From the NCBI GenBank assembly GCA_009602725.1, contig WELB01000027.1, positions 207,324 to 271,323 of the forward strand: a DNA stretch of 64,000 nt, in the 5' to 3' direction. Origin of the DNA: Spirogloea muscicola (taxonomy: Eukaryota > Streptophyta > Zygnematophyceae > Spirogloeales > Spirogloeaceae). Made by a program: the position numbers and the translations under genes. Under the pieces are notes generated by a model. That model was given only the letters and a program-made list of their open reading frames with translations. It did no database searches and was not told the origin of the DNA. Of this stretch, positions 1-64,000 are shown in pieces. Numbering within the stretch: position 1 is the stretch's first letter; each line of letters begins with the position of its first letter.

Positions 1-60
1 TCTCCTGCCTTCTTCCCTGCCATGTGACCTCCTAAGACTTGTATTTCTATGTTCACACAG

Positions 61-3000
61 GCCCCTCTGGAAAAGTACAGCCTTGTTAGCAAGCTTTATG
101 TACAGAATGCTGTGGATATCTGTCTCTCCCTGGGCGTGGGCTTACTTGCCAATGCAGCAGCCCTTGGGATTGCATCTACAACGTTCTATGCAGGAGGGTC
201 AGAACCCTCGAATGGCTTTATCAATCAGGTGCACTTGCTAACTTGTAGGTACTGTTCACGGCCATCAGCATGTGAGATTTGTGAGCGCATGTCCTGCCCC
301 TGATTGTGGCAGGTGCTGCAACAGCGTACCATTTTTAATAGGGGCAAGCAACTCACGGGCTTGTCCAGCTTTCAGTGGCTGACTCCTCTAGATCACTTGC
401 CTTGACTGTCGTGACCTTTGGTATGATATCCTACCCAGGTGTGGGGCAGCACCCTTGCCCCCGCATTTGGCGTCGCGCTTGCGACCATCGGCATCATCTC
501 GTACTTGACGCAAGCGCTGTCTGGCCAAGTTGTGTCCAAGGGCTTCATAGGCATGCAGAGCAAGCCTTGGCTACGGCGGAGTCTCGTTCGCACAGCCGGC
601 GTCATTCTTGCCTGCACATCCCTTAACAGCCTTGGCGGCGTGGATCGCATGCTGCAGTTGTGCCAGGTCAGCTTGCGATTCGCACCTCCAGCACTGCAAG
701 TCTTTCGTCATGCAACAAGCAACACAAGTTGTAGCTGATTGCCACTTGGTGAAGCTGACAAAATGCTATTGGACTTCAATGCTTGGTCCTCAGGTGGTTA
801 TGTCTTTGCAGTTGCCGCTCACTCTCATCCCTCTGATCAAAGTCACTTCGTCGAAGGTCTACATGGGGCACTTCCAGATTTCACGCTTGGCAGCGGCAGC
901 GGCCTGGACGGTGGGCATTATTATCTACGTGACAAACATCATTGTTCTCTATGAGAACATAGTCTACGACGATGGATCCTCGCTGTCCGGCGACCTGCGG
1001 TCAAATCAGGTGGTGTGGGCGACCTTGGCAGGCTCAGTGCTAGCCGGAGAGTTTGTGCTGGCAGCCTGGATGGCCGCCTCTCCGCTCCGACACACGGTTG
1101 GGACGCAGCAGCGAGGCTCTCTTGAGAGTAACAGTGAGGATCAAGCGTTTGTCCTGAAGGCGGTCAGCAGGAAAGAGGCTATTCCAGAAAACAAGGAGGA
1201 GTCAGGGCTGCGATTGCGAGGACCAAGGGCCGCCAATGGCCTGCGCGGCGAACAAAGTAGCTTTGACGCACGTCAAGGTGCCGAGCAGCCCTCCACTGAG
1301 GAGTCCCTGGAGCCGGTGGTCCCTAAGGAGGTGCAGGAGGAGCCACTTTTGCTTGTCCCTGCTCTTGATGGCGACATGCAGGCACTTTATGGTGCTTTTG
1401 ATGGCAGCTCTGACAGGTTGGCAGTAGGCGACTCTGAGGTGTCCCAGCACAACGAAGGGTGTGATATAGCGGCAATACCCGAGATGCCTGTGGGGCAACT
1501 TGAGACGGGCACAGCACCTGATCAAGAAGCTCTTCATGGTGACCAAGTACTGGCAGGTTCTGGCAGTATTGGTGTTGGTAGTTCAGAGCTATTGGAGCTG
1601 AAGGAGCCACAGCAGGTGCAGGATGCAGCATCGGCAACTTTGCCAGCCGCAATTGATAGAGGAGCCTTGGACGATGCCTGCGAGCCGAGTTTGCTGGAGG
1701 TAGGAACTCTGGGCCATGGCAAGGACAGGTTGCCTGACGTGCCTTCACGTGCAATTGAGGACCATGTTGATGGCTTACCAGCGGCCATTCAGCAGGCCGA
1801 CAGTGTGGACGCGCAGAAGGCCCCCCTGGTCATCCTTGACAAGCCACAGGAGAAGACGAGGGCCAGTGAAGAACGGCCAAGCATGGGCGTAGACGAGACT
1901 GTGGTGCAGGGAGGGGGCCTGGAGCAGGCCAAGTCGAGGAGCACGGCGCTCCATGAGCCAGGGTACGAGCCGAGCATGAGCCTGCTTGACATTCTAATCT
2001 CAGAGGCGCACAAATATGGGCAGATCAAGGAGTGGGTTTTGAGCTCCGCTCTGAAGAGGCACAACAGAAAGGAGAGCGTGGAACAGGTGGGCGATTTGGA
2101 TGCTGGCCTAGCGGACGCGCTCGAGCTGCATGTCGAGGTACTTGTCCCTGCCGCAGGTGACGAGCAAAAGTACGCCGTGAGCTCTGCTGAAGAAAAGGTC
2201 ACTGCATCGGAGGAGCTTAATCAGTCTCTACCTGTGGAGGTAATGGCTGTGAGCTCTTCGGGAGGGCAATCTCCATCCTCCACAACATCAGAGAGCCAGG
2301 AGCCAAGCGCTGCTTCAGTAGCGGATTCATCGCTTTTTCTTCCAGAGCAAGTGAGCCCCCCCGATGTTAGCAATCACCCGCTGTGTTTGCTGACTGAGAT
2401 CTCATGCATGCTGGATGCCTGCGTCCTTGATCATGAGCTGCCTGAGCAGCCTGAGCAGTGGCTCATGTGAAAGTTGACAACTTATGGCAGGATGTGCCGC
2501 CTGGAGCGAGGAAATCAGACAAGCTTTCAAGCTCGGCTCCAGCTTGGGTTCCAAGTGTACCTTCAGCATCTGCAAACCTTGTGACAAGTGATGAGGTGGA
2601 GCTCCACGACACCGACATGGACGCCGATGTCGACCTGGAGGACAGCGGGAACTGGAGCTCAGCAGTAGCAGGCGTGCTGAGCGAGGATCCTACGTCGCCA
2701 CCAAGGGCGGGCGCGTCTCCAGCACTCATGCAAACAGGCTCTGCAGTCAAGTCCCAGCCCAGCTGGAGCGTGCAACCTGTGGCGGAGCGGGAGAGGTTGG
2801 CACCGGAGGGTGTTTTGGACCCCGGGAGCCTATCGCGCCTCTCGGGGCTGGGACGTGGCGCGCGGCGGCAGCTTGCGGCTGTGCTCGACGAGTTCTGGGG
2901 CATCATTTTTGACTTGCATGGGCAGCCTGTGGCTGCCAATAGTGGCGGCAGCGGCAGCCAGCAGCAGCACCTGGCGCTAGGACGAGAGGGAGGCAACGGC

Positions 3001-5693
3001 AGAGCTGGCGCCCAATTGGTGCCGCAGGACCAGCAGAACTTGGCAGGCATGCCGGGGCTTGCGGCATACAAGCACAGCGGCGAGAAACCTTCAGCGGCAG
3101 GGTTCTCCGGGGCGTTTGGTCGCCAGGCCCCACACACCATCTCGGCGTCTACCCTCCGGCAGTTTGCCAGTGTCTCACGGTTGCCGCACTCTGACGGGCG
3201 TGGACATCACAACCATGCTGCCGGGGAGAATGGCAGCCTCTCGGTGCCCAACCTGTTCAGTTTGCCGGGCTATCCGGGGAGTGGCGATGCCATCGCTGCG
3301 TTGGACCGTGGGCAGGGCGCCGAGGTGCCCACCTACCAGCTGCAGCGACGAGCCACGTCGATAACATCGGCGAGGATGGGTCTGGACTTTGGCAGCCACA
3401 GCTATGGCGATAGCAACCTCAATCTCCATGACGTACAGAGGGATGCACAGCTGTCGTACTCCCGGGGCTCCATGGGGAGTCCCGGGAGTATGGCCATGTA
3501 CGGCAAGTCGGACAATGTCGGGGCCAACTCCAGACAATTTGACAACGACGTGGAGTATGCGATTGAGGCCCGAGCGCGGCGGCAGGTGCAGGAGCTCATG
3601 GAGGCCTACTTGCCATTCTCGAACAGGGCCACACCCATTTCGTTTGTGGTAGAGCCGCCAGCGCGCTCCTACCACCAGGACAAGGGCCGTAGTTCGTTTG
3701 AGAGGGATCGGCTGCAGGGAGATGGCGGCTGGGATGGCGGGGCGCTCGGTGGGCACCTGGGCTACCATGAACGTCTGTCAGAGGCAGACCCCATGCAGAG
3801 CTTCCAGGCTGACAGTGTGAAGGGATCAGCCGAGGGGTACAACCCAGAGATGGAGCAGCAAGCAGCGCATGCGAGGGCTCATGCCCGTCGACAAGCGCCT
3901 GGCTCGCATGACTGGAGCGACGGCGAAGGGGCAGCTCGGCCTGGGTATGGGAACCTCGCTGGGGGCCCCCTGTCCTTTGACGATCTGGCGCCATCCCAGC
4001 AGATGCGCGACGCTTTCTCCCTGCAGCACCCGTCCTCGTCCGCCGAGCTCAAGTCGTTCTGGTCCAAGCAGCCTCACGAAACTCTCTTCGGCCCTACGCA
4101 CGATCAGTTACAAGCATCAATCCTCAAGGTAATGCCGAGGCTATGGACAGAGTGCACATGCAGGCAGGTCAATAGGTTTGCTACTATCATTGGCTGCATA
4201 TGAAGCCTCACGGTATACACAAGGCTTAGCAATAGAGCTGACAGAGCCGCATCGGCTTCAGAAAGCGGCACTATGTGTAGGGTCAGAGTGACTATCTCGG
4301 GCCATTTTTGAAGGGCGGACTCATTGGCGTGTGCCCATCATAGTTCCAGCCTTCGCAAGGCATCAACTCACCCGCCTGCCCTGTGTGTTTCTCAGGGTCA
4401 AGCAACCGGCACGTGGTCACAACCTGCAGCTGCGCAGCATGAGCTTGACAAGCAGGAGAAAGACGAGTTGCTCATGAGGCAACTCCGAAGCTGCCTGCAC
4501 CAGCTACTCAAGATCGAGGGCTCCAGCTGGCTGTTCCGATACGAGTGCGGTGCAGACGAGGACGTGGTTGCGGCAGTAGTTGATCAGGAAAGAAAGCTGT
4601 ACCAGGAGGCTGTACAGCTTGTGGTGAATGGCCAGATGAGCAGCGGGGAGGACAAGGGCCTCACAATTCTTAGCTTTCACAGGAAGCCCAAGGCCAGCAG
4701 CGACAGCATTGGCGGCAAGGATGCGCTCCCCCTTCTCTCGCCTGCTCAGCAGGCCCTTGCCATGGAGGCGGTGCTACTGGCAGCCTCCATGTGGGGCTGC
4801 GGGGAAGCGTGCCTCTGGTCCCCAACGCTCCTGGTCAATTTTGGAGTCTGGTGTGTGCACAGGGTCCTCGAGCTAGCCCAGATGGAGAGCCGGCCTGAGC
4901 TGTGGGGCAAGTACACCTATGTTCTCAACAGGCTGCAGGTAGTTGTCCACATTCGAGATTGCTGCTTAAGTACCTCATCAGTTTATGCAAAGATTGCTGC
5001 ACTATACCACAAATGTTGCAATATGATGCTGGTGCAGGCAGGCAGTCTTAAGTCCACAATGACCTCAGAGGTGCTTGATGTTCGACAATCTCTGCTGGAT
5101 CTCATAGATTCTGTGATCACCTTGGAAGCTCAACCTGAGCACGTGCTGTAGGAGGCGGGCAAGGTCCACGAGCAGTCGGCCAACTTTGACCTTGCTGACT
5201 ACAATCATGGCTTGGCACGTCTGCGATTCTGCAGGGTATCCTGGACCCCGCATTTTCCAAACCACGCACCGTGCCTGCCCTGTGCAAGTGCTTTGGCGAT
5301 AAGGTGGGCCAGGACGCCGTATGTGCCCAGCAGTGGGGATCGCAACACTCGCTGGCCCAGTCCATGGCCGGCGGCTTCCGGCAGGGTGGCGCCACACCAG
5401 CGTCTTCCACGCCATACTCGCGGAGCAAGGGCCCGCCAGCATCCGTGTTCCTGGACATAGTGAAGGAGGTGGAGACGGCGGTGGGTGCCCGGAAGGGCCG
5501 CACGGGCACTGCAGCGGGCGATGTCGCCTTCCCCAAGGGCAAGGAGAACCTGGCATCCGTCTTGAAGCGGTACAAGCGGCGGCTAGGGAACAAGCAGCCC
5601 GGTGGGAGCCTCACGACGATGACAGCGTGTGCCAGTAGCACAGGGCCACCACAGCGCCGCGGGCAGCAGCACCAGTCGTGGGTCCGCATATGA
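61..5693 (+). CDS. EIN2: EIN2-like ethylene signalling protein (NRAMP-type N-domain plus nuclear C-end), 5' partial
   Basis: Exons 61-228, 439-666, 794-2350, 2491-4128, 4396-4938 and 5235-5693; all joins are phase 0, giving about 1530 visible residues. The first three exons encode roughly the last six membrane helices of an NRAMP fold (for example GQVVSKGF...PWLRR, then [14 protein letters not shown]). A very long Ser/Gly/Gln-rich cytosolic region of about 1000 residues follows and resembles nothing specific. The last two exons match the EIN2 C-end closely: [37 protein letters not shown], then [20 protein letters not shown] and the [11 protein letters not shown]. In land plants EIN2 sits in the ER, is held by CTR1 phosphorylation, and its cleaved C-end enters the nucleus to act through EIN3. 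Whether the alga uses it for ethylene is inference. The N-terminal helices with the NRAMP metal-site motifs lie upstream of the window, so metal-site integrity cannot be judged. Confidence 0.93.
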
Positions 5694-6394
5694 CAGCAAC
5701 GATCCAGCAGCGTGCACGAGCCAGCGAGCTGCGGTTGTGCTGCGCAAGCCATCTCCCTCGCCCCTCTGCCACTAGTTTCTGTACACAGCTTTTTGTAAAG
5801 CTTCTTCTTCCTGCCTTGCTCCCCACTGAGGAACAACAGCAGCAGCGTGTGCCCATGTGCTGCCACTCGTACAGTTGGCGACAGCCTCCCACTCGCATTG
5901 GTAGTGGGGCTTCAGGTACGCCACATCCTAGTGCGTCTGTTGCAGGTTGGTGGATGATAGAGTTTGCCCTCTCGGCGGGAAACTGCCGGATTTTGCTCGC
6001 GTTGCTAGCAGCTTGTTCAGACCAGTGGTCGAACTAACAGTCCATCGGGTGCTGCTGCGCACCGGCTTCAGTCCAGCCCCCACAGTAGTGGCACACTGCT
6101 CGGCCGGGGCCATGGCACCCACGCTTCTTCATTGTAGACGCCGTACACATTCTTTTGCTTTTTAAGAAGCTCAGACCCAAACACGCATGCCAGTAGCAAT
6201 GGCAGCCTATCCGAATGCGACATCAGACTTCGCGCTTGCGCTTGCACATTGTAGACAGCCAAATCTGGTAAAAGACTTGGGGGCTGACGCAGTGACCTGG
6301 CAACTCCCCTATGGCAGTCAGTCAGTCAGCCGAGGGTGAGTGGGCCGTGTAAAAACATGGCAAGCCGAGCCCTTGGCAGCCCTTGACCTGTTGA
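5694..6394 (+). other. EIN2 3' untranslated/intergenic stretch
   Basis: This stretch follows the EIN2 stop. It has no recognisable coding exon and reads like 3' UTR running into intergenic DNA. No polyadenylation signal was assigned. Confidence 0.4.
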
Positions 6395-6720
6395 GTGCCC
6401 ACCTGGCCCCTCTGGAGCTCCTGTCATGAACAAGTACAAGGACCACCCGGCGGCCCTTCCCGGTGGCTCGGTGCCTTTGGGTCTTGTGTCCTGCTACCGT
6501 ATGCGCTTGTCTATGTCCCTACAGCGGTCCCAGGCGATTGCTTTGCATCGCCGGGCTGGTCGCGCCCTTGCAGCAGCCTCTGGTTTGCGCAGCGGGGTTG
6601 CTCTTCCTCCCCTCAGCTCATCTGACTTCCTACTGCTGACTCGGGGGTATTGAGGGCGCCCTGTCTGCCTAGCCTACGGCTCCGTCATGAACACCTGTAT
6701 GCATCTGGCTGGCAGTTTAC
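6395..6720 (+). mobile_element. 5'-truncated retroelement copy (C-terminal peptide, variant B)
   Basis: Encodes CYRMRLSMSLQRSQAIALHR...RAGRALAAASG...LLLTRGY and stops at 6651-6653. The same peptide, with substitutions, recurs near 9131-9284, 33900-34080 (-), 44500-44640 (-), 49740-49960 (-), 52380-52600 (-) and 63290-63447. Only the C-terminal end of the element protein is present here. Sequence up to 6809 shows no further element tail that I can recognise. Confidence 0.75.
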
Positions 6721-7143
6721 AGCCGATTTTTTAATATCAGCAGCCGCTTGACTGTCATGCAGCTTCTACTGGTGGATGCAACTGCAACAAAGCACTGAAT
6801 GACGGTCCAATGGCGGCTCCTTCAAGCACCCGGGTAGGAGAAGCTGCAAGCTGCCGACAAAGTTTGGCAGGCAGCGACTCCCCATGGCCTGCAACTGAAG
6901 CCCGTCACTGCTGCAGCCACAGTCGCTGCGGTCGTCACTGCTCCGAGGCTGCTGCAGTGGCTGTGCAGGCCCGCACTGCCTTCGCCGATCCTCCTCCGCA
7001 CACGCGTGGCGATCCAGACCTGATCCACGACAAGTGCAGCAGAGGGCCGGCGGCCCAGTTTGGGCACAAAACGGTGCTGGGCAGGTTGGGGACCGGCGAA
7101 TGTGGCAGCGCCCCAGTAAAGCTGGAGAGCGGCGGGCGTGGCC

Positions 7144-7718
7144 TCAGGCTTCAGCCTGAGCTTTGCGCGCGTGCACGCGTTTCCCCCACCCGGCGGTCTT
7201 GATGGCCTCCATGTACTGCGACACGAGCTCCCGGCAGTTCTGCGCGGCGCGGGTGCAGCGGAGCACGCGATCCGGAGCCGTCAGAGCAGACACCGCCAAG
7301 CAGCAGGCCACGGAGTGAAACAAAGCTAAGCAAGGCAAAGCAAAGATGTAAGTTAGCTGAGTCAAGTGAGATCATCGAGTTAGCTAAGATAATGATCTAC
7401 GGTAGAACACCGTTCTAGTTAACTTCGCCGCCGCTGTCCCCGCCGCCGCGGTCGTAAGGGAGTTTGCGATGCAGGGGTCGGGGGTTCGAGACGGCGCTCC
7501 CGCGCGGGGCCGCGCACCTGCGTGTGGTTGACGCCCTCGAGGTGGTAGCAGGCGCGGAGGCGGTCGCGCAGGAGCTTGGCGGCCTCGGCGCGCACCAGCG
7601 CCTCGCGCGCCACGTGCTCGCGCTGCTCCAGGAACGCCGCCGGGTCGTCGTGCCGCACCGCCGCGTCGAAGGAGTCCGGCGGGCCCTCCTCGAACCGCGG
7701 CGCGCCGCGGAACACCAT
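7144..7718 (-). CDS. NADH:ubiquinone oxidoreductase subunit NDUFB10-like (mitochondrial complex I)
   Basis: Two exons, 7718-7518 and 7239-7144, encode 98 residues from an ATG at 7718-7716. The order of motifs follows the plant NDUFB10 proteins: FEEGPPDSFD near the start, AFLEQREHVARE, then LRDRLRACYHLEGVNHTQ joined to NCRELVSQYMEAIKTAGWGK. The length is close to the plant subunit, about 100-106 residues. The two Cys flanking the EGVNHTQ segment match the conserved intermembrane-space Cys pair. It is an accessory subunit of the complex I membrane arm. The start codon lies 68 bp from a single N (7786) inside a CGG repeat, so the promoter may not be contiguous with the gene. Confidence 0.88.
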
Positions 7719-7785
7719 CTCTCCCTCTCGCCTCGCCCCGCTCGGCGCCTCGCCCGGCGGCGCCGCGGCAACGGCGGCGGCGGCG

Positions 7786-7786
7786 N
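7786..7786. other. Single-N contig join in CGG repeat
   Basis: One N interrupts a CGG run immediately upstream of the NDUFB10-like gene. Sequence character changes across it. It most likely marks a join of unknown size, not one miscalled base. Confidence 0.5.
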
Positions 7787-8689
7787 ATGGCTTCCCCATT
7801 CAAGACACATTCCTTCGTCTCTGGGGTGGTATTCCCTTGCTCTTCTCCAGAAGCTCCAACCCACACGGAAAGCCGTCCACTGGTTGTCGCCAGTGGGCAC
7901 GTCGCTTCTTGGGCCAGCCACATGGGCTTCTAACCCCGGCAGTTTGTCAAAGGTGGACCTGATCCTTCAACACAAAGGCAAGGGAGGTCGGATTCCAGCA
8001 GCAGCAGCCATGGTGCAGTAGCAGCAGCAGCAGCAGCAGCCAACATAGCACCAGCAGCTACTACAGCAGCAGCAGCATGAGCACCACGGCCAGCAAGAGC
8101 AGGAATACAGCCAGGCGACTCAGCATCACCGTCATCCTCTGACTCTTCAGGATCCTTCCCATGTCGAGGAGCTCCCCTTTGCCATCCGTTGCCATGCTCG
8201 TCGACGCGTGCCAAATGTCGAGTCGATGGTACGGTCGGCACCACAGGGCTCCATGGAATGACCCTCATCTCGTGTGATATGAAGCAGGTACGCTCCCCCA
8301 CAATGAGCTGAGCCAGTCCTGCACTTTCCTCCAGCCCAATACAGAGGCTACTCTGGCACTGGTGCTACTCTTCGCACAGTCCAGGATTGGAACCAAAGCT
8401 CCCATGGCAATCTCAACAGCACAAAAACAGTCGGCCACAAAACGGCTAACACACCCATGCAAACGACACACAGTCTGTACAGGCTGTTGTTGTTGATATG
8501 GCAAGAATCACCATTCAGAGCATCAAGGACAAGAATCTCAAACTCGGCCTCGAGCACATTGTCAACCTTCACCTCCCAACCGCCGCTGACTTGGACTCCA
8601 GGCATTTGTCAATACATTAGTGCTGCATTGACATTGCAGCCATGTAACTTCGTTACACCTGGTCAGGCCTGGCCAGCTAGGCGCCTAGC
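7787..8689. other. Intergenic stretch with a CAG repeat; no gene recognised
   Basis: Includes a short (CAG)n tract near 8016-8040. Open frames on the minus strand between 7930 and 8605 start with non-ATG codons and show no family resemblance. Confidence 0.4.
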
Positions 8690-9540
8690 TCAGTCACCGT
8701 CCGGCTCAGAAAAGACGGTGACGGTAATATTCCGGGTCCTGGGCATTCGGTTAGCCCTATTCTTGCGCGACGCCGATGGTCAGATCCACACCCGGCGCGC
8801 TGACCTAGTCGCCATCCCGCCCGGAGGCGGTCCGCGTATCATCGCGGATGTGGTGACCGCCGATTGTGTCGACTCCGCTAACCCCTCCAAGTCGGCGTCG
8901 ACCGCTGGGCATGCGGTCGCTCTGGCGGCCCGAGGCAAGGAGCGGAAGTATGCAGACCACCCCCCCGGCGACGAATTCGCGGCCCTTGCCATCGACGTCC
9001 ATGGGGCTTATGGCAGCGGCTGGCTGGATCTCATCCAGCGGCTTGCCCGGCAGGCCATTGAGCGGCGGCCGGGTCTGCCAGGGGGGCTGCCCGGCTTCAA
9101 TGCGGCCGGCTTCCTGGCCCAGGTCTTCCGGATGCGGCTCTCCGTGTCCCTCCAACGCTCCCTCGCTCATGCCGTTCACTCGCGTGCAGGCCGCGCTATC
9201 GCGGCTGCTTCTGGGTCGCGTCTGAATGCTACTTTTCCAGCTTCGAGCTACTCTGACCTGATGTTGCTCACCCGCGGGTATTGAGCTTCCTGTGGTTTCG
9301 TCGTGTCTTCTTGTCTAGATGCCTAGCTGTGTGTTTCTTCGCACTTTGGCTTTGGACTTGGTCCATTCTTTCTGGGCTGGCTTTGCCAGCCCCTCTTCTC
9401 TATGGGCCTGCCTGAACAATGTAATGGCTTGAATTGGCCTCGCTTTAATTTCATGCGCACCGCGCGCCTTCTCTCTCTCTATGGGCGAGCAATTTCATTT
9501 GCTAGCCCCCCTTCTCTGTGGGCGAGCACTTCCTTATTAG
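8690..9540 (+). mobile_element. Retroelement C-terminal copy with nuclease-like module and 3' tail (variant A)
   Basis: The reading frame that stops at 9284 is the longest uninterrupted protein remnant of the family. It carries HTRRADLVAIPPGGGPRIIA, DVVTADCVD, an AARGKERKYADHP segment, then AIDVHGAYGSGWLDL and the shared RMRLSVSLQRS...LLTRGY end. The spaced Asp plus K..KY pattern resembles the restriction-endonuclease-like C-terminal module of some non-LTR retrotransposon proteins; this is inference. After the stop the tail runs through CCATTCTTTCTGGGCTGG and a hairpin of GGGCTGG with CCAGCCC at about 9375-9400. A second tail piece follows to about 9540. Confidence 0.72.
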
Positions 9541-9883
9541 GGCCAGTTCACACCGGATCGGTCGGTCGCAAATTGCCTCGTATTGGCCTCAACTTTGGCA
9601 TGATTTTGACCCCAGCCGTCCATACAATGCGCGAGACGTACTCCTCGGCGGAGTCCGACCGACCCGGTGTAAATTGGCCCTTATTAGGGCAATGACGAAT
9701 AGCCCAGCTCAACAAGCAGGCCCGCCGCCTGGCTGTGCCGCCCGCGTTGTGCACGTGCCTCTTCGACGTGGCACTCGAAGTGTCGTCGTGTGGACCTTTT
9801 TCTTTTCAACGGCTACTTACAGCTAGGAGACACATAGGCTAGCTATCAACTTAAGTGAGTGACACACCAGCTGTCGGCTTCCC
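9541..9883. other. Intergenic stretch upstream of telomere-like repeat
   Basis: No gene seen. The stretch contains further short element-like pieces and no convincing coding exon. Confidence 0.35.
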
Positions 9884-9912
9884 AGGGTTTAGGGTTTAGG
9901 GGTTTAGGGTTT
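9884..9912 (+). repeat. Interstitial plant-type telomere repeat (TTTAGGG)n
   Basis: About four units of TTTAGGG, one with an extra G, in a 29-bp run. It lies about 230 bp upstream of the GRAS gene's first coding exon. It may be an interstitial telomere remnant or a telo-box-like promoter element. Confidence 0.8.
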
Positions 9913-10139
9913 CCTCTTAGCCTGTTGTATATTGGGATGTGCTAACCCGTGGGTAGTACACGTCACACTTGCACCTGCTTCTTTCCTAGCCAGCTTAGCA
10001 TCTTTCCCCTAGCATAGGGCTTCCTTTCAAATAGCCCAAATTTTGGCACTATTTTTTGCCTGATGAAAGGCAACGTCTTCACTTAAGCCATCGTTCCATT
10101 GCATGCGCTACGCGCGCCCTCCTATTCTTACCAGCTTAC

Positions 10140-10146
10140 CAGCGGC

Positions 10147-10185
<39 letters not shown>

Positions 10186-13100
10186 GCGGCGGCGGCTACT
10201 CGCCGTTTGCAACGCCCGACCAGCTGCAGCTGGAGCTGCAGCAGCTCGCGACGACTGGCGGCGCCGTCTCTTCCTCGTCCTCCGCCAGCTACCTCGCCTC
10301 TGCCGTCCCCCCGCAGCCGTCGGCGTCTCAGCCGCCACCGGACGTCCTCGCTCAGCTGCAGAGCATGCAGGCCACGCCGCACAAGCCGCTGCTGCCGCCG
10401 CAGCAGCCGCAGTCGCAGCGCTACCAGCCGCAGCCGCAGCCGCCATTGTACCTCGGCGGACACCCGTCGCAGTATGACACTGCGGCGGCTGCAGCAGCGG
10501 CATTGCAGCAGCAGCACCAGCAGTTCCTGCACCAGCAGGCGGCGGTGTACCAGCTGCCGCCGGCTTCGTCGCCGCCACGGCTGCCCCCCGTGCGCACCGG
10601 CAAGGCGCCATCGCCGCCGCCGCAGCAGCAGCTGCAGCAGCAGCGGTCTCTGCCCCGGCAGCAGCCGAAGCGGTCGCCGTACACGTCGCCGTCGCAGTCG
10701 CCCCCCATCTCGCCGCAGGTGCAGGCCATGCAGCGGCTCGCCATCAATGGGGGCGACCTGCCGGCTGCGCCGCAGCACTATGGCCTCGTGGCCAGCGCCA
10801 GCAACGGCGGCAGGGCTGCCGGCAGCTACAGCCCGAACTCGCAACCAAAGCAGCAAGCGCCAGGGAGGGGCGGCAGCGACGGCGAGCCGGCACTGAAGAT
10901 ACCGCCGCTGCCGGACCTGGAGGGCCTGCCCGGCGCCGCCGCTGGCGGCGGCGCCGCCGGCGGTGGCGCGCTGGACGGCGGCGGCCCTGTGCGGCCCGTC
11001 AGCTCGCAGCTGGAGCAGCTGCTCATCAACTGCGCGGAAGCCATCGACCGCGCCGACCTCACCGCCGCGCACAGCATCATGCAGGCGCTCAACTCCATGG
11101 TCTCCCCGCACGGCACCGCCTCCCAGCGCATGGCCTACTACTTCCTTGAGGGCCTCGCCGCGCGCATCGTCGGCACCGGTGCCGCCATCTATCAGGTGCC
11201 TGCGCGTCGCCACAGATGCCGCTGCCTCTGCGCTGCCACTGCAAGTCCTTCTCACCATTGATGGCTGGCTCAGCTTCCCGCCATAGAGGTGTCAGGTAGA
11301 ACATGCTACTTGCTCCGTTGGCTTGTGAGCGTGTCATATACTGACAGTCCACGTGCTGTGAATGTCCAGCCCGCGAAGCACATTCAGCTGATGCTGACTC
11401 TCTGCCCTTGCCCGCCACTTGCAGGCTCTGCAGAGCAACGCCGGCCAGGAGCCAGGGCCAGCGAGCAAGGACATGCTGCAGGCGCTGCTGGCCTTCTTGG
11501 AGGCCTGTCCGTATGCCAACTTTGGCCACGTGGCTGCCAACGGCGCGATCCTGGAGGTGTTCGAGAATGAGCCGCGAGTGCACATTGTCGACTTTGGCAT
11601 CACGCATGGCACGCAGTGGCCGACGCTCATCGAGGCGCTCGCCATGCGGCCGGGCGGGCCGCCCAACCTGCGCATCACAGGCATTGATGCGCCCCTCACT
11701 GGTCTAAAGCCCTCCAGCCTCCAGGTGCGCCCCGGTCGTGCATGCCCCTGCACCTCTGATGCTAAGTCAGTGATATCACTACCCATTCTGTAATGATAAT
11801 CTGGAAAATGAGACGAGAAGGTTGTAAGTCACACAAGGCAATATATAAGCTGGGCGCTCCGTTGACGTTGTTGTTAGCCATCAGCTAACGCCCCAATTGC
11901 TCTGGATCTGCACTCGTATTTTGCGCTCTGCAGGAGACAGGCCGGCGGCTGACGAGCTTCGCAAAGCTGATGGGCGTGCCATTTGAGTTCTGCCCGATCA
12001 CCGAGCACCTTGACAGCCTGCAATTGTCGCAGTTCGAGCTGCGCAAAAGCGAGGTGCTGGCCGTGAACTGCATGCTGCGCCTGCACCAGCTGAATCCGGG
12101 GGAGACGTCCAGCCACAGCAGCCCGCGCAACAATGTGCTGAAGCTTATCCGCGCCATGGAGCCACGCATCGTGACCCTCGTTGAGCAGGTGCTTGCCCGT
12201 CCTCTATCTACATTGGCAACTTTAGATGGTTTTGACGTTGCCAAGGTGCGGCTCATATCATACAAAGTGCATACAAGCTGGTATGGTGGCTTTCTACTAC
12301 TTAGATCCTACACCTGAAGCCCAAGTTATCATCCTAAAATACTAGAATTGTGAGCCCTTATTCTAGGTACTTCCTTGAATCCTGCAGCATGCATTCGACA
12401 AGTTCATGTGTTGGTGTCTTTGTCAGTTGTTGCATTAGTGGAGCTTGTCAGGGCTGCCTTTGAGGTCAGCAGAGGCGAGTGAAGGAAATCTGGCGATGTG
12501 ACGTCGAGGCATGGGCTGCCTCTGAGCACCTCCCTCTGTCCACAATATTAAGGACTCAGTTACTGAATATTTGGATGCAATGCTCGCTTCTGCTGAACCG
12601 TTGCTATGGCTTGTTCCTGTGCCACGTGTGGCACGCAGCACTCAGATGACAACCTGCCATATTTCACCTCGAGATTCCGCGAGGCACTGCACTACTTCTC
12701 AGCGCTCTTCGACAGCCTGGACGTATCGCTGCCATGGCACAGCACCGAGCGGGTGCTCATTGAGGAGCGCGTCCTCGGCCGCAAAATCGTTAACATTGTC
12801 GCGTGCGAGGGTGCTGAGCGCATCGAGCGCCACGAGCGTCACCAGAAGTGGCAGGTGTGTTTCACTGAGCACTTTGAACATCTCTGCCTGTCACTCTGCT
12901 GTGCAGTGGCTGTGTGGAGTTACCAGGCAATCCAACTTGCTCTGCGTCTCGTTTTGACTGATCTATTGGTTGAAGGATTTCACTCTGGTGTGAGCCTCTC
13001 CGTCAGCTGGACATCAGCCATCAGTCGTGGGAAGCATCCCTGTTAAGCGGCACGCTCTCAGTTCATTGACATTACCCCTGTGTTTGGCAGTACCGCATGC

Positions 13101-13318
13101 GGCGGGCAGGCTTTGAGCTGCAAGCTTTGAGCGCAGACGTGATCGACAACATGCAATCGCTGCTCAAGCGCTACAGAGAGGGCTACGGCCTCATGGATGA
13201 CCAGAAACTCATCATGCTGACGTGGCGGGGCCAGCGCCTGCTCGCGGCGTCTACCTGGCGACCAGCGCAGCCGGCGCAGGTCGCGGCCATTGCGCAGGTG
13301 GCTCGCGAGGGCGGCTGA
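10140..13318 (+). CDS. GRAS-family transcriptional regulator
   Basis: Exons about 10140-11195, 11425-11724, 11934-12188, 12639-12854 and 13091-13318, all phase 0. The N-terminal 280 or so residues are low-complexity (poly-Gly, then Gln/Pro/Ala-rich). The GRAS domain follows in order: LHR1 with LEQLLINCAEAIDRADLTAA, the VHIID motif as VHIVDFGITHGTQWPTLIEA, LRITGID, LHR2 from ETGRRL, a VTLVEQ segment, PFYRE-type sequence ending in IVNIVACEGAERIERHERH, and a SAW end with W..Q near LLAASTW. No in-frame ATG precedes the poly-Gly run, so the start is unresolved: an upstream exon, or the internal Met at about 10364. GRAS proteins act in plant nuclei in development and hormone signalling; the subfamily is not assigned. 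Upstream DNA contains retroelement rubble and a telomere-like repeat. Confidence 0.92.
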
Positions 13319-14079
13319 ATGGCCTGCCGCTAGAAGGCTTTGCCTTGTTTGCTGTGTTGATTAGATGGCGGTATATATCTTCCCACATCAGATTTCCTTC
13401 ATCTTGAAGCTCTTCTACCTTCTTTGACAATCATACACTTTTTCTCATACTGCCGTTCTCCCCCTTGCCTTCGCTGGAACAGTATCTGCCGACTTAGGCA
13501 GTTTGTGATACGGACGAGCACAGCCATCAACGACCAGATGCTTGGGCGTCAAACGAGCAATCGTGAATTCACAGAAGCAATGGCCAGGCGCAGCGAGCCC
13601 AGCTTTGTCTAAAAGTCTATGTTGTATCCGTCAGCGACTGCCAGGTTGTGAAAGCCATGGGGTCACCTGTAGCTTGAGGGAACCAGAGGAAGTACTGAAG
13701 CCCAGCTTGACCCGTTTCAGTCCTGTCATGTTTAGCTGCACATAGCTTGTGAAGGACAGCCGTGGTGCACTCTGACTGCAGGCATCACGAGGAATTGCTT
13801 GCAACCTCCAAAATGACTCACGGCACAGTGGAGGAGTCAAAGAGTCCGGTTGGAGGGTGGAAATCCAAGTTTTGCAGGAGCTGAAGCTATAACGGCCCCC
13901 AGGCCACCCGCGGCATCTAGTATTGTCCGTTGCATAGAGATGGCCCGGAGATCGAGGAGCTCCGCAGCTCGGCCCTGTTACCAATTGGCTGATTCATGGC
14001 AGCAAGTGCCACCATGATCAGGGTGGTGAGCAATATCAAGGCTTTGGCAAACTCATGCCCCGAGTGGTGCCCAGATTGT
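13319..14079. other. GRAS 3' untranslated/intergenic stretch
   Basis: No coding exon recognised on either strand. The first part is probably the 3' UTR of the GRAS gene. Confidence 0.4.
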
Positions 14080-15030
14080 GAAGCAGAACCGTGGGTACTG
14101 CTTCAGGCGTGGAGGCGCTGCTCAGCTCAGAGCAAGAGAGTCTCAAAAGCGTGCATCTTTGCAGAGTGAAACATGTCTGCATAAGTTACGACATGGAAGG
14201 TCCGCGCAGGCACGGCCTGCGGCATGGGCCCTGCCGGTGGAGCGACGGTTTGGGATGCATTTCTCAAGTGGGGCTGGCCTCTAGTGTCCATTCCTTTTGG
14301 GCTGGCTTCTCCCAGCCACCAGTCAATTCGGCCGCGCTTATCTCTAGTGGGCAGCCCGCGAAGTTTGGGCTGGTCAGAAGTGGGCTGGCTGACCACTTGA
14401 GGTGGACACTCATCAGTAGCTGCCTGTCTCTTCCGCGTCATTTCCAAGCACCGTGCCCGAGCAAGCTGACAAGCGGCCACCGGCGAGGGGGGCTCGGCAC
14501 GTTTCAGGCGAGCGGTGCCTGTGAATGGCCAGTCCGCACGAGCTGGCGTGTCGGACAAGGCAAGGCAGGGCGGGTGGAAGACGAGCTTCGCTGTCATGAC
14601 CGAGGGGCCAGCGGCAGCCCAGTGAGACCGGCTGCTTCGCACGCTCTCCGGGGGGCGACAAGGCGACAAGGGCGGGGGGCAGCTGCTGGTGCGCCACCTT
14701 CATTTGGATGGAGGTGGGAAGGAAGAAACTGCGCTCCCATAGGAGGTAGGGGCTGGGAAAGAAGAAAGTGCTCGCCCATTCAGGATAGGGGTTGGAAAAG
14801 CCAGCCCAAAAAAGAATGAACAAAGTACGAGAAGGGGGCTGGGAAAGCCCTCCCCCCCTTCCGAAGACCTTACTTTCACAGCCATCGCCGTTGGCCTCCT
14901 GTTCATTTGAGAAGAAGACGCGGCCAGATTGACTGGTGGCTGTGAGAGGCGAGCCCAAAGGAATGGACAAGGTCCGAAGGAGCCGGATGGTGCAGAAAGC
15001 AAGGTGCTGAGTGCTAAGACGGCAGCAAGG
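14080..15030. mobile_element. Cluster of retroelement tail fragments in both orientations
   Basis: A plus-oriented tail occurs at about 14270-14340 (GGGCTGGCTTCTCCCAGCC). Minus-oriented tails occur at about 14730-14830 (GGGGTTGGAAAAGCCAGCCC) and 14920-15005. They are separated by degenerate sequence. No intact frame survives. Confidence 0.6.
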
Positions 15031-15279
15031 GGACTCTCAGTAACCTCTAGTCAGGGGATGCAAATCAGAATAGCTAGCAGCTACGCGCACCGCGCGCCTT
15101 CTCGCTGTAGTAGACGAGCTTTCATTAAGCAGGAGGCGGCCAGCCCCAGAAAGCGGACTCTCAGTAACCTCTAGTCAGGAGATGCAAATCAGAACAGCTA
15201 GCAGCTACGCGCACCCCGCGCCTTCTCGCTGTAGATGACGAGCTTTCATTTTACAGGAGGCGGCCAGCCCCAGAAAGTG
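15031..15279 (-). repeat. Tandem duplication (about 124 bp x 2) of a retroelement end
   Basis: Units at 15031-15154 and 15155-15279 differ at only a few positions. Each begins with CTCTCAGTAACCTCTAGTCA, the reverse complement of the element's LLTRGY-stop codons. Each then contains a GCGCACCGCGCGCC-like block and ends in CGGCCAGCCCCAGAAAG. Confidence 0.8.
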
Positions 15280-15382
15280 GGAGCTCGTTTTCGAAGGACG
15301 GGAGGGGGGGGGGGGTTCCTGGCAACGGGGGGCTGCGCACCTGGGGGGGAGGTGACGCCAGCGGCGGGTGGCGGCGGGGCGC

Positions 15383-15728
15383 NNNNNNNNNNNNNNNNNN
15401 NNNNNNNNNNNNNNNNNNNNNNNNNNNNNNNNNNNNNNNNNNNNNNNNNNNNNNNNNNNNNNNNNNNNNNNNNNNNNNNNNNNNNNNNNNNNNNNNNNNN
15501 NNNNNNNNNNNNNNNNNNNNNNNNNNNNNNNNNNNNNNNNNNNNNNNNNNNNNNNNNNNNNNNNNNNNNNNNNNNNNNNNNNNNNNNNNNNNNNNNNNNN
15601 NNNNNNNNNNNNNNNNNNNNNNNNNNNNNNNNNNNNNNNNNNNNNNNNNNNNNNNNNNNNNNNNNNNNNNNNNNNNNNNNNNNNNNNNNNNNNNNNNNNN
15701 NNNNNNNNNNNNNNNNNNNNNNNNNNNN
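15383..15728. other. Assembly gap (346 Ns)
   Basis: A run of N flanked by G-rich sequence on the left and GC-rich sequence on the right. Open frames crossing it are not genes. Confidence 0.98.
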
Positions 15729-16138
15729 GAGGAGCCCCGCGCCGCGGCGGCGAGGCCGAGGAGCCGAGCTTCCGCCGCGCCTTGGCCCTCCCGCCGCTGG
15801 TCAGCTTCCCCGGGCCCTGGCCCGGTCCCTCCGCCTCCGAGGCTGGCGGCCGCTCCGCCGCCTGCCTCGGAAATGGCCTTGCCACTGCCGTCACCGTCTG
15901 TTGGGCGGCCTCGGCCCCTGCCGCGTCCACTGGCGCCATCGGTGGCCAACAATCTCGTGCCGCATCGCCTGTCCTGCGAGCCCCTACGTGCCGTGTCATG
16001 GATGCCATGCCCGGATGGCTTCCTGAGACCAACGACCGTTCGGGAACACCAGTTAGACCCCGGCTCCCGCTCCTTGGCCTCCGCTGCTGACTGGCCAGCT
16101 CTGTGTGCCTCCCCGCTGCGACTATATCTCAGGTTACA

Positions 16139-19100
16139 ATGAGCGGCAGCCGTCTGGACGGCCCTGCGGCTGAGGCGCTTCCCGGCCATGCCGCCGAGGG
16201 TGTTGTCGGGCTGGACAGCGCCAACGGTACCAACGACGCGGACTACGAGCTTGAGAGGGACAGCTCGGCCAGGCTTTCGTTCTCTCCGGGAGGCCCTGTG
16301 CAGATGCCCATCAGCCCCATGCCATCATCCTGTGAGAACCTTCTCCCTTGGACTCCTTCGGCGCTTGCTTCTTGCGGTCTCGCATTCTGTGTGGCATCCT
16401 CCTGCTCTACACCAAGCAGAGCAGTACTGATGCATATTTTCCAATTACAAGTGCTCATCATTTACATTTGCCATTGCCAAAGTGCATTGTGCATCTTGTC
16501 TGTGTTCTTGAGGACGTTCTATGCCTTGTGAGATCGTGCATGTATCTTCCTATGCCATCATGTCCACATTTTACTGCATTATTGTAGTATTTAGAGGAGC
16601 GTGCAGCTCACGTGGGCACACTGTTGCACCTTCGTATGTGCAGTAGGGGAGGATGACAATGACGGCAGGGGTTTCAAAGATCATGCAAACGGTCATGCAA
16701 ATGGCCACGCGAATGGTTACGCAAATGGTCATGCTGATTCGTATGCTATCACCTTGGACGACCCCAATGCTGGTTCCTTGAACCGACGGGACAGGCCTTT
16801 GCCTATTGCTGTCAAGGTATGCAGTCACAGCTGCACTCTATCATCTGTTGGTTCAGCCGTCACTCAGCTGTGTTTGATTGCAGCAACTTGCACTGTTGCT
16901 AGGATGAGCTTATATGTTTCCATATCAAGTTGCTCAGCTTGTGATGCTGCTCATTGCTGTATATGTCTTAATTGGACAGTTTGAAGATGTCAAGTACACG
17001 GTGACAGTGCAAGCTCCACCAAAGTGGTGGAATATAGCAGCGCAGCTGCAGAAGAGCAAAAAGGGTGGCGTACAGAAGGAAATTTTGCACGGGTTGACAG
17101 GCAGCGTCCTGCCTGGGGAGGTTCTTGCAATGATGGGGTATGAGCTTTGGTGCTGCTAGCTTCACATGCAGACGTGTTGCATGTGGAGTCTGTATCAAAT
17201 GTAGGTGGGCTGCAGCGCCAGTGATATTGCGGTTTTCACAGTGGCCTGCGATTGTCAAAGACAGGTCTTGAAGTTGTTGTATACATCTCCACTTCAGCAA
17301 CTTCATTGCTGCAGAGTCATTGTTGTTGATTGTCTGTCCTAAGCCAGGTTGGGGTCATCTGTTCCGTGACAGGCCATCTGGTTCGGGCAAGACAACCTTC
17401 CTCAATGTCCTGGGTGGTCGTTTTGGAGCTGGCAAAACCTCAGGAGTAGTCTCCTATAATGATGCACCTTATAGCAAGTCTCTGAAAAGAAGGTGAGCTC
17501 ATATGCACTTCACAGTGACTTCGGCATTGTCTTATCCCTGTCCTCGCCATCTCTGAAATCACTTGTCAAAGTTACCAGCTTGTTCCCGTTTGCAGTCATG
17601 GTGATTGCTCTGGCAAACAGAAGAAACAGGAAACAGCAGAAAGTGCCTGAGCTTTGCATTGCTTCAAAATGTTCTGTGCAGGCTTGGCTTTGTGACCCAG
17701 GATGACATTCTCTTTCCACACTTGACAGTGCGGGAGACTTTGATGTATGCTGCTTTGCTCCGCCTTCCGAAGAAGTTGACCCGATCCCAGAAGATCCAGC
17801 GTGCAGATGACATCATCAATGAGCTAGGACTGGAAAGGTGCACCTGCCTTTTTGGCACCTTGGCACCTGCTGCATTTTGCAAAATGTCTGATGTCTGATG
17901 TCTGATGTCTGATGTCTGATGTCTGATGATGGTTCTGGAAGGATAGATTCTGGAGGCCTCTATGATGTCGATTCATATTCTGCGAATTGGTGGCATATAA
18001 AATCAGGGACTTCATGGACATTGTGGACTGTTCTGAGCTTTGTGACCCTACCTGCTGTGAGCAGGTGTCGCAACACCATCATCGGCGGTCAATTCATGAG
18101 AGGTATCTCCGGAGGAGAGCGTAAGCGAGTAAGCATTGGGCATGAGATTCTGATCGACCCTTCTTTGATCATGCTGGATGAGCCAACATCCGGACTGGAC
18201 TCCACAACCGCCTTGAGGATCATGCATACTCTACAGAACCTTGCACAGGTGAGTTCCATGCTAAGCTTATGCTCCTATGTCTCCCTTGAGTTGCCTGCCC
18301 TCAGCAGTACATTAGTGAAGACTCTCTTAGGTATTGTTACCATTCAGTTTCTGCTTCTACCTATATCACTAGTAGGAGAATTGTTCTGCAGCAATTGGGG
18401 AGACAATGGCATGGTAAAGCTTCTTACATGCTTGACAATTGGCCTCTGCAGCACGGGCGCACAGTGATCACAACAATTCACCAGCCTTCAAGTCGGGTTT
18501 TCCACATGTTTGACAAGCTCATCCTACTGAGCGAAGGCAATGCCATCTACTTTGGGAAGGGCAAGCAAGCCATGAACTACTTCGCTGGCCTTGGCTTTTC
18601 GCCCATGTTTGCCACCAATCCAGCCGATTTCATTCTGGACCTAGCTACTGGTACTACGCAGGACATAACTGTGCCTGAGAGTCTTATGGGAAAGATGAAA
18701 GAAACGACCGTGCCCCTTGCTGACCAGCAGAAAGAAGTTCGGGAGGTATGTGCATCGTGCTTCAGCCCTGCAATGTCGTTAGTTGCTTATCTAGTTCGCT
18801 TCAGAGATGGCTTTTCAATCTTTTCTGCGTTTGACTTATTTCAAGTACGTATTTCGCAGTGAAAATCTGAATAAATTGTTTGGTTGCTGTGCAGTATCTG
18901 GCAACAGCGTTCCTTGAGAAATTGCTACCAGGGGAGAAATCACTTGTTCACAACATGCCCATCGTTAGTGAAGGAGCTCGCAGTGCTATTCGTGAGAAGA
19001 GGGAGTGGAGCTCAACTTGGGTAGAGCAGTACAGAGTGCTTGTGGAGAGAGGCTTCAAGGTATACAAGCTTTCTGCCTGCCAATGTGTTGCAATCTTTGG

Positions 19101-20689
19101 TGCAGGACAAGGAGGAGTTGTTGGAATACAGAGTACTGTGATTGTATGGTCCTCAGTCCTCTTCTTGCTGACTGTTGCTGCAAATGTTTCGGCAGGAGCG
19201 CCGCCACGAGTACCTCAGTTTCTTGAGGATCTTCCAAGTCCTTGCCATATCATTGATTTGTGGAAGTCTGTGGTACAACTCTAACCACAGTAACAGTCAA
19301 AAGCTACAGGAGCAGGTGAGCTGCCATCTGTCAACTTGAGCTTATTACATAAACTATGAGGAAGCATGGGATGTGCAATCTCTTGCTGCTGCAGTGCTAT
19401 GAAAATTCAAAGATGTTGTGGTCAGCTGACAGCTTCTTGACCCATGTACAGGTTGGTGTGCTCTTCTTCACGTCCATCTTCTGGGGCTTCTTCCCTCTCT
19501 TCACGGCCATCTTCACCTTCCCTCAGGTACAAGCAGCAATCCTTGTATGCTCACAGCATGGTCCATCTTATCTGCAGATTCAAGCGCAGCCTCGTGGCAT
19601 ATGCATGTTGCTATTGGAACACACCCCCCCCCCGGCGGGGAAAACAATATGGGTGCATGCTTGTTGCAGAAATTGCTAAGCCTCTTTAAGGGCAAGTATA
19701 AGAACGATCATGATAAACTAAGGGTTGTCATTATCCTCTCTTTACAGGAAAGATCAATGCTTATGAAGGAGCGTGCTTCAGACATGTACAGACTGAGTGC
19801 GTACTATGTCAGTCGGACAAGCGCTGATGTACCTATGGAACTCATTTTACCATTGATTTTCATCTGCATCGTCTACTGGATGGCGAATCTCAAAGCAGAT
19901 GCTGGCCTCTTCTTCTTGACTGTTCTTGCAGTCTTTGTGGATGTCTCTGTTGCTCAGGTGAGGCCAGATTTTATGCAAGAGTCATGTGACCAGATTGGGT
20001 GGCACCACTGCATGAAGTATTGTGTGAGGACCATACTCTATGAATCAGGAATAACCATGCACCTCTTCACCTATGTGATGCAGGCAATGGGTTGGTTCAT
20101 TGGAGCAGCAGTCATGCAAGTAAAACGAGCAACCACTTACGCCTCTGTCATCCTTCTCACTTTCATGCTTGCTGGTGGATACTATCTTCAGGTATGCTGC
20201 AATTGATTGCCTTAGTGTCAAAAGTAGTATAATTTGTGTCCTGAAGAGAAACAGTTGTTACTTTTATTTTGATAGTCATTGTCGGGCATAGTAGGAAATG
20301 CTCAGAAAGATAGAAATTACTCATAGAAGAGCTGGTCGATTCTCATTCCACTGCACATCAATCATTTCTTAATCAAATGCAGCTGATATGACTACTTCCT
20401 CTGTCTTGTTGTGCAGCACATACCCCCTTGGATTGAGTGGATCAAGTATCTCAGCTTCAATTACTATGTCTATAGGTTGATGCTGAAAGTGCAGTACAAC
20501 CCCTCTGACACCTACTTCTGTGGTCCCACGAACAATGTCCAAAGCATGACCTGTTCACTCAGTGGCGCTCCAGCTCTTCGAAAGGTCTCATTAAACGGCG
20601 GGGGTACTGAGGCCTGGGCGCTCTGCCTCATGTGGGTGGGTTACAACCTCCTGGCATACATTGCGCTGAGGCGGATGAAGTTGAAGTAG
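16139..20689 (+). CDS. ABC transporter G family half-size transporter (WBC type)
   Basis: Thirteen exons: 16139-16331, 16644-16816, 16980-17137, 17373-17492, 17682-17837, 18065-18248, 18452-18745, 18895-19059, 19196-19315, 19452-19526, 19748-19957, 20084-20191, 20417-20689; about 742 residues. The nucleotide-binding domain precedes the membrane domain, as in ABCG proteins. It has Walker [10 protein letters not shown] split by an intron, a Q-loop in GFVTQDD, signature [12 protein letters not shown], Walker [13 protein letters not shown] and H-loop [11 protein letters not shown]. The membrane domain has about six helices ([49 protein letters not shown] and others) and the external [13 protein letters not shown] segment. 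The N-terminus carries a HANG-type tandem peptide (exon 2). Substrate unknown; the layout resembles plant ABCG21/22/25 exporters. Confidence 0.93.
16679..16740 (+). repeat. Coding minisatellite in ABCG exon 2
   Basis: Four to five 12-bp units of the type CATGCAAACGGT encode [18 protein letters not shown] in the cytosolic N-terminus of the transporter, ahead of the ATPase domain. Confidence 0.8.
17885..17927 (+). repeat. Intronic TGTCTGA tandem repeat
   Basis: About six perfect 7-bp units of TGTCTGA lie in the ABCG intron between exons ending at 17837 and starting at 18065. Confidence 0.85.
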
Positions 20690-21394
20690 AAGCAGATCAA
20701 GTGCTTCAACGAGCCGTGCTCAACTGCTTGAGATTTGGCTGCTCTATTCCAGTACCCTTCTGGCATGTACTGCTCAAGGTGGACATACGTGAGCCCATCA
20801 GATACTTCATGGCAATCGTCCTGGGCCGCTGGCTGCAATGTATGTTAACTTTCATTTGAGGGGAAGCTCAGAGTCCAGCAGTGCAGTATTTGTAGCCATG
20901 GCCTGTGAGATGTCACATAATAGAGGCTGTACTAAGAGGTGGTGACTCCCAAGCAGTCAACTCATGTCTGGAGAGTAAGATTGCAAGGGGGTTGTGAGCT
21001 CATCCTGTTCTATTCTTAGCTCCTTCAATGGGACTGATTTCCCCAATATTTGGGGAGGTATGCCACATCCTCGCTACAAACTTGTAGTCACAAGCTGGAG
21101 AATGGATGACTATTCATGCTCTTCACTACCACCTCCACAAACTAGGAAGAGCTTTCAAACGTCCTTTTGGCACTTCCTGCAGAAAGTTGGTGCTCAGTGT
21201 GCAAGATTTGTAGCAAAGCCCAGAGAACTATCAGCCTCTACGGCGTACATGTCATTCATTATGTGTTTGAGGTGGTGTAACTTGAGCAACCTTCTGTACA
21301 TCTGGCGTTATTGTCTGGTTCATCAGTGCTAATCAAGCCAGTGGAATTGCATACTATGCATGAAACATATCCTTTCCCTTCCTGAGTTGGCCTC
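20690..21394. other. ABCG 3' untranslated/intergenic stretch
   Basis: No exon recognised. It probably includes the transporter's 3' UTR. Confidence 0.4.
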
Positions 21395-22060
21395 TAACAA
21401 CCATTATCACGCCCCGCCCGCCCGTGCACAGAATGTGGCAACAGAGAGCGTAGCCTAGCAAGGGGCGTACAGGTAGTAGTGCGCAGGCAGGCTGTAAGGG
21501 GGGACCCACGAGTGAGCAGACGAGCACAGCCACAAAAGCCAGTCGCCCCAAGTGTGCTCTGTGAAAGAAGAAACGACGCTTTCAAGGAGAGGGCAGTGGC
21601 TGTGATAGGGCAGCCCAGGAAAAGGAATGACAGAGTTCGAAGGGGCCATGGAAAGCTCTGAAGCAGAAATTGAATCGAGTAGCTGCGGAGCACTTGGTAA
21701 CCCCTGTAGAGCAGCCGTAGGTCGGAGAATATAGTCTCGGGGTGAAAGGGTCAAGCCAAGCCAATGCACAGCTTTTGCAAGAATCAGAGTGCGAATGGGA
21801 CCGCACTAAGCAAAAAGAAGAAGAAAGTGCTCGCCAATTGGGGATAGGGGCTGGAAAAGCCAGCCCAGAAAAGATTGAACAAAGTACGTGAAGGGGGCCA
21901 GGATCCTCAATGGGCGAGCTCTTTCTTCTCTTCCTAAGCGAAACGCCGAAGTGGGTGGCGCTGGGTCAGGTCGCCGCGCTGTCAGCAGCCGCCAGTGGGA
22001 CGGCGAGAGGGAGCCGCCTGCAGGCCGGGGCGGGAAGGCGCGGGGCAAGTGCAGGGGGCT
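21395..22060 (-). mobile_element. Minus-oriented retroelement tail fragments
   Basis: Contains GGCTGTGATAGGGCAGCCCA (about 21597) and a second tail with GGGGCTGGAAAAGCCAGCCC at about 21848. Reverse-complemented stop-region sequence (TTGGTAACCCCTGTAGAGCA) lies at about 21693. At least two nested 3' ends are present, none with a usable frame. Confidence 0.55.
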
Positions 22061-22337
22061 TATCGTTAGCGGCGCTATACAGCCCCCCTTGGATTCCTCC
22101 TAACCACCTCCATTAAAAGGAGGCGGGTCGCACGTACGGCACTCGGTGGCGCCGGAAGCCCACCCGGGGTGGTTCTCAAGGCTGCTCTGAGACGGGCCCC
22201 GTTAATGTTATTCGGTTACCGCTAACAGTCTCTGCCGGCGGTCAGCCAGCCCCTGCCCGATCAGCGCAGCTTTGCCCGTCCGCCCCGCGACCCGCGCCGC
22301 AGTCCGCGGCGCGCCCGCCGCCTCCGCCGCCGCCGCC

Positions 22338-22338
22338 N
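22338..22338. other. Single-N contig join in CCG repeat
   Basis: One N lies inside a CCG run about 100 bp upstream of the first recognisable ankyrin exon. Upstream exons of that gene may be missing or misjoined. Confidence 0.5.
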
Positions 22339-22435
22339 CAGGCTGCTCCCGCAGCGCTCGGCGGCGGCAGTCAGGCCTTGGCCTGCCGGCGGCTGACCTC
22401 GGGCGCGGCTCTGGCGTGGGCCCTCGCCTCGCCAG

Positions 22436-25399
22436 CTCCACGCCCGGCTGCTGCACCTCGCCGTCGCGGCGCGGCGCCTGGAAGCCGTGGAGCTGCTCCT
22501 GCACCACGGCGCGCTCGCCGACGCCACGGACGACGTGAGCAGCTCGGGCTGCGCCACTCCGCCTCTCACCATCACCGGCCACAGCCGCCGACTCGTCTGC
22601 CTGTCTGCCGCACCTCAAAGCCTGCGGCTATACTCCTGCTCGGCTCACACACTCTACATGGAGGTTACTTAGCACCAAATGCCTGGCAATTCCTGGTGGC
22701 GATGGTCTACGCCTTTGTTCGCAGCCCAGTCGTGTCAGCTTGGCTGGTTGCGCTGCTGCGCGCCTGCGGGGCCTTGCTCGTTCGGGCTCATCTGCGTGCC
22801 ACGTCAAGCCGATGGCGCCTACACAGCTTCCTGGTCTAGGACTGATGAACTGCGACGGCCATGGCTGGGCAGCATGGCGACACCGCGCTGCACTACGCAG
22901 CGAGGGCCGGGAACCCGGACGTGGCCCGGGCTCTCCTCGAGCACGACGCCAACTACACACTCCGAAACCACGTGAGCTTGCTTCCCAATCAACGTGAGGA
23001 GCTTACTTGGCTACTGCATCTTAGGAAGAGGCGCTGTGCAGCAACGAGGGGGTGTAGTTGGGCCAAGCTGACATCAATGGAGGTACCTGGTGACGCAGTC
23101 TGTGCTGTAGGATAGGACGTCTAAGGCACGCAGCCCTGACTCCACCTTTGCTGTCGAAGGCTGGGTGCATGCCGATGCACGTCGCTGTGGAGGCCGGCGA
23201 CCTGCGCACCCAGGAGGCGCTGCGGCACCGCGCCCTGGAGGCGCCCGCCGAGTTCAAGTACGTGCAGGGGCAAGAGTGGCACGCATTCGAGCCGGCCGCA
23301 GCGTGCGCGCTGGCCTACGAGCTCGGCGAGGGCGCCAACTTCTCGGCCATGGTCACTGAGAGCGGGTCGACGTACATTGTCGATTTTGTCCAACGGATAC
23401 AGGTGTGCCGGTCAAGAGGGCCATGTTTCCTTGAGAGTATCATATTTATCTGAATTGATTGCTCAACACGATTTCCGAAGCAAAAGCTTGTGTACAAGCA
23501 CATAATAGATAGACGATAAGAAGAAGCACCTTCATCTACTTTCCATTATTGTGATGCTCAAAGGATGGGAAGAATGTGTAGGTGTGTGCAATTCGTAGGG
23601 ATGCTATCCAGCATGACGCCAGCTGATGCCTGCAGATCAACCTGACGACGCTCTACGCGCGGTCCATTGCTTGGAAAGTGGGCGGCGGCGCGTACAATTT
23701 CCCCGAGCGGCCGTTCCAGGGGCTCCATCCTGGCACCGCGAACTCCCGTCACCTGGCCATGTACCACTCGTTCTTGCACGACCCAAACCACGGCCTCTTT
23801 GGCCTCGCCGCGTCCCCGACTTCTGCCTCCGAGTGGCCCCAACCGGCTTCCTACCCCACAGATGGCAACGCCGTGGACACTGCGGCAGGGCGACCGCATG
23901 ATGTTTTCGACGAGCTGCGCGAGCCTTACCAGCGCCAATCAACACCATCGCTGGGTGGACCTCCAGACGCTACAATTGCAGGCTCAGACTATGGCAGGCA
24001 GGCGAGCATCAGTGGAGGAGGCATTCCGTACTCCATCGCGCGCGTCAATTCTGGAGTTCCTCCCTTGCTCGTCGATGAGACTGCTCCAGACACTCCAAGG
24101 GACCTGAGGTTACAGAAGCCGTCACGTTTGAAGGAGGCAGGACCAGCAGTCTTGCCTGGCCGCCAGCCTCCGACTGACTGGGAGCAACACCGCGAGGCTG
24201 CACTGGCATCCTGTGCCAGTGCAGGATCTATTGATCTACTTTCTGCTGGGGAAACTGAAACCCCTCGCCTAGGATCTAGGCGAACGAGTGGGTCAACGTC
24301 AGCACCTCCTCCTACAAATGCTTCAGATGTAAGGGCCCCGGTGGTCATTGAGCAGCTCGCGTCACACCCCGGCTACTTCGACCACCTTGACCCTGAGTCT
24401 GACGAGCTGCACGAGGTTGCGGTCCTCTTCCTGACGGGCATTGAAAAGCGTGACGAAGATGGCTTGACTACCATATTCAAAGAGAGGGGAAAGAAGGGCA
24501 GGCCCGTCTCAATCACTGCTGTACACCACGTTAACATGCCGCCTGCACGCCTCATTGCCTTTCAGCACTACCGGTCAGCAAAAACGCTCCGAGCTAGAGA
24601 AAGCCATTATAGCACTTGGTGGAAAAGCTGCAGCAGTCCTGGCATTGGACATTCGACTGACTGTCTGCAGCATTTGAGCGGTAGACTCGGCTGCACGTAC
24701 TTGCTGTCATGTTCTGTGTCCACTTGGTTCAGGTAGTCCTGACTTTGTGCGTTGTCAATGCACAGAGCGGACCGTGCTCGTGTTCGTGGAAGTGCAAATG
24801 AGAAGCATGCCTGGCACGGCGCTTCCCTGGAGAGCTTGATCAGGATAATCAAGCATGGGTTTGTCCTTGCTCCAGAGCGACGACTTGGCCAACTGTATGG
24901 CCGAGGCGTGTATCTCGCTCCAGAAGAGTGTGCATACACAAGCGCCCAGTTTGCACCTGTTGATCAGGTTGGCGAGCAGGTAATTTGACGGGGGTGATGT
25001 GTGGCAGCTAGCAGCTGCTGCAGCTAGAGCGCATCTAGGCCTTGCAAGATCAGAAATTCCCGCTTTGACCAAGAGTCACCCTGGCCTGCTGTTGTCTTTG
25101 CTTTGTGCCACTCTCTTGACAGCTACAGAGCAGCAGGAGACGGCTTCAGAACGTGGCTGGTTATCTGGGGTTGAGTGCTGCTCTTGATGTTGCCGTGCCT
25201 GCAGCATCTCCTCCTCTGTCGCGTCATCCTCGGAGCAGTGGAAGAGATACCGTTCCAGTCATCCCAGTTCGAGCCCAGCAGCCCCGCCTTTGACAACGGC
25301 GTCGACAAGCTCGACGACCCGAGCCGGTACATTATCTGGGGGAGGCATGTAGCAGAGTACATCCTGCCCACGCACATTGTGAGCTTCCGGTACTCGTGA
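22436..25399 (+). CDS. Ankyrin-WWE-PARP protein with RCD1/SRO-like ADP-ribosyltransferase domain
   Basis: Exons 22436-22534, 22873-22971, 23160-23402, 23636-24573, 24766-24979 and 25205-25399; about 595 residues, 5' end unresolved near a single N. Three ankyrin-like units come first: LLHLAVAARRLEAVELLLHH, GDTALHYAARAGNPDVARAL and MPMHVAVEAGDLRTQEAL. A WWE-type segment follows (EWHAFEPAAA...STYIVDFVQRIQ). After a roughly 200-residue Ser/Pro-rich linker comes a PARP fold: FQHYRRADR, AWHGASLESLIRIIKHGF, LYGRGVYLAPEECAYTS, then FDNGVDKLDDPSRYIIWGRH and ILPTHIVSF. The end is most like RCD1/SRO proteins. His (WHG) and Tyr (GVYLA) of the H-Y-E triad are kept, but the Glu position reads Arg in SRYIIW. 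No C-terminal RST domain follows. Land-plant RCD1/SRO proteins bind transcription factors in stress signalling; here that is inference. Confidence 0.85.
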
Positions 25400-25727
25400 C
25401 AATCCGGATACTGGCGAAATGCCCACCATCTTGCAGTGATCTCCTTTCGACCACATTAGCAGCTCCAAAGTAACACCTCTTAAATAGCACAGCCAGGGGA
25501 GCCGTGCAGACTTTCGGCAGCGTGGGCCCCCAATAGTGAACAGCATAAGTGAGCTAAAGAGGAGCGCATCGCAGGTGCGCTTGCGCCTCGCTCCCGGCTC
25601 TGCCACTCGCCACTTCAGACTCAGCAAAAGGGCCGCCGTGCCCGCCGCCTTGCTCTTTGCACTGCGTGCGGTGCGGTAGAGCCCAACCCAGTGTAGAGCC
25701 CAACTGGGACAGCGCTTCTGGGGCCCC

Positions 25728-25783
25728 CAGCTTTGCACAGTGACCACTGAGCTCACCAGCTTTGCACAGTGACCACTGAGCTC
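25728..25783 (+). repeat. 28-bp perfect tandem duplication
   Basis: CAGCTTTGCACAGTGACCAC followed by TGAGCTCAC occurs twice head-to-tail between the PARP gene and the assembly gap. Confidence 0.85.
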
Positions 25784-25976
25784 ACGGGCGGGTCCAGACG
25801 AAGTGGGGCGGCCGGCTGCCTCGGCAAGACCTGGCGGCAGCTCGGCGAGGCAGGGCGTGAGCGGAGGCCGAGCAGAGGGGGCTCTAGCGTGCGCGCTCGC
25901 CACAGCGCAGAGCCGCCGCCTGCGGCTCTGGACGCCGGCGGCGCTAGCCGGGCCCGCCGCCGCCGCCGCCGCCGCC

Positions 25977-26373
25977 NNNNNNNNNNNNNNNNNNNNNNNN
26001 NNNNNNNNNNNNNNNNNNNNNNNNNNNNNNNNNNNNNNNNNNNNNNNNNNNNNNNNNNNNNNNNNNNNNNNNNNNNNNNNNNNNNNNNNNNNNNNNNNNN
26101 NNNNNNNNNNNNNNNNNNNNNNNNNNNNNNNNNNNNNNNNNNNNNNNNNNNNNNNNNNNNNNNNNNNNNNNNNNNNNNNNNNNNNNNNNNNNNNNNNNNN
26201 NNNNNNNNNNNNNNNNNNNNNNNNNNNNNNNNNNNNNNNNNNNNNNNNNNNNNNNNNNNNNNNNNNNNNNNNNNNNNNNNNNNNNNNNNNNNNNNNNNNN
26301 NNNNNNNNNNNNNNNNNNNNNNNNNNNNNNNNNNNNNNNNNNNNNNNNNNNNNNNNNNNNNNNNNNNNNNNNN
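25977..26373. other. Assembly gap (397 Ns)
   Basis: A run of N between a CCG repeat and a poly-T tract. It hides the 5' end of the ALY/REF gene. Confidence 0.98.
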
Positions 26374-26497
<124 letters not shown>

Positions 26498-26522
26498 GCG
26501 GCGGCGGCGGCGGCGGCGGGGC

Positions 26523-27610
26523 CGCCGCCGCGCGGCCTCGAGACGGGCACCAAGCTCCACGTCACCAACCTCGACTACGGCGTCTCCACCGAGGACCTCA
26601 CGGTGCCCGCCGCCGCAGCCGCCGCCGCCGCCGCCGCCGCGTCCCTTCAGTGGGCGCGCCTCGTGCTCACGGCGCTGCCGTCGCCGCCGCCGCAGGAGCT
26701 CTTTGGCGAGATCGGCGAGCTCAAGCGCTGCGAGGTGCACTACGACCGGAGCGGCCGCTCCAAGGTGACCCACCTCCTTGCCTTGCGCCTGGCTCGTCAG
26801 GCAGCGCCGGAGCCAGCGGCGGCGGCCGTCGCGGCAGCCCGGGGAGGCCCCGCCGCAGGCCAGCCGCTTGGGCCACGGCAGCGCTGCTCCGAGGAGACGT
26901 CCATGGGGCGGCCTCGACGGCCTTGCCGAAGATCTGGGCGCCAGCGCCAAGCAGGAGGTCGTTGGCAACTGAGCTCCTGCGTCACTACGTCGCAACTGCC
27001 TCTGTCTGCAGGGTCTGGCCGACGTTGTCTACGCCCGCAAGGCGGACGCGCTCGCCGCCATCTCGCGCTACAACAGCGTGCCGCTGGACGGCAAGGCCAT
27101 GACTATCAAGATGGTCCAGACGATGAGCCGGCTGCCCTCCGACGCCGTGCCAGCGCTGCAGCCGATGCTGTGAGCCTCTCCTGACGTTCCCTTTCCATTC
27201 CTTTGTTGTGACTGCTGGCTCTCTTTTTGGCTCGTTGCTCGCTTTGTCGCACAAGCCGTGTCGCAAAGATTGCCGGAGCTTGTCAGCTTGTCTGTGCTTG
27301 CATTGAAATGAAGCGCTTTCTTTGGGTCTTGAGAGTGTGCTGCTGAGCCTGTGCGAGGTGTCATGCTTGCGTCGGCAGGGTTCCAGTATACCCGCAGGGG
27401 CGATCACGTGGCTCAGCAGGCGGGGCTGGCGGCGGCAGGAACCGCGGTGGCGGCTTCGGCGGCGGCGGGGGTGGCGGCGCCGGTGCTGGCGGTCGCGGCG
27501 GACGGACCCGCGGCGGGCGCGGGGATCGCAAGAAGGACGAGCCGCCCAAGTCGGCTGAGGAGCTGGACAAGGAGCTGGAGTCGTACCACGCGGAGGCCAT
27601 GCAGACCTGA
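26523..27610 (+). CDS. ALY/REF mRNA export adaptor (THO/TREX component), 5' partial
   Basis: Exons ?-26602, 26696-26764, 27012-27169 and 27379-27610. The visible part starts at the [23 protein letters not shown] contains RNP2, [20 protein letters not shown] follows, and then [20 protein letters not shown] in place of RNP1. After [13 protein letters not shown] comes an Arg/Gly-rich tail ([22 protein letters not shown]) and the conserved C-terminal box [20 protein letters not shown]. This RRM, RGG and C-box order is diagnostic of ALY/REF proteins, which couple spliced mRNA to the NXF1/TAP-type exporter through the TREX complex in the nucleus. The N-terminal box and first RGG region should lie in the upstream gap. 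Confidence 0.92.
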
Positions 27611-28279
27611 CCGGCAGGCCTCTCATTGCCTCACTGATGCTGTCGCCCCAGCTCGCTCGCTGGTTCAGAGGGGGCTCAGATTGGCAAGCGTTGTTGCCAT
27701 GTATCCCGGCTCTTGCCCATTCTGCTGCTGTGGGCAAGAGCTCCCTGCCTCCCTCCTTGTCTCCCACACTTGTACTTTGAAGTACTATTCAACTCACATT
27801 TTCCTTTCCAGAGTCAGATGCCAAAGAGAGCTGTCATCAGGTTGGAGCCTTTGGCGCAATGGGTGCTATCAAACGATTGCACCGAGCTGGAACGAGGGGT
27901 GCACATGATTGCGCTTTCTGATACCGCCGGGTCCTTATGAACAGCCATCCCACTTTTTGGAGGAGGACAGGGGTACTTAGCGGTGCCACACAATGTTGAG
28001 GATTTGCATCATAGATATAGATTTGCACAAATGTCAATAAAATGCTGGAAATTTTTGTCAGAGGAGGAGTATAATTCACTGGGGCACACATGAGGTTGCT
28101 GTTTAATTTGCTACTGATGCCACTGCCTGCACCATGACACCAAAGCCAGCTGCAAGTATGGACCTGTACTACCTGCCTCTTGTTAGGCCAATAGAGGCAT
28201 GATAGGCCAGACAGCATGCTATCATAGGCGTCCGCTGACCTGGGATGCAGTGGACCTGCTCGCTGGGGGTTCGTCTCAG
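27611..28279. other. Convergent 3' intergenic region (ALY and P450)
   Basis: The two genes converge here. No exon is recognised, and the region probably holds both 3' UTRs. Confidence 0.45.
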
Positions 28280-31200
28280 TTATGGCCGAGGAACCAAAGT
28301 CACAAACACGCCATGCTTTGGCTTCAACACAATGCCAGCCTCTGTTGCCAGGGGCTTGCCATCCTCCTGTCCAGGCGCATCGGGAACGAGGCGGAATGTG
28401 AACCTCTGGTACAGCCTGATCAAAGTCAGCCGCGCCTCCTCCATGGCAAACTTGTAGCCGATGCACATGCGGGGGCCAGAGCCAAAGGGGATGTAAGCGT
28501 AAGGGTGCCGCATTTTGGCTTCCTCGCACGCGGGGTCAAAGCGCTCCGGCCGGAAGGACTCTGCTTGGCAAGAAAGTCGCCATGGTGCAAATTAGTTCAG
28601 CTCAAGCATGGTGGAAGAGAAATTAGCGACTATCTTACCCTGACATCCACTTTGCCAAGCAACAAGCATTACACATACCCACACTCCCATGAGTCTATCA
28701 CCATCTTGAGAGAATTGCATCTCTGTGGCAGTCGGGACTCAGGAATGATCAGATGCAGGAATGATGACAATAGTAGCACAGCAGTGTACCTGGATCTGGG
28801 AAGAGCTTGGGGTTATGGTGCATCGCATAGACAGGGACAAAGACAGGAATTCCCTTGGGAATCATCAGCTGGCCAGCAGTGGTGTCCTCATTAGCCATGC
28901 GCGAAAGGACGGCGCCTGTTGGATAGAGCCTGAGTGTCTCTTGCACCACCTGCAAGCATAAACAAAGTCACAAACACAGATCACAAGCTAACAACACCAA
29001 AGCTCACATGACAATTGCCCCCCTTCACACCGCATCTCTATGGAGCTCATGAATCAAAGGTCAACTTCCAAGAGCTTCGTCACTGCTCATGCTGGTGACG
29101 GGCTACAGAAGCTTCAAGGCACATTGTGCTGCTGCCACCACTGCCCACCTGTTCGATATAAGGAAACTTTGACAGCTCTTCAAAAGTGGGGTGTGTAACT
29201 TTGCCACCGTCTCCATCTTTTTGGTCCCCATCACCCTAGAGTTCGACAAAATCCTTACGTCAAGCATTGGAAATGGAAGTGCCACAATCGTTGATACGAG
29301 AAGCTTGTCTTCTACCAACGTAGCCCTCCCAGCACCTATCACACATGCATCCCCTACAATTAGGCTGTTGATTATTCGTAGATGAAAACCAAAGAGCAGA
29401 GGGTGTGTAGATGACCTGAGCTGGAATTGGAATTCTGTAATTATCGATTTCGGCCAGCACTTTCTTCTCTGCTTCCGGATGCTTGGACAGCAAGTAGATG
29501 GAAAAAGCCACGGTGTTGGCTGTTGTGTCTGAGCCAGCACCCATAAACTCAGTGACCAGAGAGGTAACCTCTGCATCCGTCAAGCTTCTGCCTGTGTCCT
29601 TCGTCCGGAGACTGCCACAACAGAAGGGGTCAGACTCAAGACTGCCACAATCTTGCAGTGCCAGGTGCATGGAATCCCGCTCGGCAAGCAAGGGCCCACC
29701 CCTCAGAAGTCAAGCCAGCAACCGTAGTGTGAGGAGACGAAGCATGAAGAAGCTAATGAATGTGATGCTGTTCAGCATCCACTTGTCATTTGTCTGAGGA
29801 TAGCCTTACCTGGTGAGTATTGAGACCAGGTCCTGCCTTGTCTCATCTGGATTTGCTCGACGATCCTTGATAATTGATAAGCTTGCACCTGCTGTGTAAA
29901 TCACTCGCTGCTTAGCAGCATATTCTAAGGTTCCAGGTATCTTCCCCAACATTTCCTGGGCTGGGAAGACAAACTTTGAGCCCATAAAGAGGCCAATCAG
30001 GTTGCTAAGCCTCAACTCTGTGGTCCGGCGGATGTTCACCGAAAGCATCTCCAGGAGTCTTTTCTGCAAGACTTGCAGTAGCACAATGCAAATGCTCAGT
30101 ACAAAACCCTGCAGCCAAAGTAAATAAACAACTGATCGGACTCTCTTGTTGTCACCTCTGTATATTAGCCAAATGTGTTGACAAGGTGCTTACATCTGTT
30201 CCCTCTTCCTGCATGCCAAAGTGAATCCCAAATGCGGCAGTGCCGATGACATCCAAGGTCATGGCCTGTACGAGCGTCAGCATATCCACATGCTTGCCCT
30301 CTGGAGTGCTTGCAAGACAATCACACAAAGTAGAAGCCGCCTTGTGCATTATTTCGCTGTAGTTCCGGAGCCTGTGTGTGTGAAAGAGAGGTAGAACTGT
30401 GCCACGCACACTCGTCCAGTAAGCTCCCCTGCAAAAGTTGACGCGCAGACATGATAACTTTGAGAATTAGTGGCAGCACAACAGACCATTCAAGCCGATG
30501 AGAACAATGTGGTTTAAATCATAACCCAACAAATGCAGAGCAATGAGCACTACAATGCCATGTCAGACCTTGAGTCCTATACTTGGGGGTATTAACAATG
30601 TTAAATTGGCAAGAACATCAGAGAGGAAATCCTGGACAACCAAGTCACATACTTGCTGAAAACCATTCCTGATTGGGCATTCCGCATGACAAAAGGAGGG
30701 GTAGGTCTATCATGAAAGGCACGGAAGTTCTTGACACAGACATCCTTGACTGCATCAGGATCTGCTACTACAATAAGATCCGTATTTCCCATCTTGTACT
30801 GCACAGAAGCAAAGCGGCTGCCCCTCGGCATTAAAATGGTACTCCATGCATGTTAGATGGCAACACCGTGCTTCAAGAAGTCAAACCAGCAAATTCAGAC
30901 CTGACTGTGCTGTTTACTTGTGGCAGGAAGAGACAACAAGGACTGACCAGCCTTGATGGTAACGGCATGCATGGCTGCTTACATGCTGCCAAAGTCAAAG
31001 CTGAGTAGGACAGACCGTCAAAGTCATAATACCTTGAAGTAATCTCCGTACTTCAACAGCCATCGGAGGTGACAATCAGGATAGCCCTTCGCTCGTAACT
31101 CCAACAAGTTTCCAAGCAGCCACTGACCAGGAGGCCCCTTCAGTTTCTTGGCTGGGCTATCAAGCTTCTCTGCTTTGGAAGCAAAGAAGAATTTGTAGAG

Positions 31201-31719
31201 CAAGTACGCAACAGCTGCAATAATAGGAGGACACTTTGTGAGGAGCACGCATTACTATCTATGAGAGTGCAGTTGGGGTGCTTAGTATCCTCTCTGCAGA
31301 ATTCAGTAGTTAAGAATCTGGGATGGAACTTTATGCAAGTTACACACACAAACATGGGAGTGTAAGTATGACTTGCGTTGCCCATTTATGCCAGCTTCGC
31401 AAGAGCGTTGAGCTCATAGGTAAAGCCTGCAGAGCTAACGTCCATTGCTATCTCATCCACACAGCAGTCAAGGGCCTCTAGATTACTCGACTGAAGGCCA
31501 ACGATGACAAAGTAGCAGGCAGTCACAACCTTTGTCATCTGCCAGAAATTCGCCTCAATTCCACATAGCAATGACAAACTTTCACCACAGCAGACAGAAG
31601 CAAGCAGCCAAGATTCTCCCAGCTTACTAAGTCTGGCTAATTGCACATATCATGCATGCGACTATTGGTGTAAGTCCAAGCTTACCTATAGCACAGAATT
31701 GAGCACCGATGGTTGCCAT
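28280..31719 (-). CDS. Cytochrome P450 monooxygenase, ER-anchored
   Basis: Nine exons (transcript order): 31719-31686, 31214-31033, 30798-30653, 30428-30194, 30063-29810, 29611-29416, 29235-29149, 28949-28790, 28560-28280; all phases agree, 524 residues. Start chosen at MATIGAQFCAI, which joins AVAYLLYKFFF to form the membrane anchor, then KGPPGQWLLGN. The C-helix reads YWTSVRG, the I-helix FMGAGSDTTANTV, and the K-helix ETLRLYP (ExxR). The heme loop FGSGPRMCIGYKF gives the Cys ligand, with PERFDP just before it. The end LKPKHGVFV resembles the CYP3/5/711 side of the superfamily more than the plant A-type P450s, but clan and substrate are not resolved. An acidic Gly-rich loop (GDGDQKDGDGG) precedes the J/K region. 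Confidence 0.94.
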
Positions 31720-32169
31720 GGGAGTCGCGACCAGGGCGCCTTGGAGGTCCTGAACGTGGTCTGACACGCTGCTAGCGGCAAACCTGTGAAACTGCACTAT
31801 GTGCTGCCAGGTGCTCTCGTTCGCCACAGTCGCCATGGCGAAGCCCCACCAGAGCAGCTCCAAGTAGGCGTTATCCGCAGGCAGCAAATCTAAGCCTCCG
31901 CTTGCTTCAAGCACCTTGCCGTATGCTGCCAATTGCGCGCTTTCAAGCCTCCAGTTCACCCAAGCCGCTGCACCGCCAAAGGGCTCTGCAGCTCCTCCTT
32001 TAACAACGTGCCGCTACGCTCTTTGACGGCAGCCGCGTCAGCGCGTCCTCGGAGATCCGGGTGTGGACTTCGGGAGCTGCAGGCACCCGCGCCGCGGACG
32101 CGGTGGCCAGCGCGAGTGGCGCCGCCAGGCGCGGAGCGGCGTGGCCGTGCGCCGACAGACGGCGTGGCC
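31720..32169. other. P450 5' flank; no separate gene
   Basis: The frame that runs into the P450 start is open for about 290 bp upstream without an ATG. It is most likely 5' UTR and promoter. Confidence 0.45.
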
Positions 32170-33180
32170 AAGCACGGGAGTTGTTTCCCCGAAGGCGGAC
32201 GGTGGCTGCGAAAGCCAGCCTAAAACCAAAAGCAGCTCTGCCAGAGGTGACGAGGGCGCTGTGAAAAGCCAGTTCCCTAATGAACGAACGAGAAGGCCGA
32301 TGGTCGGATAGCGGGGAAGGAGGCTGCCCGCAGCGATGTGACAGAGTGAAGGTGCTCGGTGCGCATGAGGTTATCGAAGAGAAACAGCTCTATCACCGTA
32401 AGGCAAGGCCTGTAAGAGGCCCCAAAGGAATGAACAAGGTCAAAAGGGAGGCCAAGCCAAAGCCAATAGTGCCATTGTAAGAGGAAAGGAAGTTCCAAGG
32501 GCTAACGTAACAAAATCAAAGAAGTAAGCTCTTCCAAGGCTCTTCCAAGGGGGCGAGGGCTGTGAAAGAAGGACTCTTCCAGTAGAGGGCGATGGCTGTG
32601 ATTAACCAGCCCAGAGTGAACAAATTTCGAAGTGGCTGTGAAAGACCAGCCTAACAGAGAAAAGCTAAACTGAAGAGGGACTCTAGTACTCACAAGGGAG
32701 CAAGATAGTGGCTCTCCCAAATGTGAGAGCCAGCTCAAAGGAGAAGGGGGGAGCCAGCTCAAAGGGGGGAGAAAGACTCTTTAATGGGCGATGGCTGTGA
32801 TTGGCCAGCCCAAGAAAAGGAATGAACGAAAACCCAGAAAGAAGTAGTCGGTCTCCCAGAAAGAAAGAGAAAAAGCTCGTCCAGATTGACAGCACCGGCT
32901 GTGAGAGGCCAGCACTTTCTTGTGAGAGGCCAGCCCCAAAGAATGGACAAGGTCTGAAAGAGCCGGATGGAGCAAAGGATAGGGGCTGGAAAAAGCCAGC
33001 CCAAAAAAGAATGAACAAAGGACGAGAAGGGGCCAGGGGAAGCACTAAGAAAAACAAGTACAATAAGGAACTAAGCAGCTACGAAGCACTAGGTAACCCC
33101 TGCTAAGAAGAAAGTGCTCGAGGATTGAGGATAGGGGCTGGATATGCCAGCCCAAAAAAGAATGAATCTGCTAAGCAGCC
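32170..33180 (-). mobile_element. Stack of minus-oriented retroelement 3' ends
   Basis: At least four reverse-complement tail copies follow each other, marked by GGCTGTGA..GGCCAGCCC or GGCTGG..GCCAGCCC hairpins near 32590, 32640, 32800, 32900 and 32985. Each is linked to a remnant of the AACAAAGTxCGAAGxGGC tail. No protein frame remains. This is a graveyard of short 5'-truncated insertions. Confidence 0.6.
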
Positions 33181-33419
33181 TCAGGTCAGCTGGAGTCCGC
33201 ATCGGTCACGTCCAGCCCCCACGAGCCCTGGCGGTTTGCGATCAACCCGGTTAGCACCCCCAGGCCCCACTTCCCTTTCGCCAGTGCCTCCGTGCCTCAG
33301 TTCCTGCGCCAGCTTCTCGCTCCTCTATTCCCTTCTTTCTTGCGCCAGCTTCTCTTGTATTCCCTTCTTTCTAGCCCCTTGCTTAGTGAATGCTAAGGTT
33401 ACTAAGTGATCCATCCTAC

Positions 33420-34200
33420 CGGCAAGAAGAAGGGCTCGCCCATTGAGAATATGGGCTGGAACAGCCAGCCCAAAAAAGAATGAACAGAGTACAAGAAGAG
33501 GGGGGGGGAAGCCAGGCGAAGCCCTAAGGCGAAGCAGCAGAAATGACAAGCACACAAGAAAACACAAAGCAGCTACTAACCACTCAGTAACCCTTGCTAG
33601 GCAGGTGCCCCTCTCGGGGCCTCCGCATACCTGTGTAGATTTGGCGTCTTCCGGCCCTTTGGACCTTGTTCATTCTGGGCTGGCCATTCACAGCCCCTTT
33701 TTTTTGGAAAGAAAGTGGCTCTCCCAATTAGGGCTGTGAAAAGCCAGCCCGAAAAGAATTGACAAAGGTTCGAAGGGGCTAACTGACGGAGGAGCCTAAA
33801 AGCGCTAAGGCAGAACGGCTGTAGGATGGACCACTTGGTAGCTACGAGTGAGGAGACTCGAATCTTTCAAATCTGACAGACTAGCAGCCGGAAACAATCC
33901 CCCTGCCGAAAGCCAGAGGCTGCAGCGAGAGCACGGCCAGCACGCAGACTCAAGGCGTGGGCCATGGACCGCTGGAGGGACATTGACGGACGCATGCGAT
34001 AAACCTGGGCGAAGTCAGCCGGCTCACCTCGCCTGCGGGACACATCGCGGCGCGCAAGCCTGGCTAGCGCAGGTCGAGCCACTGGGACCCAGCCCCGTGC
34101 ACATCCACGCCCCCCTTCGGAAAGAGCTCACCTCTTTCTGGGTCTTTCAATTCATGCGCCCCGCGCGCCTTCTCTCTCTTTCTGGGTGACGGCATGGAGG
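33420..34200 (-). mobile_element. Retroelement copy (variant A), minus strand
   Basis: Tail fragments occupy 33420-33850 (GGGCTGGAACAGCCAGCCC at about 33450; GGGCTGTGAAAAGCCAGCCC at about 33731). Upstream on the minus strand the protein end reads DVSRRRGEPADFAQVYRMRP and SLQRSMAHAL...RAGRALAAASGFRQG before it degenerates. A DVHGAGSQWLDL piece lies at 34070-34110. An inserted ATGCGCCCCGCGCGCC block sits at about 34153. Confidence 0.65.
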
Positions 34201-34689
34201 TGGTCACGGCGGCAAGCGGCGGCCAGGTGACGGTACGCCCTGCCCCACGGTGGACCCGCGGCCGCGCCCGGGGCCGGCGCCACCAGGAGCTGCCCTGGCG
34301 CCTGCGCGGCCCCTCGGATGGCTTCAATCGGAGGGGGCAATGCTCGCATGAAGCGCCATCCGTGCGATGCCCGAGATCGAGGGCTTGGCGGCGCCGTGCT
34401 GCCGCCACGTGTCGGGCCCCGGCCCGGGCTTGCCCACGAAGCAGCCCGGGCCTCGAGTCATCAGCGCTGTGCCACGGAGGGAGGTGTTCCCGGAAGCAGG
34501 GTTGGCGGTGAGCCAAATGAACCCCCGGCACCCAAGATCGGTGAGCGAATGCCGCTTCGAGCCCATTCCCCCAATGGGGCTTGCCGCTCCACTTGGCCAC
34601 TCGGGCCCTCCATCTGCTGTTGCTCACACGTGGATACTGAGCAGCCATCTGCATCTCCCTCTGCACCATCTTGCACTTTGTAGTGTAGT
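34201..34689. other. GC-rich degenerate sequence, possibly older element body
   Basis: Contiguous with the copy to its left. No clean frame and no recognisable exon. It may be the upstream part of the same element. Confidence 0.3.
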
Positions 34690-34790
34690 CCTTTTTCAGC
34701 ACCTCTTTCTTTGGCTTTGAACATTGTCCATTCTTTTTGGGTTGGCTTTGCCAGCCCCTCTTCTCAATGGGCGAGCACCTTCTTCCATCA
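34690..34790 (+). mobile_element. Plus-oriented retroelement tail
   Basis: Reads GAACATTGTCCATTCTTTTTGGGTTGG, then a GCCAGCCC arm and ATGGGCGAGCAC, the same tail as at 9360-9410. Confidence 0.7.
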
Positions 34791-34952
34791 ATCAATTCAG
34801 TCACACACGCCATCGCTCCAGCCCCCGCCTGTCCGTGAGTGTCAGCCTGCGCCTCCTTCCACCCCCTCCATTCAATCCATCGCCCCGTCCTCCACCCACG
34901 GCCACTCTCGCCGCGGCGCCCGCTCCGCGCTTGCCGCAGCTCCGCGCCGCCT

Positions 34953-34986
<34 letters not shown>

Positions 34987-35465
34987 GCAGCGCTCTCACA
35001 GGCGGCTTGTCCGGCGGGCAGTTTCAGCGCCTCTTAGCCGCGCCTCACCGCCTCTCGCCGGTTCGGCGGCGCATCGCGTGCGCCTCTGACGCCATCCACG
35101 GCCGAGCGCGTCGGTCACTCTGTCAAGCGCTGAGTTCCGGGCTGCGTGAGGCTCGTGAGACTGCAGCTTAAGCGGCTCCAACAACCAGTGGTACAATCAG
35201 TGGGACAATCAGGCAAGTCAGCTAGTGAGGATGTCGTTCTGCAGCAGGGATGGCAGGACTTGACCATATCATAAAGGTCTCCAGTTTCAGTAACGTCCGA
35301 GACTTTGCAACGGTGCAGTGGCAGCGGCAAGCTCGCATATATATAACCTGATCATTCTGACCTGCTGGTTCCAGCGTAACAAGCTATACTGGGTATTCTT
35401 GCTGATGCCTTGTTGTAGCAGTTGCACTGATGTCAGTACTGCTCGTGCAGGACGTTTGTGCCACC

Positions 35466-37311
35466 ATGGTGCTGTTTCGACAGATCTCAAGAAGGCTGAG
35501 CGGAGTGGAAGAGCTTCTGACTCCAGAAGAGGATGCAGTAAAGGTAGCACTTCTGACTAGGTTCTGGTCTACAGCAGCCAGTGTGGGTTGAGTGTTGTCA
35601 ACGTCAGGCTGTCGTTTTGGCATCCTTGGTACTTCTTCTTGCTTCTCTATCAGATAAAAGTCTGTGTTGCTGCACGTGTCTCTCAGCCAATGGCTATCAC
35701 TGGGGTGTTTCTCATCTTCATGTTGCCGGATGTGGTCTGGAGGAGTCTGCAAACACGCAATGTAGTTGGGCTTTCACTACACTTCTCTTCCCTCATCCTC
35801 ACCCTGCTGCCGGCCCTCGTTCAGCTCTCACTCGAAATACAAGCTTCTGTGCTACTCGTTCACCTCACAGGTCCGGGAGCTCCGAGCTGCCTTGGGGCCT
35901 CTGGATGAGAAGCAGACTATCTACTGCACAGATGGTTGTCTCCGGCGCTATTTGAAGGCTCGAAATTGGAATGTGAAGAAGGCCGAGAAGATGCTGAAAG
36001 ATACGTTGAAATGGCGTCAGAAGTTCAAGCCTGAAGAAATCAAATGGGTGTGTTCTCTTGTCTTGGGCTTCTTTTGGGCAGTCATCTTTGTCCGTGTCTG
36101 CAGATACTTCAAACATTAACAAGGGAAGGTGGTGATGTAAGCCAGAAGCATGTCAGTCGTTCTCATTTGCTCTAATTGATGCTCACATTCCTCCAGCTCC
36201 TACTGAGCAGGAGGATGTTGCACACGAAGGAGAAACGGCAAAGCTTTACAAAGCTGACTTTCTTGACCGCAAGGGGCACAGCGTCCTTGTCATGTGCCCT
36301 GGAAGACAGGTCAGTAACCTAGTCAAGCATGTCATTGTCATCCTCTTAACCTTTTCTGTCAGAGACAGGCTTGTTTCTGACGGGCTTGTTTCTGACAGGA
36401 GGCACGTCTCTCAGTTTAGTCCCCTGCTTCTTCAAACAGGCTGGACCTTGCCCAGAGAGTTGATGTTCTCCTGTCACATGCCATCTTCCTTCGCTTTTGG
36501 AGAATCTGACTAGTCTCATCCAATTCCGCTGATTCAGCTTGTGCTAGTCTTTTACCCGCAGAACACCAACGAGCACAACAGTCAGATGAGGCATCTTGTG
36601 TATTGCCTGGAGAATGCAGTCATATCGCTTCCACCAGACCAAGAGCAGATGGTGTGGCTTGTGGACTTCCAAGGCTGGACTTACAGGAGCTCTCCTCCAA
36701 TGAAGAGTGCCAGGGAGACTCTCAACATCCTCCAGAACCACTACCCGGAGAGGCTGGGCTTGGCTATCTGCTACAATCCTCCTAGAGTCTTTGAGGCCTT
36801 CTGGAGTGTGAGTTCTTGCCCAAGTATCTGCTCAGATGCTCATTGATGACTAAATGCATATTTCCAAAAATTTGCGATAGCTGCCTTGAGCACACTGAGC
36901 AGCTTCTCACATCAGTAGTGCACACAGCAGCCAGCAGTGCGCTCACAGCTGCTTACGAATAGAGCTCAACACTATATCTTGTATACTGTTTGCACTCACT
37001 GGCAGATGATTAGACCGTTCATAGACAGCAAGACTGCAAAGAAGGTTCGTTTCATTTATGCCAAAGGTTCGCAAAGTACAAGGCTACTGGAGGAATTGTT
37101 TGACCTCAACAAGTTGGATCAGCAGTTTGGAGGTAAGAAGCCATGGTCGTATGACCACGAGGCTTACGGCAAGCTGCGGAAGCAGGACGACCTAAAGCAG
37201 GCGGAGCACTGGCACTTGCCGGCCGGAAGGGGCCTGCAGGAGCACGCAGGTGGGGTGGCCAATGAGGGCAAAGGTTATTATGCAAGCGGCCACGCAAGCA
37301 TCACCACATGA
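35466..37311 (+). CDS. Sec14-like (CRAL-TRIO) lipid-transfer protein
   Basis: Exons 35466-35543, 35871-36047, 36211-36309, 36562-36807 and 37006-37311, all phase 0, 301 residues. The ATG at 35466 has a strong context (CCACCATGG). The N-terminal CRAL-TRIO_N helices include CLRRYLKARNWNVKKAEKML and LKWRQKFKPEEIKW. The lipid-binding lobe follows: EDVAHEGETAKLYKADFLDR, QMRHLVYCLENA, MVWLVDFQGWTY, ETLNILQNHYPERLGLAICY, NPPRVFEAFW, and the floor IRPFIDSKTAKKVRFI. The pattern HYPERL...NPP..F...W is typical of the Sec14/PITP family, which exchanges phosphatidylinositol and other lipids at cytosolic membrane faces. The last 30 or so residues (Gly/Ala-rich) look unstructured. A CCG repeat and untranslated leader lie at 34900-35465. 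Confidence 0.92.
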
Positions 37312-38135
37312 TGCCCAAGCATGAGGTTCTGGAGCTAAGCGGCCGTTTCCACCGGCATGCCACTTTTCGCAACCACAAACTGCTGCAATCCTGAGAAGAG
37401 GCTGCCTACTTGCGCCTGCCTTCCGTGATGTGACAGACATATGATTGAGGGGGCTTTACTGGGTGCACTTAGACAGCCTATGCCTCTGCATTCGCCACGC
37501 TGGCACTTGCAGCCGTGATGGTTGTATATCTATGTCTTGAACTCCTGCCCATTAAACTGCATAACTGCAGTGCTACGAATTCATTCATTTCGTATTCCTG
37601 ATAGTTATCCCAAAACTTTGACCAACTAACTAACTATCAGTACCTTGGATCAATTTACGATTCTCCAAAGTTCACTGCGCAACTTGAGGAATGTGCATAT
37701 GTGCAATATAACAATGTATTACTGGCAGGAAAGATGATATAGAACCCAGTCTCGTTTGGTGTCCTGGCAAAATAGATTCTGCTGCAGGAGCACAACCACT
37801 TCCTGCCACAGCTTTTACAGCAGAGGTGCTGACTGACCACTGCAATAGCAGTGGATACAAGCAACTGATTCACTACTGCCGATGGCGATTCGACTCGAAC
37901 AGTCACAAGGCATTGACAGTGTGCCAGCTATACCAAGATCAGCAATCAACATAGTCTAGGCTGGCTGGCTGCACAAACTCCACATTTTTACACTGCTGGT
38001 GTCAGTAAAGGTAGATAAAGCCCAATGCCCCTCATGGACAAGCTAGTCAGCAGCTTCGACTACACACTTTTCAGCATGTCTCCTCCACTAACGTCTGCAG
38101 CATCAGCAAGGAGCTCACAGTTGCTCAAGCATTGC
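37312..38135. other. Intergenic 3' region between convergent genes
   Basis: Probable 3' UTR of the Sec14-like gene and of the small minus-strand gene. No additional exon seen. Confidence 0.4.
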
Positions 38136-38366
38136 TCAGGCCTTGCTCGGCAGCAGTACCTCAGAAGCAACCTTCGATGGGCCGGCACCCTGCTGCTCAA
38201 CATCCGAAGAGCGGCTCACATCAAGAGAAGCGCCGCCAAGCACGCCACTACTGCCGCCTCCTGTCCCCGTCGGACCGGGGATGGACAAGTCCGGCTTGTA
38301 GTAGTTGTGGACCACGGCTGCGCCGGCAAGCAGCGACGACAGTGCGACGGCGTACGACCGCAGCAT
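38136..38366 (-). CDS. Brawnin/UQCC6-like small mitochondrial protein (complex III assembly)
   Basis: A single-exon ATG-started frame of 76 residues. The N-terminus is a short hydrophobic segment (YAVALSSLLAGAAVVH) followed directly by NYYKPDLSIPGP. The combination of a membrane stretch, VVH.YY.PDL and IP is the hallmark of Brawnin (UQCC6), a mini-protein of the inner mitochondrial membrane needed for ubiquinol-cytochrome c reductase assembly. The remaining 40 residues are Gly/Ser-rich and not conserved. Animal Brawnin is about 70 residues long. The match rests on a short motif, so this is a good candidate, not a certainty. Being single-exon and tiny, it is easily missed by gene finders. Confidence 0.62.
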   Translation of the reverse strand: MLRSYAVALSSLLAGAAVVHNYYKPDLSIPGPTGTGGGSSGVLGGASLDVSRSSDVEQQGAGPSKVASEVLLPSKA

Positions 38367-38924
38367 GGTCGCGCTAGCGGCGGCACCAGGGCTCTGATTC
38401 TACTGCAGGCCCAAGGAGCCAACGGCAGCCGAGGCCACTGCGGGGCTTCGACGGGTTGAGCCCACCAGGGTCGCGCCACATGTGGGTTCTTGGGGAATGT
38501 CGCCGCCAGCTGCGGCTGCCGCTTCGACACAGTGGCAGCCGTTGGCGCCGCCGCTGCAGTGCTGCTGCTGCTGCTGGGTGGCCTCGAGTACGTAAGGCTG
38601 GTTGCTCTTCACGAAGCAATTGCTGCTCGGACGAGCCCGGCCCCAGTGCTCACTTCGCCGGCGTCGTCACCACCGCCAGCTTCCGGTTGCGGACGATGCA
38701 CCGAGGAGCCGCCACCGCCGCCGCCGCCACCGTCGTGCCGTAATTTCCGCAAGCCTCGCCCTGGCCCAAGCCTGCCTCCACGACTGTGCTCCGCGCCGCT
38801 GCGCGCTGGACGGCGCTCCACCACGCCCGCCTCTCGAGGTCTCTAGTTGAGACCCCTAATCTCCAGAATCTAGACCTCAAACCCCTAATCCCCAGAATCT
38901 AGAATTCTCATCTGTTTCAAACAG
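38367..38924. other. GC-rich flank of the Brawnin-like gene
   Basis: A plus-strand frame at 38490-38846 has a hydrophobic stretch but begins with TTG and shows no family resemblance, so it is not called. Confidence 0.35.
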
Positions 38925-39370
38925 AAGAGAGAAGGCGCGCGGTGCGCATGAAATTAAAGAACAGAAGAGGAGAGGTGCTCTACTACAGAAGAAAAGCGCG
39001 GCCGAATTGACTGGTGGCTGGGAGAAGCCAGCCCAAAGAGAGAAAAGCGCGGCCGAATTGTCTGGTGGCTGGGAGAAGCCAGCCCAAAAGGAGTGGACAA
39101 GGTCAAGAAGAAGAAGGCTCGCCCATAAAGAAAGAGGGGCTGGCAAAGCCAGCCCAAAAAGAATGGACAATGTCCAAAGCCGAAGAATGAGAAGCCGAGG
39201 AAGGACTCCTCTACTCTACCAGTCACGACAACATACTAGGGAAGCTCAGTAACCGCGAGTGAGCAACATCAGAGGAGCCGAATCGGGCGATGGTCGAGAA
39301 GGGCCCTTCTCCCTTTGCGATTCTTCTCAGGCTGGCTGTTCACAGCCGTCGCCCCCTTTGGGAGAGCCAC
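38925..39370. mobile_element. Retroelement tails, minus then plus
   Basis: Two near-identical minus-strand arms, GGTGGCTGGGAGAAGCCAGCC, lie at about 39012 and 39063. A third (GGCTGGCAAAGCCAGCCC) is at about 39137. A stop-region remnant (GCTCAGTAACCGCGAGTGAG) is at about 39243. A plus-oriented tail with GGCTGGCTGTTCACAGCC follows at about 39332. The GCGCGCGGTGCGC block is at about 38935-38947. Confidence 0.65.
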
Positions 39371-41208
39371 TGTCTTTCCTTGGCTAGTCACTCTTTGCAG
39401 CCACTGTTTTCCTTCTTCATCTCCATCTGGAAGAGCCCGCTGTGAAACAGCTGCTTCTTGGAAGTGCCTTCTCCCTTGACTTGTCGACAGTTGTGAGTTG
39501 ACTTGGGGTGCCGAGCTCATGAACGTCGAAGAAGCTGACGAGGGCAAGCTCGGTCGTGGTGATAGTAATAATAACAATAATCGTCGTATTATTCGTCTGC
39601 GGTCCGTGCCGGTCTGGCACTTGTGAGGCGTACCCCCTTGCGCCAACGCCACACATGCTAGGGCCCACCTTGCGATGGAGAACTTGAAGTCTGTCTAGGC
39701 GACGCTGCTGATGACGAACAAGCCTGCAAGGCCTCGACACCATTACACCAAGGCCGACCCCGTTTGGCTATTCCGTGTTGCCCTGCCAGCGATGAGCCTG
39801 GCATCAGAAGGCGCAGCTGCCAAGCTCGTCAGTTGCAGCCACCGTTGCCCCAAGTCTCTCCATCTTGCCAGAGGATTTGCACGTGGCCACCATGCGAGCC
39901 ATGACACTGGCCCACCTCTTAGTGATACTCCTTCACGATTCGAAGCCTCTACTGCAGCCACCTTCCCATTTTGCACGCAAGTGGGTGATGTTTGAGCTCA
40001 ACGATGGTCTGGCCCGGCAGCAATCAGAAATATTGTGCACTAACAGAGCCTCGATGTCAATAACAAGAGCGTGCTCTTCCATGAACCAATAGGCAGGGAT
40101 CATGGTCCGGCATCTCTTAGCCTCCAAGTTGTGAGCCGGTGGCAGATTATCAGGAGCTAGTTGGCACCCCACGCGGGTTGTGGTTGCCTCCTACTCACGC
40201 TACAGCACGGTTAACCATATGGGCCCAAAATGACTGCACGTCTGTCGCAGACAGGACGCTTACAATCTCTCTGTAGGACTGTCTAGCACGTGCAGGGTGT
40301 CCCCTCGGATATTCTCCACTACAAGGTCTTCAGTGTGCCGAAGTGGCCACCTGAATGAAGAGCCGGGCAATGGTAGCTGACAGACCATAGATTGCCTGAG
40401 CTTTCATTCCTGCAAGTATTGAGTTATGAACCCACGTAACTGCAGCTCCAGAAGAAAATAACATTGCAGTGTTCAAAATTGAATCACCTCAATTCTTTTA
40501 GGGGGGCCAAATAGCTTCAATCTTCACAGAAGGGGATAAAAGATAATGGAAACTCGTTTTAAAAAGACACTAAAAAGAACATGACCTCAGAAATAGTAAT
40601 TAGGATTATACCATAACAAAGGCCGTGCTGTACAACAGATGTATGGTGACCTTCATAAGTAGATTCACTAATCACATCACGCCACCATACAGACATAGTT
40701 TACAGAATCATTGCAGTACCAAAGCTTAAAAGCATACAGCCTCCTTGCAATGAATGCATATATATTACACCACCAGAGCTGGACAGAATGAACCTTAATA
40801 TCATCGTCATCACATGTGGTCAGCTAGTTTCCAAACCTGCAAGTTGGTCGCTGGAGCACTGCTAGAAGTGGAGCACTGCTAGAAGCTGAGCACTGCTAAA
40901 AGGTAGACTATCTCGAGAGCAGCAATCTCTCCTTAACAACCAAGCCTTTATATAAGACGAGGAATACAGGGAATCTTGCTCTGTTCAAACTAACATGCAA
41001 TATCAAAGAACGCCATGGTGGTCAGAATATACAACCAGCAGAGAGGGCGCATGCAGAGCCGCTTGCTTGCGGACCGCGGAGCCTCAATGCCGTACTGCAT
41101 GAAAGAAGTGGATTGCCACATCAGTCTGGGCTGGCTTGGTGCAGGTGCCGCCACCACCACGACCATGAAGCCCAGCTCTGGCCGTGGGCAGCATCTGCCC
41201 TCCACCTC
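39371..41208. other. Intergenic region; no gene recognised
   Basis: 1.8 kb without a convincing exon on either strand. It becomes AT-richer than its surroundings at 40400-40980. A short tandem of about 18-bp units around GAGCACTGCTAGAAG lies at 40852-40901. The right part is the 3' flank of the alternative oxidase gene. Confidence 0.4.
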
Positions 41209-43257
41209 CTAGTGGTACTCGAGCGGCGCGGGGTTGTGCCGCAGCTCCTTGTGCTTCTCCACAACATCCTGGTTGCAGACCAGCCACACACGCGGCACGC
41301 ACGATCATGAGCTGTTTGCCACCTGGTGGCAGCTGCGCACAGGTGGCAGCGGCAGCAGCCTCTGCATGCGCACCGCAGCAAAGTGGTTGACGTCGCGGTG
41401 GTGTGCCTCGTCTGCACGGATGGTGAGCACAACGTCGCGCAATGTGGCGTCCTTCGGCAGGCGCCAGTAGTCGCGCGCGATCGCCGGTGCCGGCTCGTTG
41501 GCAATGTTGCCATTGTCAAGCTCCTTGAGAAAGTGCGTGTACGACCATATAGCCTCTTCCTCCAGGTACCCAACTATGCGGTGCGCAATGCGCGGGTTGA
41601 CCAAGTAAGCAAGGAAGTACGCATTGAAGAACACACCCTGCGCAACAATGTTCCAGCCATTTCTGCATCAACAGTGTCGTCGGCCGTAGTAGTTGCGGTC
41701 TTATATCGGCATTGGTGGCCCCAGGCAGAGCCTCCTTAGTGGCATCAGGGAAGGAGCAGAGTCGGAGCGGGAGGGTGAGGAAGGTGAAGGTCCGCAAGAA
41801 GCGCAGAGAGGGAGTGGGAGCAAGTGGGAGGAGAGGAGGGAGGCGGGGAGGAGGGACGCTGCTCGAAGGAGGGAGAGAGCAAAGCACAGGACGGATGGGG
41901 TTTGAAGAGGCTCTAGGGAAGGTGGTGCGAGTCGCACCTGGACGGCTATAACGAGAGCGCGCTCATACCACTTGGGCTGCACCACCTCCATGAACGTCAT
42001 GAGGTGCATGCGCTCGTTCTCGGCCTCGGCGAGCAGGCAGCGGATCCAGCCGCCGCTGTGCTCGAACCGCCGCAAGGACTGCAGGTGCAGCAGCATGCCG
42101 CCCACCATGCCAGGCACAGCAGCCACTGTCTCCAGCATGACCGCCCGGCAGCCGTACCTCTTCTGCACGAGCGAGCCAGCGAGCGCAAAGCATTAGCAAG
42201 GGCCGGGCAAGGCAGACCATGGTTGGATGAGGGAGAGAATAAAGGAATCTGCATCATCACTCTCATATCAGATCCTGAGTTGGAGTTTCGCCTGGAGCCT
42301 CAGAGATATTTACTCAAATGCTTGGAAGGACCAGGGTCGTCAACGCGGCAGAATTGGAGAGGAGGATGGGCACACCCGGAAGAAGATGTCTGTGGGCACG
42401 CGCATGAGCTTGACAGCGTGGTACGCAATGCGGTCGCTCAGGTTGGTCGGCTTGTGGTGCTTCTCCAGATCAATGCCCAGGTTGGCCGAGTACGCGTCTG
42501 CCGGCTGCGCACGGCAGAGGGCATGCGAAAAGGGAACGACCAGTAAGAGAGAGTGGGAGGATGAGGAACTCGAAGTTGTATCACGTGATGGAGGGCCTGA
42601 GTGGCCGAGTACAAAGGCAAGCACACTGACAGATGTGCATCACCTGCTGCCAAGCTGACCCACTCAGCAACCACGAGTCAGCACATAGAGGTCGCTGACC
42701 GATGCCCGAATACCAGAAGGAAATGGACAAGCTCTTGTGCCAAGTGGAGGGGGGGAGTTGTGAGGAGGGGAGGGTGACGAGGGAGAACAGAGGAGAGAGG
42801 AGAGAGGAGAGGGGAGAGGGGAGAGAGGAGAGAGGAGAGAGGAGAGAGGAGAGAGGAGAGAGGAAAGAGGAGAGAGGAAAGAGGAGATAGGAGGGAGGAG
42901 AGAGGAGAGAGGAGAGAGGAGAGAGGAGAGAGGAGAGAGGAGAGAGGAGAGAGGGGAGAGGGGAGAGGGGAGAGGAGAGAGGAGAGAGGGAGGAGGCACC
43001 GTGAACGAGTGCCAAGGCCACTCGGAGCCGTCGGCGCGGCGGTGCTTCTTGGGCGCGATACCCCAGTACTCGGACACGACCGCCTCGCCCGCCGCCTCGC
43101 GCGCCGCCAGCGCCGGCCCTGCAGCGGCCCGGGTCACCGACTGCCGCTCCCGCGCAACCGCCTCGTCTGCGGCGTCGGCGCCGTCGTCCGCCTCCCCGAC
43201 GGCCTTCGCGGTCGACGTCGACGCCGCCCTGTCCAGTCGCCAGCGCCCTCGCCGCAA
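41209..43257 (-). CDS. AOX: Mitochondrial alternative oxidase (ubiquinol oxidase), 5' end unresolved
   Basis: Exons in transcript order: about 43257-43000, 42504-42376, 42162-41938, 41637-41374 and 41268-41209. All diiron-site motifs are present: LET in [37 protein letters not shown], and [16 protein letters not shown] across the last intron. The protein ends PAPLEYH, near the usual PAPxGYH. AOX passes electrons from ubiquinol to oxygen at the inner mitochondrial membrane without proton pumping. In the segment [13 protein letters not shown] the position of regulatory Cys I (usually CF before PW) is Ser. No in-frame ATG occurs before 43257, and an adjacent frame up to 43622 looks like an Ala/Arg/Ser-rich targeting peptide running toward an N gap. 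The first exon is therefore unresolved. The first resolved intron carries a long GA-rich minisatellite. Confidence 0.93.
42775..42990 (+). repeat. GA-rich minisatellite in an AOX intron
   Basis: About 30 units around GGAGAGA, polypyrimidine on the coding strand. It lies between the exon ending at 43000 and the one starting at 42504. It could matter for splicing as an extreme polypyrimidine tract, but it is not adjacent to the acceptor. Confidence 0.9.
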
Positions 43258-43676
43258 TCAATTGGCCAGCGACGATGAGGTCGTCCGCAACGAGAGCACT
43301 GGCAGCTGACATTCCCGAGATGGCACCGGAGGGCTGCATGAAGGTAGCCACCTGGAGCTGAATCTTGCCAGAAGGCTTTCCGAGAGCTTGCTTGGCCGGA
43401 ACACGGAGGCGGCTGGCCCCGTCCAGCTCGAAGCGCCGTGCTCGGCGGCGGGAAGGAGAGCGAGCTTCGGCAGCGACCTGCGATGGCAAGCGAGGAGCCG
43501 CCACCGGCGAGCAGAGGCGGACGGGCACTCAGCTCGCGTCCTAGCCCCGGGGGTGGGAGGGAGTCGAGACGAAGCGAGGGAGGAAGGGCAGCGCGGCAAG
43601 CCTGCCTGGAGGCGAGCGCCAACAGCGCGCCGGCGGCCGCGGGCGCTGGGCGCCGGAGCCCCGCGGCAGCGGCGGC

Positions 43677-44384
43677 NNNNNNNNNNNNNNNNNNNNNNNN
43701 NNNNNNNNNNNNNNNNNNNNNNNNNNNNNNNNNNNNNNNNNNNNNNNNNNNNNNNNNNNNNNNNNNNNNNNNNNNNNNNNNNNNNNNNNNNNNNNNNNNN
43801 NNNNNNNNNNNNNNNNNNNNNNNNNNNNNNNNNNNNNNNNNNNNNNNNNNNNNNNNNNNNNNNNNNNNNNNNNNNNNNNNNNNNNNNNNNNNNNNNNNNN
43901 NNNNNNNNNNNNNNNNNNNNNNNNNNNNNNNNNNNNNNNNNNNNNNNNNNNNNNNNNNNNNNNNNNNNNNNNNNNNNNNNNNNNNNNNNNNNNNNNNNNN
44001 NNNNNNNNNNNNNNNNNNNNNNNNNNNNNNNNNNNNNNNNNNNNNNNNNNNNNNNNNNNNNNNNNNNNNNNNNNNNNNNNNNNNNNNNNNNNNNNNNNNN
44101 NNNNNNNNNNNNNNNNNNNNNNNNNNNNNNNNNNNNNNNNNNNNNNNNNNNNNNNNNNNNNNNNNNNNNNNNNNNNNNNNNNNNNNNNNNNNNNNNNNNN
44201 NNNNNNNNNNNNNNNNNNNNNNNNNNNNNNNNNNNNNNNNNNNNNNNNNNNNNNNNNNNNNNNNNNNNNNNNNNNNNNNNNNNNNNNNNNNNNNNNNNNN
44301 NNNNNNNNNNNNNNNNNNNNNNNNNNNNNNNNNNNNNNNNNNNNNNNNNNNNNNNNNNNNNNNNNNNNNNNNNNNNNNNNNNNN
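43677..44384. other. Assembly gap (708 Ns)
   Basis: A run of N between the AOX 5' region and a retroelement copy. The AOX first exon may lie in it. Confidence 0.98.
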
Positions 44385-44870
44385 AAGCTAACTTGGGGAG
44401 CTGGAGCGCCGCCACGAAAGCCGGAGGCCTGACTTAGAGCGCGCCCTGCACGTTGATGAAGAGCCAATGCTTGCGAGCGCTGCAAACTAAGCGAGAGCCG
44501 CATTCTATAATATGCAACTAAGGCCTGCGGAATGCTGGAGTGGCCCAAGCTGCCCCCCCGACTTCGACGACGCGCATCAACCAGCCGGGCTAGATGCTGG
44601 ATCAGGGAGGACCATTTCACGCACGAGAAGAAGAAGTGGCTCTCCCAATGGGGGCAAGGGCTGTGAAAAGCCAGCCCGAAAAGAATTGACAAAGGGTCGA
44701 AGGCGCCACACTGAGAGCCTACTGAGTGCCTTACTGGGTGCCTTTGGGCTGGCCTCTCACAGCCACTGCTCTCACTTTGGACGCGCTTTCTCCTTTCACA
44801 GCCCTCGCCCCCTTCTGGAAAAACTTCCTTGCCAGAAGTATGTAGTTCGAATTTTTTCCACATGCTGAGC
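44385..44870 (-). mobile_element. Retroelement copy (variant B) and two tails
   Basis: On the minus strand the protein end reads VDARRRSRGGSLGHS, ALVAYYRMRLSLSLQRSQAL and RAGRALSQASGFRGG. It is nearly the same as the copy at 52358-52654. A minus-oriented tail (GGGCTGTGAAAAGCCAGCCC) lies at about 44656-44680 and a plus-oriented one (TTTGGGCTGGCCTCTCACAGCC) at about 44745-44766. Confidence 0.7.
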
Positions 44871-45358
44871 AGACTAGAGGTGTTTGGGAAGCTGCAAGTA
44901 GTGACATATGTGTCTGGTGGGTGTGCTCCCTTCAGATTGGGTAGCACTGCTCATCTAGATGAGCTTGTGCGGACCACCGGATTGATAGAGATCGAATGTG
45001 GTCGAGCTCATTTGAGCTAACTCCAGCTTTTATTCTACAACCTAGAGTTGTGCATGTCCTAAGTGACTAACAAGCAGCAGCTGGTGGACTGAGATGGTCT
45101 TCTGGTAGCGCTGTTGGTGGCTTGCAGCCAAGGGGCAGCTGCTGTAAGAATGGACAGATTAGCATGCATTGTCTACGTAAAGAGACTCCTAAGCATCCTG
45201 CAGGTGGAGCGAGGGCGTGTGTAGCAATAACAGGCGCCCTCATGAGAGAGGATTTGTAGCGGAGGCCGATGGGGCGCACCCCAAGGAACGACCGCTGTCC
45301 TAGAGCTATGGGGAGAACATGCTGGCAGCGAGTGGCCGTCGTGACAGTGATGAAGGCT
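44871..45358. other. 3' flank of the TPR gene; no other gene
   Basis: No exon recognised on either strand. Probable 3' UTR of the minus-strand TPR gene. Confidence 0.4.
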
Positions 45359-48300
45359 TCAGGTGCCGTAGATGGTCATCTCTTGGAAGATGCGCAGCCG
45401 GCGCTGGCGCTTCACCTCCAGCTCTGCGGCAGTCGCCCCGCCCGTAGTCAGCTGCGTTCCTAGGTTCATGACATTGAGCGCGCTGCCGCCGCTGCCATCC
45501 CAGTCCCTTGTTGCTGCTGCCATTGCTGTCGCTGCTGTCGGCTGGGTATACGGCAATGCTGCCCCGCCGGCTGCACAGCGGTTGCCGAAGTAGTCTAGTG
45601 CCTCTGGCCTGACAGCCCAGACGCTGCCGCCGTCGCCAACCGCGGCAGCGGTCCGCAGATGGCCCTTGTCCTTGTCCTTCACCGGCGTGGTCACACGGTT
45701 GCGCTTCATGCTGCCATGGAGAGGTGGCAGGCCGCCGTATGCCGGCATCCCAGGGTCGTCACTCGCCGGCTGGTTCTCATTCTGGACCTGCTGTGAGAGC
45801 GGGGGCCCCCCTGCTGCAGCCGCCGGCGATGGCTTCCCCTTGGCCAGCGTGCTGCCGGCGGCCGAGTCTGTGAGCGGCGGGAAGAGGGCGCCATAGCTGA
45901 CTCGCCGGACCCCCATGCGAGACGCGGGCATCGCAGCCGTGGCATAGTCCAGGCTGGAGGCGTCGGAGTCGCTCAGGGTCGGTGACGGCGCGCGGCTGGG
46001 CTGGACATACTCGTTGGTGCGGTCGAACGTAAGTGGCATCCGCGCAGTGGGGGCAACCGTGGCGGCAGGGACGGCGTCGCCGCTACCGTCGCTGAGGTAC
46101 TTGCGCAGAGCACCGCTGTTCGGCCCATTGGCTGGTGGGAAGGTGCGGTTGCGCTCCAGTCGCGCAGGCGCCGCTGCCTTCGGCCCTGCTGCAGGAGGAG
46201 CGACTGCGTCGTCCCTGCCACCATCACCAATGGCTTCTGCTGCCGGCTGCTTGGCGGCAGCTGCAGCAGCTGCTGCCGCCTGCTGCACGAGCTCGAGGCG
46301 CTGCCGCAGGGCCGCAGCGTGCCACTCCAGCTGGTGCAGGTGCTTGGCTTGCTGCTGGCGTGCGGCAGCGTCAGCACTCAGCAGCAGCGGTGGCTCCAAA
46401 GGCACTTGCTGCTGCAGAGAGAGCAGCGGCGGGAGGCCGCCGAAATGGTCAAAGAGCATGCCCTGCTGCTCCATGGTCGGCGGCGAGGGCGTGCGGTCGC
46501 CAGCCGACGGCCCGGACGAGCCATCGTCCTCCCAGAAGTGCGGTGGCTGAACCTGGGATGGCGCCGGCGGCAGCACCAGGAGCTGCTGCGTGAAGTGGTG
46601 GGGGTGGACGCCAAACGGCGGCGGTGGCTGCGCTGGGAAGCCACTATTGTGTGCTTGGAGCTGAAGCTGCGCCATGGCCTTGTGTCCGGCTGCGCGCGCC
46701 AGCGCCAGGCCGTACGACGGTTCCTCACTGTCGCTGCTCTGCTAGCGGGGCCAAGAACAAGAACAGCATTGGCGAAGAGTCAGCAAGCAAGAAGCGATGA
46801 GGCTTGGCAACGCTATGTGCAGTAGTAGGAGATCGTGAGACATGCCGTAACTGGGCACCTCTCACCTGTTGGCTGGACATGCCGTATGTATACGCCATCT
46901 TGTGGCGTGACACAGCCTCCTCATTGGCGACACCTTCCGTCGTGGCCGAAGCTGGCACTGACGGCTGATCTGCCGTCAGCAGCGGCGGAGGCTGGTGCCA
47001 GAAGCTCGGCAGCAGCGGCGGAGGGCAGCTGTCGGCGCTGCCATCCTTGCCAGACAAGGGAGCGGCCAGGCCCAGCGAGGCCGGCGCGGCGGCATGGGCA
47101 GTGGCCTCCTCGCGGGTGCTGTTGCCATTGGAGGCTGCCATGGAGAGCTCAAGCTCACGCAGCATCTCCTGGGCGCGCTCGTATGACTTGACATGCGACT
47201 CCGAGCCCCAGCGTGCATCTCCGCCGTCAGCGGTGACGCTGCGGAGCATGGCCCGCGCCTCGCCCAGCCGCCCCTGCTTCAGCAGGCAGATGCCAAGGTT
47301 GCACACCTTGTTGTTGTCCGGCTCGATTGACAGCGCCTTCCTGCACCGCTTGCAACATGCGCGGCGGGCTGCACGCCGTCAGGAGGCGCCCACGCCACCG
47401 TGTTTCCAAAAGACTTGGGCACTAGGTTGTTGCACGTATAGACTTACCCAGGCCGAGGAGCAAGGCCTTAGAGGTCACTGTTGCTCTGATGGCAGTCAAG
47501 GAGGCAGGCAAGGCAAGCTAAAAGAAGCTGGCAGCAGCTTTCAGAGTGGCGGCGGAGCTGCGGCAGACCTGTACACCGCCTCGGCGGCAGTGAAATCGTT
47601 CTGCTGCATGTAAGCCCAGCCAAGGTTTCCCTGCGCAGCCAGGGGAGCCCCAGTAGCAACCGAACGCGTGGTTGGTCAGCCCAAGGCCACAGGCGGCGAG
47701 CCATGTACACATCTTGAACAATGTTAAAGCGGTGGTCGCCTGAGCTCACCAGAAGGCGTGTGGCCTCCTGCTCGATGGAGACCTGGAACTTCTTGCCCTG
47801 CGAGCGCGCAGTCTTGGTCCGGCGCCCGTTGAAAGCCACGCCCTGGTGGATCAGGTTCAGCTTGTGCTTGAGCAGCGCAATCTGGTCGTCGAGCCGCCCG
47901 CACCGCTGCACACACATCAAAGCCACCGCCGTCTGCTGCATTTGGTCAGCGGCTGCGAGCCAGGGCCGCTGGCTGGGCCCTCGGTCAGCTCGGCAGGCGC
48001 ACCAAAGCTGACTGGACTACTGAACCTCCATCAACGGCCGCACCTTGTAGAGGTCGAGGAGGACGTTGTCGAGGCTCTCCTGCGCAGCGTCGGAGCACCG
48101 CGTGCGCAGGCTGCGGATCGCCTCAATGGCCTCCTCCGGCCGGTTCTGCTGCTTCATGACGATCGCCATGTCCTTGAGCGCGCTGTCCACGCGGTCGCCC
48201 TTGTTGATGGCGCACCAGAAGAGCGCGATCGCGCGGTCTGGGTCCTTGTCCACGAGCTGCGACAGCGCGGTGACCAGCTAGGCCGCCGGTCATTTGCAGA

Positions 48301-48530
48301 TGGATTTCATGACAGGCAATGAGAGCAGAATTGCAGCTGCACTGGCGGCAGGAGCACCAATTAACCCCACATTGCACCGGTCACGCACCTGGACGTGCTT
48401 GGCGCGGACGTACGGCGAGTCCCCAACTGGCACCTTGTGAACAATGTGGAAGCTGCTGGGGAGAGCCGCCGGTGGGCAGCTGCCGCCGCCGCCGCCGGAA
48501 GCGGGACGCGGCTGCGGCGGCGGCAGCGGC
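45359..48530 (-). CDS. TPR protein of the MS5/POLLENLESS3/TDM1/SDI1 family with long C-terminal extension
   Basis: Exons in transcript order: about 48530-48389, 48277-48044, 47905-47750, 47630-47569, 47340-46866 and 46738-45359; about 815 residues. The conserved core reads SFHIVHKVPVGDSPYVRAKH, DKDPDRAIALFWCAINKGDR, DSALKDMAIVMKQQNRPEEA, RCSDAAQESLDNVLLDLYK, CGRLDDQIALLKHKLNLIHQ, then AFNGRRTKTARSQGKKFQVS and GNLGWAYMQQNDFTAAEAVY. These are the TPR units that define this plant family. Land-plant members act in meiotic exit (TDM1/MS5) or sulfur-starvation response (SDI1). The 500-residue C-terminal region is Gln/Pro/Ala-rich, and the protein ends with KRQRRLRIFQEMTIYGT, a motif shared by family members. 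The start codon is unresolved: the frame before SFHIVH has no ATG and meets a stop at 48617-48619. Confidence 0.9.
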
Positions 48531-48957
48531 AGCGGCGGCGGCGACGGCGGCGACGACACTGGCAGCGCTGCGGTCGCAGCACAGCAGGAGGCGTCGCAGC
48601 AGCAGTCGCCGGCCGCTCATGGCCGCGCATCCGGCGAGGCTGCCGACAGCGCCGACAATGCAGAGAGACCGGACCGCGCACTGCCCGGCAGCAGCGGCGC
48701 TCATGATGACGAGCCCCGGGGCCTTGCCAGCGTCGACGCCTCTGCCGGCATTAGCAATGGCGGGGCGGCGGCGCCTCGACATGGACGCACTCTCCCGGCG
48801 TGGCTGCATGCCCACGACAGAGCCGCTGCGGCTGCAGCTGCGCCCAAGGGGAGGGGCAAGCGAGCCGGTGGCGCTGCCGCAGCTGGCATCGCCGGCCAAG
48901 CGGCGGAGGAGGCTGGCGAGGAGGGCAGCTCCGCACGCAGCAGAGGCGGAGGGGGGA

Positions 48958-48958
48958 N

Positions 48959-49017
<59 letters not shown>

Positions 49018-49062
49018 GAGAGGAGAGGAGAGGAGAGGAGAGGAGAGGAGAGGAGAGGAGGA
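48958..49062 (+). repeat. (AG)n and (GGAGA)n microsatellite with single N
   Basis: A single N at 48958 is followed by about 27 AG dinucleotides and then roughly ten GGAGA units. The N probably marks an unresolved repeat length or a contig join. Frames reading through it give Arg-Glu repeats and are not genes. Confidence 0.9.
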
Positions 49063-49549
49063 GGGGGGGTGCTGAAGAGGGAGGAGGGAGGGAAGGGGGT
49101 GAGCCGACGCGCACCTCCCTCCACAACGGCTCTCTGCAGGGGGCTGCTCCCTCCCTCTACCCGCTGCAGGTCCTCTGCCGGCCCAGCTCCCGACCGGCGG
49201 AGGGGGGGTGCCAAATGGGGTGGCCCAAAAGCGAGCGCAGTGGTGCTGGGCCCTCTAAAATGCGGGGAGGGGTGGGCTGTCGCCGGCGAGATCAGCCTAG
49301 ACCTGCAGAGGAGCGCTCAGGGGGGCCCCCCTCCCCCCTGGTTGCACCCAACGGCCAGGTGCGGGCGTCGGGCCCAACGCCGCACGGCGTAGGACCGGCC
49401 CCGGCGTAGGAGCCGACGCGGGCGGGCCGTAGGGTGGGGCCCTAGCCCGACGCGGCTCCTCGTGGGTGGGTTCGAACGTGACGGGAACGGTGGGGATGCG
49501 AAGACGGCGTCGGAGCGGACGGAACGCGCAGCCCGAGGAGAGACCTGAG
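49063..49549. other. GC-rich 5' flank region, no gene recognised
   Basis: No exon seen. It lies between the microsatellite and retroelement sequence. Confidence 0.35.
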
Positions 49550-50300
49550 AAGAAGAAGAAACAGCTCTTCCAATGTAAAGAGAAAAGCGCGGCCGAATTG
49601 ACTGGTGGCTGGGAGAAGGCAGCCCAAAAGGAATGGACAAGGTCAAGAGGAGCCGAATGGCGCAGAAAGCAGGGGACTAAGTGCTAAGACGACAAGGAGG
49701 CTCTCAGTACTGTAACCTCTAGTCAGCAAGTGCAGGTCAGAATAGCTAGAGGGCGGGAAGACGTCGCCCTGACGAAACCCGGAGGCAGCCGCCAGGGCGC
49801 GGCCTGCACGTAGGTGGACGGCAAACGCAAGAGACCGCTGGAGGGAGACGGCAAGGCGCATCCTGAACACCTGTGCGAGGGACCCGGCGACGTTGAAGCC
49901 AGGCTGCTCGCCGTGCTGCCCGTGGCGGCGGGCCACCGCACGGCGAGCAAGGCGGTGGAGAAGGTCGAGCCATTTGGTCCCAAAAGCAGTGGCTGTGAAA
50001 CTCCAGCCCAAAGCAATGTACAAAGAGAAGTAGCTCTCCAGAGGTCAATAGAGGGGAAAGGCTCTTCAATAGATGTTGATGGCTGGAGTTGGCCAGCCCC
50101 ACGAAAGCTCTCCCAGCCACCCGTCAATCTGGCCGCGCTTGCTTCTTCCAATGTAAGGCGATGGCTGTGAGAGGCCAGCCCAAAGGAACGTGCAGGGTCT
50201 GAAAATGCCGGAAGGCGCAAAAGCTCGTAACTACTATCCGTGACTTCTGCAAGTGGACGCTCAATGACCCCAGTCAGCAAGTGCAGATGAGAATTACTAG
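49550..50300 (-). mobile_element. Retroelement copy (variant A) plus stacked tails, minus strand
   Basis: The minus-strand frame reads GTKWLDLLHRLARRAVARRH, FNVAGSLAQVFRMRLAVSLQ, RAGRALAAASGFRQG and SYSDLHLLTRGY at about 49709-49985, where the usual stop is displaced by a small insertion. Outward lie tails at about 49590-49650 (GGTGGCTGGGAGAAGGCAGCC), 49990-50010, 50080-50100 and 50158-50180. Another stop-region remnant is at about 50268-50295. Several insertions share nearly the same site. Confidence 0.7.
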
Positions 50301-50540
50301 TGGGAGGTGATGGTGGTGAAAGAATAAATAGCTTTTACGATGCCAGCCCAAATGAGGAGACGAAGCTCTTTGTGGAGCCACTTGCGTAGCGGTGTAGTTT
50401 AGTGCTTTCCCTCCCGCCCCTTCAGATCCTGTCCAGTCTTTCCTGAGCTGGCCTCTTGCAGCCACGGCCCTTTTGGAGAAGTAAATCCTTGAATGTTTAC
50501 CCAAGTAGAGGGGACGTGCACATCTATTCCAAGCAGTAGT

Positions 50541-50662
50541 CTTGGTGCCCATCGAGAAGAATAAGCAGCTCTTGCAGAGGGGGCGACGGCTGTACGAAAC
50601 CATTATTCTTTGGTGCTCATCGAGAAGAATAAGCAGCTCTTGCAAAGTGGGCGACGGCTGTA
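50541..50662 (+). repeat. Tandem duplication (about 67-bp period)
   Basis: GAGAAGAATAAGCAGCTCTT followed by GCA and a GCGACGGCTGT end occurs at about 50553-50593 and again at about 50620-50661. Confidence 0.8.
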
Positions 50663-51889
50663 AGAGCATTTTGGGCATTTTAAGCAATGATAGAGAAAGG
50701 TCGAACAGAGATACATGGAGGACATCGTTTACTGTTTAACATGTGGGTTGGCTGCAGTATAGCCAGCCTATGACTCTTGACCATTTAAGGGGAACTCTCC
50801 AATAATTTGTGGCGGCCCAAAAGTACAAAGACCAGTGCTAGGCCAGAAGGTGCCGGCAAATCGAGGCTGCCTGAGCGGCTTGCCAAGCGGCTATTCTGCC
50901 GCACACAAAGAAATTGGCCTCTTACCACTGGCTATAGAATTGGCAAACATAGTCAAGAAGTCAGGAGAAGAACGAGGAGAGGGTGTATAAGAAGGGCAGC
51001 ACCGTGTGGAGGTCGCATCATAGTGGGTAAGTACTGATGCTGCTCGCCCAACTGTAGCCAAGTCTTCTGAGCTGACCTCTCGTAGACACTGTTTTCATGC
51101 TGAGAGCTTGGATAGGCTTGCATACGAGTAAGACAGCTTGCAAAACAGCTAGCAGGACTTCTGGAGCCTCGCTGCGGAATCCCAGTGCTGCCGTAGCCAA
51201 TGTGAGTGAACACATTTGGTGCAAAGCCAGGGCCTTTGATAGCCGCTGACGAGCACTGCATCTGAACGCCGAGAGTGAAAGTGAAACACGTCCGATCCTG
51301 CTGCAGGTCAATGGGCTGACAAGTGCGAAGCTCGCGGTCAGCTACTGGCAGCAGTTGTACGCAGTGAACAAGGGCTGCTGCGCCATGTCTTGCAACAGCA
51401 GATTGGTGCACATAGCAGCTATTTGATTTTAAGCTTGGCAGAACCAGGAGGTTGCATTTGTGTTTTGGCATTTCCATTGAACTTAAAAGGTAATCGAGCT
51501 GCTTTTTAGTGTGCCAAAGATCACACTTGACATCTTGCAAGTAAGATTCTGAGAGAATGAATAGAAGCCAAGACACATTAGAGTGCTATTTATGTCCAGT
51601 AGCAAGGCCTTGGCGACTATTGAAACACCCTGTGCCGGGAGCCTTGAGCTTGCACTACTCGCCATATACTATCGGCACAGCATATGGCCTACTATTCTCA
51701 TGACGAGATGTAGAATTGCTTCAAGCGTCCCCTGGTCCTTGATCAACAGGAACAATGGCATGACATGGTTGGTCCAACGTTACTAGCACATTGACCCTGT
51801 GATGTAAGAATCGTGACTCCGTGGCTTCTAGTTGGTATCAACCTCGTAGTGCTTCACGAGTGACACCAACCTCCACATGCCACGACTGC
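50663..51889. other. Intergenic stretch; only a doubtful minus-strand frame
   Basis: A 207-codon minus-strand open frame (51576-50953) starts with GTG and resembles no family I know. The rest shows nothing. Confidence 0.3.
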
Positions 51890-52300
51890 ATGGTTGCAAG
51901 TCATGAGAGGAGAGGTTGCGACGAGGCACTGTGTTTCCAGCAAGGTGAGCAGCCCAGCTTCGATGCTGCTGGGTCGCTTGCTAAGGTGTCCTGCATGCGC
52001 CTCTCAGTCTCGCACCAGTGTTTCAGGCTACTTAAGTGCACTTGCAGGCAGGCCGCGCTTTTTGGTGCTGCTTCTCGGGTTGGCCGCTGTGAACGATTTC
52101 CGGTCGCAAGCTACTCTGACTTGCGGCTGCTGCATAAGAGTCACAGAGCAACCAATTATAGCAGCCACTTGCCAAAGCTGTGTTGTTGAGCGCTTCCCGG
52201 CCCCTCTGAGCCTTGTCCAAGCTTTCTTTTGGGCTGGCCTTTCACAGCCATCGCCCCTCTACTGGAAGGCGCGCGGTGCGCATGAAATTGAAAGGGAGGC
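51890..52300 (+). mobile_element. Degenerate retroelement copy with tail
   Basis: Remnants FDAAGSLAKVSCMRLSVSHQ and FPVASYSDLRLLHK appear with frameshifts. The tail at about 52190-52262 contains CTTTTGGGCTGGCCTTTCAC and then AGCC. It is followed by GGCGCGCGGTGCGCATGAAA at 52267. Confidence 0.65.
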
Positions 52301-52357
52301 CAATTCTAGCCTTACAAATGTCCTGTTGACTGGGTAATGAGCTGGCTAGGGGGGACA

Positions 52358-52890
52358 CTAATATCCCCGAGTGAGCACATGCATATCTGACAAGCTATAC
52401 TGAGGAGCCAAACCACCACCACGGAAGCCACTAGCCTGGGCGAATGCACGACCAGCACGCTGGTCAATCGCGAGTGCCTGGGAGCGCTGCAGACTCAATG
52501 ACAGCCGCATTCTATAGCATGCAACGATGGCTTGCTGGGCGCGAGAATGGCCTAAGCTACCCGCCCGACTACGTCGGCGGGCATCAACATGCAGTGCCAG
52601 GCGATGACTACTGGAAGAGTCTTCCGTCCCGGTTAGACGGTTGCCCTGTAGCATTTCCAGTGGCTACGTGAGAGTGGGCCCATAGCAGAATGTCTCTAGA
52701 GCAACACTTTCGAGCTCAGCTAGCATAGAAGAGCTGGGCCAATAGGAAAGAAGAAGGGCTCGCCCATAGAGGGGAGGAGCTGGGAAAGCCCAAGAAAGAT
52801 GAACAAAGTTCGAGAAGGGGCCAGAGAAATGAAAGCTTGGACCATCTAGCAAAAACAAGTGGCTACTTGACCAGCTGGCCAGTAACCCCC
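52358..52890 (-). mobile_element. Retroelement copy (variant B) and second tail, minus strand
   Basis: Minus-strand peptide HVDARRRSRAGSLGHSRAQQ, CYRMRLSLSLQRSQALAIDQ, RAGRAFAQASGFRGGG and SDMHVLTRGY-stop. A separate minus tail (GAGCTGGGAAAGCCCAAG) lies at 52765-52800, followed by a stop-region remnant at about 52870. Confidence 0.7.
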
Positions 52891-52899
52891 TAGTCGACA

Positions 52900-54014
52900 G
52901 CTGCAACTTGAGTAAGAAACAGCAGGAAAGGAGTTGCACAAGCATCACACTCCAGCCAAGCACCTGCAGCCTGTGCTGCGTCGCAGTAGCCGCAATCTGA
53001 TCAAAGTAGTCAACCATTTACGTCGCTGCGGAAGGCGGGAGGTCTGTGATGTAAAGGCCAGCCCCATGACAGTCCCGACAGCAGCGACAGCGGCAGCAGC
53101 GTCTGCAGCGGCGGCGGTGAGCGCAGCGGCAGCGACACCAGCTGTCGGCGGCACTCTCGGCACACTTCACGGCGCCCTGCCCCGCCTGCTGCGGCGGGGC
53201 CTGCGGCAAGCGCGCGGAGGGCCCCAGCGCGCAGCTGCGGGCCTTAGCACCAGCCAGAGCCGGCTGCGAGGCGCCCACGACGTGGCGACCGAAGGCGGCG
53301 GGCAGGTCAGCCGCTGTGCGGCGCCCACCTCAAGCCTGCCAACGTTGGCACGTTGGCAAGCTGCTGCCCAGTTGACGTGCTGTCACCTCTGCGCAGCAGG
53401 CGCAGCCCCAGAGCGTCAGCAGTGTGGCCAATGTGACGCTGAAGTCCACGGCGGCGGCGGGAGCGGCCGGGGCCCCCAAGGGGTGAGCGATGCCCGTCCT
53501 GTGAATGCCTCGAAGCCTCATCTGAAAGTGTAGTGTGGTTCTAAGACTCCAGGGCCCCTTGTGTCTAAGACCCTTTGCTTAATGAGGCAGCTGGCTAACT
53601 TCCACTGTGTAGGGTCAGAGCAGCAAGTTGAAGACCTGACCATCACCTTGACTCACTGCATCTCCTGGTCGTTGTCAAGTCCTCTGCAAAAAACCATGCG
53701 GTCCGATTAAAGTATCAAGGTTGCTGCTACTGCCACTGCGTCAGCTTCAGACATGCTGAATAGTCAATTTCACCGAGCAGGCATTTCAGGTGTTAGCGTC
53801 AATACTCAGGGCAGTGGTTGGTTACTCGGTACAGCTTGCATGGCATGCGAATTGCATTGTCCTACCAGGTGGCAGCAGATGATGCTTAGCGGTTTTGGAT
53901 TACCTGTGGGCACTCGCATTCATTCTGGAGTCACTTACATGTGACGAAATTGCTGTTTCGAGGACATAATCTGTTGCTTAGTCTCATTGGAGCTCTTGCT
54001 GCTGCACTCGGCAG
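52900..54014 (+). other. Region that may hold the Nudix gene's 5' exon(s)
   Basis: An Ala-rich frame (about 53067-53300) could encode an organelle-targeting peptide, but no splice join to the Nudix exons could be established. 53540-54000 shows no exon. Confidence 0.25.
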
Positions 54015-55906
54015 GGCAGCCGGCACGACGGAGGACCTTCGCAGGGTGCGGTATTGCTCCTTGTGCGGAGCTCCCACAGTGCACAAGCGGCCGCCAGGTC
54101 CCCTTCCCAACGCACCCTCCAGAGTATTCCTCTGCGACACTGTAATTCTTGAGCTGATTTCGGCTTGAGGACGTCCGTAGTAACTCATACTTTGCAGTCT
54201 TCTCAGCAATGGAACCCCAGAGACCTTAAACATTACCACCATATGACTGGGTGAGCAGTGGCTCAACACTTGGAGTACAACGCGCGCTTTGCTTGGCGCT
54301 GGCAGGAGATGAGAGGGAACGGGACGTTTGCACAAGCGAGGGCTGCAGCAGCATCCACTACATCAACCCCAAGGTCGTCGTTGGGGCAATCTGCCTGCAC
54401 AAGGACAAAGTACGTATGCAGATGCTACCTTAGCCTGTGACTGAATCCAGATGGCAGGCCCTCAAGCTCACGACCATCATACTGAGCTGTTGGCTTTGCG
54501 CAATACTCTCCAAGTAGTCTCGTGTGGCTGCGCTCATATGAGATGCATGCATGGCTCGACTTGCGGAGGTCTGCAGCATTGAGGCTGGTGTGATGGAGAA
54601 GAAGGGAGTCGGGGGATTGCTGCTCTTCCATCTGCCAAGGTTCTTGATGCGGCTTGTCCGCCCTCCGTCGTCATGTGGATCAGTCAAGCCTGGATGCTGC
54701 CTGTTGCAATGCTGGACGCAGGTGATGCTGTGCAAGCGGGCAATTGAGCCCTGCAAAGGGCGCTGGGGTTTCCCACAAGGTCTGCTGACTAATGAAGTGG
54801 TTTTCCATTAGTTGTAACGCTGTTCCGCTGTTATGTGGTAAATGATGCCAACCCCGTTTTCTGTCTCATCTACCATGGCAACATCCGTGCCAGTCGCTGA
54901 AAAAGTATAGCTCATACTCAAAGCAGCTCTTGCAGGCTACATGGAACTGGGGGAGAGCACAAGAGAAGGTGCGGCGCGGGAGGCCCGCGAGGAGGCCGGT
55001 GTGGACATCATTCCGGGGCCGCTCCTTGCAATCTACAACACGCCAAACCAGGCACTTTGCACAAGCTCCACTTGATCTGCTGGGAGATAGCCCGTTATCT
55101 TCTGATTAATAGGTGGATGCTATGACAGGGGACGCGTCTGCTTTGAACAAGCACGCCATGCAGACTTCCATTCCTGGCAAGTGTGCCAAATTCTTCCGGC
55201 GGACAGGAAAGCAATCTCCTTGCTGCAACTCTGTGAGCTTGCCTTGTTGGGCAGGTCCAGCTGCTCTACTTGGCTGAGTTGACCTCCTCTGACGTAGCAC
55301 CAGGTACTGGGTGCTTGACTTCATTCCCTTGTTACAACGAGCTATCAGATACTGGAAAATGGGATATAATTTTATTCCACTCGTGTAGTCTTTCTTGGGA
55401 AATCACAATCTGCAGTAACTGAAACATGCTTTGCTTTTTCAAGGACACGTCAACCTCTTTTACATCAAGCAGTATTCCTTCTCATAGGAAGCGGCAGTAG
55501 TGACATAAGACGACATTAGCAAGCTGAATTTGCACCTGGCATGGCAGGCTTGGAGAGCGAAGAAGTGAGGCTGTTCTCGTGGGCTGACATCCCTCATGCA
55601 GACCTGGCCTTTGTTACGGTCAGATTTCAAGTCGATGCACAACAATGACCAATCTCATCCCGCCCATTTGTGACGAGCATAGGCCTAGCCGTACTTAGCT
55701 GGTCTCCTGACCATGTCTGATCATTGCAGTAACAACAATGGCTGCAACATACTTGTGCTAACCCTCACTTTGCAGCGATGCAGGTCGGCTGGGCTCTTCA
55801 ATATGCGCAGCAAGTGCAGGGCCAAAGTTCGTTCTCTCCTCAGGAGCGCACGAAAACCCCCGCTGGCTCCAGAGGACCAGCAGGCAGCTCCTATGTGGAC
55901 CGGTGA
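54015..55906 (+). CDS. Nudix hydrolase, NUDT23-like with N-terminal zinc ribbon, 5' partial
   Basis: Exons 54015-54097, 54306-54409, 54722-54779, 54936-55051, 55255-55303, 55548-55618 and 55784-55906. A zinc-ribbon of two Cys pairs (YCSLCGAP and VCTSEGC) is followed by HYINPKVVVGAICLHKDK and VMLCKRAIEPCKGRWGFPQ. The Nudix box GYMELGESTREGAAREAREE plus AG fits GX5EX7REUXEEXGU. The C-terminal lobe VQLLYLAELTS, GLESEEVRLFSWADIPHADL and ALQYAQQV matches the plant plastid FAD pyrophosphatase NUDT23 layout. Substrate assignment is by family only. The intron after 55051 must start with GC (CAG-GCACTT), unlike all other introns seen here. The targeting peptide exon was not found with confidence. Confidence 0.88.
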
Positions 55907-56800
55907 CTGCCCACCTGCGGAAAGGCCTGTGTGACCTTGTCTTGCTACACCTCAAGGCATTGACAAAGCCGGGGAGCTTGACTGATGTACTTTGGTTGCG
56001 CAATATCTGAGCAATTAAGTACTGGCTTCATCAGTAGCAAGAATTTCTGTGAGACATTGCAGCGCTGCAACTTCACTTTACTAGTTATGGGCGGCGCCAA
56101 GCATTGCACATCAAGCCCATTGGCTTATTGATGTGACTTGAGCCACATGAGAATATTGACAAGCATGGCAGCAATTGCGCCGCCTCTCATGTACCTTGTG
56201 ACTACACACCATAGCCATATGGGCCATGTAATCAGGAATTGCGCAGAGGAAGGACAAGGTGAGGCTGATCAACATCGCTCAACTTGCGGGCCTGGTGCCA
56301 GATTCAGGCATCAGGGCCCACCCATGCCGCTGCTTCGGCAGTTTGACAAGTTCGCCAGCGGCGTGCCAAATGCACGATGCACGACGCACAGTGGATATGC
56401 CACCTGCAACGGCACGCCGGGCCGGAGGAGCCCAGAGTGCCGTGGTACTCCGTGTGCAGCCAATCAGGCAGACGCCCCCTCAGCTCTAGCTAGGCAGGCT
56501 GCCAGCCTCTTGCACGCCCGGATCAATGTGCGGGTCGGTGCATCCCAGGCTGACTTACATTAGAGACCTCACCAGTCCCCAGTAGCATTTGTAATACATC
56601 TTACCACGGCGCTGTAGTGGCATGTTCTGCCTCTTGACAGCCTACAAGAGTAGGAGATACAGCCAAGAAGGAGCAAGGAATGTGCGCGGCAAGCACGGCA
56701 GCAAAGGCAGCAGGCGTCCAGAGGCACAGGAGATCGTGCAGAAGACTGGCATAAGCTCAGAGAAGCGAGTGCCGGAAGAGGAGGGAGGTGGCGAAGCTGC
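55907..56800. other. Convergent intergenic region
   Basis: 3' ends of the Nudix gene (+) and the membrane-protein gene (-) face each other. No exon recognised on either strand. Confidence 0.4.
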
Positions 56801-57851
56801 TCAGTTGTTCTTGGATGTCTCGCGGAAGCGCTCGGGCTCAGCAAAGCTGGCGGGCTCCCCCGATTGGTGCGAGAGCTCAAAGAGGAGGACAGAGGTTGCC
56901 AGCACAATGCAGAGAAGCGCAACAACGACACGGGAGCCGCGTGATGCAGCCGCCACCGCCGCCTCCAGCGCTGCTCGGATCAGCATCCCTGCAGCTCACC
57001 CCATAGCGGAATGGAACTCATCCAGCAGATCAGGAGAATGCTTGTCTTCCGTCCCACATAGCTTGCACAGCAGCAGGTGCGTTGTAACTAACTATTGTGC
57101 CAGTACGGGGAAACCCAAATGGAGGATAAATTAGCAAAATTTGTGATGGCCACTGAGAGAACCTGCCAGTATTTTGAGAAGGGTGGCGTGCTTGTGTGAG
57201 GCGGCATTACCTGACGAGAGGAAGTAGACCGGGTAAGCCCATCGGGCGTGCGACAGGAGGCCGCAGCCTGCGGTGATGAGGTAGATGGCCGAGGAGAGGT
57301 CGGGAAGCGCGTTCAGGACGCCACTTGACGTGTCTCCCCACAGGTCTGCCAAACACCATCACCAGTCGGGGGGGGTGAGCGCAGGACACAGCTGCGATGG
57401 ATCGTGGGCAGTACATCACAAGATATCATCGCATTAGCGCAGCATCGTTTGCATTATCGTGTATCGCAGTGGCCCTGTCGGCGGATTCCCTGAGAGCCAC
57501 TGCGGGAACACGATACCAGGTTGCCGGCCATTGCCATCGCCTCGCTGGCCATGGGAAGGCACCCAGCTGGCAACACCCTACCGACTGCTCTTCCATGAAG
57601 AGATTGACCAGCTGACTGGCCGGCTCTCGGCCTGTCTCGATCCCGCGACCTCGAATTTGCAGACAGCGGCACTCTCGGCGGCACTCTCGGTGGCACTGTC
57701 GGCGGCACCCGATGCGAGCGCAGGGGCGGACCTGAGAAGCGGCCCGAGGCGGCGAGCGTCCCCCAGATGGCCAGGATGCTGAGGCCGCTGGCGACGCACA
57801 GCAGCGCCGCCGCGGTGCGCAGCTCGCCGCCGCCGGCGCCATCGCCGCCGC
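56801..57851 (-). CDS. Small multi-pass membrane protein of unknown function, 5' truncated at contig join
   Basis: Exons in transcript order: 57851-57732 (open at the N), 57345-57211 and 56988-56801; phases agree. Three hydrophobic segments are visible: LRTAAALLCVASGLSILAIW, AIYLITAGCGLL...WAYPVYFL and RVVVALLCIVLATSVLLFEL. The tail HQSGEPASFAEPERFRETSK is polar. The loop DLWGDTSSGVLNALPDL lies between helices 1 and 2. I do not recognise the family. The frame enters a single N at 57852 in a CCG repeat, so the N-terminus is missing or misjoined. Confidence 0.6.
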
Positions 57852-57852
57852 N
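57852..57852. other. Single-N contig join in CCG repeat
   Basis: Separates the truncated membrane-protein gene from the orphan GSA exon. Both neighbours are incomplete on the side facing this N, which supports a contig join. Confidence 0.6.
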
Positions 57853-57952
57853 CAGGCATTGCTTCGCAGCTCAAACGAGACGCCCACTCGATAGCACTTA
57901 GCGCACGAGGCAGTCACTGAGGCTGCTTCATTTCGGCGCCGGGAAAGTGCAC

Positions 57953-58126
57953 CTCGTCGTCAGCAGCTCCGATGATGGCGGGCCCCCAGCTGCCAATATA
58001 GTCAATGTACTCGTTGCCGTCGATGTCCCAGGCGTGAGAGCCCTTGACGCGGTCGAAGAAGATGGGCTGGCCACCAACGGACTTGAATGCCCGCACGGGT
58101 GAATTCACGCCACCGGGCAGCAGCTC
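57953..58126 (-). pseudogene. Orphan exon of glutamate-1-semialdehyde 2,1-aminomutase
   Basis: A 58-codon exon with good splice borders (acceptor CGCGCAG, donor GAG-GTGCAC) encodes [20 protein letters not shown], then [20 protein letters not shown] and [14 protein letters not shown]. That is unmistakably the N-terminal part of GSA aminomutase, the plastid enzyme making 5-aminolevulinate for chlorophyll and heme. No following exon (PLP-Lys region, substrate loop) exists downstream on the minus strand, where the unrelated membrane-protein gene sits beyond a single N. No transit-peptide exon exists upstream, where PEX10 begins on the other strand. It is therefore either one exon of a gene cut by a misassembly or a captured gene fragment. 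The exon itself shows no stop or frameshift. Confidence 0.85.
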
Positions 58127-58312
58127 CTGCGCGACGATCAGACGGAGTGGACAGACTTAAAAGAAGCCTCAGGGAAATGGACGAAATGGACGACGGCCTA
58201 GAAGCGGCGAACGGCAGCTGAAAGCGGCAATCAGAGCGGGAGAACTCGGAGCTCAACAGAGGCGGCCAGCAAACGGCAGCTAGGTGAGGCGGCTGCGGCG
58301 GCGGCGGCGGCG

Positions 58313-61305
58313 GTGGCGTGGCCGCCGGGCTACCCGCCGGCGGCGCAGCCGGAGGTGATGCGCGCGGCCGAGAAGGACGACCAGTACCTCAAGTACGTCT
58401 GCGACTCGTGCCAAGACGTGGCGCGCACGTACGCCGGTGAGGAGACCATGACCATGGCGCCGCGGCGATGCCCCGCCTCGCGCCGAGCCCCGCAAGCGGT
58501 GGCGGCGGCGCCGGCGGCGGCCCGGCTCTCGCCGCGCCGCCGTCCTGGAAGGCCGAGCGCTGACCGTCTCGCCGGCTCCCCGGCTTGCCTGGACGGTGCA
58601 GGCCCCCGCTTCGCCGTGGCCTACCAGAACGAGGTGCGGCCCGACGGCCACTTCACGTCATGCGCCAGCTCTCCCTCGTTCGTTTCCCTTTGCGGATTGC
58701 TCCTCGGGGCTCGCTCGCGGCGCCTGGCAGCCAGTCGTGGCATCCCACGGAGGCCGTCTGAGTCGTCTGGCTTTGCTGCGCTCTGTCCTGCCAGACGCGG
58801 CTCGTCGGCCAGGTGCTGTACTACCTGCTCACGACCGGGGCGGGGCTGCAGACGCTGGGGGAGGAGTACTGCGACATCTCGCAGGTTCTTTTGCTGTCCT
58901 TGCGCCGACAGCAGCCGTGCCCATCTCGAGGAAAGCAGAATGATGTGCTTCATAGCATGGGACGACGGTGGGGCTACTCGGGATTAGCGCGTAACCTCAA
59001 ATCATAGATACTCGACACAATTAGAATGATGACGGCTTCATGTCGCCTTAAATCTGGTCTGTAGCCGAGACCTGCTCCTCAAGTGGTGTTTGTGGACGGC
59101 GAGAGAGGCTGTAGCAGAGGTCCCTAGGGAGCGAGGGGTTCTCAGGCCTTGACTAGGTGAGGCTTTTGCGATGGGATGGCTTTGCCAGGTGGCGGGGCCT
59201 GCAGGGGCTCCGGTGCGGCCACGCAGGAGACTGTCACTTGTGCTACTCCACACCCTCTTCCCCTACCTCCTCGAGCGGCTCAGGTAGATACTTGCCACCG
59301 ATGAGCCTTGGTTGCTGCAGTGCCTTCCTCATGGGCCTGTCGTGACCCTTGTGCCCTGCTTGCCAAACTCAGGGTTTACAAAGGGTCTAGGCTGACTGTT
59401 CAGTCCTTGGGCTGCTGCTGACGCTGGCGATGAGGAAGTTGACTGTCAGCTCAGCCTCAGCTTCAGGAGGTCTATGTTGAACTGTTGAGTGGCTATCCTC
59501 TGCTCTGTGCACAGTGCGAGGGCCTCTGCCCATGGCGCGACAATTGCGTCTCGGCCTAGTCCGAGCAGCCAGCTCAGCAGAACAGAGATTTTCCTGGACC
59601 GCCATCATTCTGGCGCAGCCGTTGAAGAGATTGTGATTGCCAGCACCAGCAGAGAGGCGCAAGCATGGCACAGAAGCTTGGGTGGCACGCTGACGCAAAG
59701 GCTACGAGAGTTTTACGAGAAGGCTCTCTTATGGTACTCGAGTGTACGTTATAGATTGGAATGATTCCTTTCTCACAAAAGTCATGCTTAGGGGTGGCTA
59801 GGCTGCTTTGCTGACGCGAGTACCAGTCTAGCCAGTGGGCTGACTGGCAGGCTTGGGGTGCACCAGAAGTTCCTCTTATGGCCACTCTATTCTATGCCCC
59901 ATCCTGTGAATTTCAGTCGCTGCTGACTGTTCGGGAGGCCTTGCTGCTTGGTGTACGGATGCACCTGATGCTCTTCTATTTTGAAGGTGATGCACTTTCG
60001 CACTCATGTAGTAGTCGAGGGCCAGGTATTGGTGCTGTGCATTGGATCTGCACTTTGTACTATCCTTGCAGTGATTGCATTGCATCTGCACTAGTGAACT
60101 GTCATTGCAGGGGCACGGCAACAGGTACCCCTAAAATTCTGATGTTGTTTCTGAGCAGGATTTTACTATCATCTAGCCAAGCGAGCTACAGGAGTCCGTT
60201 ACGTCTTCACTGGCCGGGCTTCAGAGCAGCGGCCAAGGTTTATGTCCATGCAGACTCTCACACCGATTGCAAATAGATTGATGAACTTGAGTACTGGGTT
60301 TTAAATTGCAGAACAGATAAAGTGAAGTCGAGTACTGGTATTTGAATTGCAAACGATAGACATCTGCTGACAATTCCGGACTCAATCTGAGTGCCAGGTA
60401 TCACATCTTGGGGATGTTTCTCCTGGTCCAAGTTGGAATTCTGGGGGGGGATTGGTTTCGGAGGGCTGTCATCCCTTCTGTTGCTGCTTCCATTCAAGCT
60501 GAAGGAGCGGATGGGTTGCTTGGTAAGCCAGCTACTTCGTATAGGGTACACCAATCATGAGAAGCAGGTCTGCGTGACTTCTTCTGATTTGAGCCTGCCA
60601 ACCAGCCTATGATAGAAGTCCAGTCATGATTGATTGCTGTATCTATCACATGGGCAGGACGACGAGGACTTTTGGTCCTTGGTGGAGATGGCAAGCCAGT
60701 TGCTTCAAAAGCTGTGGGTCCAGACATTGGAAGAGTGGAGTCCGAGGTCAGCATCCAACGCAGCAGTGGCAGCCTGGTGCTGCTTCATTGCTTTGCCTAT
60801 GAATCGTAAAGCAGGCCAGAACAGGAGTTTCCATCTTGGGACCTAGCTGACATTAACTGGTGATTCTTTTCATTACATCGGTTGCTGGTCATCAACAGCT
60901 GCTGACGGATGATAGCTTCTATGCTGACCAGGTAGCTGCAGCGTCCAAATGTCCGCTCTGCCTAAGTGTACGGGATTACCCCACAGCGACTCCCTGTGGC
61001 CACGTCTTTTGCTGGTGGGTGCCCAAGCCTGCCAGATTTATATTGACATTGAGTTGGCATTCTATTTAGAGTCATTTGTATCAATTTCAGCACCCATTTG
61101 GTGAACAAGCTCATTTCGTTTACCCAACACTCAGAAGCTGCTCTGAGACAAACTCTGAGAGATGCGATTATAAACAACAAATATACACTTTGACTATTAC
61201 AGGAGGTGCATTGCTGAGTGGGGCAACGAGAAAGCAGAATGCCCTCTTTGTAGGGCTGCATTTACACACTCCTCCCTTGTCGGTGTGCACCACTCAGATT
61301 TCTAG
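58313..61305 (+). CDS. PEX10: Peroxin-10 (PEX10), peroxisomal RING E3 ligase
   Basis: Exons about 58313-58436, 58602-58633, 58795-58884, 59189-59283, 59515-59743, 59917-59986, 60159-60237, 60398-60522, 60658-60746, 60899-61014 and 61203-61305; all phases agree, about 383 residues, near the plant length. The Pex2/Pex12 N-domain reads [68 protein letters not shown], then [20 protein letters not shown] and VRYVFTGR. The C-terminal RING is CPLC...[12 protein letters not shown] joined to [16 protein letters not shown], giving a C3HC4 pattern, and the protein ends [15 protein letters not shown]10 ubiquitinates the import receptor PEX5 with PEX2 and PEX12. No ATG precedes the frame in the GCG repeat at 58300. 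Met at 58358 or a missing upstream exon is the start. Confidence 0.95.
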
Positions 61306-62049
61306 GTCGGTCATTCTGAGTGTGCCAGTAGGGCAGTTAGAGACTGTCACTTGTGTATGACCTATAGAGTCAGGTTACTCACTTTGCTAGCCTCCGCTTT
61401 TATAGCCTTGGAGGTCATGTGGAAGCTTCCTCAATTACATGCACAACATATCTCAAGTCACTATCCAAGAAGGGCAATTGGATATGTCAACATCATTCTT
61501 CCTCAAAGGTTGCATTTCTGTTAAGCAGCCAACTGAAGTTTAAATCGGTTCAGTTTCACAACGCACAGGCAGAAGCTGCTTATGCAACTGTACACTGGCT
61601 CAGATACCTTGGCATAAGCAAATTCAACTTTGCATCCTTGCTCACGTGTCGTAACTGCTGGTACATGCAAACGAGTCAAGTTGCGTGCTGGAAGGCTACG
61701 GTCACTGCTCCTATTCTTTCTGGTTTGCACCTGTGCATATTGAATCGGCGCACATGAGCTAGAGCCAGAGGCTCACCATCAGGCTTCCTTACCGTGGCCT
61801 TTGCCTTCGCTGCTGCCACTCACTAGAATCTGCTTCACTGACTGGCTGTACTCAGCGGCCTTGAAGTATGTGCACTTGCATGGTCAAGTAGAAGCGTCCT
61901 CTGATGCTGACATCTGCTACATCTTCTTTGTATGGAGCTTAGAAATAGTTCGGCAGTCATTGTGCACCCAGCAGGCATTGACCCTGCACCTTGACTTCCC
62001 AATCTAGCGACCTCTATGTGCTGACTCGTGGTTTCTGAGCGGGTCAGCT
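61306..62049. other. PEX10 3' flank; no gene recognised
   Basis: Probable 3' UTR and intergenic DNA. Open frames lack resemblance to anything. Confidence 0.4.
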
Positions 62050-62340
62050 TAGCAGCAGGTGATGTACATCTGTCAATGTGCTTGCCTTCGTACTTGGCCA
62101 CTCAGGCCCTCCATCACTCAGTGCACATTCCGTTACCTCTGGAAGAGCTCACACCTTTTTCGTTTTAGACGAGCTATGGCTGCTGCTTCTGGGTCTCGTC
62201 AGGGTACCTCTTTCCAGCTGCTAAGGTTCTCCGATTGCGGCCGCTGACTCGTGGTTACCAAGCTCCCATCCGTTGTAGTCTCTTGCATAACTGTGTGGTC
62301 TTGGCGCCTTTCCGGCCCTTTGGACCTTGTTCATGCTTCT
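62050..62340 (+). mobile_element. Degenerate retroelement end with tail
   Basis: RAMAAASGSRQGTSFQLLRF followed by CGGCCGCTGACTCGTGGTTAC (the degenerate LLTRGY region) at about 62170-62260. Then comes a tail start with CCCTTTGGACCTTGTTCATG at about 62315. Confidence 0.6.
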
Positions 62341-62499
62341 TTAGACGAGCTGCTTTCCGAAGCAGCTCAAGGCTAGCTAGGGCCGCAATCGCCATCGCTC
62401 CTTGATCTTGTGTGCTTGTGTGCTTGGCCATTTGGCCTTCGTTTGTTTCAAACACACGAAAATATGTCCTTGATCTGGGCTTAGAGAAAGGGTGCTGGA

Positions 62500-63447
62500 G
62501 TTCAGAGTTCTTTGAGAGTTCTTCGCCCTCGCTGCTGGGCCTCCCCCCGCCCTGCCTGCTGGGCCTCCCCCCGCCCTGCCTGCTGGGCGTGCTGCAGTGC
62601 GAGTGTGGGGAGCGGTCAACGGACCCGGCGGAGCTGGCGGCGCACATCCTCCGCTGCGCCACTGGAGGTGAACGTACAGCGGCTCACGATCTTCTGCGCG
62701 ATGCCATGTTCGGCATCTTTCAGGAGGCTGGCTACACGGTCGCAATGGAGAACGCCTCCGTCATGCCCATCCTCCAGAAGAAAGTGCTCGCCCATTGAGA
62801 ATAGGGGCTGGAACAACCAGCCCGAAAAAGAATGAACAGAGTACGAGAAGGGGGCCAGGGGAAGCGCTAAGTAACAGAAACAAAGCTGCTACGAGACACT
62901 CAGTAACCCCTGCTAAGCAGCCGCAGATCAGAGATGCTGGGCTAGAGGGCCGACCGACTCCATACGCGCCGTGTCGACCTGGTGGCGTCCGCCGGGCGGC
63001 GGCGCGCGCATCATCGCCGACGTCGTCACCACCGATGTGGTCGACCGCTCCAACCCGGGGCTCTCTGCCTCGCGGGCTGGCCATGCTTCGGCGAGGGCTG
63101 CTCGCAGCAAGGCGGCCAAGCACGCCGACCACCCGGCTGCAGATGAATTAATTCCCCTGGCAGTGGACGTGCACGGGACTCTCGGGTCCCAGTGGCTCGA
63201 CCTGCTGGCCAGGCTCGCGCGGCGTGCTGTATCCCGCCGGCGCGGCGAACCGGCTGACTTTAATGCAGCTGGCTCGTGGGCTCAGGTATACCGGATGAGA
63301 TTGTCAGTGTCCCTCCAGCGGTCCATGGCCCACGCTCTGCATCTGCGTGCTGGCCGTGCTCTTGCTGCGGCCTCTGGCTTTCGTCAGGGTGATAGCTTCC
63401 CGGCAGCTAGTCTGTCGGATCTGAGGCTCCTCACTCGTAATTACTGA
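62500..63447 (+). mobile_element. Longest retroelement C-terminal remnant, interrupted by a nested inverted copy
   Basis: The left part (62590-62775) encodes a C/H-rich stretch: QCECGERSTDPAELAAHILR, CATGGERTAAHDLLRDAMFG and IFQEAGYTVAMENASVMP. This resembles the zinc-binding segment that precedes the nuclease-like module in many non-LTR element proteins. At 62776-62935 a reverse-complement tail plus stop region is inserted (GGGGCTGGAACAACCAGCCC; CTCAGTAACCCCTGCTAAGC). The protein then resumes as ADRLHTRRVDLVA, shifts frame near 62990, and continues GGGARIIADVVTTDVVDRSN, AARSKAAKHADHP, DVHGTLGSQWLDLLARLARR, YRMRLSVSLQRSMAHALHLR and LLTRNY-stop. Confidence 0.72.
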
Positions 63448-63479
63448 GTGATCCATCCATCCTCCCCCTGTTTTTCCCA

Positions 63480-63790
63480 TCGCATCCTCAGGCCCATTTG
63501 TAGCTGCTCAACGCTCTTAGGCCCCTTCGAACCTTTGTCAATTCTTTTGGGCTGGCTTTTCGCAGCCCTTGCCCCCATTGGGAGTACCACTTCTCGCTGC
63601 TGCCTCTGGCTCTGGCCAGGGGACCCACTTCCAGGAGCCTAGCATCTCTGATCTGCGGCTGCTTAGCAGGGGTTACTGCGTCTTTCGCAGCTGCTTTGTT
63701 TCTCTTTGTGCTCGCCTTTCTTAGCCCTTCTTTGAGAGTACATTTGTCAATGTGCTTACCTTTGTACTTGGCCACACATGGCCTCCCCAT
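63480..63790 (+). mobile_element. Additional plus-oriented retroelement ends
   Basis: A tail at about 63525-63590 (AATTCTTTTGGGCTGGCTTT, then TCGCAGCCC) is followed by another degenerate C-terminus whose DLRLLSRGY-stop-like sequence is at about 63640-63680. Confidence 0.6.
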
Positions 63791-63929
63791 CTCTTTAATA
63801 CACACACATTCTTCTTTGAGAGGTTTGGGGTTTACTCTGCGTGACGTAGATCTCAGCATCCTGGGGTTTACTTTGTGTGACCTAGATCTCACCATCTGAC
63901 CACGAGGGTATCGTAGATTGGACCTCTCC

Positions 63930-64000
63930 ACGCCGCCGTCGCCGCCGCAGCCGCCGCCGCCGCCGCCGCCGCCTCCGCCGCCTCCGCCGCCGCCGCCGCC
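63930..64000. repeat. CCG trinucleotide repeat at window edge
   Basis: Near-perfect (CCG)n with interruptions continues to the end of the window. Similar CCG/CGG tracts adjoin every N in this window except the one in the GA repeat. Confidence 0.85.

Follow-up and report, generated by a model that had tools for sequence, protein, structure and literature searches.

A very probably complete EIN2 gene in the zygnematophyte alga Spirogloea muscicola, its two copies and the selection between them

The 64,000-nucleotide stretch of Spirogloea muscicola DNA analyzed here (the window, C27:207324-271323; the genome assembly comprises 471 contigs with 153 Mb in total) encodes close to its beginning a protein end that resembles the C-end of EIN2. 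A first-pass annotation had described positions 4396-5693 as a near-complete, land-plant-type EIN2 C-end in an alga, preceded by about 1000 residues diverged beyond recognition, and had taken this pattern to suggest purifying selection on nuclear C-end function itself, not only on the Nramp-like membrane part. This raises two questions: whether the C-end belongs to a complete EIN2 gene, and whether it is under stronger constraint than the remainder of the protein.

Gene structure and family assignment

The EIN2 gene was modelled with ten exons and begins upstream of the window; positions 4396-5693 contain the final two of these coding exons. The search for upstream exons that the first-pass annotation had proposed was successful: exons 1-4 were found on the same contig, 5' of the window, at C27:205669-205878, 206095-206181, 206478-206591 and 206888-207100. 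The ten exons recur in another EIN2 copy, on contig C28 (1,734 codons), and the exon model is based on the sequence and on comparison with that copy; the exon-8 donor of C27 and the start codon are assumed. The gene parts within the window are as follows.

61..228, + strand: EIN2 exon 5 (Nramp part), with AG/GT borders and an open frame in C27 and C28
439..666, + strand: EIN2 exon 6 (Nramp part), matching PF01566 with E 1.1e-7 when used alone
794..2350, + strand: EIN2 exon 7 (last stretch of the Nramp part, then the bulk of linker 1), gene model in C27 and C28
2491..4128, + strand: EIN2 exon 8 (remainder of linker 1, middle block, linker 2 and start of the conserved C-end), C27 donor assumed
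2815..2940, + strand: EIN2 middle block of 42 residues, ending in GQPVAAN, 60.1 bits against the reconstructed Arabidopsis EIN2
4396..4938, + strand: EIN2 exon 9 (C-end), dN/dS 0.20
5235..5693, + strand: EIN2 exon 10 (C-end, including the stop codon), dN/dS 0.06
5490..5549, + strand: 20-residue C-end block, with a single occurrence among the six frames
5562..5585, + strand: NLS-like motif LKRYKRRL, occurring once in six frames and identical in C28

In the C27 model, all ten exons are multiples of three, all nine introns are of the GT-AG type, and the protein comprises 1,738 codons plus stop. As modelled, the reading frame is open in both C27 and C28, with no stop or frame break. Exons 9 and 10 are separated by a 296-base GT-AG intron (4939-5234), so that 4396-5693 is not the single reading frame for which it had been taken; together they comprise 1,002 bases, i.e. 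334 codons with the stop counted, in line with the earlier figure of about 330. Both conserved blocks that had been named are present; translating the window in all six frames yields each of them a single time, and the 11-residue motif is unchanged in C28. The EIN2-like C-end begins before exon 9, in the tail of exon 8 (residues 1337-1405). In the exon-8 donor region (4105-4131), C28 reads CAG/GTACAAG, and this site is altered in C27, where an in-frame GT follows 21 bases on. This next in-frame GT was taken as the C27 donor, which gives seven residues more.

The N-terminal 452 residues match the Nramp family (PF01566) with E 1.6e-62 over profile positions 1-356 of 357. For comparison with Arabidopsis EIN2 (AT5G03280), we used a reconstructed reference sequence, and the score of each segment was set against 40 shuffles. 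The Nramp part scored 169 bits (shuffle maximum 23.5), the middle block (residues 968-1009) 60.1 bits (20.0), the exon-8 tail 32.7 bits (23.1), and exons 9 and 10 together 208 bits (21.2). Only linker 1 (residues 443-967; 18.9 bits, shuffle maximum 28.9) and linker 2 (residues 1010-1336; 20.8 bits, shuffle maximum 26.2) remained below, whereas the other four of the six segments exceeded every shuffle. Thus, an EIN2 C-end is indeed encoded in this alga. The statement that the preceding 1000 residues are unrecognizable holds for the two linkers and fails for the Nramp part and the middle block. The C-end score of 208 bits against a best shuffle of 21.2 and the full Nramp profile upstream rule out that the C-end likeness consists of chance motifs within an unrelated coding sequence, a reading to which we assign a negligible probability.

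In BLASTP against the reconstructed Arabidopsis protein, the two agree at 133 of 454 positions of the Nramp-like part. For the middle block the figure is 23 of 33, and for the C-end, whose last block is nearly identical, 156 of 396. The algal protein is longer (1,738 versus 1,294 residues) and has an insertion in exon 9. We take S645 and S924 to be the CTR1 phosphorylation sites of Arabidopsis EIN2. By eye, the algal GSLSRL and one 10-residue stretch resemble the surroundings of these sites, although the exact sites align unclearly, and the S645-bearing sequence immediately before GSLSRL in Arabidopsis is not preserved. Searched singly against Pfam, exons 8, 9 and 10 gave nothing above the curated cut-off: exon 9 had no match, and two weak matches of the others had E values of 0.08 and 0.033. 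A PDB search with the C-end returned a single match, the spike protein 6q5u (E 0.38), which we regard as chance.

The Nramp part differs from metal transporters. The marks of a metal-transporting Nramp protein are, as we assume, DPGN in TM1 and MPH in TM6. EIN2 carries NPAA (SPAA in C28) and LPQN in place of DPGN and MPHN, while the Nramp loci on C6, C24 and C186 of the same genome carry both DPGN and MPHN. Since these canonical motifs are gone, metal transport has probably been lost from the EIN2 Nramp part. Further Nramp pieces lie on C60, where two of four exon pieces contain stops and weaker pieces occur besides; they match EIN2 no better than ordinary Nramp loci do.

The conserved C-end and the Nramp-like part are thus joined in a single modelled gene of ten in-frame exons in both C27 and C28. 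The alternative would be two adjoining genes, a divergent Nramp gene followed by a separate C-end gene devoid of a membrane part. It has a precedent in the Spirogyra EIN2 transcript, which is said to lack the TM part in the available text of PMC12290401, and the one-gene model is built solely from genomic sequence. Yet the ten exons form one open chain in both copies, and two exons span the supposed border: exon 7 joins the Nramp end to linker 1, and exon 8 joins the middle block to the start of the C-end. On the predicted in-frame chain we reject the two-gene reading, which appears very unlikely. We conclude that the gene is very probably a complete and ordinary zygnematophyte EIN2 orthologue, and the same grade applies to its identity with SM000027S09592. 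The latter is labelled EIN2 of S. muscicola in a published tree (legend of Fig. 4A, PMC12290401); it belongs to the same family and bears the scaffold number 27, as does C27, the match being one of name and scaffold number.

Gene copies and selection between them

The C27 and C28 proteins are identical in 91.7% of residues overall; the C28 copy showed 98% identity over a 125-residue query from the last exon and 94% over exon 9. A genome triplication has been reported for S. muscicola, as stated in the accessible parts of PMC7994812 and PMC11712027, and the gene families seen here in threes are consistent with it. In a 30 kb stretch of C180, collinearity with C27 was seen to either side of the EIN2 place; according to which match is chosen, the distance between the innermost collinear matches is 15.1-15.3 kb on C27 and 14.6-15.2 kb on C180. 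At the expected position of a third EIN2 copy, C180:64784-79192 is a run of 14,409 N, which could reflect a gap in the assembly or withheld sequence. Two EIN2 copies were therefore seen, and the place of a possible third is covered by N.

About 4-6 kb after EIN2, the window contains a gene for a GRAS-family transcription factor (10035-11261 and 11398-11793; PF03514, E 4.1e-14 and 1.2e-33), which is also present on C28 and C180 with 99-100% protein identity over 91-92 residues. A chlorophyte as the source of the DNA was rejected: the GRAS gene, which points to Zygnematophyceae, the scaffold number and the families in threes indicate a zygnematophyte. Between EIN2 and the GRAS gene, ORFs 6387-6653 and 8307-9284 share their ending, as judged by eye, and the latter matches regions at about 49600-49990 and 62955-63570 of the window in tblastx. 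This repeated coding-like element, which reached no Pfam family at its cut-off, is perhaps a decayed retroelement. No tRNA was detected in the 64,000-nucleotide window.

The two copies allowed us to compare constraint along the protein. Values of dN/dS were calculated by the Nei-Gojobori method for C27 versus C28 with 95% bootstrap intervals, excluding gap-facing codons (1,726 of 1,738 codons used); they describe the recent divergence of two copies within one genome and not the time since the land-plant split. For the whole gene, dN/dS was 0.275 (0.220-0.344). The Nramp part gave 0.181 (0.105-0.293), linker 1 0.463 (0.312-0.648) and linker 2, here defined as residues 1010-1405, 0.284 (0.177-0.441). 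In the 42 codons of the middle block there were eight synonymous and no non-synonymous changes (dN/dS 0). Exons 9 and 10 together gave 0.132 (0.065-0.251), with 0.200 (0.073-0.447) for exon 9 and 0.060 (0-0.184) for exon 10.

Segments were contrasted by two-sided Fisher tests on rounded non-synonymous and synonymous counts, with p values uncorrected for multiple tests. For exons 9 and 10, omega was below 1 with p = 9e-11, and the purifying selection proposed for the C-end is thereby supported between the copies. The contrast of these exons with linker 1 gave p = 0.0005 and that with linker 2 p = 0.058. The constraint on exons 9 and 10 could not be distinguished from that on the Nramp part (p = 0.68), and for exon 10 versus the Nramp part p was 0.10. 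The picture of a conserved C-end set against an unrecognizable rest was therefore not upheld: the Nramp part is not distinguishable from the C-end in constraint, and the middle block has no amino-acid change. We conclude that the C-end is under purifying selection which is not detectably stronger than that on the membrane part. Among the open-licence papers listed in the literature searches, none evidently compared S. muscicola EIN2 copies by dN/dS.

The same data bear on whether this is a decaying or non-functional EIN2 copy whose C-end likeness is a relic. In C27 the exon-8 donor departs from its C28 form, and the linkers evolve fast, as such decay would lead one to expect; against this, neither the C27 nor the C28 model contains a stop or frame break, and dN/dS is well below 1 in all segments tested. 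There is accordingly little chance that the copy is decaying, and we retain the reading of an intact gene.

Other pathway loci and published context

Homologues of CTR1 and EIN3, which the first-pass annotation had suggested looking for, are both present in the genome. A profile search for the EIN3 DNA-binding domain gave seven exon matches on three contigs, in agreement with the three EIN3/EIL proteins reported for S. muscicola in the part of PMC9136324 concerned. The EDR1/CTR1 domain gave 21 matches on six contigs, which we read as nine gene-like places; at the one of the nine that was examined, an EDR1-type place on C7, the kinase motifs HCDLK, DFG and EWMAPE lie downstream. ETR1_N gave nine matches, also on six contigs. 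In three of the six, the ETR1_N reading frames contain FGAFIVLCGATH, which we take to include the Cys and His important in ETR1 for copper and ethylene binding; in the other three, FGAFIVLCGATH was not found in the open frame read. An RTE1 search of the genome gave no match, but was uninformative since it gave none in control genomes either.

According to the available text of PMC10518463, EIN2 homologues occur in Zygnematophyceae and Chara and are apparently missing from chlorophytes and from the streptophyte lineages that branched off first; their occurrence in Zygnematophyceae and Chara is also in print in PMC12290401, as far as its text was available. EIN2 in Zygnematophyceae is thus already known, and the gene is an ordinary one of the published kind. 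The designation "land-plant-type in an alga" is less remarkable than it may seem, given that the host is a zygnematophyte and that such genes are in print. By the description in the accessible text of PMC12290401, EIN2 of Chara braunii (CHBRA353g00160) and EIN2A and EIN2B of Physcomitrium likewise combine a TM part with a C-end bearing LKRYKRRL, which is named there as a putative NLS. Experiments described in the same portion of that paper (PMC12290401) concern the function of these parts: an ein2 double mutant of moss regained its ABA response with Chara EIN2 and also with the Chara form lacking the TM part, a PpEIN2A construct without the last 80 residues failed in the moss ABA response, and replacement of two Arg of LKRYKRRL in moss did not abolish it.

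These data, with the present gene, suggest how the algal protein might work. As modelled, EIN2 begins with an Nramp-like membrane part and ends in a conserved C-end that carries an NLS-like motif; the linker between them evolves fast except for its short conserved middle block. By analogy with Arabidopsis and moss, the protein would reside in the ER membrane under the control of ETR receptors and a CTR1-type kinase, with the C-end relaying the signal to EIN3, to B3-Raf/ABA signalling, or to both. The moss NLS result may, again by analogy, leave room for a role of the C-end outside the nucleus. A further proposal, which we consider unlikely, is that in this alga the whole C-end including the NLS-like motif has been retained because of a more ancient function in osmostress, exerted at the ER together with ETR receptors and B3-Raf kinases, and that nuclear EIN3 signalling was added or became dominant later, in land plants.

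To summarize, the two-copy dN/dS profile indicates that selection holds both ends of EIN2 and its 42-residue middle block. The accepted picture, in which assembly of the pathway preceded land plants (PMC10518463, in its available text), is unchanged by this result. Since, in the text available from PMC12290401, Mesotaenium is said to be without EIN2 and Spirogyra EIN2 to be without its TM part, a full-length EIN2 together with the rest of the pathway in one zygnematophyte genome is of some use.
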